A stretch of 64,000 bases of DNA from Siphonodentalium dalli (Eukaryota; Mollusca; Scaphopoda; Gadilida; Siphonodentaliidae). Shown here one piece after another: positions 1 to 64,000 of this stretch (its first letter is position 1; each line of letters begins with the position of its first letter). The notes under the pieces were generated by a model. It was not told the origin of the DNA, searched no databases, and was given only the letters and a program-made list of their open reading frames with translations. The position numbers were made by a program, and so were the translations under genes. Location of the stretch: assembly GCA_032622095.1 (NCBI GenBank), contig CP136066.1:63456609-63520608 (forward strand). The letters run 5' to 3'.

Positions 1-57
1 CGAGCTCGCGAGAATACTGAACGCTTACGGTGGGGCCAACGATATGGAAGCTGTCAG
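1..57 (+). CDS. GCNT-like glycosyltransferase, internal exon (5' end off window)
   Basis: Reading from base 2 this exon encodes ELARILNAYGGANDMEAV plus two bases of an Arg codon, then a GT donor at 58 (CAG|GTATGC). It is the first visible piece of a glycosyltransferase family 14 gene, core-2/I-branching beta-1,6-N-acetylglucosaminyltransferase type. In the family this segment follows the conserved 'D/EFPLKTN' stretch and leads into the 'RW' region. The two leftover bases (AG) join base 14070 (A) to make an Arg codon, so the phase fits the next exon exactly. Family members are type II Golgi membrane proteins that add GlcNAc in beta-1,6 linkage to O-glycan cores from UDP-GlcNAc. The membrane anchor and N-terminal half must lie upstream of the window. 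The exon is short, so the call rests on phase continuity and on fit to the family between its neighbours. Confidence 0.72.
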
Positions 58-1578
58 GTATGCACATTATTTCAACTTCAAGTTAGAAATTCAAGTTCGT
101 CACCAAACTTGGATCCCCCGCAAACAAAATTTGTTTAGTAAGCTGCTGGTGCAGGTATTTATGCACGAAATGTATCCTCACTTTGACTTCGGGTCTTGAT
201 GGCAGAGTGCTTGTTGATTGATATTTTCTCGGTTAGGTGAACTTGTTCGTGGTCATATCCCGCCATTTTGAAATCCAAGATGACCGCCGTTATCAATTTT
301 GGATATTCCTTGTTTTATTAAATCACTCGATGTGACGTCAGTTTGGATTCTCTAGCATAAATATTTTGAAAACTTCATACATATACATATGCTACGGTCA
401 TAGACTAATACAAATGAAGGCAATTACTTGTAAAGAAAAACCATAATTTGAAAATTATTCACAAAAGTTTGGGTAAAAATGCGCTTTCTCACATTTGGTT
501 ACATTCCGTTTGTTTTGTTTCCGCACCTAAGAGAAAGTATATGTCACTGTGGTGGGGGGGGGGGACATAAGAGAAAGTCTATGTCACTGTGTAGGAACTT
601 TTACATCGGAAGTTATTCTATTTCCGATTTTGTGATGGTTCAGAAATGATTTCTTTTGATTATTTTGTGTACTGGAACCATAACACCATGCAGGATAAAA
701 TCACGCAAAATTAGATAAATAATGCAATAAACGTTTCTGAATGAACAGAGCAGAAGTGTCGTGTTATCGAAAGCTGAACTTTAGATCACAATTAACTCGG
801 AAATAGCGAGTTATACAACTGAGTTATCGTGTAATTACTTACGCAAGTAATGTTTTCAATCCATCCGGATCTCCGTTTCTTTGTTTCTTTGTTCGGATGG
901 ATGTCCTTCTGCGAATATGTTACATCTTACCGGAAGTACATAATGTAAAGAGTGCACACACTCTAATATGAAATTGTTGTACGAATTATATTTTAAATCC
1001 ACATATATACATCAGTTCTCGGCCCTCGGTGACGTTGGGGATAAGGAGCTAGGGACACCGGCAATGATAAATCCGTGTTGGTAACGACATTTACTATTTA
1101 ATTTATATTAGACGCTTATATCATACGAGGAATCTACTCGCGTTGTTTGAAGATGCAAAATGGCACCCTTTGCGTTATTAGAACAGGGTCGCGTCACCAA
1201 CATTGATAAAATACTAACTTGCCAAAAGAACAGTTAACCATGCACATAGAACGTTTGGTTTCTTTTTAAATGCAACATGTGTGTCAATTGAGTGACTGAA
1301 CACGACTTGATCAGTGAGTAATCAGGTATTATAGTATCATGAAAAATGTGACAATCATCTACTATTGCAGTGAATTCCAACCACGTCGATTGTACAAATT
1401 AAACAAGCAATCGCTTACGGCGGTATCGCCCGCCTATATGTGGACAACGTTGGGCATGTGTATTTTCAAAATATTCTAAAAAATAATCGAAATCAGTTAG
1501 TATTTGTTTGTCATTGCATGTTTAATATCTGTTTTAGTTCGAGCTTACTTTGATAATATAGATACTTCCCAGAAGATG
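58..1578. other. Intronic sequence without recognised genes
   Basis: I see no coding region. A short direct repeat (aagagaaagt[a/c]tatgtcactgtg) occurs at about 530 and 568 around a run of G. The rest is AT-rich sequence without recognisable structure. Confidence 0.6.
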
Positions 1579-1658
1579 AAGCCTAAGCAGAATGAGGTCT
1601 CCAGAGGGTGAATTTGGTATTCACCCTCTGGGGACCTCATTCTGCTAATTGCAGGCTT
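1579..1658. repeat. Foldback hairpin, arms about 35 nt
   Basis: The left arm 1579-1613 (starting aagcctaagcagaatgaggt) pairs with 1619-1658 (ending attgcaggctt), with a loop of about 5 nt. There are a few mismatches and a short insertion in the right arm near its outer end. It looks like a small foldback or MITE remnant in the intron. Confidence 0.8.
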
Positions 1659-1832
1659 GGTTTCATATGATCTCACCAAAAATCTGTCAAATACGTTGAC
1701 AATTGTTCGAAATAACTCCCGGACAACTTTTTGTGTGCTAAACGCTGAGAATGACAATCAAGGGGCCCAAACACTTGTGAAAATGTCCGGCCGGGCTCAG
1801 TTTGCGAACTGGTTTCATTTAGATTGGCTAAA

Positions 1833-2068
1833 TTATATTGATTGCCACATTATCTCCCAACTGAAGTGAGAAATCATTGAAATATTTTATTTTTGATAGC
1901 CAGCACACATCTCTTGTAACCCCCCCCCCCGTACGGAGATAACCGTTACAGGAATGACTAGTTGCTACTGGAAATAAAAACAGTACATTGACATTAGACT
2001 ATTTGAAATATATGCGGCTAAATTGTAAGTGGAATTACATGTAAACTGTTGGGTGTTTCGTTAATTTT
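1833..2068 (+). repeat. Long inverted repeat, left copy (partner 7833-8048)
   Basis: The segment from attgattgccacattatctc to the stretch around gtttcgttaatttt reappears in reverse complement at 7833-8048 with scattered differences, including a homopolymer C run in this copy. The outer ends are the 'attgattgccac' side. The two copies are either terminal inverted repeats of one 6.2-kb element or two independent copies of a shorter repeat. No transposase was recognised between them. Confidence 0.7.
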
Positions 2069-2871
2069 CACATGTCTCGTCCAAAAATTAACCCGCTTCT
2101 TCCCTTCGCATCCAACATCTGTATACTCCACCTCTTCATTCTCTACTTCAGTTTTACAACACTTCTCGTCCACGTCATCAACCTGCTTCTCCTCTGCACT
2201 TAGTGTATCAGGTGTGTGTGCAGTTATGCCATAGGGCAGTGGTTCTCACTATATATAGTCTTAACAAACTTTATTCTATATGTTGATTTCTTCATTTCAG
2301 CCATATATTTTCCTTCTGTTTTCTTGGAATAATACATATTACATATCCCATACATGCTCATTCTCTACTGCCGTCTCAGGACAAGTCTATATCTCTCCAC
2401 ACTCTCGATGATATGATACCACATACAACTTTTCTCGACAACTGTCCTACTCGCATACACACTCTCTACTGCATCCAGTATCCGGACAAGACTCGTCAAT
2501 ACTCTCCATATCCATCTGCATACAACTTTCCTTGATAACTGTCTCCCTCATCTGCTCATTCTACATTGACAACTAATCGTAGTGTTGTGTATAACGTTTA
2601 TTTGTGCATGGAAATGTACCATTACCATGTTAACTTCGATATTTCCAAATCATTTTACACTCCTCTACTAAATATGAAATATCTGGACACAATAAACAAA
2701 TACTCAACGAACGATTTCTAGCTATTATTACAATAGTATAATCCATGTAACACATTGCCGTCTGTCATAGTACTCGCAGTGTATTTCGTGTAACGAAAGC
2801 GCCATTTGATGCTTTTCAGATATATAGAAGATGTATGGTATATTATCATATATTTGTGTTTATATAAGAAA
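2069..2871. other. Intronic sequence without recognised features
   Basis: A C/T-rich stretch of short 'ctctccatc/actgtc'-like words at about 2100-2570 is followed by AT-rich sequence. No ORF here resembles a known family. Confidence 0.5.
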
Positions 2872-4600
2872 CTAGCCGATGAGCACGACGTTGTCCGGGC
2901 TATTCAAAAACCAAATATCAGGTCGATAGCTCCACCCGTTTCCGAGATATGGTCTGGGCATGCGCGAAGCTGACGTCGCACGGGCTCGGCGACCCGATAT
3001 AATTCGTATCCGGGGCAAGATACATTCACATAGCAAATTTCAAGTCGATAGCTTCACCCGTTTCCGAGATCTCGTCTGCGCATGCGCGAAGTGGGCGCCG
3101 CACGGGCTCGAAAATACGACAACGTCCACCGCCTGGTCAAACTACACACACGTACCAAGTTTCGTCCCGATCGGTCGAGAATCGTAGATTTGTATAAATG
3201 ACAAACAAACATACATACAGACAGACAGACAGACAAACAGAGGTCTTCAAAATATATATGAGATAGCCGATGAGCCCGACGTTGTCCGGGCTATTCAAAA
3301 ACCAAATTTCAAGTCCGGGCTATTCAAAAACCAAATTTCAAGTCGATAGCTCCTAGCCGATGAGCCCGACGTTGTCCGGGCTATTCAAAAACCAAATTTC
3401 AAGTCGATAGCTCCACCCGTTTCCGAGATCTCGTCTGCGCATGCGCGAAGCTGGCGTCGCACGGGCTCGGCGACTCGATAAAATTCGTATCCGGGGCAAG
3501 ATACATTCACATACCAAATTTCAAGTCGATAGCTCCACCCGTTTCCGAGATCTCGTCTGCGCATGCGCGAAGCTGGCGTCGCACGGGCTCGGCGACCCGA
3601 TAAAATTCGTATCCGGGGCAAGATACATTCACATACCAAATTTCAAGTCGATAGCTCCACCCGTTTCCGAGATCTAGTCTGCGCATGCGCGAAGCTGGCG
3701 TCGCACGGGCTCGGAGACCCGATAAAATTCGTATCCGGGGCAAGATACATTCACATACCAAATTTCAAGTCGATAGCTCCACCCGTTTCCGAGATTTCGT
3801 CTGCGCATGCGCGAAGCTGGCGTCGCACGGGCTCAGCGACCCGATAAAATTCGTATTCGGGGCAAGATACATTCACATAGCAAATTTCAAGTCGATAGCT
3901 CCACCCGTTTCCGAGATCTCGTCTGCGCATGCGCTGCATGGGCATCGCACGGGTTCGCCAATACGACAATGACCACCGCCTGGTCAAACTACACCCATGT
4001 ACCAAGTTTCGTCCCGATCGGTCGAGAATCGTAGATTTGTATTAATGACAAACAAACATACATACATACAGACAGACAAACAGAGGTCTTCAAAATATAT
4101 ATAAGACTAGCAGGTTAGCCCGCCACCGGCGGCTTGTCCGAAACATGACATTTTTATATATATTTTTTAGCTCCACGCGTTTCAATAAGAACAATTTGTA
4201 CCCGGTAGCTCCACCAGTTTCCGAGATCTGGTCTGCACATGAAAATTTGTACCCGGCGCAAGATACATTCACATGCCAAATTTCAAGTCGATAGCTCCAC
4301 CCGTTTCCGAGATCTCGTCTGCGCATGCGCTGCACGGGCGTCGCACGGGCTTGGCGACCCGATAAAATTTGTACCCGGCGCAAGATACATTCACATAGCA
4401 AATTTCAAGTCGATAGCTCCACCCGTTTCCGAGATCTCGTCTGCGCATGCGCTGCACGGGAGTCGCACGGACTCGCCAATACGACAACGACCACCGCCTG
4501 GTCAAACTACACACACGTACCAAGTTTCGTCCCGATCGGTCGAGAATCGTAGATTTGTATGAAGTACAACACACACACAAACATAAATATATAAGAGAGA
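2872..4600 (-). mobile_element. Cluster of non-autonomous Helitron-like elements with 122-bp subrepeats
   Basis: On the minus strand each unit would end CTAG, with the + strand showing A|CTAG at 2871/2872 and again at 4106/4107. A GC-rich hairpin sits just inside the CTAG end (agcccgacgttgtccgggct at the first units, a different but still pairing gcccgccaccggcgg at 4119). The opposite end is a (caga)n/(caaa)n tract followed by 'caaaatatata..aga', so the minus strand would start TC. At 3265-4106 a 122-bp unit containing 'gagatctcgtctgcgcatgc' and 'ggcaagatacattcacata' is repeated at least four times with exact 122-bp spacing. No enzyme is encoded, and the short ORFs are by-products of the repeats. 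Class assignment is inference from termini and hairpin. Confidence 0.7.
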
Positions 4601-4786
4601 TATGTAAATTAGATAGATTGTATCAAAATATATAGGAGAGATATGTAAATGATCTACACACCATTACTGGTGTTTGTCAAAGTTTAGTGGGGTATATCAA
4701 TACTCATTCACGATCATATCATTGAGGTCCGGAGGGTGTGGGCTATCTCTCGAATACAAGGAGTTCTCAAAATATATAGAAGAGAT

Positions 4787-4909
4787 GAACGGCGGTTTCA
4801 ATGTGGTCATGGGATTTTGACCCCGAGAAAAATTCAGCAAACTGCATGAACCCCGAAGTTGAATTTTTATTGCGGTCAAAAGCCATGACCACGTTGAATC
4901 CGCCGTTTA
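4787..4909. repeat. Foldback hairpin, arms about 52 nt
   Basis: Left arm gaacggcggtttcaatgtgg... pairs with right arm ...ccacgttgaatccgccgttt, with a central spacer of about 20 nt around 4845. It resembles a MITE without coding capacity. Confidence 0.8.
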
Positions 4910-5987
4910 TTATCTATATTTATATACTTAAATTCATTATCAACTAGGATTGCCTGTCCTTCCCACTATTTATTCAACTTCAAATAAACGCATGGAGTAC
5001 AGTTCTGACAGTTCGAATCCTCGCTTTTTAGAAAACAAAACACTGTGAGAATCCGTTGACTAACCAATTTCACAGTAAAGTATACACATATGACGAAATG
5101 TCTTGTTTAGCTTGTGATAAATGTAGACGTGTTGATTACAAGAATGATAATATCTGAAACTAACCATTAAGTTTCTGTTGTGGGTGATACTAAATTGACA
5201 ACACGCCGTTCTGCCATAATGATAAATTTGTGAGATCGTGGGTTGTGTAATCAGAGGAGATGAGTTTTAGGTGCAGGGTAACAACATTGATTATAGACCA
5301 AAACAAATTGCTTGCCAAATCCGGACGTGCTGAATAGTCAAGCAGTCGTTCATGTCCGATAATCCCCGGTGATTTCCGGGATCAATGAGTTCATAAACTT
5401 ATGAACGACATTGCCAGTGACGTCACGTTACGTTCATACGCTTATGAACACATTGACTCAGGGGGCGTGTCTACCGTAACGCTATGGAGAAATCGGAAGC
5501 GATATTAGGGTGTGTTTACATTGCTGTGGATCTGTATACAGATATGTGTGAAGTCACGTGTCGCGGATTGTTGTGAACACAACATGATTACTCATAGTGT
5601 ACGGGCGCTCGTCAGTACTCTGGTAATTGACAATACACTATGAGTCGTGTCAGTTTAGGTCAGACAAAACACATGAATCAACCATCAGCAGACCAAATCG
5701 ATTGGATCTATGCGGTACAAGGACGTTTCTATCTATATGGTCACCATTGGGGGTCCACATTGGAATTTCCAACTGTACCTCCTTTCCTTGAATTAGACCA
5801 ATCCCACGAGATTGCAATTCCATTTGCACCCCCTTGAGTTTGGATTTTTTCCCTCACAGGCTTGGATGGTGGTCACTATATAGTCATGCAGACGGAGGAA
5901 CAGAATTAACTGGGTTGATTATATAGATCTGAACAAGTTCTGAGCAAATTTTGAGATCTGAACCTGGAAAGTGACAAATCCTAACAT
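4910..5987. other. Intronic sequence; two short palindromes
   Basis: There is no recognisable gene. Two related palindromes lie 43 bp apart (gttcataaacttatgaac at 5389-5406 and gttcatacgcttatgaac at 5432-5449), separated by a sequence that includes tgacgtcacg. A tRNA T-loop-like word at about 5010 has no supporting cloverleaf. Confidence 0.5.
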
Positions 5988-7056
5988 CTAGTGGAGGGTA
6001 TCACCCCCCCCCCCCTTTCGGTACGCGGGATTCAGGGTGTTTTGAAGCCGTACGCGGGATTCATACCCCCGAATTAACTGGTATTCGGGTTCAAGCAAAA
6101 CATCTTGGACGCAGGTTTTGATGGCGCAAAGTAATATTTTGTACTAGTTATCTGTGTGAATGGGTGGATATAATAGCTTCTTGGGCATATTCGACCACCG
6201 TGCCATCATAAACATGCTAAAAATGCTTGACGCCAGTCTAGATGCTAGGATTTTGCGATTTTCTTGTTCAGATTACAAAATTTTCCCACACCGGGCCGAA
6301 CCATGGTCGGCCCGGTGTGTCATTGTCTCTCCCCTGTGGCCAATACAAAAATGCTAATAAGTTTAACAATATTTTACTACATTTGGTCAAACTTGTGGTC
6401 ATCAGTTGGAGAATTTTCCAACCTGAATGAGGTTTGAAATTTCCAACACTATAGGAAAGCTTTAGTTGAGGCCAGTCTGGATGCTAGGATTTGCGATTTT
6501 CTTGTTCAAATTTCAAAATTTTCTCACACCGGCCGAACAACGATGGTCATCTCGGTGTGTCGTGGTCTCTTGCCCGTTGCCGTGTGCATGTGTATGGAGT
6601 TAGACCACTAGATGTTAGGATTTATGCAATGTTTCTGGTTAAAATATCTGAATTTTCTCATACCGGGAATAAAGAATCATGGTTTTTATGAAGATATAGG
6701 ATATTATGCATAAACACTGAGGTGCAAGGAGGGGGGGGGGGTTGCAAATGGAATTATGCAAAACTTGTGTTCGGTCTGATTCTGACTCAAGGAGGGGGGT
6801 GCAGTTGGAATTTCCCAAGGTGGACACCCCCCAACGGAAACCCTCTAGCCACGTCCCTGGTCACAAAGTATCATTAATGGTATCATAACGGCCTCATAAC
6901 GCGACCGGCATCATAATGTGTATATGTAACTTCTATGTATTATTTCTTAACATGTATTCAGGATTCACCCCCCAAAATTAACTCGTATTCAGGATTCACC
7001 CCCCAAAATTAACTCGTATTCAGGATTCAGGGGGGAGGGGGTGATACCCTCCTAGT
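5988..7056. mobile_element. Putative DNA element with polyC/polyG-bearing inverted ends
   Basis: The left end 'ctagtggagggtatcacccc' is matched in reverse at the right end 'gggggtgataccctcctag', giving inverted ends of about 25 bp around roughly 1.07 kb. Inside are three diverged copies of a segment beginning 'gatgctaggatttgcgattt' (about 6240, 6480 and 6610) and homopolymer C/G runs. No transposase is present. A similar 'gggggaggggggtcgtcacc' end recurs alone near 31880. Confidence 0.5.
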
Positions 7057-7832
7057 GGTCTTACTCGTGTGAGGATAGCGTTTGTAAGTTATTTTTAAAC
7101 TTGTGTCTCGATCCCTTTAGCTTTTGCTGCATCGGGTGGGGGGGGGGGGGGGTTCGGCCCATTGTGAGAAATGTGAAATATGAACATGAAAATCGCAGAA
7201 TCCTAGCATCTAGATTAGCTTCCAGTTTTCCAAGTGTTGCAAATTTCCAACTTGACAGCCCTAATTTCGACGAACTACGCGATTGACCATTGGAAATGAA
7301 ACACCACGCAAAATTTCAGAAAGCGTTGAAGCCGTATCAAAAACTGTATGTCACTCTGCGATTCATTGCTTCTGTTTGCGAACCGAGTTTCTTATTTCTG
7401 CTTCAGAAATATGCAAAATCGTCCCAGATCTTTGTTCGGCCATATATATATACTAAGTACTGAAATGTGATTACCCTAGCGAACCATCTCATGCCAAGGA
7501 ATAGCTTAATACGTGTGTTGAACTGACAAAGTTCAAGCATACACCAACCCCGAGTAATGATTAATCAAATCCGATTTGCCTGCCGCAATGCCTCATGTAG
7601 AAATACACACAGATCTACACAAATGTAAACGTACCCTTAGGTGTATGTAAATATATGATAATAAGAGCACGAAGTCGACAAAGGGACTTACATCGATTTA
7701 TTCCAACCTAACTGCGTTCAGGGAAACTGCTATGTCATGTAACAATAGAAGTATTGCCCGTAACAAGATTTCAAATGATATAAGATCCCAGCAAATGGTG
7801 TCTCATATAAATATAACTTCTTCACTAAAAAT
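7057..7832. other. Intronic sequence without recognised features
   Basis: A G-run occurs at about 7138-7151. A reversed fragment of the 'gatgctaggatt' repeat lies near 7195. Nothing else is recognised. Confidence 0.5.
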
Positions 7833-8048
7833 CTAAATTAATGAAACACCCAACAGTTTACATGTAATTCCACTTACAATTTAGCCGCCTATATTTAAAA
7901 TAGCGTATATCAATGTACTGTTTTTATTTCCAGTAACAAAACCTGTCACGTTTCTTCGTAACAGGGGGAGACCGTTACAGAAGATATGTAATGGCTATCA
8001 AAAACTAAATATTTCAATGATCTCTCATAAAGTGGCAATCAATATGAT
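7833..8048 (-). repeat. Long inverted repeat, right copy (partner 1833-2068)
   Basis: This is the reverse complement of 1833-2068, including the shared words aaacacccaacagtttacat, cagtaacaaaacctgtcacg-like sequence and gtggcaatcaatatgatac. The copies differ by point changes and small indels, so they are not recent duplicates. Confidence 0.7.
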
Positions 8049-9639
8049 ACAGAAACTCAGTAATGAATTAGAGATACTGAGGTCCCTGATTATATCGAAT
8101 AAATTGGCGTTTTTTAAATATACGGTTATGGGCGCACCTACCTGATACGAACTTTTTCGCGACTGTTTCTTAAAATGCAAATCTGGGTGTGTGTTATAGT
8201 CGTCTCATATATGCAGCTCAAATTAGTGCACACAAAGAAATGATTAGACCATGATCCCCATCCATACAATTACGAAATGCAAACTATACAACGTTGTCCG
8301 AATTCGCGCGAACATATCTCTGTATATAAATGTGTCGTAAGTGTACCTTCTGCATGGGCGCTTATTCAGTAAGTCGGGACAGATTTTTGCACCGATGCGT
8401 TCTTGTCTGAAGCCAGATAATGTTAATATGTTGTCGTTTCTCGCGTCAAAAATGTAGACTCATTGGACTGTAGTGGTGTACTTTGTTCAGATAAACATGT
8501 CAGTTCAGTGTTGTCGTTATTTTAGAGCGTTTTACGTTCTGTTTTCTAAGCCGTAAAATTTATGTATAGAAAAACACAGAAGGCGAGATGATACGTTATC
8601 TTTTTCAGTACATTATCATTCATTCACCGAAACAAAATTGATATGCTACAACATTGGCTTCTTTAAAAGGCTATGTGTTCATCTGTAACCACGTGCAGAC
8701 TACATAATACAATAAATACCTACTTGGCCAAATTTTGAAATGAAGCTGGTAGCTATTATGGTAATGATTGCGTGATGTGCTTTCAGCGCAGGAACACCAT
8801 GGGGTCTAATTTCTCAATAGTACTCACATCATTTTTGTTATGCAGCTGCATGTTGATATGCAAAAATATGATATCTGATCCACGAATTCATGTACCGACG
8901 GAAAAGCCTTTTGATGACAAACCACGAAAATTGATGGCAACGAAATCAAAGCCAATATCGCAGATTTGTCAGCATATATCTTGTCTGGAAGACGCCAGTG
9001 CCAAAGGGCAAGATTATGGGCCAAAATTGCTGACTCAAATGGGACATTAAAATAACAGAACGATTAACTAATTGTGTATTGCTCGTCAAAAGCTGAAAAT
9101 ATTCAAATTTTTCGGCAGGGTACCTTCACAAATAGTTTTACCATACACAGCTGTCACTAATTCCGGCAACGCCTTGAATAATTTATTTACCTTCCAGAAA
9201 ACGTTGGCGGCTACAACTTGTTCTAACGAGGGGTATGGGTATTCGACCACTTTTCGCATTTGGCCGCTCCACTATAAAATATACAAATATATCTTCCGCT
9301 TCCCGTGCAACAGCCGAGCATTGTCATAACGTTTAGTGTCAATGTCCACTCTTTGGTAGATTTCTCACCCAACCTCTTCGGTCCCATGTACCAAACAACA
9401 AATGAGAGGTCTACATGTCGCTATCCGAGTATTCTGAGATGTTAACGTGACAAAATGACCAGATTTTATGGACATGTTACCTCTTAATGAACTCAGTGAT
9501 TTTGTGATGTTTTGAAAGTCGACACTTGCCATTCAATTGATTTTCATTCAAGCGTGCAGTCACTCAGCATATCATTAGTCATACTATATGTTGGTAACAC
9601 AGAAAAGCTTATCTTCCCAAAGTTTCATGGAATTACGAC
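8049..9639. other. Intronic sequence; one short signal-anchor-like ORF, not supported
   Basis: An open frame at 8772-9050 starts with a hydrophobic N-terminal stretch (NFSIVLTSFLLCSCMLIC) that could mimic a type II anchor. It lies between exons for the C-terminal catalytic part of the GCNT-like gene and has no similarity I recognise, so I do not call it a gene. Confidence 0.4.
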
Positions 9640-10030
9640 TACCAACCGCTTGTCACTTTAAGCACATTTCACGACTACAAAGCATTTTGAAATATTTTCT
9701 CAGAGACAATATGTTGCCTGTTTTGGTAAATTAATGGGCCCAAAATATTGAGTTGCTGGTCACCAGTTACCACTGTAACCACATTTCACGGCTACAAGAA
9801 TATTTTGAAACACATTTTCTGATCGATAATTTATCGCTTTCGGTACAATAATGTCCCGAAAATATTGAGTTGCTCGTTTGCTGCCACTGTAACAACGTTT
9901 CGCGGATACAAAGTATTTTTGAAACATATTTTCTGAAAGAAAAATATTTTGCCTGTTTCGGTGATTTAATTTCCCGAAAAAATAATAAATGAGTTGCTCG
10001 TTTCTTGCCACTTTAATAACGTTTCTGTTA
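9640..10030. repeat. Three diverged tandem units of about 120 bp
   Basis: Each unit contains 'ttgccact..taa', 'catttcacg-ctacaa', 'tattttgaaacat/attttct' and 'cccgaaaatattgagttgct'. The copies are diverged by substitutions and small indels. This may be the core of the element whose flank (10070-10370) recurs at 20060-20315. Confidence 0.65.
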
Positions 10031-10069
10031 ACATATGGTTGAAGGGACTCGATCAGTGACGCTTCAGTT

Positions 10070-10370
10070 TTCAGAATCGAGTAACTGCCCAAAAATAATG
10101 CTAACCACAGTCAACTATACAGTATAACATTGCCCGAAACCTGCTATTTTTTACACAAAAAAGCCACTTGATTTTAGAGTTATCCATCTTAATCCGCAAT
10201 TTGGTTCGCACTTAAAATTGTCGGTGGTGAAAAATAATAGATTTCAAACATCGATATCTGATCACTCTGAGCTTTGATGGGTGGGTTCTTCAACTTGAAT
10301 CAAATATGTTTTAACACCGAAGGCAAGGAAATAGTAATTTGCGAGCGTTGATTCGGATTAAGCATATTTG
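10070..10370 (+). repeat. Dispersed repeat, copy 1 (copy 2 at 20060-20315)
   Basis: Shared blocks with 20060-20315 in the same orientation include 'cagaatcgagtaactgccca', 'aatgctaacca', 'caaatatgttt', 'aaggcaaggaaatagtaat' and 'ttcggatta'. No coding capacity or defined ends. Confidence 0.6.
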
Positions 10371-10813
10371 AGCTAAATGTATTCGTCCCTTGACGTCAGA
10401 CGTCAGACTTGAGCCAACCAAAGATGTCGCAATCTGGGTCTGGATAATGCTGACGTAAAATATTGAAATACTGTCATTTTGTTCGAGAATATATACCGTA
10501 TGCGTGACTGTCATAGGTTGGGACATTTAAATAACCGCAGAATAAAATACGTCGTCGTAAATTACGTGCACGCATTGAATATTGTGCAGAGGCAGAAACG
10601 TTTAATACAGATCGAAGAGCGGCATAAAGTGATGGAGGAGTGGTGAAAAACCTCCTCATGTAATAACTCCGACATTCAAAGAGTTCAGTCCATACTACTC
10701 TATTTATTTACACCATCGAAGGCGTAGCTGCCTGTTCTAGATTGGCATAAAACAACATAACGAACTCAAACTTGTTATATTTATATATCTATACTTTTTA
10801 TATTTATACTATA
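10371..10813. other. Intronic sequence without recognised features
   Basis: Nothing recognisable apart from two adjacent gacgtcag words at about 10391-10405. Confidence 0.5.
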
Positions 10814-11563
10814 CTAGAAGGTGACCCGACTTCGTCCGGGCTATTCAAAAACCAAATTTCAAGTCGATTGGTCCACCCGTTTCCTAGATCTGGTCTGCGC
10901 ATGCGCGAAGCTGGTGTCGCACGTGCTCGGCGACCCGATAAAATTCGTATCCGGGGCAAGATACATTCACATACCAAATTTCAAGTCGATAGCTACACCC
11001 GTTTCCGAGATATATAGCCCAATGTCATTTGCGGATACCTCGGCCGGTGATGAGTTAACGCGACACAGTCAAATTCATCGGCAGGGTGAGAGTTAACGTA
11101 ATCTAACTTTATGACCTCTGACGACGTCATAGAAATTACGCATTGATTTTATCCCGATAAAAGCATCGTACCACTTGTACCTAATAATTGAGGCAGATAA
11201 CTAAAACGGATACATACATATTATATATCGTTGGAAAGATGAAGCCACACAGATTCTAACCGTGCAAATTATATGACTGGCAATTTATTATTCGCGCTAT
11301 ATCGAATCGATTTGTGAGCACCGAACTGAAATATATTAGCGCAAAAACGGCGTAAAAATAGATTTGACCTCCGCACGTGAAAAGTTGACCTCGCACGGAC
11401 AAATAAATATGCCTATGTTCGTCTCCGGCCGAAAACACATCCAAATACCAAATTTCATCGGAATTGGCTTAGTCGTTTTGGAGTCCATCGATTTCAAACA
11501 CACAAACAAACACACAAACTTACAAACAAACACATACACAGATCTTTCAAAATATATAATAGA
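10814..11563 (-). mobile_element. Non-autonomous Helitron-like unit 1 of tandem array
   Basis: The unit is 750 bp. The + strand shows A|CTAGAAGGTGACCCGACTTC at the left, which on the minus strand is a CTAG|T 3' end preceded by a hairpin formed by cccgacttcgtccggg. The right end is 'caaaatatataataga', giving a minus-strand 5' TC start, preceded by a (cacaaa)n microsatellite. Inside is one copy of the 122-bp subrepeat seen at 2872-4600, then a longer unique core. Canonical Helitrons start TC, end CTRR with a nearby hairpin, and insert between A and T without target duplication, which fits the outer flanks (A at 10813, T at 13927). Confidence 0.72.
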
Positions 11564-12309
11564 CTAGAAGGTGACCCGACTTCGTCCGGGCTATTCAAAA
11601 ACCAAATTTCAAGTCGATTGCTACACCCGTTTCCTAGATCTGGTCTGCGCATGCGCGAAGCTGGTGTCGCACGTGCTCGGCGACCCGATAAAATTCGTAT
11701 CCGGGGCAAGATACATTCACATACCAAATTTCAAGTCGATAGCTACACCCGTTTCCGAGATATATAGCCCAATGTCATTTGCGGATACCTCGGCCGGTGA
11801 TGAGTTAACGCGACACAGTCAAATGCATCGGCAGGGTGAGAGTTAACGTAATCTAACTTTATGACCTCTGACGACGTCATAGAAATTACGCATTGATTTT
11901 ATCCTGATAAAAGCATCGTACCACTTGTACCTAATAATTGAGGCAGATAACTAAAACGGATACATACATATTATATATCGTTGGAAAGATGAAGCCACAC
12001 AGATTCTAGCCGTGCAAATTATATGACTGGCAATTTATTATTCGCGCTATATCGAATCGATTTGTGAGCACCGAACTGAAATATATTAGCGCAAAAACGG
12101 CGTAAAAATAGATTTGACCTCCGCACGTGAAACGTTGACCTCGCACGGACAAATAAATATGCCTATGTTCGTCTCCGGCCGAAAATACCCTAAAATACCA
12201 AATTTCATCGAAATTGGCTTAGTCGTTTTCGAGTCCATCGATTTCAAACACACACACACACAAACAAACACACAAACACATACACAGATCTTTCAAAATA
12301 TATAATAGA
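11564..12309 (-). mobile_element. Non-autonomous Helitron-like unit 2 of tandem array
   Basis: This 746-bp unit joins unit 1 exactly at TAGA|CTAG with no host base between. It is nearly identical to units 1 and 3, with substitutions mostly in the microsatellite. Confidence 0.72.
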
Positions 12310-13054
12310 CTAGAAGGTGACCCGACTTCGTCCGGGCTATTCAAAAACCAAATTTCAAGTCGATTGCTCCACCCGTTTCCTAGATCTGGTCTGCGCATGC
12401 GCGAAGCTGGTGTCGCACGTGCTCGGCGACCCGATAAAATTCGTATCCGGGGCAAGATACATTCACATACCAAATTTCAAGTCGATAGCTACACCCGTTT
12501 CCGAGATATATAGCCCAATGTCATTTGCGGATACCTCGGCCGGTGATGAGTTAACGCGACACAGTCAAATGCATCGGCAGGGTGAGAGTTAACGTAATCT
12601 AACTTTATGACCTCTGACGACGTCATAGAATTTACGCATTGATTTTATCCTGATAAAAGCATCGTACCACTTGTACCTAATAATTGAGGCAGATAACTAA
12701 AACGGATACATACATATTATATATCGTTGGAAAGATGAAGCCACACAGATTCTAACCGTGCAAATTATATGACTGGCAATTTATTATTCGCGCTATATCG
12801 TATCGATTTGTGAGCACCGAACTGAAATATATTAGCGCAAAACGGCGTAAAAACAGATTTGACCTCCGCACGTGAAAAGTTGACCTCGCACGGACAAATA
12901 AATATGCCTATGTTCGTCTCCGGCCGAAAATACCCTAAAATACCAAATTTCATCGAAATTGGCTTAGTCGTTTTCGAGTCCATCGATTTCAAACACACAC
13001 ACACACACACAAACAAACACACACACACACAGATCTTTCAAAATATATAATAGA
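12310..13054 (-). mobile_element. Non-autonomous Helitron-like unit 3 of tandem array
   Basis: This 745-bp unit has the same exact head-to-tail junctions (TAGA|CTAG) on both sides. It has one base fewer in 'gcaaaacggcg' and a longer (ca)n tract. Confidence 0.72.
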
Positions 13055-13926
13055 CTAGAAGGTGACCCGACTTCGTCCGGGCTATTAAAAAACCAAATTT
13101 CAAGTCGATTGCTCCACCCGTTTCCTAGATCTGGTCTGCGCATGCGCGAAGCTGGTGTCGCACGTGCTCGGCGACCCGATAAAATTCGTATCCGGGGCAA
13201 GATACATTCACATACCAAATTTAAAGTCGATAGCTACACCCGTTTCCGAGATCTCGTCTGCGCATGCGCGAAGCTGGCGTCGCGCGTGCTCGGCGACCCG
13301 ATAAAATTCGTATCCGGGGCAAGATACATTCACATACCAAATTTCAAGTCGATAGCTACACCCGTTTCCGAGATATATAGCCCAATGTCATTTGCGGATA
13401 CCTCGGCCGGTGATGAGTTAACGCGACACAGTCAAATGCATCGGCAGGGTGAGAGTTAACGTAATTTAACTTTATGACCTCTGACGACGTCATAGAAATT
13501 ACGCATTGATTTTATCCCGATAAAAGCATCGTACCACTTGTACCTAATAATTGAGGCAGATAACTAAAACGGATACATACATATTATATATCGTTGGAAA
13601 GATGAAGCCACACAGATTCTAACCGTGCAAATTATATGACTGGCAATTTATTATTCGCGCTATATCGAATCGATTTGTGAGCACCGAACTGAAATATATT
13701 AGCGCAAAAACGGCGTAAAAATAGATTTGACCTCCGCACGTGAAAAGTTGACCTCGCACGGACAAATAAATATGCCTATGTTCGTCTCCGGCCGAAAATA
13801 CCCTAAAATACCAAATTTCATCGAAATTGGCTTAGTCGTTTTCGAGTCCATCGATTTCAAACACACAAACAAACACACACACAAACAAACACATACACAC
13901 ACAGATCTTTCAAAATATATAATAGA
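13055..13926 (-). mobile_element. Non-autonomous Helitron-like unit 4, with an extra 122-bp subrepeat
   Basis: This 872-bp unit differs from its neighbours by one additional 122-bp subrepeat (about 13250-13371). The array ends at ATAATAGA|T, giving the expected T flank. The extra subrepeat shows that internal units expand independently of whole-element duplication. Confidence 0.72.
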
Positions 13927-14069
13927 TGATGAATGTCACACTCTGTGTTACTCTTTTGTATATATGCTTATGCTCAATTGTCTGCAAAGTTTGCATCTGT
14001 TAGCCATTAAAAAATTATCTATCTAAACTAATGCTGTTTTGAATTACGATCCAGCTTTTTTTGTTGTAG

Positions 14070-14296
14070 AAATGCTCAAATGAGATGGAATATGACGGGC
14101 GATCCTCCTCATGGCATAACTCCAATAAAGGGTGCCGTTCACATCGTCGCCAGCAGAGGATATATCAATTACCTTTTACACAACAAAACGGCGCTAGATC
14201 TCCTAGAATGGGTGAAAAATACATCAGTTCCTGATGAAACATATTTCTCTACGCTGAACCACAACCCACACCTCGAAGTTCCCGGATCTTACAAAG
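14070..14296 (+). CDS. GCNT-like glycosyltransferase, penultimate exon
   Basis: This 227-bp exon has a good acceptor (pyrimidine tract then TTGTAG|A at 14069/14070) and a GT donor at 14297. It encodes about 75 residues, starting NAQMRWNMTGDPPHGITPIK and continuing through GAVHIVASRGYINYLLHN and LLEWVKNTSVPDETYFSTL to HNPHLEVPGSYK. The 'G-x-x-x-x-x-x-SR-x-Y/F' stretch, the 'W-x-x-x-T-x-x-PDE-x-x-x-x-T/S-L' motif and the following 'VPG' are diagnostic of family GT14. The Glu of the P-D-E motif is the catalytic base in mouse C2GnT-L. Phases are 2 on entry and 1 on exit, and both agree with the flanking exons. No stop or frameshift is seen, so the gene looks functional. The exact acceptor sugar (core-2, core-4 or I-branching) cannot be told from this part. 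Confidence 0.93.
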
Positions 14297-15017
14297 GTTG
14301 GTATGAGGTAGTGAAGGTATGGTTCATTCGATATATAGTGAAGACTAATCACAGCGCTCTAGGTTGGACGTCAACGCATTGAGTATATGGGTAATCACCA
14401 GAAGTGGGACAACAAATTGAGATTGCTAGTTAATTTATGAGTCTTTAGCATTCCTCAAATATATCTCATGCAGGTTTCGGTACATGTTACTATGTCTTTA
14501 AATGCACAGAAAATGATTTTCGACAGATATCCCCCTTTTTTTGGCGCCAAATACACCGAAAATATCCCCGAGGCGGCAAAGTTCCAGGAAATACAATATG
14601 GCGTCTATCAACCCCATATCAATCCATATACCCCCTGTGGGTTTCAATGTGGGGGTCGGTGCCAATCAAGGTGAACCTAATATGCCATCATCTCCTGTCA
14701 GTAGATCTCCATTCTCATTGGTCAATCTAATAGGCCAGCATGATAAGGGTTGATTTGTTCTCATTGCGTGATATTCGAACCAGAAATTGTTTTTATATGT
14801 TGTTTTTAGACTAACAATAGCATATTTTATACTTTTTGTCAAAGTTTGGTCCGAAATGGCTATTAGTTTGAAATAAATATTCCAACTTTAGGGGTGTCAG
14901 AGGTTGGAAATCTCCAACAGTTTGAAAGCTTGAGCTACCATGTAGTTACAACTGGAACGTTTAAACCCAAGTGGGCGGTGCAAATGGATTGGTCTGGATC
15001 ACGGAATATTTCAAGGT

Positions 15018-15062
15018 ATAGACCCCCTCCCCAAACGGAGACCCTCTAGCCACGTCACTCGT
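15018..15062 (+). repeat. Dispersed 45-bp repeat end (three copies)
   Basis: A conserved stretch with a C-rich run, 'ccaaacggagaccctctagc' and 'cacgtcactcg' also occurs at about 6813-6860 and 19497-19540 in the same orientation. It is probably the conserved end of a dispersed element; the class is unknown. Confidence 0.55.
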
Positions 15063-15097
15063 TGATGGATTTATCTGAAATTTCCTTCTCCTTTCAG

Positions 15098-15402
15098 GTT
15101 CTTCGGATACAACGGAAGACGATTATTCTCTGAAGCCTTTTGTCGCTAGATATAAACTATGGAGGCCTGGTTGTGGGGGAAAATATGTTCACGATGTATG
15201 CGTCAATGGCATCACTGATTTGCCCAAACTATACACGTCGAAAAAGCTGTTTGTGAATAAACTCTATTATGACTTCCAGCACTATTCATACGATTGTCTG
15301 GAAGAATGGAATTTCAATCGGAGTAGAGATTATTACAGTGGGACTTTGTTCTTCGATGATTCTTACTACAGAAACTTGGACTTCGTAAAAAATAAATTTT
15401 AG
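15098..15402 (+). CDS. GCNT-like glycosyltransferase, last exon with stop
   Basis: After the acceptor CTCCTTTCAG|GT at 15097/15098 the frame runs 101 codons to TAG at 15400-15402. It reads GSSDTTEDDYSLKPFVARYK, then LWRPGCGGKYVHDVCVNGIT, DLPKL and LFVNKL, and ends YRNLDFVKNKF. The 'C-G-G-K/x-Y-V-x-x-V-C-x-x-G-x-x-D-L' block with its two cysteines, the 'LFVNK' block and a late Cys (YDCLEEW) are the standard C-terminal hallmarks of core-2 GlcNAc-transferases, whose cysteines form disulfides in the Golgi lumen. The last base of the previous exon (G) joins GT to make Gly. The three visible exons sum to 195 residues, roughly the C-terminal 45% of a typical 400-450-residue enzyme. An AATAAA overlaps the stop region; I could not place a convincing poly(A) site downstream. 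Confidence 0.94.
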
Positions 15403-17110
15403 CTTAAAATGCATTATATGGTGATGTGCGAGTTTTTATTTTCTTTTTCCTTGCTTGTTTGTGTTATTTTACATATATCTATTATTTGTGTATCTAACTA
15501 ACTGCTCAAACTTGTTATTCACTGTAGGCATGTTGTTATTTCGGAATAATAATTGGTAGTTATACTTCCATGGTGTAACCGATGAAGAATATTGTTTTTC
15601 CATTGTGGCCGTTTTCCGTTTAACTGGAAATACTCAGAAACGTATGGCAATAGGAACGCGAAATCTCCAGCGAATGTAGGCATCTAAGGCCTACTGAAAT
15701 TAAAGATATCCGGATTTCGGGCCAACGTTTTTTCGGAGTTATCGCCCTTTTACGATTATTATACTTCCATGGTGTAACCGATGATGTATATTGTTTTCTA
15801 TTGAGGCAGTGTTCCGTTTAATTGGAAATATCGCCCTTTTACGATTATTTTTTATTATTATTATTATACTGGAAACTTTTTCAACGTCTTAATATCTGAA
15901 GGTACGAGTAGAAGCAAACTAAAAACAGGTATTTATGTTGGGGCTAACGAGTTCTAACTAATCGTCCGCGTTTTTCCCGAGAAGTTATATCCCTTTATCT
16001 AAAAAAAAAACGTCATTTTACTTTCTAGGAAATTATGAGGAGCAGGGCATCCAAATTTTGACCATATGCGCACCTCGATATGCCGTTGGGCACGTCATCA
16101 AAACTTGTAGCCGCGCTTTCCCTTCGGGGTTACCGACCATAGATAGGCATACATCAGACACTAAAATATACGAACGGAGGGGGGGGGGGTTTTCTTTCCT
16201 TTTTTTCAGTGGTTTTTATCGTATATTCCGAATGGGAAGAGTGATTTGGACCGGATTGTACCGCTTAAAAGTTGTTTTTGTCCCAGCCGTTACCGATTCA
16301 CATATTTGTCCTGCCAATGAAAGAGCAAGGTAATGTCGTAACAGGTACGTCCGTATACTGTAGGTAGGCCCCTAAAGTTTGACCGCTCACCAATCTGACC
16401 AACGGAGAGTGCGCGTCGGCATGGGTTGAGACTTTTGGAAAATTCCACCGAAAATCGTAAAGGGAACAATTTGGCAAAATTCAATAATCGAGATAAAAAC
16501 ATATTGACGGCCGATTTTCTATGTTAATTTAGAGCGAACGGTTTACTCGTGACAGCGCTATATACATGTAACGTAAATACGTATATGTAAGTAGTGTACC
16601 ACTGACCTATTTTTTGCCCAAGAGCGAGTTTAATGCCGGAACACGTACGTCTGTTTACAGTAGGTACGCCTCCAAAATTTGACAGCTCTACTATATATGC
16701 AATCTGCCCAATGGAGAACTCAAATATGGGTTGGCATATTTCATTGCTCCAATGGTCAGTTAACATGCTAAGTACAAATAAAGTCACAATACTCAACAAT
16801 TTCCAAACAGCAGAAACAGATCTTAAAGATATCATTAAACACGTAACATTTCCCACTTCCTGTTGTCATTTTGGCGGCCATCTTGGACGGGGAGTTCCAG
16901 TTTTAACATAGAAAGATGGCGTTATGTCTTATCTTCACAAAAATGTATACATGTGTATACATATGACAAGATTTTCTCACTATAATTGCATCAAACTGAC
17001 TTAATGGAAAATGGCAGCCATCTTGGTCGCCATCTTCAATTACAAATACATCTCAAAGCGGATTTTAGCGGATTTTGGATATCTTCCTCTTCAAAATGGT
17101 ATACAAACCA
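15403..17110. repeat. 3' flank of the GCNT-like gene with duplicated segments
   Basis: A segment beginning 'atacttccatggtgtaaccg' occurs at about 15567 and 15758. A second diverged pair, beginning 'taatgtcgtaacaggtacgt' at about 16332 and 'taatgccggaacacgtacgt' at about 16631, is spaced about 300 bp apart. From about 16870 the words 'ggcggccatcttgg' and 'gtcgccatcttcaatt' match the repeat field at 30160-31200. No gene is supported. Confidence 0.55.
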
Positions 17111-17696
17111 ACTTAGTCCAAATATGTTTCTAGGTCAAACCTTTTATCGACCAGACAATGCACGTTTCGAACCATATGACAAAACCTTGCACTAGAGTTC
17201 TTATTTTGAAATGTCAATTCAAGTCTACCACCAGATCAGGAAGCACCAGCATGCATTCACATGAAGTGAAACACACATACACACATAGCACACACATGGG
17301 ATGCCTATACCACGGAAGTATATCTGATTACATGGAATCAGACCTCTAGCTATACGCTGTTATCTCACGTAATACTGTGAAACAGTTAGTGTATTCATAT
17401 TTTATTTCATGATAAACATATAGCAAAGGGATTGAGACACACATTTGTCGATTTACAGTGAGTCTCTGTCCCCACACACTTTGACACACAAAATTAACAT
17501 AAAATAAGGATTATACACAAATATGATGACAATGCGCCCGCCGATCGTATACATGTGTCTTACTAAGCAATATGAGGGGCTAATTGTGTGATAAGTATGT
17601 GCATCATCATTTATGTTGTTCAGAATTTAAATAATCTGGCGGTGCAACAATTGTATTTAACATTTGCTTGCTAAATATAAAGGCAGTTATTATAGG
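17111..17696. other. Sequence without recognised features
   Basis: A short (aca)n-rich patch occurs at about 17265-17300. Nothing else is recognised. Confidence 0.45.
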
Positions 17697-18009
17697 GAAG
17701 ATGAAGCCTTTAAGTCTTTTGGCAGTATGTTCGATGTACAAGTTGTCTTTGTGAAGAAAGACTTTTCGAAGTGTTTAGTTTTGATGAACTGATATGGTTG
17801 GAAACTTATTAGATCTCGAAAGTCATATCTTGCTGCCGATTCGATCGAGTCAGTGGTAGGATGTATTTCGGGGTCTCGTTATTGAGTATTTTACACATGA
17901 TTTTCATTCGGTTGGATTTTCTTCTGGTAGCTAAAGATTGCCATTGCAATTTAAATATTCTAAAAGTGACAATGTCGGGAGTCAAGGAGGGAAAGAAGAG
18001 GGGAACCAT
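17697..18009 (-). pseudogene. LINE reverse-transcriptase C-terminal fragment
   Basis: On the minus strand 18009-17809 reads through LQWQSLATRRKSNRMKIMCK and ILNNETPKYILPLTR. This is the segment after the RT domain in CR1/L2/Jockey-group LINEs ('L-x-W-x-S-L-x-x-R-R'). A second frame continues the similarity from about 17830 to 17697 (YDFRDLISFQPYQFIKTKHF, then SFFTKT and NILPKDL), so there is one frameshift near 17830. Both ends are truncated, so this is a dead fragment. Confidence 0.7.
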
Positions 18010-20059
18010 AATCTATTTTGTTTCACTGATATTTTCAAGGTCGAGTAAATAAATAGGGTTTTAAAAAACCCTTGAGATTTGATGGTTCACCGACTAAAAT
18101 CAAATAGTTTTTATTTACCTCCGAGCTCGAAGAATAGTGAATTAGGTGCGTTATATCGGACAGGGTGATATTTGTTATGCTCTACAAAAATGTTCTTACC
18201 TCAATATAAACAAAAGCGGATATATATGGTACTATTATAGTAACTGCTTTCTTTGTCATGTTCATGCGATCAAACTAAACTTGGACTTACATATCGGTCG
18301 ATTAAATCATAACTCAACATTTATGCAAAGAATTTATAATATCATAGACCATACTAAAGTGTACCCTAGAATATGGTATTTGTTTCAAGTTTCAACACCA
18401 TTCTCACAATTTCAGGTCAAAGAAATCTGATGAAGTTTTCTTAACTTTATTGTTATACATGTACTCTGTAATATAAAATATCCATGTGCTATTCATTTTT
18501 ATCGTGGTGAGTTTATCCAATTGAGACGCAGTTGTACATGCGTATCCCATGTATATTTTTGTCAACTTATGGTCATTCCAAGAATATGTCAAAACTGACA
18601 TTCCTGGTATATGTCAAAACTTACGTTACATGTACAAGCACGCAATTGCTATCGAGGTCAGTACTTGCAATGTACATGTACCATATGTTCTATTTGGGGA
18701 TGGACCATTATATGTCGCTTATAGTGGGTTTAGTTTACAGAACAGGTGCAATTGAACACTGCGACATTGCCTAACTCATATGCGGCCTCTCATTGTAAAG
18801 GGGGCCTCTTGGAACATTTATATGTGAATAGGCCTTCAGTGAAATTTGGCTTTTTGGATAAAAACTAAAAATAATTAAGACCATACAATGCTCGGAACAA
18901 TTTGTTTGACATTTAAAGCAGAAAAATAGCTTGGGCCAATTCATTAGGTCACAAAACCATTATCTCAATAATGTACATCGCATTATTCCGTTAGTCCGGG
19001 TGTTCGTTACAAGTTGTCCGATGGATTCGATTGTCGGGAAGTTTAATAGTTTGAAAGTTCAAAAGTCCAACGGTTCGGTTTGAAAATATCGATTGCGTAG
19101 GCTATACATTAATTTAATCAGTTGCATATGCTACTAGTATTACTCTCATATGAAATCACTAAATCGATATATAAAAACATGTATTGCCAATACACATGTA
19201 CGCAATGCATGTTTTATCCAATTGATAGTTTACACATACATGTACTGATGCTTCTGTGATGCTATTGTGTGTGAATGGTTGTCTACTATGTTACCTGACT
19301 GTCGCTATAAACTGGGCATGAAGATTACTCAATTAAAAGCAAATTGAAGTGATATTCACCTACGGTAAGTACATGTACAAATGTAATTTGATAACAAGCC
19401 GTACCGGGCAAACATTCGAAAAAATTTGGACCGATATAGCCATCAGTAGGAAACTTCCTTCCAAGGGGTGCTGTCGTAACATACATGTATCAACGTGGAC
19501 CCCCCTCCCCAATGGGGAGACTATCTAGCCACGTCTCTGATTTCAGTGGTCACACAATGAGTGAACAAGAGATCCAGAGCTCTTTCGCAGATAAGTCGTG
19601 GCTTCCTATACTTAAACTGAGGCCATAGGGGCTTGTTAAGAAAACAAGTAAAAATATATATACAAAAACATCCGTTTGTAAAGCATTATATGTACCTGTA
19701 AATCAATAGAATATTGATGCATTTTTAATGTTTGATAAAGTGGCACCCTCAATTTTACTTGTTTTCTTTACAACAAGTCCCTGTGACTATATCACATGTA
19801 CAATTAGTTCAAGATTGAACTTAATACTAAACGCTGCTTTAATATTTAGTATTACCTTTATTTGGAAATAAATCATAATGTGCAATGGACTGAACAGCCA
19901 ATAGGTTGCTGGACATTTCGTGCCATAGAAGTTTGGCATAGAGATGTTTCGCACCAGGGTTCTGGACATTTCATACCAGTACATGTATCATTTCGACAAG
20001 TTGTACCATTGAGTAAATACCGTATTATTTTTTTTAAATAACATTAAAGGTACTCAAAC
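18010..20059. other. Non-coding stretch rich in ACATGTA-type words
   Basis: I see no gene. The words acatgta/tacatgt recur often (for example about 18530, 18625, 18668, 19195, 19240, 19370, 19480, 19975), as is common in molluscan DNA. A copy of the dispersed 45-bp repeat end lies at about 19497-19540. Confidence 0.5.
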
Positions 20060-20315
20060 CGATTTGATGGTTCCATATTATCAGATTCCAACAACAAACA
20101 TTTTTTTGAAATGCCGCTTCGGTTATCAGAATCGATTAATGGCCCAAAAAGAAAATGCTAACCAGTCAACAATAGTAAACAATTGCCCAAAACCTGTTAT
20201 TTATCAACATTTTGTTCAACACGGGTGGGTTCCTCGACTCGAATCAAATATGTTTACCCCCGAAGCCAAGGAAATAGTAATATGCTAGCGTTAATTCGGA
20301 TTATGTACCGTATCT
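20060..20315 (+). repeat. Dispersed repeat, copy 2 (copy 1 at 10070-10370)
   Basis: It shares several 15-20 bp blocks in the same order with 10070-10370, including 'aagccaaggaaatagtaat' and 'gcgttaattcggatta'. The short open frame inside is not conserved in the other copy. Confidence 0.6.
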
Positions 20316-20565
20316 TTAACTTTGTTGCCAAAAAAAGAAAGAAATATGTTTACATGTAATTGTCGGGTTGTCATCATCATCTAACTGTAAATCGTAAACA
20401 TGTTCGCTTTCATTAAGTTAACAAAATTAAAATAATTTTTCACATGGTACGCTGCATACGCATGACCAATTACCATTTGTGGGAACCAATGAAACATACA
20501 AATGTATATGGTGTGAAATGACAAAAAATATGGTACGAAACAATAAACTGTGTGGTTCAAATTAA

Positions 20566-20580
20566 GGGTATATATAAACC
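20566..20580 (+). promoter_or_regulatory. Candidate TATA-box promoter
   Basis: The word gggtatatataaacc lies about 124 bp upstream of an ATG at 20704. The ATG reads MHLVR and runs straight into a strong donor sequence (GAG|GTGAGT at 20720), as in genes whose first exon carries only a few codons. I found no matching downstream exon, so this is only a candidate. Confidence 0.25.
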
Positions 20581-21889
20581 GGTCATGGTAGGAATTTCTT
20601 AGGAAACATCGTTTGAGCCATCCAACGAACCTGGGTGAATCATCGAGTGATCTATAATAGCCCGGAAGTGCTTAAATAGACCAATCGGTCTTCCACAGTC
20701 AGCATGCATCTGGTAAGAGGTGAGTCAATCTAAACTGTTCTATAGTTATTTTTCAACCAATACTAGTACTTGCAAACAATAACAATTATTCTGATTTCTT
20801 TTGAAACAAACAAACGGAATAATTATTTACTGAGAATATTCAATATAAACATCTACAAATTCTTAAACAAACGGAATTTCAATGTCCAAGAAATTTAGAG
20901 GCCTCCACTCTTACAATACAACAGTGAGCAATGTGTCAGGAAGACCGATCAATGAATCTATTTTAACTCGATCAGGCTATTATTGTACAATGTATATCGG
21001 TTGTTCGTCTACACTTGTCCAACTGATTTTGGAGATATATTACAAGCGAAATGGTTAAAAAATATATTTATTAATTATAATAAATAATCATCAAATTGGA
21101 AGAGTTCAGCATCAGCTCCTTGTTGGAATTGTTGAGTACGGTCCACGTCTGATTACCATCGGAAAAAACATCGAAAATAGGTGATTTACTTCACAAATTG
21201 CCATCGTAGTTTTAGAATCTTTTTCCACCAAAAATATGTTGAAAACTGCAGACAGCTGTTCTATGCACATTACAGTCCAATAATTTTGACTCTTGGTTGA
21301 TAAACATTCCTCTAAAACATAAATCTGTCAATAAAAGTGTCAATTTGTTTCAATTCCGAAACGTCAACCTCCAGAATCGAAAATCCAATTCACTGTATTC
21401 ATCGAAAATTCTCAAAATAGCGTCCAACGTATAGTCCTAGAACAACTCCGTGATATTATATGATTACACACTTCAGTCATCAATACTTTCTAAATGTCCA
21501 AATTGTTGAAAATAGTAGATTTGTATCGTAAGTCGCCATTAACAAAACAAATGAGAAAACACGTGGACATGTTCACGTCTTATTCCCTCATCCGAAAAAA
21601 AGTTGCGTTCCCGCGTTGACGTCACGCTTCTTTGTGCACATAAAACTGGCGAGTGGCTTTTTAGTTTTTCCTTAGTATTTTCGACGTCAAAAAGGCATTA
21701 AAATCTCGATTTTTACGCTATAAGTTGGTGTTTTCGAATATGATTCGTTTTTAGTAACCTTAATTCTACGTTATGACACTGGTATAGTTTATTTTACAGA
21801 GCAACTAAGTTTATTAACAGTTCCAATTTAATATATAATAATGACGGTTCTTAGTCAGTTTGGATTTAATATTTGTAAAAAATAACTGC
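20581..21889. other. Sequence without recognised features
   Basis: AT-rich with no recognised coding region apart from the candidate short exon at 20704-20719. Confidence 0.45.
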
Positions 21890-22435
21890 TTTGAGCAATA
21901 TTGTCATCCATTTCTACTTGATCGATAACCCTACCGGAGCGTTTCACATCACTTTAAAGGAATTACAGAAGAAATGTTCAAATATGACCAGAGACGCAGT
22001 GAACTGTTCAAGACAGTGTGTGTTGATTAGCGGAAATGTGTTAGGCCTGCAACCAAAGGTGTGGTGGTCAGGCCAATCTTATCTAAAGATTATTTTATCT
22101 CGTGGCCTAGTTGACATTATCGACATGCAGTTGCTACCACATTGTTCTTGTAAGTGGATAATGTTGTATCAGGACCATATAATAACATTCTGCATAGTCC
22201 GTCCGTTGACATCGAAAAGAGCTTGTGATATTGCGTATCAACTTGGATATATTTCTTCTGTTCGGCGCGCCACACATTTTGCAGCGTGACAATGGTTCAG
22301 AAGTCACTGCTAAAATAATGTCTGAATTAAAGCAGTTTTTGTCAGAGCTTGTGGTATATAGTACGTGCATGGGAAATCTCGCCATCCACAGAGTCAATGA
22401 TCTATTGAGCGTGCAAGCTATGACATGACAGACCA
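21890..22435 (+). pseudogene. Decayed DDE integrase (KRBA2-like/retroelement type)
   Basis: Pieces of an integrase core are spread over several frames. A zinc-binding-side remnant lies at about 21950-22020. A first catalytic Asp lies in RGLVDIIDMQ (about 22100), followed by the 'LYQDHIITFCIVRPLTSKRA' stretch. In another frame there is 'LFGAPHILQRDNGSE' with the second Asp (about 22255-22300), and in a third 'RHPQSQ', a stop, then 'SIERA' with the expected Glu (about 22380-22420). At least three frameshifts and one stop make it non-functional. The nearest family is the integrase found in Ty3/Gypsy- or Ginger-like elements and in genes annotated as KRBA2-like in invertebrates. Confidence 0.72.
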
Positions 22436-23827
22436 GTCGACTGGCCGGAAAGCTATTTCCAGACTTGGGGATATACCAAGAAATTCCTTGTTATGATTGG
22501 AAGCGGTACCAGAAACCGCTAACCCCGATTGGCTAACCGATAACAGCTGTGCGTGTCCCGTAAAAATAGCTCAGGTGTCATCAAAAACACGTGTGTATAT
22601 TGATATAAATTTAAGACATTTATTCATCGGTAAAACTCGTTTTCGACGCTTTTAATAATCTCGTCACAATAGGAAAATGAGTGTTACAGTAGACAAAGAC
22701 CGAAACGATGTGTTATTGAAGTGTGTTTCGTCTATCTTGAAAGAGACAGTTATTTCAGAGTTGAAATCTGAACAATTTCAAGTGTTGTCGCCAATATTGA
22801 CGCGCATAAATTATTCCTTATTTGGAATGTCTGCGACATCAGTATGACGTCACGATATTGGGGGAAGCCCATTGTTCTGGAAATGGGTTTTTACATGAAT
22901 TCGTGTCGACCTAATATTATAATCATTACGGAGATGTTTACGTCGACTGATGAAAGACATGCTTGTTGCATGAATGAGTGATAACGATACCTCGGACTGG
23001 ACTATGGTGTACGAAATATGTGAGAGTTCTAACTAGAACGTAGGCATTAAACAATCACCAGAATGTAACATTGTTTGGAGGTGAAGCCAAGATTGGTTTC
23101 ACATCTTCATCGCTACCCCATGCTGTGATCCAAAAGTGTCGCGACAATGTGACGGTGCCCATTCCATCTGTTGACAGAGGACGCGGAGATCAATGAAACA
23201 TTTTCGGTGTTATACAGCTGTGGAAAACGGATAATATACGATCGGCTACCATTCTGGTGTGCTTAAAACATAACATGTAATTGCGGTGGATGTAAGAGAT
23301 GCAAGATCAAGCGATTTCTTTGCTATAAAATATGTGTTCTGTAAAAGTAGATGTCACTCATGTACGAATTATTGAAACAAATATATGAGTTACCGCATAT
23401 CATTGTGTATTCTGTGTTACTGTATGTTAAATACCTATAATTTCATAAAAAATGTATATCTTAATCCTAAATATATGTGTATTAAATAGGCATTTGGCAC
23501 TAAAATTCACTCAGAAGTTTTAGTCATTTGGTCAAAATGACTGGTTTGACAGATTGACTGCAACATATACAAAACAACAAATTACGCAAATGCGCTAACA
23601 TGTAAACGGAGTATCGGGATCATATATCACAATAATGGTTAACCAACTGTTCTTTGATTATCACGCGCACCGCAGAAGCGACGGGTCATTCTTCATATTG
23701 ATCTGCTTAGAGAGTATGGGACTTTATTTTGTCCACTATAGTAATAAATTTGTAGTCGTCAATGCTTCGCAAATGCTGGACAATTGTCATTCATCGATTC
23801 GAAAAGTTCGCTTCGTAGTTGTGTATA
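22436..23827. other. Sequence without recognised features
   Basis: No coding region with recognisable homology. Part may be the rest of the element carrying the decayed integrase, but I see no LTR. Confidence 0.45.
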
Positions 23828-24010
23828 CTAAATAAGGAAATGTTCTTCATCTTGTATGAAATCATCACAACAAAACAGGCACTTAAATTTCTCTCTTCTA
23901 ATGTTACTTGGGGCTGAAGATGTCGCTCCTTCTCTATATATATATATGAGTGAATGGTTACTGATAGTGAATCTGGTGAAAGCTATTCTGTCTTCGATGT
24001 GGTTATAGTC
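23828..24010 (-). pseudogene. LINE C-terminal Cys/His fragment
   Basis: The minus strand reads AFTRFTISNHSL, a diverged linker, then KFKCLFCCDDFIQDEEHFLI before a stop. The 'C-x-x-C ... E-D/E-E-H-F-L' pattern is the Cys/His motif near the ORF2 C-terminus of L2/CR1/Jockey-group LINEs. Only about 60 residues survive. Confidence 0.6.
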
Positions 24011-26380
24011 TATATTATTTATTGAAAAGACGATGCTTATTGTATGTATGTTCAAAGAATGTGATTTTTGTCACCATTATTGTGGATCTGCGTTGGGTGC
24101 CAGATATCTTACCCGCGGACAGAATACGAGTACACTATATAAATTGTTCGAATTCAAAAACAAGACACAAAGAAATCTCCCAAACAGTATTGATAGTGGC
24201 AGAGATAAACTCGCCATTATCGAGTCGGGGCTTCCATTACACATGTCGACGTATGACCTTTCAAAAGCTTCAACCCATAGATTGCATGGGAAGTTGACGT
24301 AAAGACTGAAAAGAAATGTTCAGAGTCAGAAAGGCATTTAAAGGTCTATTATATATAGTTTGATAAGAGTATAGAAGATGCATTAGACATTTGTGTTGTA
24401 ACAATATAGTGCCCGACAGTATGAATATGTGTTTCCGATCGAAACTTTTCCGGCATACATCACCAAAGACACACCAACTGTTCGGGCTTCTTTGTGCACG
24501 CAAGTCGACTCTGGTATTTCTAAAGCTTTAACCATCACACTGGCATATCACTTCTATTCAAAGCAAGTACAAAGATGTACAGCATGGCCATTGTCGAGAC
24601 GTTGCTCCAATCGCTCACGCCAACGTAGGACCTTTCAAAAAAACTTTACTGTCAATCTTTGTTGAGAGCTCGATTGTTTACCAGTGGCCGAACACAGGGG
24701 GTCCGGGAACTTTAATTTGTTCTGTTATGTATTACAAGAAGGCCCGGATCGATTTTCGGGAAAATCACACCAATGGTGGGGAAATGGCTTCAAAATCACA
24801 TTTTCTTTTTCAAACTACCAATTTTGTTAACAGGATTATATCCTTCAGTAGACTCTGTTCTTTAAAACTAACATCCACAAAATATGATAAATCAAAACTT
24901 GTTTGATAAAATCCGATCCCAAATTCAAAATCTGATACCAATATCTTCATATAGGGAAATGCGTATTATTTGACGATAATGTTATCGAATTCGACTGGCA
25001 GGATATTGACATTTTAGACACTGTTGTCAAATCTATCAGGGTTTGAATATGCGTTTGGATTTTCTAAAACTTGTATATCGCCTTATCGTATTTCATGCAT
25101 GCTAATTTCAAAGAATAAACGTCTAACGAAGGTGTATAGAGCTGTTACCAATTAAAAAAAGGCGCCTTTGGATAAATTTGACTCAGACTGCGTGTGATTT
25201 CCTGGGCAATCGACCTGTGACTATTTTTAGAAATGTGTCCGGACCCCTGTGTGGCAGAACCATCCGAGAACACAAAATGTGTAATTCTATAATGCGTTAT
25301 TTTCACACGGAATTGTTTCAATAGAATAGTGGTGGTTTGCTTCCTGTTAACACGTTAGTATTAAAGCATTGGTGTACCCATAGATTCGATGTCGATGACT
25401 ATATTGAAAGAAATATGAAGATTCAGAAAGGCAAATAAGACCTGTATATTCTCATATACGAGCATTATATTCTGTGGATGAGTAAGACTTTTGCTAACAA
25501 TAGGACGTGTTCTTTATGCAGGATCGTGAGAATGTACGGCGATTTAGACTTTTCTGTCAGACTTCCATTTATTTTCCAGCTGTAAAGGTGTATAATGTAA
25601 CACTGGAACCTCATTTCTATTCACGGTAAAATACAAAGACGCGTCAACGTCATTGTCGAGACTTCTTTGCACGTACGTCGACACTGATCCTTCAAAAGAT
25701 TCAACCGTCGTAAAACACAAAGAATATCGGATACAATTTAAGATCAAGAAATTTTATTTGGACAACTGTGAAATGTCTCTTTGTACATTATTTCAACATC
25801 TCGTTTTTTGTGGAACTATTATAACGCCGTCGGATGATTAAAGTTATCACCAAAGGTCGTTCAGTGCAGGCTTTCAACAATCTGATGACTACTGGCCTAT
25901 AAACCGGTTTAACCACAGGAAGAATAGTTATTCTGATATGGCTGTTAGGCGGCCGCCGTTGTCTAATTCCAAACGGATATAGTGTATCGATAGTACTAAT
26001 AGTTTACTGATTCCGACGTTGACAGTACACTACCAATATGCTGTGTACTGTCATAGCTATAGCTAAGGTATTGCCATCGTCACCTGTATACAGTCCAATT
26101 AATGGCTTGTCTATATCCCCGCCTACGTGTAACTGTGTTTCGCGTTCCAAAAAGTGTTCAAACACATGCGAATTTCGGATGCCTGTGTAGATGAAATGTT
26201 CAGAAAAACATCCTATATATTGTATAGCACTTTGCATGACTACAAATGAAATATGTTCTGCTAACAATAATATGTAACTATATATATTATTAATGCTGCA
26301 GTTAATAATAGTAGCTATATCATTTATGACACAATTTTTCCAGTTCCTCAAAACCAGTTGTAAACTTTACGACATCTGCA
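24011..26380. other. Non-coding; weak repeated segments
   Basis: Segments around 24230-24290, 24480-24620 and 25600-25710 share words such as 'acctttcaaaagcttcaacc', 'cttctattca' and 'cattgtcgagac' in the same orientation, suggesting a diverged tandem or dispersed repeat with a spacing of about 1.1 kb. No gene recognised. Confidence 0.4.
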
Positions 26381-26410
26381 TGGAACTAGAAATATATTGG
26401 TAGAAAGGTT

Positions 26411-27705
26411 GGCTGTGTTTGAATTCCTATCGGCGGATTTCTATAAATATTTTTAACGGTAACCTTTTGCATGTTGCAAGTTAAATCTTTTATCAATTCG
26501 TGGATACCAAATTTATTACGATTGGACTTCGGGAACTTAACGTATTAATTGAAATAATCTCGAGGGGTATAAACCCAAATAATCCCACTATATAGAGATA
26601 TTTTGGAAGACAGTTTATTGTCGGAGTTTTCATATTAATCGATATAAACCCACACTAGAAATATATTGGTCGAAAGTTTGGCTGTGTTTGAATGTCTGTT
26701 GTCGGATTTCTGCAAATAGTTTTAACGGCAACCGTTTATTTTTTATTCCTATAACTAATTTTATCGGCAACCTTCTGCTTGTTGCAAGTTCACTAGTCTT
26801 TTACTAATTCGTCGATACCAAATGTATTACCATTGGAGTGATTGGACGTCAGGAACATGACGTACTAATTGAAATAATCTCGAGGGGTATAAACTCCAAA
26901 TAACCCCACTAGTTTGAGATATTTTGGAAGACAGTTTATTGTCGGAGTTTATCATTGCGCACTATATGACGGGCTGCGTTTAGGTGACTTTTGTGGGTTT
27001 TCTATAAATATTTTAGCGACAAATTTGTGCATGTTGCAAGTTCAGTCACTGGCCGATTCATGGGTATGAAATTTATTACGATCGGACATCGATGGGTATT
27101 AACCCCAAATAACCCCACTATAGAGATATTTTGGAAGACATTTTATTGTCGGAGTTTATCATTGCGCACTATATGACGGGCTGTGTTTGGGTGACTTTTG
27201 TGGGTTTTCTATAAATATTTTAGCGACAAATTTGTGCATGTTGCAAATTCAGTCACTGGCCGATTCATGCGTATGAAATTTATTACGATCGGACATCGAT
27301 GGGTATTAACCCCAAATAACCCCACTATAGAGATATTTTGGAAGACAGTTTATTGTCGGAGTTTATCATTGCGCACTATATGACGGGCTGTGTTTAGGTG
27401 ACTTTTGTGGGTTTTCTATAAATATTTTAGCGACAAATTTGTGCATGTTGCAAGTTCAGTCACTGGCCGATTCATGGGTATGAAATTTATTACGATCAGA
27501 CATCGATGGGTATAAACCCCAAATAACCCCACTATAGAGATATTTTGGAAGACATTTTATTGTCGGAGTTTATCATTGCGCACTATATGACGGGCTGCGT
27601 TTAGGTGACTTTTCTATAAATATTTTAGCGACAAATGTTTGCATGTTGCATGTTCAGTCTCTGGCCAATTTATGGGTATCAATTTTATTACGATCGGACA
27701 TCTGG
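26411..27705. repeat. Satellite-like tandem array, 207-bp unit
   Basis: Units beginning gggctg[c/t]gttt start at 26971, 27178, 27385 and 27592, exactly 207 bp apart. They contain 'ttgtgcatgttgcaagttca', 'accccaaataaccccactat' and 'attgtcggagtttatcattg'. Two more diverged copies with longer spacing start at about 26411 and 26680. The two nearly identical 61-codon open frames at 26991 and 27198 simply reflect the repeat. Confidence 0.9.
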
Positions 27706-28258
27706 AACTTGAGAATTCAGTGGGAACAAAATTTCAATTGAATATAAAATATCTCGGGCAGAAATTGAATAAAGACTCAAATACATTAGAATAATAATAT
27801 ATTTCATGCACAAATTATCACACGGTGTTGTAGTCAATACCTTTTACGAACAAACCCGTCGTTGACAACAGAATCGACGCGGCAGTTAGTGTAATTAGCT
27901 TGAAACTTCTAGTGGGGTAGATTTTTTTTATTACTCTTTTCATCGACAAGATATATGAGCATGAACAAAATGAATTAAACATATATAAGTTAAATTATGC
28001 ACATACGCGAAGATAACAACATAAATGAATGTGACATGTTCCGAGTATATCTCTCTCAGTATAATTGTCTTATTATATTCCTTTTGGGTTATCGGGTGTG
28101 ATGGGGTTGGGTGGGGTGGGGCTTTGGATAATAATCATACACATTGTTAATCATATATAGTATACCTTAGGTCATTCTACTATGTATGGGCATTTCCTGC
28201 ATGGGCGATTTTTCTGTCGCTTTTAAACAAGGTGTTGTGTCTATATGGGGTGGGGACT
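27706..28258. other. Sequence without recognised features
   Basis: AT-rich with a G/T-rich patch at about 28098-28130 (ggggttgggtggggtggggc). Nothing else is recognised. Confidence 0.45.
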
Positions 28259-28259
28259 T

Positions 28260-28564
28260 CTAGTTTAATGCCTCAGTGGCTCCTATCTGAAAGAGGGCTT
28301 CGCGGATGAATATCGATAGGTTCGTAAGGGTGTTCCTATTGCTTGTTTTGAACAGGCTGTTCAGTTTCAATGCATTGGGTCGGTGTAATAATATGGTTTA
28401 ATGTATTTTTTCCTGATATCAGTAAATTTGGTGCACTTCAAAATAATGTGATATTCGTCTCCAATGCCGTTGTTACATAATTTACACTTTCTATCTTCGT
28501 GAACTTGTCCAACCCAGGAGCCTGTCTCGATGGCAATTCGGTGATTCCTAGTACGGAATTTCAT
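28260..28564 (-). pseudogene. LINE ORF2 C-terminal fragment
   Basis: The minus strand from 28564 reads MKFRTRNHRIAIETGSWVG, then KCKLCNNGIGDEYHIILKCT and DIRKKYI. This is the C-x-x-C/H-x-x-x-C-type terminal module of LINE ORF2 proteins, with the preceding 'RTRNHR-x-x-IETG-x-W' motif. Around 28370 the frame shifts, and the similarity continues as KLNSLFKTSNRNTLTNLSIF to a stop at 28262-28260. It is 5'-truncated and frameshifted. Confidence 0.75.
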
Positions 28565-29770
28565 CAGGCGTGAAACGACATTATTGTTGGTGTGTGAAAG
28601 AGAGAGCCTGCATGCGTTTCACCGCCGCGTTAAAAATATCACGAGAGGGTGTATTTATTGATACCCCTCTAGCGCTCTATAGAGAGGGGTATCGCGTTTT
28701 AACGCAATGTTCGCGTCATGAACAAAAGGGTGAAATGTTAAACGCGAAGAACACCCAGAGGAATGTTACGTTGATGGGCTCTTGCATTCAGTTCCACAAA
28801 CGTTGGTACACCAAGTGATTTCTTGGTAACATCACCATTGCGACCATTTTCCTGCATGAGACATTAACTACTATATTCTAAAGTTATATATATATATATA
28901 AAGCTATATGATAATAAAGGTCGCTTCCCCAACGTCCACAGCCATTGCCGTCGAGACTGTAAATTGTTCTTTAAATACTTAGTGAAAAAGAATGCACCAC
29001 AGTTCCTGACAGTTTCTTGAATAATACCGCCCACATACTGACACTAACCCTGAGAGATGATAACAAAAAACGCATACATTCATGCTACAAACACATTATC
29101 CTTTAGTCCATCCGACTGTTTTGAGGGAAGCTAGCATAGTATTATCCATACAGAAATGTACGTAGTTGAATCAGAAAGGCTTCGAAACGGATGTGGAAAT
29201 ACAATCTTACCACACCAAATAAAACCGACACGCATGACATTCTATATCTTAAACATGCACCAGGTGTAGGGGTGGTGTATACCGTGGCCCATTTCATTCC
29301 CACTATCATGGCGCATGTCCACAAACTAGCACCGCGAGCATTGTTCTTCTCTGCTGGGAAATATTTGACGAGACAATTGCGGGGCGTCACACAGTTTGCT
29401 TCGGATCATGGTCAAGAAGTGTGGGTAGTCTGTACACTATGGTCTTCTCCTTAGCAGATAGACATATGTCCAAGGGAATGAGACAGCTAGCAACCTTCGA
29501 ACCACTGTCGAAGTTGTCCACATATGCCAATGCGTTCGCTGAGTTTGTGAGTTGACGATCCATCTATTGCGAAGTTACTAGCTAACTGGTTCGCCAGGTG
29601 TACATGTCGTTATCCCTATGGGTATGAGACACATACATAGAGATGACCTTCTGTAAGCCTGTATACTCATCGGTCGTATGCCTTCCTAGTTCAAGATGAC
29701 GCACAAATATCATATATAGCAAATATTTAAAATCGAAAGCTAGACACCGAAAATTAATTGTTTGAAACGT
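28565..29770. other. Non-coding; small hairpin and (TA)n
   Basis: A hairpin with 11-nt arms (gatacccctct at 28660, agaggggtatc at 28683) sits in a small palindromic patch. A short (ta)n run lies at about 28885-28901. No gene is supported. Confidence 0.5.
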
Positions 29771-29771
29771 T

Positions 29772-29907
29772 ATGATTAGAGGGACCCTACTCCCAGGAAG
29801 TGGTGAATACTTTGTCGATGTGAGCGACCTAGATTTAGCAGACAAAGAAATGGAAGCTGGTCCAGATAATTATGGACGTGACGTGGCAAATCAGAATCTG
29901 TTATCAG
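29772..29907 (+). other. Possible isolated exon, unrecognised
   Basis: An ATG-initiated frame reads MIRGTLLPGSGEYFVDVSDL, then DLADKEMEAGPDNYGRDVAN and QNLLS, followed by a reasonable donor (TCAG|GTAATTG). The composition is protein-like and acidic, but I recognise no family and see no partner exon. It may be chance. Confidence 0.2.
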
Positions 29908-30159
29908 GTAATTGTTCTGATATAACTATTCGGCGCACCTACGCTTACGGCCATTATCGGCGCTAAGTGGAGAATAGATTTCGAAATGCCACATCGCGAT
30001 ATTAATTGTGGTTTTTCATCTTTCCAGAAGGATACGAGCTATGTTATGCGTTTTGATACCTTTAAGTTGAACTAGTAGATGTTTACTGTACAGTTTCGTC
30101 CATACATACCGATATTATGACAAAAAGTTGAAAATAATATGTGAAAATATCGATTACTT

Positions 30160-31220
30160 TTCAATTTCTAGCCGCCAATTTAGCAGCGATCTTGGCTGTG
30201 AGTATCAATTGCCAAACCCTAATGAATACTTCATGTCACTATTCCATATCAACATGTAATGGTGGATAGAAATCGCGAAACAATAACGCCCATCGTAAGA
30301 AAGTAAAGGAATGTAGACTTGTTTTCAAATTTCGGTCGCCATTTTGGCCGCCATCTTCAATTTGGAAAACAATTTCTTGCTTGAGATGTAATGAAATGAC
30401 TTCACCTCAGTATTTGCAACTCAACTGTAAGCATGGGTAAAGTTGTCTCGACAATAATGCCCAATGGTGTGAATATGAGGGAATTTCGGTGATTTTTCAA
30501 AATCTGTCCGCCATTTTGGATTTGGGGGACTTTTATTTGGATATGGTACAAGGAAAGTTCTTCGCCTAGGTGTTTTCATGACAATAATGCTCACTGATGT
30601 TAAAATCGGCGATTTTCGGCGATTTTTTATTTCTGGTGGCCATTTTGGCCGCCATCTTGGATTTGGGTAAATATTCCTCAACTCAGGTATAAGAGGAATC
30701 CTAGCTTGAGTATCTCCTGCACATATATATGCATGTGTGTTGTTATAATAGCAATAACATTCATTGATTCGAAACATTACATCGCGTTATTAACGTAGAT
30801 TCGGCTTTGACCTATTATATCGGCATTGGGGAAAACGTGATATGGGACAAAAATATCCCGCAATGAATGTATATTATGGTCCCCGTGTGGTCGCCAATGA
30901 CTCCTCTATATGATAAATGCATAAAATGACGCAAAGATGCCAACATTTTCTCACAGAGACAAACCAAAGGGGGTAACATGTCAGAAAAATAGCATATTTT
31001 CACATTTCGGCGGCCATCTTGGCCGCCATATTGGATTCTGATGTCGGATTTTTGGCTAATTTGTAAGGGTTGTATATTAGCATAACGAATCGAGCGGAAA
31101 ACAAGACCGCATGTGATATCATCTTTACTATAACGGCGATCAAAGAGACCTGGTGCATTTAAAATAAATGGCCGCCATGATGGACGCCATCTTGTCTGGA
31201 GTCTCTGCGGCCACTTTTTT
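30160..31220. repeat. Field of 'ggccgccatcttgg'-type diverged repeats
   Basis: At least six imperfect units each carry a word such as ggccgccatcttgg, ggccattttggccgccatct or gccgccatattggat, spaced roughly 120-200 bp. Related words occur at 16870-17040. This is a repeat family with no coding content. The ORF that crosses it on the minus strand is spurious. Confidence 0.6.
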
Positions 31221-31366
31221 TTCTTGTTAACAAGTGAAAAACATTAGAGGAGACATTAAGAAAGAAAATTAGTGGGGTGAAGTTGAGTCCTGGGGGGGTG
31301 CAGAGGTCGACCAATATCTCCTGGACTAATGCCTTTCACCCCCACCCAATACGCCAAATCATGTCA

Positions 31367-31617
31367 TTAACTCGCGGCCATATTAGATCCACCATGCATG
31401 CAGGTCCGGTTCCATGGTATCAGATATTCTTCCATGCAGTCCCGGTTGTTTTATTGCTACAGATCAAAGTTCTGGAGTAGCATTTCCATATATGGAGCTT
31501 TTGAATATTCATGACTTCCATTTATGTCAAATATGGAAATGCTACTCCAAAACTTTGAACTGTAGCACTAAAACCACGGAACCGGACCTGGTGGATCCAA
31601 TATGGCCGCGAGTAAGT
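31367..31617. mobile_element. Foldback MITE, about 250 bp
   Basis: Left arm 'ttaactcgcggccatattag' to 'ggagtagcatttccatat' (31367-31492) pairs with right arm 'atatggaaatgctactcc' to 'tatggccgcgagtaagtta' (about 31527-31617). The left arm holds extra bases. The outer sequence TTAACTCGCGGCC is nearly mirrored at the right. No coding capacity. Confidence 0.75.
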
Positions 31618-32860
31618 TAGACAGGGCGTATATATATATGTATGATATGAGATCATACATTTAGTAAAAAGTTTAATCTTTTCGTAAAGCTGCTAAATCA
31701 AATCATTACTAGTCAATACGGAGACTAATTCCAATACCTAATGCCAACGTTCACTTCGTTCCCGAGTCTATTTTCAATAAATTTAATCAAATAGTATTCC
31801 GGATGCCGCCTCTCTGTTATGGCGTATTCCGGATGCCGGGGTCCATTTTAAGCCGGATGCCGGATGTCAGGGGGAGGGGGGTCGTCACCCTCCTATGTAC
31901 CTTCTCTTTGATCTAGTGAGATGGTGCTAATTTATTGAAGGTATTAGTGTTTCATTACAGTCTAATCAGCATCTCGCCATACGTGAATGGTTTGTTATCC
32001 ATAAAGTGTTGAAAATCCCGGAAATTGAACAAGTGTTATACCGTAAGTGTGTGCACATCGGTTTCTGCGTTAAAATTCAATAATTAATAATTATGAAACT
32101 ACAACGCACTGTGTAGTGAAACATTACTCCGTCTGTTGCGTGACCAAACTAAGTCTTTTTGGCCCAACTGTTGGAGGTATTCAACGCAGAAAACACAAAC
32201 GTTTTAGACGTAAATCGTCGGGTGTGCCTTGGGTTGCAGCGACGGATACATTATTCAGATTGATATCTTTTAGTGAACTATGAAACTTTAAAAATATCGA
32301 ACAACGGACTTGTATATAACCCATATAAATTTGCACTCCCATATTGTTATCCAGTGTGTTACTTTCGTCGTGGAATGTCTTGGAGTTGCGGCCGTTTTGA
32401 CAGCCATTTCATAGCCGCGATTTTATTATATTTTGTCCCTGTCACTCTATTCTCTTCCGTAACATAATTTCATGGCATTTATTTACTACCAACCGATCAA
32501 CCATGAAATCGGTTCCAAAACTTTGTATCCCAAATTTGACTTTTTAGTAGAAACGTTGCCCGACATTGAGTAGCTGTAAAACATTATCTCCAGATTGGAT
32601 ATTTTTATTTTTGGACATGTTCATCTACAGTGTTCACCGCGTCGAATAACACCAAAAATCGCTTCAGTAACATTTTTTTCCGGATTTGGGTCCGAAATTG
32701 GCTAAACGACTAGACTAATACAGATGATTACCCGCTCGCTGTACGGTTTATTCTTATGTGATTGTGGTATAAATTGTATTGTTACCCAATAGTAGAGTTT
32801 TACATCGTAAATCATTGGGATTTAGAATTAATTGGTTAACCCCAAATTCGCGTTCGTAAC
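31618..32860. other. Sequence without recognised genes
   Basis: Repeats of 'gtattccggatgccg' at about 31795-31860 lead into a 'gggggaggggggtcgtcacc' end like the one at 7030. Otherwise nothing is recognised. Confidence 0.45.
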
Positions 32861-32865
32861 GCCAC

Positions 32866-33060
32866 AACGAACTGTTGCCCGCCCTGAATTAACTGTTGCC
32901 CGGTTTGCAATCACGGTCAGCTTTCGTGACGTCACGAGTGAACTGTTGCCCGACCCGAGCGAACTGTTGACTGGCCCGAACGAACTGTTACATGGTTTGC
33001 AATTTCCGTGACGTTTCGGCTATTTCCGGAAATTTCCGGTTTCGTTTTTTAATTATACCG
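32866..33060 (+). promoter_or_regulatory. Iterated 'gaactgttgcccg' motifs, CRE-like palindrome and ETS-like sites
   Basis: Five copies of a core close to 'aactgttgcccg' occur between 32870 and 33000. Interleaved are two 'tttgcaat' words, a perfect palindrome cgtgacgtcacg (32925-32936, matching the CRE core tgacgtca) and tandem ccggaaattt/tttccgg words at about 33018-33045. They lie 65-260 bp upstream of the Crypton recombinase ATG. They could be its promoter or binding sites for its recombinase; this is inference. Confidence 0.45.
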
Positions 33061-33124
33061 GATTTCCGCATTGTCACTGTCACGCTCGAAAAACAACACA
33101 ATTATTTTGAATTAATCGCTGAAT

Positions 33125-34309
33125 ATGTCTCGATTTTCTGATATTTCCGAGGATGACATCAATAACTTGTTAGAGAATAGAGATTCTCTAAGCACAAAGA
33201 ATGTTATCAAACGTGCCGTGAACATTCTAAAAACGTACTGCTCCGAAAAATCTGTGGAAATTCCTTCGGCTGATGTCGCTGCTTCGGAATTGCATTCCAT
33301 TCTCAAATCGTTTTATGCGGCTGATGGAGAATTGTACACACATAAATATATGCTGTCAATCCGGTATGGACTGCAAAAACACTTCGAGAAGTTGAACAAT
33401 ATGGACATTGTAAATTCACCTGAATTCACCAGCTCAAACAGAATATTCCGTGCGATTTTAGCCAAATTGAAACATGAGGGTAAGGCGAAGGTGACCCACA
33501 AGGACGCGCTGAGTAAAGAAGATCGGAAGAAACTGTATGATTTTCTGAAAATGGGCACTCCGCGTGGACTGCAAGACAAGGTTTTCCTAGATTTTATGAT
33601 TTATTTCTGTAATCGTGGCCGAGAGAATCTTCGTGACATTAGAAAGACTGATTTTGTGTTCGATCACAATTGCAAATATATTACGCTAAAAGATATGACT
33701 ACAAAAAAACACAGAGGTGGTGTCCAGGATACCGACAGTCAAGGAGGCCGAATCTACAAAACTGGAAATAATATATGTCCGTACAACTCATTTGTCAAGT
33801 ATCTTTCCAAATTAAACCACGAATGCGACTTTTTCTTTCAAAGACCAAAGTCAAAGATTGTTGAAAGTGAACCGTGGTATGACAATTCTCCAGTTGGAAA
33901 GAATACGTTTGACGACAAGATGAAAAAGTTGTCATCAGCGGCCCAGTTATCGAAAACGTGTACAAATCACTGCTTACGTGCCACCTAAATTACCCTACTA
34001 AATGACTATGAGGCTCGTCGTGTGATGGCTATATCTGGACATAAGTCGGAGAGCAGCATCCGAAGTTACGCGAGAACCAGTGAGGAACAGAATGGAAAGA
34101 TGGCGGCTACTCTAGCAAATGTGGTAACTGGAATGCCTGTAAACTCACAAGAAATACATGCTCAACAAAGTACAGAAAATCTAGTCGTCGACCCAGAGAT
34201 AGACCTATCTAATGTAGACATTGTCCAACTAACTTCTTCACAAGAAAATTACATTCAACAGGAGGTTCGCGAGTTAATTTCGGACAATGCAGCAGAAGTG
34301 GACCTTTGA
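33125..34309 (+). pseudogene. Crypton-type tyrosine recombinase with one internal stop
   Basis: A single intronless frame of 394 codons runs from ATG 33125 to TGA 34307-34309, interrupted only by TAA at codon 288 (33986-33988). The N-terminal SAM-like DNA-binding helices span about residues 1-125 (STKNVIKRAVNILKTYC, 'MLSIRYGLQKHF'). The catalytic domain follows. Candidate active-site residues are Arg in CNRGRENLR (164-169), Lys in TTKKHRGG (about 194), the H-x-x-R box in NHCLR (282-285), His in SGHKS (306) and the nucleophile Tyr in SIRSYAR (315). This is the DUF3504/Crypton recombinase, common in mollusc and other invertebrate genomes and ancestral to the domesticated KCTD1/ZMYM/QRICH1 domains. 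The stop separates the H-x-x-R box from the Tyr, so a truncated product would be inactive. The rest of the frame is intact, indicating recent decay, a sequencing error or an allele. The last 65 residues are an acidic tail. Confidence 0.9.
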
Positions 34310-35203
34310 TAAATGCACCACAAAACCAGACAAATGTACACAGCAGGGTGCAGACCAGGTCCGAGATTATTCTTAATCGTTCGAGGGTTCCCATGAGTGG
34401 CATAACATACAACTTTCCGGCTTCGAATGTTACTATTCATCACCATCATTACAGTTAGAGAATTGACACTGTCTAACTGTATGATCCAGTTATACAAGAG
34501 CAGCTAGATACATTTAATATTCTAGTATTCCTTGTGTTGTGCTAAGTAAGCCTAATATAGTACGATTCAACAGGAACAGATGTCTTATTTCTTTGTTGTC
34601 ACTGGTTTAAACCATTTTGTGATAATTAAATGTTACTTACTGTTACACAATGTCACATTTCTTCATCACATACATTATGGTATGCAGGCTACATCCATAG
34701 TTCCATAGAACGTCATGCCATTAAGAGCGTTTAAAGATCAGGTCCATGTACAATTGCATGTACTTTGCAAAAACATGTGTATCAGAGAAAAAATAATAAT
34801 CGAAATGAAAGATATATAATATGCTATAATACCGTCACATAATAATTTTGTGCATATTTCAAATTCTATTATGGCATGCCATTTTAATTAATAAATACTT
34901 TTTCGATTCATTTAAATTTTTAAAGCATATAATTATGTGTATAAGGAGTAACATTATTTTAAATATACAAACAGTTGGCTGATTCATTATGACCCAGATA
35001 ATAACTTGACTGAACCTATTTTATATCTGATATATATTGTATTATATATATTATTCAATATTCACAGAGACTACATGTGCTTTTTGCATTCAGATACATG
35101 GCGGTATATTCCAGTTAGTTCTCATAATTCGAAATAACACTATTAAAGAGTGTGATTAATTAGCAATGACCTGATTATATACAAGTAAATGTATTGGGTA
35201 ACA
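34310..35203. other. Flank of the Crypton recombinase; no gene
   Basis: AT-rich sequence with no recognised coding content. The Crypton boundary is not visible, as expected for elements lacking inverted ends. Confidence 0.45.
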
Positions 35204-35301
35204 AAGCAATTATTTAATGTGTCTTTTGGGAACAGGCAAAATTGTTCTCCCTCGGTACAACAATTTTGACTATTCCCAAAAGACATATGAAATAATTGCT
35301 T
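35204..35301. repeat. Foldback hairpin, arms about 41 nt
   Basis: Left arm from 'aagcaattatttaatgtgtc' through 'ttttgggaacaggcaaaatt' pairs with the right arm ending 'catatgaaataattgctt', around a short centre (ctccctcggtac). A few mismatches occur. It looks like a short MITE. Confidence 0.8.
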
Positions 35302-35606
35302 ACTCGAGCTTATTCGGAATGTTCTGGAAATCTTTTTGCCGGCATGCAGTTTGAAGTCGCATCAGGAATATGACAAGAATCATCATGGCCTCCATCCCTG
35401 AATAATGTTTGATTATGGTTGATTACGATGAAGCCAATACCAATTAAAAGACAGCTTATATGCAGACATGTAAAATTATCATTTCTTTGCCTTGTTGGAC
35501 TCGGCCGCTAAGCAATGTGGCATTTTACTACCATAAGTGACTGTTTTGACATTCACACATGGCAGCCAGCTGTGAACTTTTACAGTTCAATGTGTCTTTG
35601 AGGACA

Positions 35607-35920
35607 AACCAAATGTATATAGCTCCTATGTATTGTTCTCAATTGTGGGTTAATTTCTCTTTAAAATGGTACAAGAAGTTAATTGTATGTTATAATGCCT
35701 ATATAATATGATGGGTTACGAAAGATCTTGTAGTGCAAGCGGAATGTTTGTGTATGTCTGGATGTGTTCTTTGCCTATGTTGTTACGAAAGTGTGTGTAT
35801 GGTTTTCGTGAGAGATTTTTTCAATCCGAAAACAACATCTTAAATGCAATATGTCGATCTCATATTATCCCTAAATCATCTCTGTTAAAATATTGGAATA
35901 ATTTGCTGTATATTTAGGTA
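35607..35920 (+). pseudogene. LINE ORF2 C-terminal fragment
   Basis: The frame at 35607 reads NQMYIAPMYCSQLWVNFSLK, then WYKKLIVCYNAYII. After a shift near 35705 it continues GYERSCSASGMFVYVWMCSL, LLRKCVYGFRER and ENNILNAICRS to LLYI and a stop at 35915-35917. The 'YCSQLW', 'L-x-x-x-YN', 'R-x-CSAS-x-MF' and 'LLRK-x-x-Y-x-F' motifs are those of the post-RT region of a LINE family common in aquatic animals. It is 5'-truncated with one frameshift, and the AT-rich 3' tail runs to about 36000. Confidence 0.75.
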
Positions 35921-38638
35921 TAAACTATATTATATTATGTATAACATGTATTTTGTATAACTGTTATTTTGTGTGAACCATAAAAAACCATATGTGCGAA
36001 TTATGCCTGAATTAAACAATTGTGTATTATATATTATCAAATTCTGCATTCATTTTATTCATTTTTAATTACTGGTTGGTGGGCTAGTGAATATGTTCAT
36101 TGGAATTTTGTTCATTCTATTTTATTTATTTCTTTAATATAACTATCTCTCAGTAAATATAGCAAGAATTGTATGTATTTACCTTGCCCAGCATAAGTCA
36201 AATAAATGTCATTAGTTGCTTAATGATATGTCCGCCCAAATCCTGGACAAATGAACTAAACCATCCGTCAAATATCTCCCACCCGGAAATATATTTGCAA
36301 CTCTTCCCAGTTTTGCTCTAGAGCGTTGCAGGATAAATATCTTTTTCAAGATCTCATTTGAGAATTTTTGTTATCTATTTATCCAGTGATTTATCAGGCA
36401 ATTTTGGCAAAATGTGCGTCTAGTCATAAGACTAAAATGTCAAGTCTAATCTATATTTCATAGATTTCTCCAGATATAAGATGCACCCACATATTATGAT
36501 AATGGAGTATTACATTCATACGTCCAGAGATTTTTTGTTCAATGAAATTACCTTAGATATTTGAAACACAAAGAGGCAATCATGTGCTATAATCTCACAA
36601 ATTATTTCCCCTAAATGAATTTTTTTTAATATTGTGAACACTACATTTACCCATCTATAACACGAATATTTCGACATCTGTTTCTCTTAAATTTTACCTA
36701 ATATACATATATGGGCAGTCCTATCGACGAGTTTCCAATACTGATATCAGTAGCGTAATCAATTGTACATGTTTTTGAAGATTTCCACTGTATGTTGCGT
36801 TTAACTTCGTTTTGGTTAAGATGAAATAAAAAAGCAAGTGTTCTAAAATAGATTGGGGAAACACCTGGAAGTCCTGTACTCTACAATGCTTTTAATAAAT
36901 TTTATTTATTTTTGTATACGGGATCTTGGGTTGTCACTCTTACTCTTATGTGAAAACCAATCATTATTTTAAGAATTAATTACTCTATGGAAGATAATTT
37001 TATGCTCTCAAATTGTACACTCTATGGAGTACAAAGTTGCCTATTTTGTTTGCCACCGCGATTTGTCATACGACCACATGTCATAATATTGCCTTTTTCA
37101 AACATAAACGAAAAAGCAAGGCCTCAATGTAGAGGACTATCATAATAGCTACTTGTAAGCTAATATGCTGAAAACAAAACAAAACATTTTCCAGCTATGA
37201 GTACCGAAAATAGGGGATATTGAGAGCATAAATAATTTTTATATATATGCCTAATAATAATCTGGGACCAATTGTTGTATATAAAAATGTTCTATGTGAT
37301 AATCAGTAATGTGTGTTGGTTGTATTGTTAGAATTTTAGCTCATTATTTTGTCAATTTTTGGCCATATTGTAAGACATTGAAACTATGATACGTTTTGGG
37401 ATGTCCTTCAATATGATTTTTCCACTTCCCTTGATCCTTAAAATTGCCAATCCTAAATGCCCATGTGCAGTCACCTATATTATGTATTCTCCTGATATAT
37501 GGGTTTGAGGTTCTTAGTTATACTATCGATACAACGTCAATTGATGATTATCCCAGACACATAGCTTCATATGTGTAACCAAATTATTGATTAGTAAAAT
37601 GTTTGCTGAAGGAAACTCATATTTATACCCGAAATTAGATATTCGCTCGGCTAATATTGTGTTTTTGTCGCAAGAACTGATATCTGAATTATCTCTGGGC
37701 TACTTTCAATTCCACTGTGTAATATCAGTTATACATAAAATACTTTCAACTAAATAGACAAGCGCTGGTAGGTATGGAATACTCCACAGGGCCCTGTATA
37801 CAGTAGATTCCTAATACCTGTTTTGTTTTGTTTGCTGTGCGTGAAGCCGAACGCAAAGTCTTGTTACCAGGTAAAGGGAAATTACTCTAATGTTATATGC
37901 GAATTGATATATAGCAATGCATATTTGCATCAGTTGGAGAGTGCATGGTTTAATTGATACATACACATTTAAAGGTACATCTCTGGGTTACACTGGTGTA
38001 AATGTTTTCCATAGGCCTCAGTGCTAACGTTTTAGCGTATAGTGTTGGCAATATAAATGTTGGGTCCAAAATTTTCTTTAAATCTGAAAAATTGACATTT
38101 TGGGAAACTTTTTACACAAAAAAATCATGTCTGTCTAGCAAGGAATTCGCCTTTAAATCTTATGTTTTCGTAACTAGTGTCAGAACCGCATAAAAAAATA
38201 CAGTCATATTTTAGACCACACCAAAAAATTCAAACTTCACTACAAAGGGTTAATTCCTGTGCCAATGGTTATTTTACCTATGGGAAATCATAGGGAAGAG
38301 GTGTGATGATTTTTTTATGTGAAAAGCACACAAGGCTATTGACCAATCAGGGCCCAGTGTCTATTTTATTCTCTCCTATATATTCCTCCCGCATCCGCTA
38401 GATGTCACTCGGAACCTTATTTACACCAGTGTAACCTCTGTGACCAGTTTCCGATAATTGAGTACTTGCGTACGGTGAACATTCATTCCATCGGCGTGGA
38501 ACAAACCGGCCAAAACCGGCCAAATAAAGCTTTAACAGCCTAAAATTTCTTCGGTCTGTCTCAATAGAACCATACACATATGGATATCATTGGAACCGGC
38601 TCATTTACAACATTGTGATGGTTACAGTTATGCCCTGT
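35921..38638. other. AT-rich non-coding stretch
   Basis: About 2.7 kb in which I recognise no gene, transposon end or RNA. The longest open frames are short and have no family signature. Confidence 0.5.
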
Positions 38639-38707
38639 GCCAATGCATTCTCTTATATATGCGAGTCGACCATAGGTCGCCTCGCATATATAAGAGAATG
38701 CATTGGC
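38639..38707. repeat. 69-nt near-perfect hairpin, copy 1
   Basis: Two 33-nt arms (gccaatgcattctcttatat... and its complement) flank an 'ata' loop, with one T/C mismatch in the stem. The same hairpin occurs five times in the window (38639, 38740, 45711, 45999, 48470). Confidence 0.92.
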
Positions 38708-38739
38708 CTTTACCAATTTTATAATTTTTAATGTGTTAA

Positions 38740-38808
38740 GCCAATGCATTCTCTTATATATGCGAGGCGACCTATGGTCGACTTGCATATATCAGAGAAT
38801 GCATTGGC
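38740..38808. repeat. 69-nt hairpin, copy 2 (inverted to copy 1)
   Basis: Reverse-orientation copy 32 bp after copy 1, with two changes in its right arm (cttgcatatatcag). Copies 1 and 2 thus also form a larger inverted repeat. Its flank 'gcacagggccgttctgttgg' matches, in reverse, the flank of copy 5. Confidence 0.92.
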
Positions 38809-39713
38809 ACAGGGCCGTTCTGTTGGGTAAAGAGTTAAGAGCATATGCTAGTTCATTTTAAAAACAAGTTGAGTGCGTGGAATGCTTGTTACAAATTTAC
38901 CATGTTTATCCCATCTCGATTGCGTATTATAGCAGAATATAGGGAATCCGATATATGCGTGACGTGCATGCATGACACCCTATTCATATCTGCACCCTTG
39001 CCCCAAATGCAATGGGAGGTCGCTTCTCTGCCCTTTATCTAAGATCAAAGTGTGGTATCCGAACCCGATGGCGGCGATGGGGTTCGCTATGCTTTGATCT
39101 GACCCATGCTGGGTTATACGTCTCTAATGGAGGTTACTCGGGACGGGACTTCTGAAGGATGCGTTCGCAGCCTATGGGTGACGGATGGTCATGACTGACA
39201 ATGACGGACAGAAGACGGTCTTCTAGCTCGCAGACGGACCCCCTGATTGGCGCTTTGACTAGCTCATAAGGATGGAGAACCTCTTAATGGGTGACTTCAG
39301 CTGATAAGAGTGGTCCGCAAAAGCTCCAGGCTGTTTAAAAAAAAACCCGAGCCAATGGGAAAATGAAAACTACTTGCAAGCACCTTCATTGCTATGGCAC
39401 AAGCATCACGAAAATACGATTACATCATTATTACGCTGAAACGAGTACAAATTACAAAATATAAGTGAAAACGCTCTTTATAAGAGATGGATGTTTATTG
39501 ACCTACATCATAGACGACGATATATACAGCTTTACTGGTATTTATATATATATACGTGGTTCGAGGTTAAATATATTTGAAGATGTATTATCGAACAAAA
39601 AAGGGAGAGAGACGAATAGAGCGGCCAAAAATAAAACCCATACAGAAACAAACGTACACATGGTTATTCTATGGTGTCAATCGGACAGGAAAACAGGTGC
39701 AAATATATCAGTA
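38809..39713. other. Sequence without recognised features
   Basis: No recognisable gene. A patch at about 39040-39110 mirrors itself weakly (gatcaaagtgtggt / tgctttgatc). Confidence 0.4.
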
Positions 39714-40357
39714 CTAGCAGGTGGACCCGACTTCGTCCGGGCTGTTTGCCCTCTGCTTTTTGGCGAATTGCGCGATTTGACCTTGAATTGTCCATTTTGA
39801 AGGTCAAGGTCAGGTGGGGTCACGATTTGACCCGTCCAAAACACTGCCCGGACAAAAGTACCCGACAAAAGTACCCGTCGAAATCCATCCGGTTTTACCC
39901 GATTTGACCTCGAATTCATCGTTTTGAAGGTCAAGGTCAGGTCGGTCTGACGATTTGACCCGTTCAAAACACTCAGTGGACAAAAGTTACCCCACGTATC
40001 AAATTGTCGTCGAAATCCCATCAAAATTCGCGATTCGACCTTGAATTGACCCGATTTCAAGGTCAAGGTCACGTCGCATGGGCAAACGAATAGGTTACGA
40101 CACTCCCCATACGAAAGAGTCCCCAGACACTAATTGTCATCGAAATCCCGTGACACTCGGGCGTTCGACCTTGAAATGACCCGATTTCAAGGTCATGGTC
40201 ACGTCGCACGGGCAAATTAACAGGCCCATGTCACTCCCCGGCCGAAAGTACCCCCACGTACCAAGTTTCATCGAAATCGGCTAGGCCGTTTTCGAGTCCA
40301 TCGCGAACACACACACACAGACAGACAGACAGATTTCCCAAAATATATAATAGAAGA
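39714..40357 (-). mobile_element. Non-autonomous Helitron-like element
   Basis: The + strand shows A|CTAGCAGGTGGACCCGACTT with the gacccgacttcgtccgggct hairpin, and ends (caga)n, 'ccaaaatatataatagaaga' then T. On the minus strand this is TC...hairpin...CTAG|T. Inside are repeated blocks around 'ttgaaggtcaaggtca' and 'gatttgacccgtccaaaaca', about 120 bp apart. No enzyme is encoded. Confidence 0.7.
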
Positions 40358-42242
40358 TGGGCTCTCATTACCCGAGATGTCACCAGAAAGGGGAATTTCA
40401 GCGACCATCATATTTATGTTTCCCAACTATTTTAATTTCGTGATCCGGTTGTCGCGGGGGTCAATATACGGGCAAAATATTATTTTTCCCCACATTTTCC
40501 TCACGGTACCCAACCAAGGACTCTAATGACGTAGTAGCTCAACTTGATGTTGGTCCTTCGGTACCCCGCTGTTTTTAGACCGACCGGGTCGTTGAACATT
40601 GATTCATGCATGGATAAATTGAAACCGAAAGTGTCACGGGGTAAGTGTTGTGGGCCACATGCGTCTGAAATGGACACTACTACATAACTAAAACTAATCA
40701 TATAAATAGCGTTCATATCAGCTTAGTACATATGTAGGAATATTGGTACACCATGTTCCTACAAATATTCTAAGCTGATACCATGACATTTCCCTGGTCA
40801 GTGACTAACGCACCAATGTTCCTGGATATCTACTAAGTTGATAAGGAACGCAATTTATATGATTAATTATTGATTGGTGCTCATTTAAGAAGTCGGAGGT
40901 CCACATCACTTATCCCGTGACACTCCCCGTGTGAATTTATCCCTTTTCAACGACCCGATCAGTCGAGAAAGGTGGAGTCAGCATCCAAGTTGACCTAACG
41001 TCCGCCACGCACAATATTATACAAATAGACATTGAATTTACGTGTATAATATTGTATCAAACGGGTTTTCGAAAAGAAACAAAAATTGTTGCAGCAAAAC
41101 TCGACGATGTTCCGTTTTCTACTACAGAACTCGTGACCTCAAATTACTACATAACTCGTTGAATTTACCACAGAAGTCATGTATTAATATTTTATCTCAT
41201 TTTAGATTTGTTGAAATCGCTGCCAAAGTTAGAGAGACCAAATTTTAATGCCAATTTCCATCGAAGGAAAATGACTATGCACTCATAAAGAGTAGTTTCA
41301 ACGTAATTTTCGGAGTCACATACCTCGATAAATTTACATAACACGCCCCGCTACAAATGTATTTCCTCCAATACACTTAGTATTCAAGTACTTCATATTT
41401 GTTCGGCAATGTGTGTTTCAAGATTTATGATCTTCCTCTAACAAAAGTGACAAATCTTCCTCTGAGTTTAAAAGTATAAACTGTCTTTTCCGTATCTCGG
41501 GTTTAGCCACCGTTTGTTGTTTATTTCGGCCAATTTGGCCGGTTACTTCATGTGACTTTTTCATCTGACGTGTGTGTCGGATAATTGATCTGGAGGATTT
41601 ATGTAAATGTTAGCCCAAACTACATTTCCAAGTAACGATGGTTTTGTTGTTTATTTTGAGGAATAATACCGCGTCAGATGAATTCAGCCCAAATATGTTA
41701 ACAGTTGTCGTGTCAAACATTCGGCAGTAGGTTAGCGTTATTTAGTATTTGTGGATGTCCTTTAACATGGGGAAAATAGACTACTGCGCTTGAACGAGCA
41801 TGTGAATTTGTCGTTTTTAATGTACAGCAACTTGATAATCAATAACAGAGGCATTCTCTGTCAAATAAGGTCGCTCTATTTACGGTATTAATTGCGGAAC
41901 TTTCTAAAGTAAACTACGCGTAAACGGATACATACGGTAAATTATAGAATGTGCCGGAATCGGCCTAATCGCCCCATGGCCAACTCGCCAGGTCGACGTG
42001 TGTCAATTCGGTACCTACTATAACATGTACCCGAGTCCGATTCGGAATAAAAGATGTATACGGGTGTTATATAGCGTTTGGTCCGTTGTTTCTCAATGAA
42101 TATTATTGAAATTTGGTGTATATGTCCGGGCTGGGACATGGAATACAACAACGTTTGAATTGTTTTTAAATTTACAAATTTGTTGATTTTATTCAATTTT
42201 TTTTCGTTCTGAAAACACACTATAAAGTGTATATAATATAAT
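40358..42242. other. Non-coding; one hairpin at 40716-40780
   Basis: The hairpin pairs 'atcagcttag' and 'tgtaggaa' with 'ttcctaca' and 'ctaagctgat' around a short centre. No gene is recognised in the rest. Confidence 0.5.
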
Positions 42243-42540
42243 AAAGAACACGAAACATACATAATTTATAAACTGTTAACAAAAGATATCAAATTCAATA
42301 CATGACAAAGATGACTCAGTGGAGTTTATAAAGTGAACATAAAAACATTGAGGTAAGAATCTTTTTAAGGAATGCAACTTTATTTAATGATAATAAACAC
42401 ATAAATTAAAATAACAAACATGAGACATACATGATTTATAAACTATTAACAAAAGATATCAAACTCAATACATGACAAAGATGACTCAGTGAAGTTTATA
42501 AAGTGAACATAAAAATATTAAGGTAAGAATCTTTTTAAGC
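42243..42540 (+). repeat. Tandem duplication, about 169-bp spacing
   Basis: A segment of about 128 bp (containing 'caaagatgactcagtg' and 'ggtaagaatctttttaag') is present at 42243-42370 and again at 42412-42539 with about ten differences. Confidence 0.85.
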
Positions 42541-43981
42541 ATTACTAAACCGTTTAGCACAGACCACAGTTCACTTCACTCATCCGATCATCACCAAACT
42601 TCATATTTATCTTGATATTGATCTATCAGATGAGAGCTATCAAATATTTTTTTAATTTCATAGGAAAAAATGGTCGCCAGCGGCCATATTGCATTTACGT
42701 TATATTTTATCGCGTCATGTCGATATCTAGTATTACTTAGAAATTTCACCTTTCCAGATTCATAATTGCTCCATTGACTGTAACAGATGAAATTATTCCC
42801 CTCTTCGGATAGAGTGTCACTGAAACTTTATTTTGTCAGACTGTCTGTATAATCACTGATTATATATGGCAATAATCTGTAATAAGATGTAGCACTATTT
42901 TATTTTATATTTACATGCAGTGCTGTTTTTATACATCAATTCTAATCCCCCTAGATCATCATGTGATCGATCATACATCGCGCGAGGACCTGGTTGAATT
43001 AAGGGGGGTTTTATGGATCACTTCTGTCCTCAAGCTAGATTATACTTATGACATTTAATGGCATGTTCCTAACGTGGAGGGTTAGATATGCTTGAGAAAC
43101 CACCACTCTTTAATTCACACCAAGTTCTCAGCTGTCATGTTCGGATATTAGAACCCATAGCCATGATATATGGTTTATTTTGTGTATACTAGTAATATAG
43201 TTATTTTCAGTACCTTTATATACCAGTACTGTGTATAACAATGCATATAAATTAATCCATGTATACATGTATATTGATTCAACGGATTCAGTGGTTTTGT
43301 CCATCAGTCTATCAAATTTGCGGGGAAAACATGGCCACAAGCAGTACACCCTGCTAAATTTCGAATTTGAATCAATTGGCGCACCCTGCAGCCAGCTTTT
43401 ATTGGAGAACTTTTTCTTATGTGGATATTTTGGGTCACCGCTAGATGTGAGCCATATTTTGTTCTCAAACTGTCCTTGTGAAGACATCACTGCCAGCGGT
43501 GATCTTCAATTTTACTATTTTTATGGCTAAATAATTTGGTGATCCTACAGACGACACCCTTGTCCGATCGTCATCGGATTCCACAATTATCTTCTGGATA
43601 ACCAGGGTGAGAGTAATCTAATTTTCCCGAATTTCGTTAAAAAACATTACCACAGGCAGCAATTTGGTATCTTACTCTTTGATCCTCTTTTGCATGACTG
43701 AATTGTTTAGCAACTGTACAGACATATCCCTCATCTGGTTTTTATATACATGTATATCTCTTCATGCGGATAGCCAGTATTACGTAGGTACTTCAACTTT
43801 CTGCATTCCTGTCATCATTTGAAATATAAAAATTTACCTGATACATGCACCCTTCAAAATTTGTTTCGTCGTATCTATTTTAATGACCCGTATGGTAATA
43901 TTGATACAGATATATTTGTCAAACATTTCTTTGTACAATATACAGGTATTTAGTTTGTAACTAAATCTAGAAATATATAAT
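42541..43981. other. Non-coding sequence without recognised genes
   Basis: Loose similarity between about 42560-42700 and 43560-43700 (gatcgtcatc, caccaaacttcat/ccacaattatctt) suggests an old repeat. Nothing else supportable. Confidence 0.4.
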
Positions 43982-44483
43982 AGTAGCTCGTGGACCCCAC
44001 TTCGTCCGGGATGTTCCCCTCTGATTTTCGGAGAAATGCGCGATTTAAACTTGAATTGACTATTTTAAAGGTGAAGGTCATGTCGGGGTCACGATTTGAC
44101 CCGTCCAAAACACTCCCCGGACAAAAGTCACGACAAAAGTACCCGTCGAAATCCGCCCGGCTTTATACCCGATTTGACCTTGAATTGACAATTTGAATGT
44201 CAAGATCAGGTCAGGGTCATGATTTGACCCACCCGAAACACTCCTGGGACAAAAGTAACAGTAGGTATCAAATTTCGTTGAAATACTTCCGTTTTACCAG
44301 ATTTGACCTTGAATTGATCTTTTTGAATGTCAAAGTCAGGTCGGGATCAAGATTTGACCCGTCCAAAATACTCCCTGGAAATAATTTCCCCTAGGTATCA
44401 AATTTCGTCAAATCTGTCCGGCAGTTTTCCCGGCCATAGCTAACAGACAAACAGACAGACAAATGTCCAAAATATATATTAAA
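43982..44483 (-). mobile_element. Non-autonomous Helitron-like element, damaged end
   Basis: It begins tagctcgtggaccccacttc, close to the CTAG-hairpin end of the neighbouring family but lacking the first C. It carries the 'gatttgacccgtccaaaaca' blocks of 39714-40357 and ends '(caga)n ... ccaaaatatatattaa' directly against the next element. Confidence 0.6.
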
Positions 44484-44866
44484 CTAGCTGATGTACTCGA
44501 CTTCGTTCGGGCTAGTTAGGGATTTTTTTTGTGATCGCCTCCATTTGGACAGTACCCAGTATATACAGCGTCTGGCCAAACTATTGTTCAATTGGTCCAG
44601 AAACATGCCTATATCAGCACGTTCGAGAACATGGTCCCACGTGAAATTGGACCCGTCCATATTGCTCCCGGGATCGAAGTAGTCCTACACACAAATTTTT
44701 AGTCGGATCGGTCAAGGTCCAGAAACATGCCTATGAGCGAGGTCAAGTTGACACGTTAAATACCAAATTCGAGCAGTGTTAGAGTCTATAACACATACAC
44801 ACATGCATTCACGCATACACACATACATACATACATACAGACAGGTGTTTCAAAATGTATAATCGA
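44484..44866 (-). mobile_element. Non-autonomous Helitron-like element, abutting the previous one
   Basis: A|CTAGCTGATGTACTCGACTT with a hairpin (cgacttcgttcggg) is at the left. At the right is (cata)n(caga), then 'tttcaaaatgtataatcga' and T. The 383-bp element is a diverged relative of the array at 10814. Confidence 0.65.
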
Positions 44867-45289
44867 TAGCTACAACAATTCTATGGTAGATAGTTCACGG
44901 CCGACCTGATGCATGCATCTTAGTTTTCTTGTTACCCTTGGTCGCGGACATGTATGTGCGGGCTGTGTGCACCGGGTTGTCTGGGCGTTCGGGTCGGCCG
45001 GGTGTTGTCTGTGTGCGTGTGTATGTGTCTCTCTTTGAGCGATCGTGTCGGTATGTCGTGGCCGTCGATGTGTGTCCCCGATATACGACATGGATTGAGG
45101 ATACTGTACCGACAGAGCAATTTGGTCCGATATTGAATTTATATAGGCCATCTTGATAACACAATAAATAGTTAATTTTGTTTAATGGTTGCACCTCTAA
45201 TGTTCTCATGCACAATTATATTGCACAACGTTTTTGATCATATATGAATATTTCGCGTTGCTTCGGGTTTATTTGATCATGTGATAAAA
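44867..45289. other. Sequence without recognised genes
   Basis: A G/T-rich patch (about 44950-45080) gives several overlapping open frames on both strands, a sign of composition rather than coding. Confidence 0.45.
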
Positions 45290-45435
45290 GGTATCTCACA
45301 CTCGTCCTATTTTATACGTAATTTATCAACCTCGTCCTCTAAATTCTATTTGAGCCTCGGTAAACCTCGGCTCAAATCGAATTTAGTGAACTCGGTTGAT
45401 AAATTCCGTATAAAATAGAAACTCATGTGAGATCC
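45290..45435. mobile_element. Foldback MITE, arms about 65 nt
   Basis: Left arm 'ggtatctcacactcgtccta' ... 'ctaaattctatttgagcc' pairs with 'ggctcaaatcgaatttag' ... 'actcatgtgagatcc', around tcggtaaacctc. There are several mismatches and no coding content. Confidence 0.82.
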
Positions 45436-45654
45436 TCTATACATATAACTTTAGATAAACGTTTGATTCGGAAAAGGTTTGTAGTTAAAGTTAAAAAATT
45501 ATATTTCGAATAATTAAAGATAAATTATTTTCTCCTTCTGTCATGCACACCACATGTCTAAAAAAAATGCTTTTTGTTTACAGATTAGTTTAAGAAATAT
45601 GAGGTTCACATGCTCGAAGATTTCTGATTTGAAATATTGCATAAGACATAGTTG

Positions 45655-46124
45655 TATATATGACCCGCCATATAAAATCCAGTCGTAAGTCGGGATTTTT
45701 TTTACCCTGTGCCAATGCATTCTCTTATATATGCGAGTCGACCATAGGTCGCCTCGCATATATAAGAGAATGCATTGGCCTAACAATTTTTTATAATTTT
45801 TTTATAAATAAATGTTTCTTACAATTTTTAGGACATAAAATAAAAAACATCCATTGCCCTGCAGGGAGCCACATACATATATAGAAGCATATAGAAGAGT
45901 GTCGTCTGCTCATGTTTGTCTGGGGCTCTGTATGGGTGAAATTATAAAATTGTTAAAGAATACAAGAAAAAATTATTAAAATTGTAAACAATTGTTAGGC
46001 CAATGAATTCTCTTATATATGCGAGGCGACCTATGGTCGACTCGCATATATAAGAGAATGCATTGGCACAGGGTAAAAAAAATCCCGACTTACGACTGGA
46101 TTTGATATGGCGGGTCATATATAT
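45655..46124. mobile_element. Composite inverted-repeat element containing two 69-nt hairpins
   Basis: Outer arms of about 125 bp (from 'tatatatgacccgccatata' and 'cgtaagtcgggatttttttt') are inverted at the right end ('aaaaaaaatcccgacttacg ... tatggcgggtcatatata'). Each arm itself contains a complete 69-nt hairpin (45711-45779 and 45999-46067). The centre is AT-rich with 'ttataatttttt'-like runs. No transposase. Confidence 0.88.
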
Positions 46125-46582
46125 GTATATATAGAATGGCTGCCTAATTCTTGTTTTGACAGCATGAGCTCATTTGTTCAGTCAATAAAAGTCAATTGGT
46201 ATGCACCGTGTCGGACAGTATCAACCTTATATTATTCATTATCTCCTTTTGGGTTGGCCAATGTTTGCATTGCATGGTTCGTATTTATAGAAAAGAGTCA
46301 CACACGTTCTCAGCAACCCGGAAGGTAAGATAGCCATACAAATACCGATATTCGATAGTCTAATTTACGATAACGGTCTAGCCTGATCTTGTCCCTGTGT
46401 GGTGTCCACATGCCATTCAAATTAACAGATAAGATAACATGCGCATATGGTTTCGTAATACATCGACATTGCACATGTTTGCATCGCGTAGTAAGATATA
46501 ATCGACACACCATGCAGCCCACATTTATTGGAGAATTGTTTTGAAAATTTAAAGGCATGTTTAGGATCACATACGGAAGCGT

Positions 46583-48059
46583 ATGGGGCCACAGTCGAAA
46601 ATAAATTTCCGCAAATATCTCTTCATTAAGACTTACTATCTCTTAATTAAGACTTTATATCTCTTAATTAAGACTTACGTATCTCTTAGCTAGTCTTAAT
46701 TAAGACTTACTTATCTATTAATTAAGACTTACGTATATCTTAATTAGTCATTCCGTAGCACTTAATTAAGACTTACATATATCTTAATTAAGACTTACTT
46801 ATCTCCTAATAAAGAATTACGTATATCTTAATTAAAACTGTGGCCCCAATAAATCTAAATATTCGCCTGACACCCCACCCCGATCATCCAAAATGCCGCC
46901 GTCCAGAGGAGTTCATTTGGGATCGGTGGTGTGTGTGGCTGTACAGCCGTTGACCGATATAGGTCAAACAAAGGGTGTTCTATGGTGGCCCATAAGACAC
47001 TCTTTCCACGCACCCCATATATAAAACACCGTTAAAAATGGCAGCCGCCCAGAGGTGTTCCAATATGGCACCCATCGCCCGTTGTCCGATTTAGGTCAGA
47101 GTTTTGTAAGGTGGGATCGGGTTGGGATGTGTAGGCTTCTGGAAAAGGTATCATGGGGGTCTACCATACAACAGCCTTTGTTTGACCTAAATCGGTCTAG
47201 GGTCCGAGAAATGTCATGTGTGCCCTATTTGAACACCTCTGGGCGGCGACCATTTTGGATCGGGGTGGGATGTGTGGGATGTCTGAAAGATTGTCTTGTG
47301 GGCCATCATACAACACTCTTTGTTGGATCTAAATCGGTCTAATGACCGCAAAATGGCATGGGCGCCCTATTTGAACCTCTCTGGACGGCGACCATTTTGG
47401 ATCGGGGTGGGTGTATGGAAAAAGTGCCTTGATGTGTGGGGTGAATATTTAGATTGACTTGTGGGCACCCACAACACCATCTGTTTGACATTTGTTAAGT
47501 CTTAATTAAGAGATAAGTATGTCTTAAAGTGATGTGAAACAGTCCACTGGGTGACCAAATAGAAATGGAGAATAATCTGGCTCAAAGTAGTTATTTTTAC
47601 GAATATTAATCCAAATTTACAGCACATACATCGTCATGTTTATATATTAATTCAATGCAATGACTATCGATGGTGAAATTATTTGCGTTAGTTTATCGCC
47701 AATGTTGCGTCCCGAATATAGATGTAAATATTTACAATTAAGCGTAGTTCAGACGGTGATATCTATGGAATGGTATGGTGGATTTCTTTGATACTTTCGG
47801 CAATGTTAGTAGAATGCTACATTCCCACAGTTGGCATAGCGCATGAGTACTAACTTATCAGTTTCACCATAAGTAAGTCTTAATTCAAAGATACGTAAGG
47901 CTTAATTAAGAGATAAGTAAGTCTCAATTAAGAGATAGTAAGACTTAATTAAGAGATACGTAAGTCTTAATTAAGAGATAAGTAAGTCTCAATTAAGAGA
48001 TAGCAAGACTTAATTAAGAGATAAGTAAATCTTAATTAAGAGATAGTCTTAAACAGTCT
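46583..48059. mobile_element. Foldback element built from 'cttaattaagac' tandem arrays
   Basis: A left array (about 46615-46840, roughly ten copies of a 22-24 bp unit like aagacttacgtatctcttaatt) lies between inverted words tggggccacagt (46582) and actgtggcccca (46838). A right array (47872-48058) holds about nine copies in opposite orientation (aattaagagata.gtaagtctt). One more right-type unit is at 47497-47528. Between them, 46852-46910 is inverted at 47385-47455, and 'gacctaaatcggtcta'-type blocks repeat at about 150-165 bp. No ORF of substance. Confidence 0.8.
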
Positions 48060-48424
48060 TAAAGGGGGACTGTACACTAAATACGGCCATTTATGGGACC
48101 ATCTTATTTTATACTCAACAGAATAATATGCAATAAATGAATGAATATGAGCCATAGATTAGGGCAAAATACACTCATATGCTCTATGAATGACGCAAAC
48201 AATATGGTAATTATAATGAAAATGAATTTATGGCGGGAGTCATGAATTCATTTTCGTTATAATTACCATGTAGTTACAATGTAGTTTGTATCGTTCATAC
48301 GGTAAATTGATGTATTTTTCACTCATCCGTGGCTCAAATTCATTCATTTGCTGCATATATTCTGTTGAGTATGAAATGAGATGGTCCCAAAAATGGGCTG
48401 ATTTAGGGTACAGTCTCTCTTTAA
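48060..48424. mobile_element. TTAA-flanked MITE with arms of about 175 bp
   Basis: The left end TTAAAGGGGGACTGTAC is mirrored at the right end GTACAGTCTCTCTTTAA. Matching inner blocks include 'gggaccatct', 'atactcaacagaat', 'aatgaatgaat' and 'aattataatg...catgaattcattttcg' at the centre. TTAA at both ends is compatible with a piggyBac-like target duplication. No coding content. Confidence 0.75.
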
Positions 48425-48469
48425 AGATGCACATTCTGATTAACCCTTTAGCCAACAGAACGGCCCTGT

Positions 48470-48538
48470 GCCAATGCATTCTCTTATATATGCGAGTCGA
48501 CCATAGGTCGCCTCGCATATATAAGAGAATGCATTGGC
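48470..48538. repeat. 69-nt hairpin, copy 5, with (attataaaattgttaaagaatgt)n tail
   Basis: Identical in structure to copies 1 and 3 and preceded by 'ccaacagaacggccctgtg'. Downstream, 48541-48665 is a run of degenerate 30-35 bp AT-rich units, similar to the spacer at 45930-45998. Confidence 0.9.
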
Positions 48539-48732
48539 TTAACACATATTAGAAATGATAAAATTGTCAAAGAATGTAGAAAAATATTATAAAAATTGTT
48601 AAAAAATGTAAGAAAAAATTATAAAATTGTTAAAGAATGTAAGAAAAAATGGTAAAAAGTAATAAAAAAACAATAATCCGCCATAGGTTTATTGGAATCA
48701 GAAACCACTGATCCCCGGAAAGCAACTGACAA

Positions 48733-49353
48733 ACACTATCTGAACGCCGACACGTCAAAAAAATGACACTGTTTCATAAAATCGCAACCGGAAACGCCCC
48801 AAATTATTTACTAAAAGCCTTACCACAGAAAGTAGAAGATTCAACTGATTATAACTTGAGGAACGGTATCAACTTTATTCCCTTTCGAGCGGCACCAAGT
48901 TTCCGCGCAACATTTTTCCCGTCCTGTGTTAACGAGTGGAATCAATTAAAACCCGAGCAGAGGCGTTTAAAAACCGACCCTTTTAAAAATGATATTGAGG
49001 TGAAAATGCCAAGACCGCCAAGGTACTATAATACAGGTAAACGAACACTGAACATTCTTCATTGTAGAATCAGATGCTGCTGTAGCGATCTTAATCTCGA
49101 CAAATTAAATAACTATATAGCTTTATCTCCATCGTGTGCGTGTGGTAGCCCAATCGAAGATGCTTATCACTACTTCTTTGAATGTGTTCATTATACACAA
49201 ATAAGACAGAAACTATTCGATAATTTGATACAATTTGGTAATATAACCCTTGAAACCCTAGTAATAGGAAACCCCTTAATTAGTGACCGCGATAATACTG
49301 AAATGTTCTTGGCCGTTCATAAATACAATGCACTGTCAGAACGATTCTCGTGA
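48733..49353 (+). pseudogene. 5'-truncated LINE ORF2, C-terminal part
   Basis: A continuous frame reads LSERRHVKKMTLFHKIATGN, then YLLKALPQ, YNLRNGINFIPFRAAPSF, FFPSCVNEWNQLKPE, and ends with the Cys/His module ILHCRIRC, CACGSPIEDAYHYFFEC and a stop at 49351-49353. The order 'L-x-x-R-R-x-x-x-x-x-x-x-x-FYKI / YNLR / FF-x-S-x-x-x-WN-x-L / H-x-R-x-R / C-x-C-G-x-x-x-E-x-x-x-H-x-x-F-x-C' is that of the ORF2 C-terminus of CR1/L2/Jockey-group LINEs and parallels the larger element at 61602-64000. The RT and endonuclease domains are absent, as in ordinary 5' truncation. Confidence 0.85.
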
Positions 49354-49828
49354 ATCCAGTGGACTTGGATCAGTCTTACTACAAAACTTCTTACTTATTA
49401 TAAAACATAACACAAAACAAAATTACATACATGTATGGGAGTTACCCAATATACCATTTTCTTTGTTGCACTAATTGAAAAAAATAAATATATTTTTGTT
49501 TGTTTGTTTGCCGCTTTATACTTTGCTTAGTGAGGCACCGCCCGACCTGGCCACAACTCCCACCACACATCAGACAATTAATCCAGTACTTATCACGCCC
49601 GCCCCCTCAGTAACCAGTAGCCAAGATCTCACTGAATTTATATACCAAAGATATACTATATGCCATTGCAGATTATTGTCCTGCATACAACGCCCCGCCG
49701 TTGTTCAACCCGCTCTAATATAGTATACACATTATAAATACATTAACAATATATGTATATTTGCCTTGTCCATTCGGTCGGTGCCTCTCTAACCCCTGTT
49801 TGTTTATCTGGGAACGGGACAAATCTAA
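49354..49828. other. LINE 3' tail and unassigned sequence
   Basis: The tail up to about 49500 is AT-rich with (tttg)n. An open frame 49475-49723 with a hydrophobic start (NIFLFVCLPLYTLLS) has no support beyond being open and is not called. Confidence 0.4.
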
Positions 49829-51251
49829 GTGTCGGCACTTGTGCCCCAATCCCAATTGTTGTATGTAAAATCGACAGTCAAACAATTTCGTGACTTTAGA
49901 AGCACATCACGAGACCCAAAACCTGACTGTCATTCCCACATAACATTCCTATTAGACTATGTGAGTGCGTTTACAAAACAGCAAATAGTTGACACGTTCT
50001 TAATAGAAACACAAGAGAACAAAGATACTCTTGCATGGATGCGCGATAGAGTGTTCGCCGAAGCACAAAAAGTTCGAACATTCCCAAAACGTATGAAATG
50101 TGAATTAAAAGGAAGGCGAAATTCTAGTGTCGACACAATCCAAAGCAAATATGCCAAAGACATTTATTGGCTTCTTCTGTACATAGTGGACAAAAATATC
50201 AGTGTTATTAAAGACACTGTAAATTTCCAACGAAACACCAACTCTACCAATCACAACCTTCTTGACAATACCAACGAGTTGTTAAACAGCAGCACCATCG
50301 CCACCAACAACAACAACGTAAATGACAACAGAGACAACAACAACGCGCTGTCCGACACGGATAAGGAGCAATTGTATGAACCACTTATCTCCATTACTAG
50401 ATCCGAGTATCAACATATGATGAAAATATTAGCTGATATGCAAAAGGACATTTCCACCCTCAAAGCATCCTCTTCGAAACATGAAACAGTATACATCGAG
50501 GAAATACCCAGGATTAACTTGGAATCTACTTCGATGTTGACAAGGATAGTTTCGACTGAAGCAGCCATGTGTGATCTGGACACCGATCTACAGACGAACA
50601 AAATTACCCTTGAAGGAGTGCAAGATGATCGCCTAAATGGTGTAGCAAAACTTCGTTCCGATATGTCGCTCATGAAACAAGACATGAAAGAAGTGTTCAA
50701 CTTACTAAACTCGCTAACTACTAAAGCTAATAACAGTGCCAGTGCAGTTGGTTCATTTAAAACAGACTTTAAACGAGATAGGGATGCCTTCGCCAATTAT
50801 AAACGAGCTGTCACATCAATGGTCAAAGACTCATGTTCGACAATGGCAAAGGATGCATGCTCCGCATTGCTTGATAAAACTGCTGATAAACTGTTTGAAA
50901 TTCTCAACCAACGTATCAACGATGTTGCCCTTTGTATTACGCATGATTCTGATAGCGACGGGAATTCAACAACTGAACGGAAAATCATTCACGAATTGAG
51001 CAAAACGCCATCTACAGAGATATCTATGCTTTCTACCGAAACTACTGCGAAATCACGACACGAGCAAGCCATCAAAATCGATTGGTGCAAATAAGTATAA
51101 TGACAATAATAACATCGACGGCGACATCCGGGAGTCCAACGAATTCAGAAACGCCACACCTCGAAGAAGTGATGCCCAATGCAATGAGTCCTCCAGCAGT
51201 TTGGAGTCACATTCTGTTTTTAAAAACTATAACAATAACAACAACAACTAG
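49829..51251 (+). CDS. Unrecognised 421-codon ORF, possible LINE ORF1-like or coiled-coil protein
   Basis: A long frame runs from just after an in-frame TAA (49826-49828) to TAA 51092-51094. There is no ATG until about residue 69, so it may be an exon or have lost its start. Residues 1-130 are mostly helical (KSTVKQFRDFRS, HITFLLDYVSAFTKQQIVDT), residues 160-180 are Asn-rich, and residues about 195-330 have coiled-coil-like spacing. A last helical segment has repeated 'KDSCSTMAKDACSALLDKTA'. In the next frame the coding look continues from about 51090 (NKYNDNNNIDGDIRESNEF) to TAG 51249-51251, suggesting one frameshift. I recognise no family. The location between a LINE tail and a repeat, plus the coiled coil, fit a retrotransposon ORF1, but no RNA-binding motif or zinc knuckle is visible. 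Confidence 0.5.
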
Positions 51252-51313
51252 AATGCACTCAGAGAGATGCCAACGTGCGCAAAAATGTAATAACAAAAAT
51301 AATTTCGCTGTAT

Positions 51314-51735
51314 TTTACTTAATTTATTTTATTTAATTTAATTTAATGTTAGCAAAATAGACAATTACAATCTTCAATAATTTTATTTAGGGGATAAAAG
51401 TGTGGTGTTTTGTGATTTCGGAAAGGTACATGGCGAATATACTGTGGCAAATTTAGTTAATAGGCAACGGCGGGGGGTGGGGGCTTAATTCTGCACATTA
51501 TTGGTCAGAGTGATAGGGACTTGGCAACTTCAGGGGTCGGTGTGTATCTGCGGCCCTCCCCCAAACTTTTCAACAGCTGGAAATTTCGTAACATAAATAT
51601 GTTGAAATTGGTCTATTATGACTTTTTATTTTAAATTTAATGCGCTAGATAAAATATAGTCCCCCAATTACCATCGCTCTTATTGTTAAAAATACGGATA
51701 AACATGAAAAATTGCCACCTCAAATAGAAGTAATG
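51314..51735 (+). repeat. Dispersed repeat, copy 1 (copy 2 at 58939-59127)
   Basis: From 'attttacttaatttatt' through 'cttcaataattttatttagg' and again from 'actttttattttaaatttaa' to 'gccacctcaaatagaa' it matches 58939-59127. The inner 51394-51620 (with 'gtggtgttttgtgatttcgg', as in the foldback at 57675) is missing in copy 2, as if inserted here or deleted there. Confidence 0.75.
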
Positions 51736-53248
51736 TAGATCAATGTACATATATTGTATTTTTATGCTATCTTATGATTTACTGGCTACTGTCTGGTCAA
51801 TTACATCATTTTACATGACATAAAATGCGAACCTATATGCAAATCCATTTAACAGAATCAACATATCACTCTTTGCACTGATCTACACCACCGCAAATCA
51901 GGTATTCCCTAAATGTCCAGGTGATGTCAGGTGGGGGGGGGCGGAAAAAAACTGCAGACTGATCATTGACCCCACCCCCCCCCCCCCCAGAAAAATCAAA
52001 TCTACCCCAGCCGGCTGCAGCCGGACAACAACTCGGTTTGACCGGAAACCGAAAAAAACACCGGAGTGTATATCGCTAAGACTGAAGTTGAGGATTATCT
52101 CCCTTCTAAAATTACACAAAAAACACGTTGTTGATCTGTGTTGATCAGCGATTACAATCAAAATATAACCATAAAGGTTATTAAATAACAATCCTTCGTA
52201 CGTCCCTTGTATGCAATTGGTGTGTAATATTATTAATCGGCCCGCAACGACATCAATTTGAATATTTTGCGCGATTATTTGGTGTCAGTGAATTTAACAT
52301 TTGGGTTCCCCAACATTGGTCAAGTTTCCTGTTTGCATTTTATTATTTCTACGAAGGACAGAGGGCAAATGCATCAAAATACTGCTGGCAACATATTAGT
52401 TACTCACATCTATTGGGTGCACATCTATATTGATGGATTGTTGATGCCTTTGCACTCTGTCCTTCAACTATTCATAATAACATGTGAACAACCAGGAACT
52501 GTGCCATTTTAGAGATAATCACACAAGAAGTCACCAATTGTTTGAGAATCCTGGAGAATCACTAAGAATGTGGTTTTCTGTAGTTCACGGTGTCCATTTT
52601 TTTGTTTGGGTCATCCAACCACATTTATCGTTACGTTCATGATTTAACAGATGATGAGAATCCATAATGTTTTTATTTTTAATTTTAATTTTACGTTACT
52701 TTACTCACTCCTGCTCACTCTGCTTTTAATACTGATTAAACAATGTGAAGTCTGAAATTATTTATCATAAATTGTTACATTACAATTCACGAGAAGGTGC
52801 TTGGTAACTTAGTTTAAATTATTATGACTAAAATGGTCATTGTCTACCAGTAGAACGCCGATTTGTACCTAGTGATGTCATGACATGTACAAACATGTAT
52901 ATTGGTGATCGCAACGCTTTGTATGCACTTTAAAAAATGACAACTAGTCATTACCTCGACTTTGAAAAAGATGCAAATGAGATGAGTGAGATACCAGCAT
53001 ACAACTGTTTTCTGATATCATTGGAGGAGAAATTGTTTAATACATGGGATAGTTCTGCAGTAAAAATTTGCCAGATAAGCGATCGCAGGGTAGAATTCTG
53101 CATTCGACTGGTAGACACTGACATAGTCGGCATTATTAGGAGGGTTAATGGGGTCAATATCACATGTAAACGAAGACAGTGGTTATCCAAAATTGTTTTA
53201 TGTGGATTGTACTAATGTATATATGATTTGGATATTAAGGTTAATCCA
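51736..53248. other. Non-coding; one inverted repeat at 52352-52469
   Basis: Arms of about 25 nt (gaaggacagagggcaaatgc and tgcactctgtccttc) are separated by about 70 bp. C- and G-runs occur at about 51934 and 51970. The open frame 52937-53215 has no family signature. Confidence 0.45.
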
Positions 53249-56200
53249 TCTATATCTATATTTGCGAATGTCTGTCTGTATGTCTGTCTGTCTGTCTGTC
53301 TGTGTTCTATAGAAATTCACAGGGGACCATCTAGATGATGCCAAAGGGGTCTACTAGGAGTAGCTTTTTACGAGAAAGATAATGGTCGGGGTTAGAATTT
53401 TCTAAAGTGACGTCGTTGTTGTCAGGGGCAGAAAAGGGGGAGGGGCAGAAAAATAAATTGTCGCCGATTGCCACCAAACTTATATATAATAATCCCCATG
53501 ATATCAGGAATCTAATGGTGTGGTTTAAATATGGCAAAAGTCGCGCCGTTCGCGTCAGGGGTGCCCGGAAGGGGGAGGGGCAGAATTTTTTCTGTCGCCG
53601 ATTTCCACCAAACTTATATATAATCATCCCCATGATATGAAAAAACCCACGGTGTGGTTTAAAAGTGGCGTCGTTCGAGTCAGGGGTGCACGGAAGGGGA
53701 GAGGGGCACCAAAATTGAAAAACTAATTTTAGCGCCGATCTCCACCAAATTGATATATATTCTTCTTCATTATACAAGGAATCAAATTGTGCGCTTTAAC
53801 AACGCCAAATTGTTGTCTTTTTGTTGAGAGATTGGGAGGGGGTGGGCACTAAATTTGATAATAATTAGTTTAGTCGCCGATTGCCACCACACTTATACAA
53901 ATTCATCCCCATGGTATGAGGAGTCTAATGGTGTTGCTTATATATATCTGCCAAATGTGGCCTCATTCGAGTCAGGGTTGCATTGAAAGGGACAGGACAC
54001 CAAAATTGATGCACAATTTTTTTGCGCCAATTTCCACCAAATTGATACACGTTCTTATCCAAGATACGAGGAATCTAATCGTGTGATTTAAAGACGCCAT
54101 AGTGGCGCTGTTTGTTTGAGAGATGGGGGTGTGGATTGGCACCAAATTTGATAAAAACAATTGTTTAGTCGCCGATTATCACCAAACTTATAAACAATGA
54201 TCTCCATGATATCAGGAGTATAATCGTGTGGTTTAAGGATGTCATAATTTGGGCCATTCGAGTCAGTGATGTATAGAGATGAGAGGGACACAACAAATTA
54301 TATCTATATGTTTAGTGCCGATTTCCACCAGATTGATACATATTCTTCTCCGTGATACGAGGAATCTTATCGTGTCGTTTAGATACACCAAATTTGTGCC
54401 CTATGGGTGAGAGATATGGGGACCTTAAATTTGATACGAATTTGTATACTCGCCAATTTTCACCAATTTCATATATATGCATCTCTAATCTCTAATGAGT
54501 CTTAGTGTGTGCAGCCTGGGACTGAAATAGGGACGGGGGTCACCAAGACTGATACAAAATATTTTTAGTACTAATTACCATCAAATTCAGACACGTTCTT
54601 CTCAAATGATACAAGAAATAAAATCGTGCTGTCTGTCTGTCTGTCTTTCTGTCTGTCTGTGTGCGTTCTATATATAACTTTACGCGGTACAATCGAGATG
54701 GCACCAAGGCGTTCTAAGAGGGGTAACTGTTTACAAGGAAGATAACGGTGCGGGTAAAAATTTTCTAAAATGACGCTGTTGGTGTCAGGGGAAGAAAAGG
54801 GGGAGGTCGGCAAAATTAAAAATATATCGTGAAATAGTTTTGTCGCCGATTTCCACTAAACGAATACATAATCACCTTCGCAATATGGCGTTGTTCGAGT
54901 CAACGTTGCATCAACAATTGATTTAAAAAACTATTTCTAGCCCAGATTGCCACCAAATTGATATATTATTCTTCTCTATGATACGAGGAATATCATCGTG
55001 TGATTTAAAGACGTCATATTGTTGTCAGTTGGGTGAGAGATATGGGTCATAACTATTCTCAGAATTTGTTTAGTTGCTGAATACCACCAAACATATATAT
55101 AATCATCGCCAGTATATCATGCATCCATGACTGACAATGAGTCTAATGGGAATGGTTTAAATATGTCAAAAGAGGCAAACACTGGTACACATTTATTTGG
55201 CACCAATTTCCACCGAATTCATACACGTTTTTCTCTATTGATATACCATGAATTAAATCACATTTTGTGTCGTTTGCGTCGCGGATGGCGAGCGGATATG
55301 CACTATCATTGATAAGATTGCTATTCGCCTCTATCCACATATAAGTTATATACAGTCACCCAGGCCATCTCCATATCATTTTAAGTAGTTTTGGACGTTC
55401 ACATTTCTCAATCCCGACATATGGTTACCCACTTAAGTCACTTGAACAATTATATCTTCTTAACTGTCATATTTATATGGGAATAGCAATCAGGGCATTC
55501 ACAAAATGAGCTAGCAAAAAGAGATACATAGAAGAAGCATTAAACGTACATTTATCATTCTATTGAAGAGATACATATATTCGTGCAAACTGAGAGACCC
55601 CGAACCGTCAGAGGATTGCATATATATTATAACAAAATTGAGTCTGTTCCATTCAATACAGCTTCCACAAAAAAGTAACAATTTGTCAAGAGATATGGAA
55701 GGCCTGTTCAAAAATAGTGGTCACAGTGTGCAGTCAAATATGGTTTCTTCTGATATACAAGAAAACGTACAAAACGCATAAGACTATTCAGGATCCTCCC
55801 AATACTGCACATCTGACAAGTGTTTTGTAACAGACTCCTCGACTGACATAAACAACTCAAAATCTCGCTCTGTGCCTGGCACATGTAGCTAATATTTATG
55901 CGCATCAACATATCGTTTAAACTGAGAATATTTAGCCAATATATAGCACCATGAACAGAGGAGCACCTGGAAATTTCTGCATCTTCATGGAGATAGCCAG
56001 GTGTCCTCGAGAACTTAGTTCAACCCACTAAATTGATTGATACATCTCAATATTTAAAACCCAATTATCATCTTTTATCGAACTAATGTGTGCATGATGT
56101 TCATGTATCATATTATAACGTCTAATGTATACGCAGTTGTAAATAAATACATACTTCGTTATTGTTGGAACGGATTAATCGCGACAAACAGAATGACAAT

Positions 56201-56391
56201 TGACAAGGTGAGCCACTACTTATATCCCATGACTGTAATAATCGTGTTTTATGATGCTATTTGAATATACAATTTATGAGAAAACGTATAACACTTTTCA
56301 GCAAGAGCATTCTCTATCCCCAACAAATATCCACAGCATACAGAGGGTTTCTCATCGCATTAACCTGGGCAACGCCGGGTAACCCTGCTAG
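53249..56391 (+). mobile_element. Helitron-like element with internal minisatellite, + strand
   Basis: It starts A|TCTATATCTATATTTGCG followed by (tgtc)n, and ends with a hairpin (acctgggcaacgccgggt), then aaccctgCTAG|T at 56388-56391. A/T flanks without duplication, a TC start, a CTAG end and a 3' hairpin are canonical Helitron marks. The body holds about 15 diverged units of roughly 110-130 bp with 'gccgatttccaccaaactta', 'gatacgaggaatctaat' and 'gagtcaggggtgc'. The segment after the microsatellite recurs at about 54630 (tgtctgtc, then 'agatggcaccaaggcgttct'), making a higher-order duplication of about 1.36 kb. No helicase or Rep is encoded. Confidence 0.68.
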
Positions 56392-57382
56392 TATTCTATA
56401 AAATGAGAGAAAATTGAAGTTGTGAGTCTAAAAATACATATTTGGAAAAAAATTACATGCCAATTTTTTCCGACAACCCCCTAAATGAATAAGGAACAAA
56501 TTTACGTGTAAATTTTTGACGCCTAGGTACCCCCCCCCACCCCCCGGTACGTTGTGTCCCGCAGTTTCCCCCCCCCCCCCGGTGATGTATGCAAATTCAT
56601 GTGGTCTCAATATATCTAAGACGGTGTTTGTGATTTGAGATTGTGCCCCATAACTGGAATGTTAGTATGAAAAACCAAGTCACAAACCAACTGAGAAATA
56701 GGAGACAACGCGGATGTACACAAGTCACCAGATACAACACCTTAGATTGACCAAGTGGTAAAACTCGGGTAAATAAATGACTTTAAAATTTACTGGATAC
56801 CAGCAGACTTTGTTGGTAGTTGTTACAGATGCACAGTATCGACAACAGCTGAATACTCCCTACAGGGAACTTAAATTAAAAAGAGTTAAATAAATTTTAT
56901 ATTTTTAATTTGACATAACGGTTTAGTAAACATATAACTCAATAAACATTTGAATTATTAACGATATATATAAATATAATTTGGCACACGATTCTCGATC
57001 ACAAGTTTATGTTACAGTTTTACTATCAAAGACCATTCAATATATTTCCAATAGACTGATTATGCACATGTAAATATCAAATATTGGAAGGACATTTTAA
57101 AGATATTTCAGTAGATAAGATAATTATGCCTGACTCATCTTTCATTGCTGGAATACTGGTCGGGTGTGTGTATTTTTGGAGAAATCAGTTCATAATTAGG
57201 AGAATAAAAATGGAAATCCCGATTAATTGGGGATAATTTCCCGGGTCCCGGAAAATAATTTCAACCTTTCCCGGGTCCAGGTGGAATTCTGTTCCCGATT
57301 CCCGGAAAATAAAATCTGACGATCCCAACTCCCGAAAAATAAAAAGGGTCGATTCCGGTGTCCCGAAAATACCCCCCCCCCG
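56392..57382. other. Non-coding; C-runs and 'cccgg' word cluster
   Basis: PolyC runs occur at about 56527-56579. At 57235-57375 the words cccgggtcccgg, cccgattcccgg, cccgaaaata are iterated with a period of about 24-40 bp. No gene. Confidence 0.45.
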
Positions 57383-57590
57383 TATAACGTTGTGGTGTTT
57401 TGTATTTTCTGAAAATACATGTATACAGGGCGAATGTACTGACTGTCAATTTTCGACAAAAGCCACATCGCTGGTTTGTTTATATAGCAACGAGCTAGTA
57501 ACGGAAGTCAGTGCCAAGGGCGTCAACTCTATAATCTACTCCGTAACATCGCCGGCATGTACTGCGTAAGGGTGACGTCATGGAGTGAAA
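57383..57590 (+). repeat. 208-bp direct repeat, copy 1
   Basis: It begins tataacgttgtggtgttttg and ends gggtgacgtcatggagtgaaa. The copy at 59328-59535 has the same length and orientation, with only about ten substitutions. The two flank the endonuclease exon (58145-58882), one downstream and one in the preceding intron. Confidence 0.9.
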
Positions 57591-57674
57591 TCAGTAGGGT
57601 AACACCAACGTACGTACCTACGAATCTGACTGATCGCCATACTGTTGCGCGAGCGCACGTAATAATTTTATTTA

Positions 57675-57841
57675 GGGGATAACAGTGTGGTGTTTTGTGA
57701 TTTCGGAAGGTACATGGCGAATACACTGTGGCAAATTTAGTTAATGGGCGACGGCGGAGCCGGAGCCCATTAACGGGTATTTGCCACAGTATATTCGCCA
57801 TGTACCTTTCCGAAATCACAAAACACCACACTGTTATCCCC
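57675..57841. mobile_element. Foldback MITE, arms about 78 nt
   Basis: Left arm 'ggggataacagtgtggtgtt' to 'gttaatgggc' pairs with 'gcccattaacgggtatttgc' to 'aacaccacactgttatcccc' around a GC-rich centre (gacggcggagccg). The outer bases resemble the start of the 208-bp repeat and the insert at 51394, so these are one family. Confidence 0.88.
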
Positions 57842-58144
57842 ATTCTATTGCTCTTCGAACTTAAAAATGTTATTTAGACAAACAAATGGCTCGTAATTAT
57901 CAACTAAATGTGCGGCCATAGAAGTATAACTGGATTATTATCATGGCAGTAAAATATGCATATTCCATGGGAACACTATGGGAACAAACAAAACAGAGAA
58001 GGGGAAGGAATAAGGAAAACCCGCGTAACGTTGTCCAGCAACTAAGCTAGCGTAAAATATGCTAAGGCATCCACTGAGCTCTATCAGCCTACGTGATATG
58101 GCACCTCTCGGACACCTCTGTTCTCCACAGAATCCGGATCTTCT
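57842..58144. other. Downstream of the endonuclease exon; nothing recognised
   Basis: No feature supported. A clear poly(A) signal for the minus-strand gene is not obvious. Confidence 0.4.
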
Positions 58145-58882
58145 CTATTCTTCCACCATATGTCTACTGTTGCATAGTCCACTGTGACCATCGGTGTTAA
58201 GCAACAACATTACGAGATCATGGTCAGAATAGTACGTGTCTCGAACACAAGCAGAATAGTGGATGGTCGGGTCATTTGACTTGACATAGATATGGTCAAT
58301 GGATGAACCGTAATCTGTCGTAGCATCCACTACCAGCTGTTCGAACCCCAAATCTGTCAAAGCGGTCTTCTTCCCATCAGCAGCGTCTATATTAAAGTCG
58401 CCAACAATAATATTAGGCATATCCTTTGGAAGACATCCAGTGAGTTTGTCCACATACAAGGAAAAACCACTGATGGGAACATTTGGAGGCCTGTAGACAA
58501 CGGCGAGACAGAATAGTTTCCCGTCCAAGTCAATGGTGGCTATCGCATGGTCAATCCCATTTGCCTTAGCAACATCAATCGGCGTTATGATTCTGTGCGT
58601 TTGGATCATGACACCACCACCTGGTCCTACACTTCTGTCAGATCTTACAGTCTTCAGTGTAGTCGTCAATTGATGATGAAGGGCTAGGTGGGTCTCTGTG
58701 AATGCCATCACATCCATGTTATTCACGTCTGCATCAGCCTTGACGTCTTCTATGTGAGTCAGGTAGCCTCTGACGTTTAGCACACCAACTTTCAGACATC
58801 GACCACAGGTTGGCTGCATGACGGGCTGCATGCAACATTCTCCCCGAAGGCGTGCCATTTCATTTGCCACGTTTTCATCAGC
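58145..58882 (-). CDS. Helicase-endonuclease (Helentron-type), exon with EEP endonuclease domain
   Basis: The acceptor AACTTTTTTACAG|GCT lies at 58883/58882. The exon reads ADENVANEMARLRGECC and then an endonuclease/exonuclease/phosphatase fold. Motifs in order are LNVRGY (Asn), AFTETHL (catalytic Glu), AVVYRPPN, VGDFNIDA (Asp, Asn), SSIDHIYV (Asp/His) and YYSDHDLVML (final Asp-His). The stop is just before 58145. The open frame extends to an ATG at 58936, but those 18 codons are intronic by the splice signal. The entry phase (0) fits the exon at 59896-60029, whose end (FMGKKIK) plus ADENVANEMARLR matches the usual C-terminus of Helitron PIF1 helicases. The LINE-like endonuclease fused behind a PIF1 helicase is the Helentron/Helitron2 arrangement. 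All motifs are intact. Confidence 0.85.
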   Translation of the reverse strand, partial: ADENVANEMARLRGECCMQPVMQPTCGRCLKVGVLNVRGYLTHIEDVKADADVNNMDVMAFTETHLALHHQLTTTLKTVRSDRSVGPGGGVMIQTHRIITPIDVAKANGIDHAIATIDLDGKLFCLAVVYRPPNVPISGFSLYVDKLTGCLPKDMPNIIVGDFNIDAADGKKTALTDLGFEQLVVDATTDYGSSIDHIYVKSNDPTIHYSACVRDTYYSDHDLVMLLLNTDGHSGLCNSRHMVEE

Positions 58883-59895
58883 CTGTAAAAAAGTTATCAA
58901 GTAATTATTATCACATGCAGTTAATATTGTTTCCATTATTATTTTACTTAATTTATTAAATTTAATGTAATGTTAGCAAAAATCTTCAATAATTTTATTT
59001 AGGGGATAACTTTTTATTTTAAATTTAATGCGCTAGATAAAATATAGTCCCCCAATTACCATCGCTCTTATCGTTAAAAATACTGATAAACATGAAAAAT
59101 TGCCACCTCAAATAGAAATAAATATGCACAACTATTAGTTTTTGCATGTACCTGATGTCTTTTTCAGATGTTTACCACTTACAAATTGCGGTTTTGATTT
59201 TACCGCGATCTTGAATTGAAACAATGGGAAATTGTTTACTCAATGCGATGTATTTCATGCCGTGTCTGTCGCGGTTTCATGTCAAGAAATTTGGTCAAAT
59301 GATATCGAGACACTGACATTGGTGGGATATAACGGTGTGGTGTTTTGTATTTTCTGAAAGTACATGTATACAGGGCGAATGTACTGACTGTCAATTTTCG
59401 ATAAAAGCGGCGTCGCTGGTTTGTTTATATAGCAACGAGCTAGTAGCGGAAGTCAGTAGCAAGGGCGCCAACTCTATAATCTACTCTGTAATGTCACCGG
59501 CATGTACTGCGTAAGGGTGACGTCATGGAGTGAAACTGAACAGTGAGCGGGGCTGGATTGGGCATGGCCGAGATTAAGAATTCAGCTAACGGCAATATTG
59601 CTGCGAATATCTAACATTGAAGTGGTGAACCAGACTATACATTGCAACAGGTTATTGAATGAATAACCCCCCGCAAATATGTGGTGTTTCCGGGGGTATA
59701 TTGGCCCAAGTGCATTAGAATGGGTATTTAATTAAGTAACAAAATGCGAAAATGTGAATATATATAGAGTTGATTTTAAACTTAATAACCAATGTGTAGT
59801 AAAATCTATGTAGAAGTAGGGAAATTAACATTACTACATTATACAATAAGACATATCTTTTGGACAAAATTTTATACCAGAGATATGATTCCTAC
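58883..59895 (-). other. Intron of the helicase-endonuclease gene with repeats inside
   Basis: 1,013 bp containing the second copy of the dispersed repeat (58939-59127) and the second 208-bp repeat (59328-59535). The remaining 59540-59890 shows nothing recognisable. Confidence 0.7.
59328..59535 (+). repeat. 208-bp direct repeat, copy 2
   Basis: Matches 57383-57590 over its whole length; see that entry. Confidence 0.9.
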
Positions 59896-60029
59896 CTTAA
59901 TTTTCTTTCCCATGAAGTCAAGGATGAAAAGACCTTTCAACGACTTCACTCTGCTAAACGCCACATAAGCTTGTCCTTTCCCGAAATGTCTTGATTTCAT
60001 GGAGACCACAATGTTATTCACAGTCAGTC
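59896..60029 (-). CDS. Helicase-endonuclease (Helentron-type), exon with PIF1 motif VI
   Basis: Acceptor TTTATTTCCAG|GA (60030/60029) and donor AAG|GTAGGA (59896/59895) bound 134 bp. With the last base of the upstream exon the frame reads GLTVNNIVVSMKSRHFGKG and then QAYVAFSRVKSLKGLFIL. 'GQAYVA-x-SR-x' is helicase motif VI of PIF1-family (superfamily 1B) enzymes. Rolling-circle transposon helicases unwind donor DNA during transposition. No stop or shift is seen. Confidence 0.9.
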
Positions 60030-60822
60030 CTGGAAATAAATTTATATAAATATGATGTCGGTAATGAGTAAAATGACTGTTTGTAACCTTCCATCAATAA
60101 CATTTTGAAAGAATAATTCTGTCTTTTGTAATACATGATTTTTGTCATGCGAGATTGCCCATTCAAGTTCAAAATTATATTTACAGATACAGTAATGCAA
60201 AAACAAAATTTTAATCTGCACAGTTCAGTTAGCCTATGAAAATAATAATTGTGATCGTATCTTCCAAATGAAGTTATAGTAAAATTGGAAAAGAATTTGT
60301 ATAATTTTATAGATCACTATAAGTAAGGAACAATATCTACAATATCTACGTCACATTATTTGAAGTTGAAATTCTGCTTATTAACTATCAACTAATTATA
60401 TTACATGCCTCAAGTGATTTTATCCCAAAATATGTAAAAAAAAAAAAATGGGCTTTCTCACGTCGTGTAATAAAAATATCTGTATTCAACATAATTATGT
60501 TGAATACAGGATGTTTGACGTCATGATGTCAGAATGGTGTTGAATTCAATGAATTGTCCAGTTTAAGTGCTGTTTTTTTTTGGAAGATATTGCGTTTCCT
60601 AATGCTGTTTAATTATGCAATTGATAGTTCTAATGATGCATGTAATAAATACAGAACGTCACGCATTTGATATGTGAATGTTAATTGCACTTGATCGATA
60701 TTGGGCAAAGCATTATTGAACTGATGTGGCTTCTCGTTCAATATTATCCTTCCGCCAAAATTGATCTTGTGCAATAACAAATTTCAGATCAAACGCGCAT
60801 GAAGTTCTGTCTATTTATTTAC
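60030..60822 (-). other. Intron of the helicase-endonuclease gene; perfect 30-nt palindrome
   Basis: A 793-bp phase-1 intron. It contains the perfect palindrome 60480-60509 (arms ctgtattcaacataa) next to tttgacgtcatgatgtca. An A-run lies at about 60438-60449. Confidence 0.7.
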
Positions 60823-60961
60823 CTTGAACTTTATGGATGGTCAACGCCCAAGCCAAAGTCAATGGAAACTGGACTCGGGTTGTTGAAGCAGTGCGACGCT
60901 GACCATGTGGGATTGTCGATTCATGTCTCTTGATTGGTACAGCATTGGGAAACCTTTCCTT
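60823..60961 (-). CDS. Helicase-endonuclease (Helentron-type), exon with PIF1 motif V (5' boundary uncertain)
   Basis: The frame reads KERFPNAVPIKRHESTIP, then RRTASTTRVQFPLTLAWALT and IHKVQ, ending at donor CAAG|GTAAAT (60823/60822). 'FPL-x-x-AWA-x-T-IHK-x-QG' is the characteristic PIF1/Helitron helicase motif V region. The Gly codon is split 1/2 with the next exon, giving IHKVQGLTV. Upstream the frame meets a TAA at about 60984; a possible acceptor is ACTAAG|G at about 60959. The N-terminal helicase motifs and the Rep (HUH) domain are not seen. They may lie beyond the LINE at 61602-64000 or be lost. Confidence 0.82.
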
Positions 60962-61601
60962 AGTGTAAACATATTTTTATTTCCAAATCCAAACATAATA
61001 CACATAATACACAAATGACATAAATATACAACATATAAGAGATAATGTATGGAAATGAGGATCAGACAACAAGCCCGAGGGCTTATATGAAGTCTTCTCC
61101 TCTTTGGCGACATGCCCCTTCCCCAATAAGTGAGGGAGGGGTATCGATCAGACGGGAAATAATAGAAATAATATTTTTTAAAGGAGAAGTAACTAAGTTT
61201 AAGTTGGGATGGACACAGCGGGAAGATAGTGTTAGGGATAGCAGGAGGCAGAGAGAGAGAGAGAAGAGAGAATGAGAGGGAGAGTGAGAAAGTAGAGGGG
61301 ACAGAGTTTTCAATAATTTAGTTGTTGCGTGATGAAAATTATGCTCGTAGTAATATGCATGCGTCAGGCTCCATGGGAGGGGGTCAATCGCAATGGCCAA
61401 TTCCTATTTCAATGGGGTTCACTGTGAATATCGCTGCATTCTTCATGTAGAATCATTTCACGTATATACAGGATAGTGACAAGTAAAGTAACTTACAAAA
61501 TAATCGTTATCGGAAGACATTTAGTACTACATACATAATGGAGAACATCGTGCTGCCGCATAACGCGGCCGGAATCCAAAGCAATTTGTTACCCATACAG
61601 A
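60962..61601. other. Non-coding; purine-rich patch
   Basis: A (gaga)-rich stretch lies at about 61240-61305. The LINE 3' end should fall somewhere at 61480-61600, but I cannot place it or a target duplication. No further helicase exon was recognised. Confidence 0.45.
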
Positions 61602-64000
61602 TCATGGAAATCTTTTTGTTCTCATAATATATGTCTGTACTGCATTAAATATTTGTTTGTTTTCGCGAAGACTAAGCTCTCTTGACCCCCGCATTAGTGT
61701 ATTCTCAGATAAGGCAACATTTGGTAGGGAGTCATATAGTTCTCTTCTGGGCTCTTGATAAAATGTACATTCAAAGAGATAGTGGTAAGTTGTCTCAAAT
61801 TCCCCACATAGACAGAAGGGGGAAATTTTTACATGGTTATCTGTCAGGTCACCACTTAGGTGGCTGCAGTTCAATCTTAACCGGGTATGGAGGATATGAG
61901 ATTTACGACATTTACTATGATAAAAATAGGCAGGTGGACGTATATTGTCACTGTTCAGTTCCTTTTTGAAGTCTTCGATTGTACTGCTGCTCTTTGTAGT
62001 TTCTGACAGTTTGTTCCATTCGGTAATTGCAGATGGTAAGAAAGAATCCATATAATAGTCATAATTAATATTCGAGGGTAGTCTTATATGTTCAAATCTT
62101 AAGTTATATCTGGAATTATTTGCCTGAATTGGTCGTACATAATTTCTTAAAATTGATGGAGCAGTTCCTCGTATCATTTTAAAAAATTGGCATAGCTTGT
62201 GTTTTCTACGGCGTGAAGAGAGGAGTTCCCAGCCAGTCTCTGACAAAAGGCACGCGTTACTCGTACTGATGGTTGCACCTGTTACTATTCGGGCCATTTC
62301 ATACTGAACCTTTTCAATGTCATCACTAAGATAATCAGGGCAGTTATCCCAAACAGGGGAGGCATATTCCAGTATTGGTCGGATAAATGTATAATGTATT
62401 TTTTCAAGCGTTACTCTGCTTAGCTTGTATCTGTGTTTACGTACTAGATTTACTCGACTCCATGCTTTGTCAAGCATAGATCTGATGTGGATACCCCAAG
62501 AGCCCATGTTGTCGAAAGTAAGTCCCAGATGTTTATGGCTGTCAACCTCAACAATTGTCGCGGTTCCCATGGTCAAATGTGGATGATATACTGGTGTTTA
62601 TTTCCTGGAGATTAAGAGAGATTCCGTTTTCAGGGGATTGAATTTTACAAGCCATTCTGATGCCCAACACATGAGAGTTTCGAGGTCATCGTTGATTAGT
62701 TTTGCGGCCATGGTGGGGTCTTCGATAGTAAGAAATAGAGAAGTGTCATCAGCAAATAGACGAATGTTGCACCGTATATTTTCGGTTATATCATTAATAT
62801 AAATTAAAAACAGAAGTGGGCCTAATACTGAGCCTTGCGGCACACCTGCTGTTACATCTTGTAGTTCCGAACGTGTGCCGTCTATGACAACCTGTTGTTG
62901 TCTACATTCTAGATACGATTTCATCAAGTTATACAAGTTTCCTCTTATACCAATTTTTGTCAGTTTGTTCAAGAGGCCACGGTGCCAGACTTTATCGAAT
63001 GCTTTACTTATGTCACAGAATATACACCGGACCTCTTTTCCGTCGTCTAATGATCGACATATATTGTCATATATTTCGGTAAGTTGAAAAACTGTTGAAT
63101 CGTTGCGCATGAAACCAGCTTGATAAAATGATAGGAGTTTGTTTTCATCAAGAAATTCCCATAGATATTTATAAATACATTTTTCATAGACCTTTGAGAC
63201 GCAGCTTAGTAGAGAAATTGGTCGGTAATTTGATATAAGACCGGGATCACCACTCTTAAATATAGGTGTAACATGTGAACGCTTCCACTGGTGTGGGTAG
63301 TAATTGTTTTCGGTAAATGTTCTAAAATAGAATTCAAGAGGTTCACAGAGCGAGGAGGCACAACTTTTCAAAACTCTCGGACTTATTCCGTCGGGCCCAC
63401 TTGACTTAGATATTTTAAGACTTTTTAACGCTTTGTAAATGTCAGGGGCTGTGATTTTTATATCGCTTAATGTGGATATGGAGTTATCCGGTTCAAGGAC
63501 TGGTAGGCGTTTCCCGATGTCATCAACTGAGGAAATTTTACAAAAATACGAATTGAAAGCATTTGCTTTTTCAGTTGGTGAGATCAGGAAGTCGCCGTTG
63601 GTGTTCAAGGGGGGTATTGATCTATCACTGGTAGCAAATACTATTTTTTGGAGGGTTTTCCACCAGGAAGACTGGTCATGTGATGGGCTATTCAATGTGT
63701 TCTCATTCTTGGTGTCATAATCACGTTTGCTTTTTCTAATAGCCGATGTAGTTTCATTACGTTTAGATCTGAAGTTTGCCCATGTTTGTGGTGTGTTTTT
63801 CCTTTTAGCTATCTTATGTAATCGATTTCGTTGCCTCATCAGTTTCCGTACATTACACGTAAGCCATTGGGGACTACCTTTCCGGATAAGAACTATCTTA
63901 TTGGGGATATTGTCACTGCATACCTTTTGAATTTTTGCAGTCAAGTTATCTGCATGAGCTGAAAGTTCAAATGGTATATTAGCATCATAGTTCCAGCTCA
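61602..64000 (-). pseudogene. LINE (CR1/L2/Jockey group) ORF2 reverse transcriptase, one internal stop, runs off window
   Basis: The minus-strand frame is open from the window edge at 64000 to TAA 62600-62598, then continues in the same frame to a stop at 61604-61602. The first part has RT motifs KSSGPDGISPRVLK, 'W-K-x-x-x-V-x-P-I-F-K-S-G-D', NYRPISLLSC, CDISKAFDKVWH, TAGVPQGSVLGPLLF and the catalytic FADD (62756-62745). The second part holds HKHLGLTFD, FIRPILEYASPVWD, YNLRFEH, EWNKL, ILHTRLRLNC and the terminal Cys/His module FCLCGEFETTYHYLFEC. No frameshift is seen, so the only visible lesion is the TAA after LLISRK, between the RT core and the C-terminal domain. The endonuclease domain and ORF1 lie beyond the window. 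It is probably a young, nearly intact copy inserted upstream of the helicase-endonuclease exons on the same strand. Confidence 0.92.

Follow-up and report, generated by a model that had tools for sequence, protein, structure and literature searches.

The window analysed here, a stretch of 64,000 nucleotides from the scaphopod Siphonodentalium dalli (contig CP136066.1, positions 63,456,609 to 63,520,608 of the forward strand), contains four Helitron-like units standing head to tail with no other DNA between them. The question raised by this locus is how such a chain comes about: whether its units are copies of one template laid down at once, an array that was already assembled when it arrived, or separate elements joined at their ends. 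The units and their joints are listed below, with a slash marking each boundary.

10814-11563, minus strand: Helitron unit 1, 750 bp, last in element sense, its minus-strand CTAG end abutting host T.
11560-11567, no strand assigned: exact joint TAGA/CTAG of units 1 and 2, within a 21-base joint found 4,123 times in the genome.
11564-12309, minus strand: Helitron unit 2, 746 bp.
12306-12313, no strand assigned: exact joint TAGA/CTAG of units 2 and 3, with the same 21-base joint.
12310-13054, minus strand: Helitron unit 3, 745 bp.
13051-13058, no strand assigned: exact joint TAGA/CTAG of units 3 and 4, with the same 21-base joint.
13055-13926, minus strand: Helitron unit 4, 872 bp, first in element sense, its extra length being one additional internal 122-bp repeat.

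This partition, with A before the array and T after it, is that of the initial annotation, whose coordinates and flanks were confirmed. The start CTAGAAGGTGACCCGACTTCGTCCGGGC and the end CAAAATATATAATAGA are common to all four units, and the array is flanked by ...ACTATA ahead of unit 1 and TGATGA behind unit 4. Read on the minus strand, each of the four runs from TCTATTATATATTTTG to TCACCTTCTAG and lies between A and T (A/TC...CTAG/T). This layout, TCTATTATATATTTTG...CCCGGACGAAGTCGGGTCACCTTCTAG between A and T, is that of canonical Helitrons, and both the TC 5' end and the CTRR 3' end are present in every unit. The octamer TAGACTAG occurs three times in the window, always in the array, against a chance mean of 0.70; since 6 of 100 shuffles reach three or more, this count alone is weak evidence. 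Terminal inverted repeats were not found, none of the five inverted pairs of at least 14 bases in the region 10300-14500 connecting the ends of any unit. A CCCG...CGGG stem is predicted 7 bases before CTAG, and the calculated stability of this 3' hairpin is weak and no better than that of shuffles (z of -0.17, -0.31, and +0.26). A scan of positions 9000-15000 against Rfam gave nothing at gathering scores. Insertion between T and T, which we take to be a trait of Helentron/DINE (Helitron2) elements, is not seen here, the insertion being A-T. T-rich insertion sites are given for that group in the part of PMC4067079 consulted.

The 15-base end CTAGAAGGTGACCCG occurs 13,306 times in the 2.23-Gb genome, with A as the preceding base in 99.3% of cases (another base in 91), and the five-prime end TTTCAAAATATATAATAGA followed by A, G, or T occurs 1,734 times, the next base being T in 99 of the 100 listed. 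The window itself also holds a single diverged relative at 39714-40354, which starts with CTAGCAGGTGGACCCG, ends with AATAGA, and is followed by A instead of T. A profile search of the genome for Rep (PF14214) gave at least 151 matches (150 of 457 candidates scored). At C1:114.62 Mb lies an element of 8,809 bp whose termini are those of the short units and which matches PF14214, PF05970, and PF21530 (Rep and Pif1). It carries GLPHAH and YVCKYINK, with GKT in the second copy, motifs that we take to be those of Rep (HUH, two Tyr) and the Pif1 helicase. In the 8,809-bp copy, which was read at both ends, one stop separates the Rep and helicase parts; in the neighbouring long copy, of which the 5' end was fetched and the 3' end was not, the frame is open as far as read. 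These copies are themselves members of a chain, short (756)/short (856)/long (8,809)/short (857)/long, in which every joint is exact and a block of one short and one long element is repeated, at about 99.3% identity as far as read. The TC/CTAG ends, the A-T insertion, and the Rep/Pif1 element with the same ends bear out the identification as Helitrons made in the initial annotation, and support the classification of the array units as non-autonomous canonical Helitrons (Helitron1). Judged by its sequence, the 8.8-kb Rep/Pif1 element is a candidate for their autonomous partner.

Six further Rep loci (L052-L057) were picked from the PF14214 matches, their 5' regions being inspected. In L052 (C4:39.62 Mb), a relative of the 8,809-bp element is joined to different short units of 749 bp; L054 has exact joints of the array's family and only weak similarity to the 8,809-bp element. 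The other four (L053, L055, L056, and L057) show no joint with short units of the array's family, and the ends of L055, L056, and L057 resemble those of other families. No terminus was found in L058, a locus chosen for the 3' end of the L052 element.

The site occupied by the array can be reconstructed from its flanks, which are listed here together with the coding sequences that follow.

10771-10813, no strand assigned: left flank, ending ...TACTATA and belonging to a dispersed repeat about 140 bp long, from the flank alignment.
13927-14025, no strand assigned: right flank, the rest of that repeat, starting TGA/TGAATG, with three bases more than eight aligned empty copies.
14059-14285, plus strand: exon of a Core-2/I-branching beta-1,6-GlcNAc transferase-like gene (PF02485, E 2.7e-7), limits approximate.
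15079-15399, plus strand: probable further exon of the same glycosyltransferase gene, an open stretch with a weak match to PDB 2gak (E 0.0013), limits approximate.

Joined to each other, the two flanks form one continuous dispersed repeat that is present at no fewer than 38 other places at 94-97% identity (40 of 559 candidates scored). Eight empty copies were fetched and aligned; apart from small variants their sequence is TACTAT(A)TGAATG, whereas the array locus reads TACTATA, array, TGATGAATG. The comparison therefore places the whole 3.1 kb in a single A^T site without target duplication, with three extra bases beside unit 4. These bases are the TGA at 13927-13929, which is absent from all eight empty copies.

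The glycosyltransferase exon starts about 130 bp downstream of the array. The initial annotation had placed the array inside a gene intron, for which the downstream exon with its PF02485 match and the weak match at 15079-15399 speak; the latter stretch has no Pfam match above the cut-off. On the other side, Pfam recognised no glycosyltransferase exon, nor was any other coding exon recognised, among the few upstream open reading frames tested, so that an intronic position is no more than plausible. In a search for relatives of the two downstream exons, only those exons themselves matched.

The reading that we favour, and that we consider about evenly poised between right and wrong, is that these four non-autonomous canonical Helitrons, which share one A^T site beside glycosyltransferase exons, were chained by end-to-end joining at the termini, followed by local amplification of blocks; we infer both the joining chemistry and the order of events. 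The HUH Rep of the family would link two elements, one by its CTAG 3' end and the other by its TC 5' end, the insertion place most likely being the cognate 5' terminus of a resident element, which in the current model Rep would nick anyway to start transposition. Such joining would yield exact, head-to-tail, orientation-specific joints whatever the subfamily. Unequal recombination, and possibly the rolling-circle copying of circles with several units, would then amplify multi-unit blocks locally.

The main rival, an unlikely one, is a single insertion event, for which the copying of a mixed multi-unit array or circle located elsewhere would have run through the internal CTAG ends. The single A^T site and the lack of host DNA inside the array fit such an arrival, as do two insertions at C1:93.42 Mb, separated by 12 bp, that carry an identical two-unit block of 740 and 746 bp. 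Precise circles joining CTAG to TC are active donors of the bat Helitron, according to the part of PMC4778049 consulted, and they agree with the favoured joining at termini as well. No donor came to light among the places compared: in the best of 33 collinear four-unit stretches among the fetched loci, the least similar unit is 98.39% identical, and the best two other full-length places reach 97% (34 of 2,776 candidates scored). Similarly, among 44 mixed adjacent pairs, those less than 98% identical, a twin block of at least 99.5% identity was found in the same locus for 12 and at another fetched locus for none.

Several rolling-circle turns of one template, inserted at once and differing only by later changes, would be an improbable origin of this array. 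The four units were aligned pairwise, as the initial annotation had proposed, and are mutually 98.25-98.93% identical. They were then placed in a distance table of 144 units, a small, non-random fraction of the 13,306 ends. The table covers the best matches to the array (L005-L016), early listed joints on contig 1 that were hand-picked and not random (L017-L036), and singles with both ends listed (L037-L048); L049, units with inner starts or starts other than CTAG, and lengths outside 500-1,300 bp were omitted, and L050-L058 are not included. Identity was computed over aligned columns with gaps omitted, down to 398 columns in the most unlike pairs. Within these 144, every array unit is closer to some unit elsewhere than to its array neighbours: unit 1 to L030_1 (99.33%), unit 2 to L005_5 (99.19%), unit 3 to L008_2 on C7 (99.86%), and unit 4 to L012_4 (99.47%). 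Moreover, the units are split by variants that occur genome-wide. Unit 1 carries GAAAACACATCC and TTTTGGAGTCC; GAAAACACATCC is found in 50 of the 144 units, at 18 loci, and GAAAATACCCTA, the form in units 2-4, in 36 of them, at 17 loci. A second site divides the array differently, with ATCCT in units 2 and 3 (40 of 144) and ATCCC in units 1 and 4 (44 of 144). Because of these variants and of the closer relatives elsewhere, a single-template product is not supported, unless gene conversion imported the variants into copies of one template. The rolling-circle concatemer inserted once, as the initial annotation described it, is thus disfavoured as regards several turns of one template; insertion in one event survives as the unlikely arrival of a mixed donor array discussed above.

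The exact joints fit a single donor as well, and so do near-identical units in some arrays, for example the first three of L014. In 20 other arrays on contig 1, 17 of 34 adjacent pairs are at least 97% identical and 13 are below 90%; six of the arrays have all joints at or above 97%, and ten have a joint below 90%. Adjacent units are more alike than shuffled ones (mean 93.6 against an expected 89.7, with none of 5,000 shuffles reaching 93.6). This similarity above chance, together with the six uniformly similar arrays, indicates that single-template copying or homogenisation also acts. Single-linkage clustering at 90% puts all 144 units in one cluster, and mixing was therefore counted by pair identity or by clusters at 94-96%, which leave 14 or 15 of the 34 adjacent pairs mixed.

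Blind insertion between A and T, in either direction, is expected to yield head-to-head joints as often as head-to-tail ones. Independent ordinary insertions, each into an A-T made of a host A and the element's own T, are marginally more doubtful still as the source of the array, although the A-T site is recreated each time and the family occurs in TA-rich targets and also only a few bases away from the ends of other Helitrons. A genome search for further arrays with identical junctions, suggested in the initial annotation, found the 21-base joint AATAGACTAGAAGGTGACCCG 4,123 times, which corresponds to 31% of the 13,306 ends, and its reversed control not once. Exact head-to-head joints number zero in the genome, joints in which the 5' end is shortened or altered (slightly internal) 18, and joints with 1-30 intervening bases, mostly TA-rich, 45. 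These controls were counted with a longer prefix than the head-to-tail joints; as that prefix, TTTCAAAATATAT, is present in 66 of 103 joints of the fetched loci, about 2,600 exact joints is a fair figure to set against the 18 and the 45. One head-to-head pair, 2 bp apart, was seen at C1:111542001/111542021, and instability or loss of long palindromes could partly explain the zero. With such counts blind re-insertion is not the explanation, and independent insertion is largely overturned, unless the terminus itself dictates orientation and position, as in the favoured reading. The initial annotation had taken the exact junctions as an argument against four independent insertions. By itself an exact joint proves nothing, because the element begins with T and insertion between a host A and this T is also exact; it is the genome-wide counts that make blind insertion unlikely. 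The re-creation of the A-T site by a host A and the T of TC was pointed out by Du et al. 2008, who proposed independent insertion for one maize pair (PMC2267711, in the part consulted).

Joints of the array's family to other families, with units starting CTAGCC or CTAGCAGG, are also exact. A second Helitron chain, made of other families, lies in the window at 2872-4639 (plus-strand coordinates). It comprises CTAGCC-type units at 2872-3263 and 3264-4106, the latter without the first C, and a CTAGCAGG-type unit attached by an exact joint at 4106/4107, the far end of which is uncertain. Genome-wide, elements of the array's family have also frequently inserted at the TA-rich CTCAAAATATATAGTATAGA 5' end of another Helitron-like family, either right at that end or 4 bases inside it. 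In a tally by eye of the rows for CTCAAAATATATAGTATAGA ends, a remaining group of 18 consists mostly of variants that end in AGA/CTAG, which makes internal and end positions about equal there; some rows lie in tandem arrays and are thus non-independent.

That unequal crossing-over or gene conversion, acting alone, expanded a single dimer into the array is very improbable, although such processes have left clear traces. Blocks are repeated within chains (748-872-869 twice, 740-746 several times, and 746-734 twice), the 12 twin blocks found in the same locus likewise point to local amplification, and L025 and L026 share a right flank with different arrays. The locus L024 (C1:1625300-1631700) contains a 2,405-bp tandem duplication, 99.96% identical, that spans units from two Helitron families together with a little host sequence; since this duplication carries host flank, unequal recombination does act, with a possible further contribution to the amplification from rolling-circle copying of circles with several units. 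Dimer growth, however, explains neither the first joint nor the joints between different subfamilies or families, and it is insufficient for mixed dimers that lack a second copy of the block, as in L019, for whose junction no second copy was seen elsewhere (best other full-length match 93%; 40 of 4,367 candidates scored). Finally, an assembly artefact is scarcely credible: the copy number of near-identical units can be mis-assembled, but the units differ by 1.1-1.75%, and thousands of places share this joint, with flanks that differ among the fetched loci.

Tandem organisation of other kinds was also encountered. In L049 (C1:63517500-63527000), a 3,082-bp tandem array contains joined units of 590 and 730 bp, its period including other DNA. 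Unrelated tandem repeats occupy positions 46616-48045, 26880-27702, 53661-54415, and 47114-47418 of the window, as 21-22-bp units around CTTAATTAAG and as 207-bp, 292-bp, and 142-bp arrays.

Returning to end-to-end joining at the termini, we can tentatively extend it, at somewhat less than an even chance, to insertion addressed by the terminus itself. Rep may prefer the nick at a resident 5' end as the place for the next element, whatever the subfamily or family of that element, as long as its ends are compatible. Mixed chains, including those with autonomous copies, would then be a regular way of occupying the genome rather than the chance result of a failure to terminate.

Xiong et al. 2016 are said to have linked tandem Helitron insertions in plant centromeres to circular intermediates. 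In the part of PMC5148889 consulted, the units of the plant centromeric arrays are truncated, whereas the units described here have both ends and also lie beside gene exons. Head-to-tail Helitrons, including different ones side by side, are a known kind of arrangement, and head-to-tail junctions and tandem arrays are recorded for bat and plant genomes in the part of PMC5876387 seen. Helibat/Helraiser, a canonical Helitron of bats, resembles the present family in its TC...CTAG ends, HUH transposase, and, through the circles mentioned above (PMC4778049), precise junctions; the differences lie in the thousands of exact joints, the chains of mixed subfamilies and families, and the weak calculated 3' hairpin found here. 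In the maize r1 region, as presented in the consulted part of PMC2267711 (Du et al. 2008), two clearly different Helitrons also meet at an exact CTAG/TC joint, and both models are discussed; there it is one pair, whereas here the pattern is genome-wide, with orientation and position countable. PMC4067079 likewise reports tandem arrays in bat and silkworm and, for bat and maize, Helitrons that are only distantly related and yet sometimes immediate neighbours; the counts of joints by orientation and identity given here are absent from that account as far as it was consulted. For the fungus Metarhizium acridum, the accessible part of PMC5148889 describes three tandem copies and offers both serial insertion at the 5' end and rolling-circle replication, in a single case and for mostly non-canonical Helitron2 types.

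What is added here is the scale of the joints, the mixture of variants found in single chains, the presence of candidate autonomous copies in chains, and the counts that discriminate between explanations; at the level of titles and abstract openings, mixed-subfamily chains on such a scale, chained autonomous copies, and such counts were not found among the papers listed. The debate between read-through and consecutive insertion has relied on individual cases since 2007-2008 (PMC2267711 and PMC5148889, in the parts consulted). A single genome in which exact joints number more than 4,000, subfamilies are mixed, and an autonomous partner can be proposed makes the question countable, in that the orientation, position, and neighbour identity of Helitron joints can be tabulated. 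Beyond this, the Helitron chains suggest one route from transposons to tandem, satellite-like DNA.
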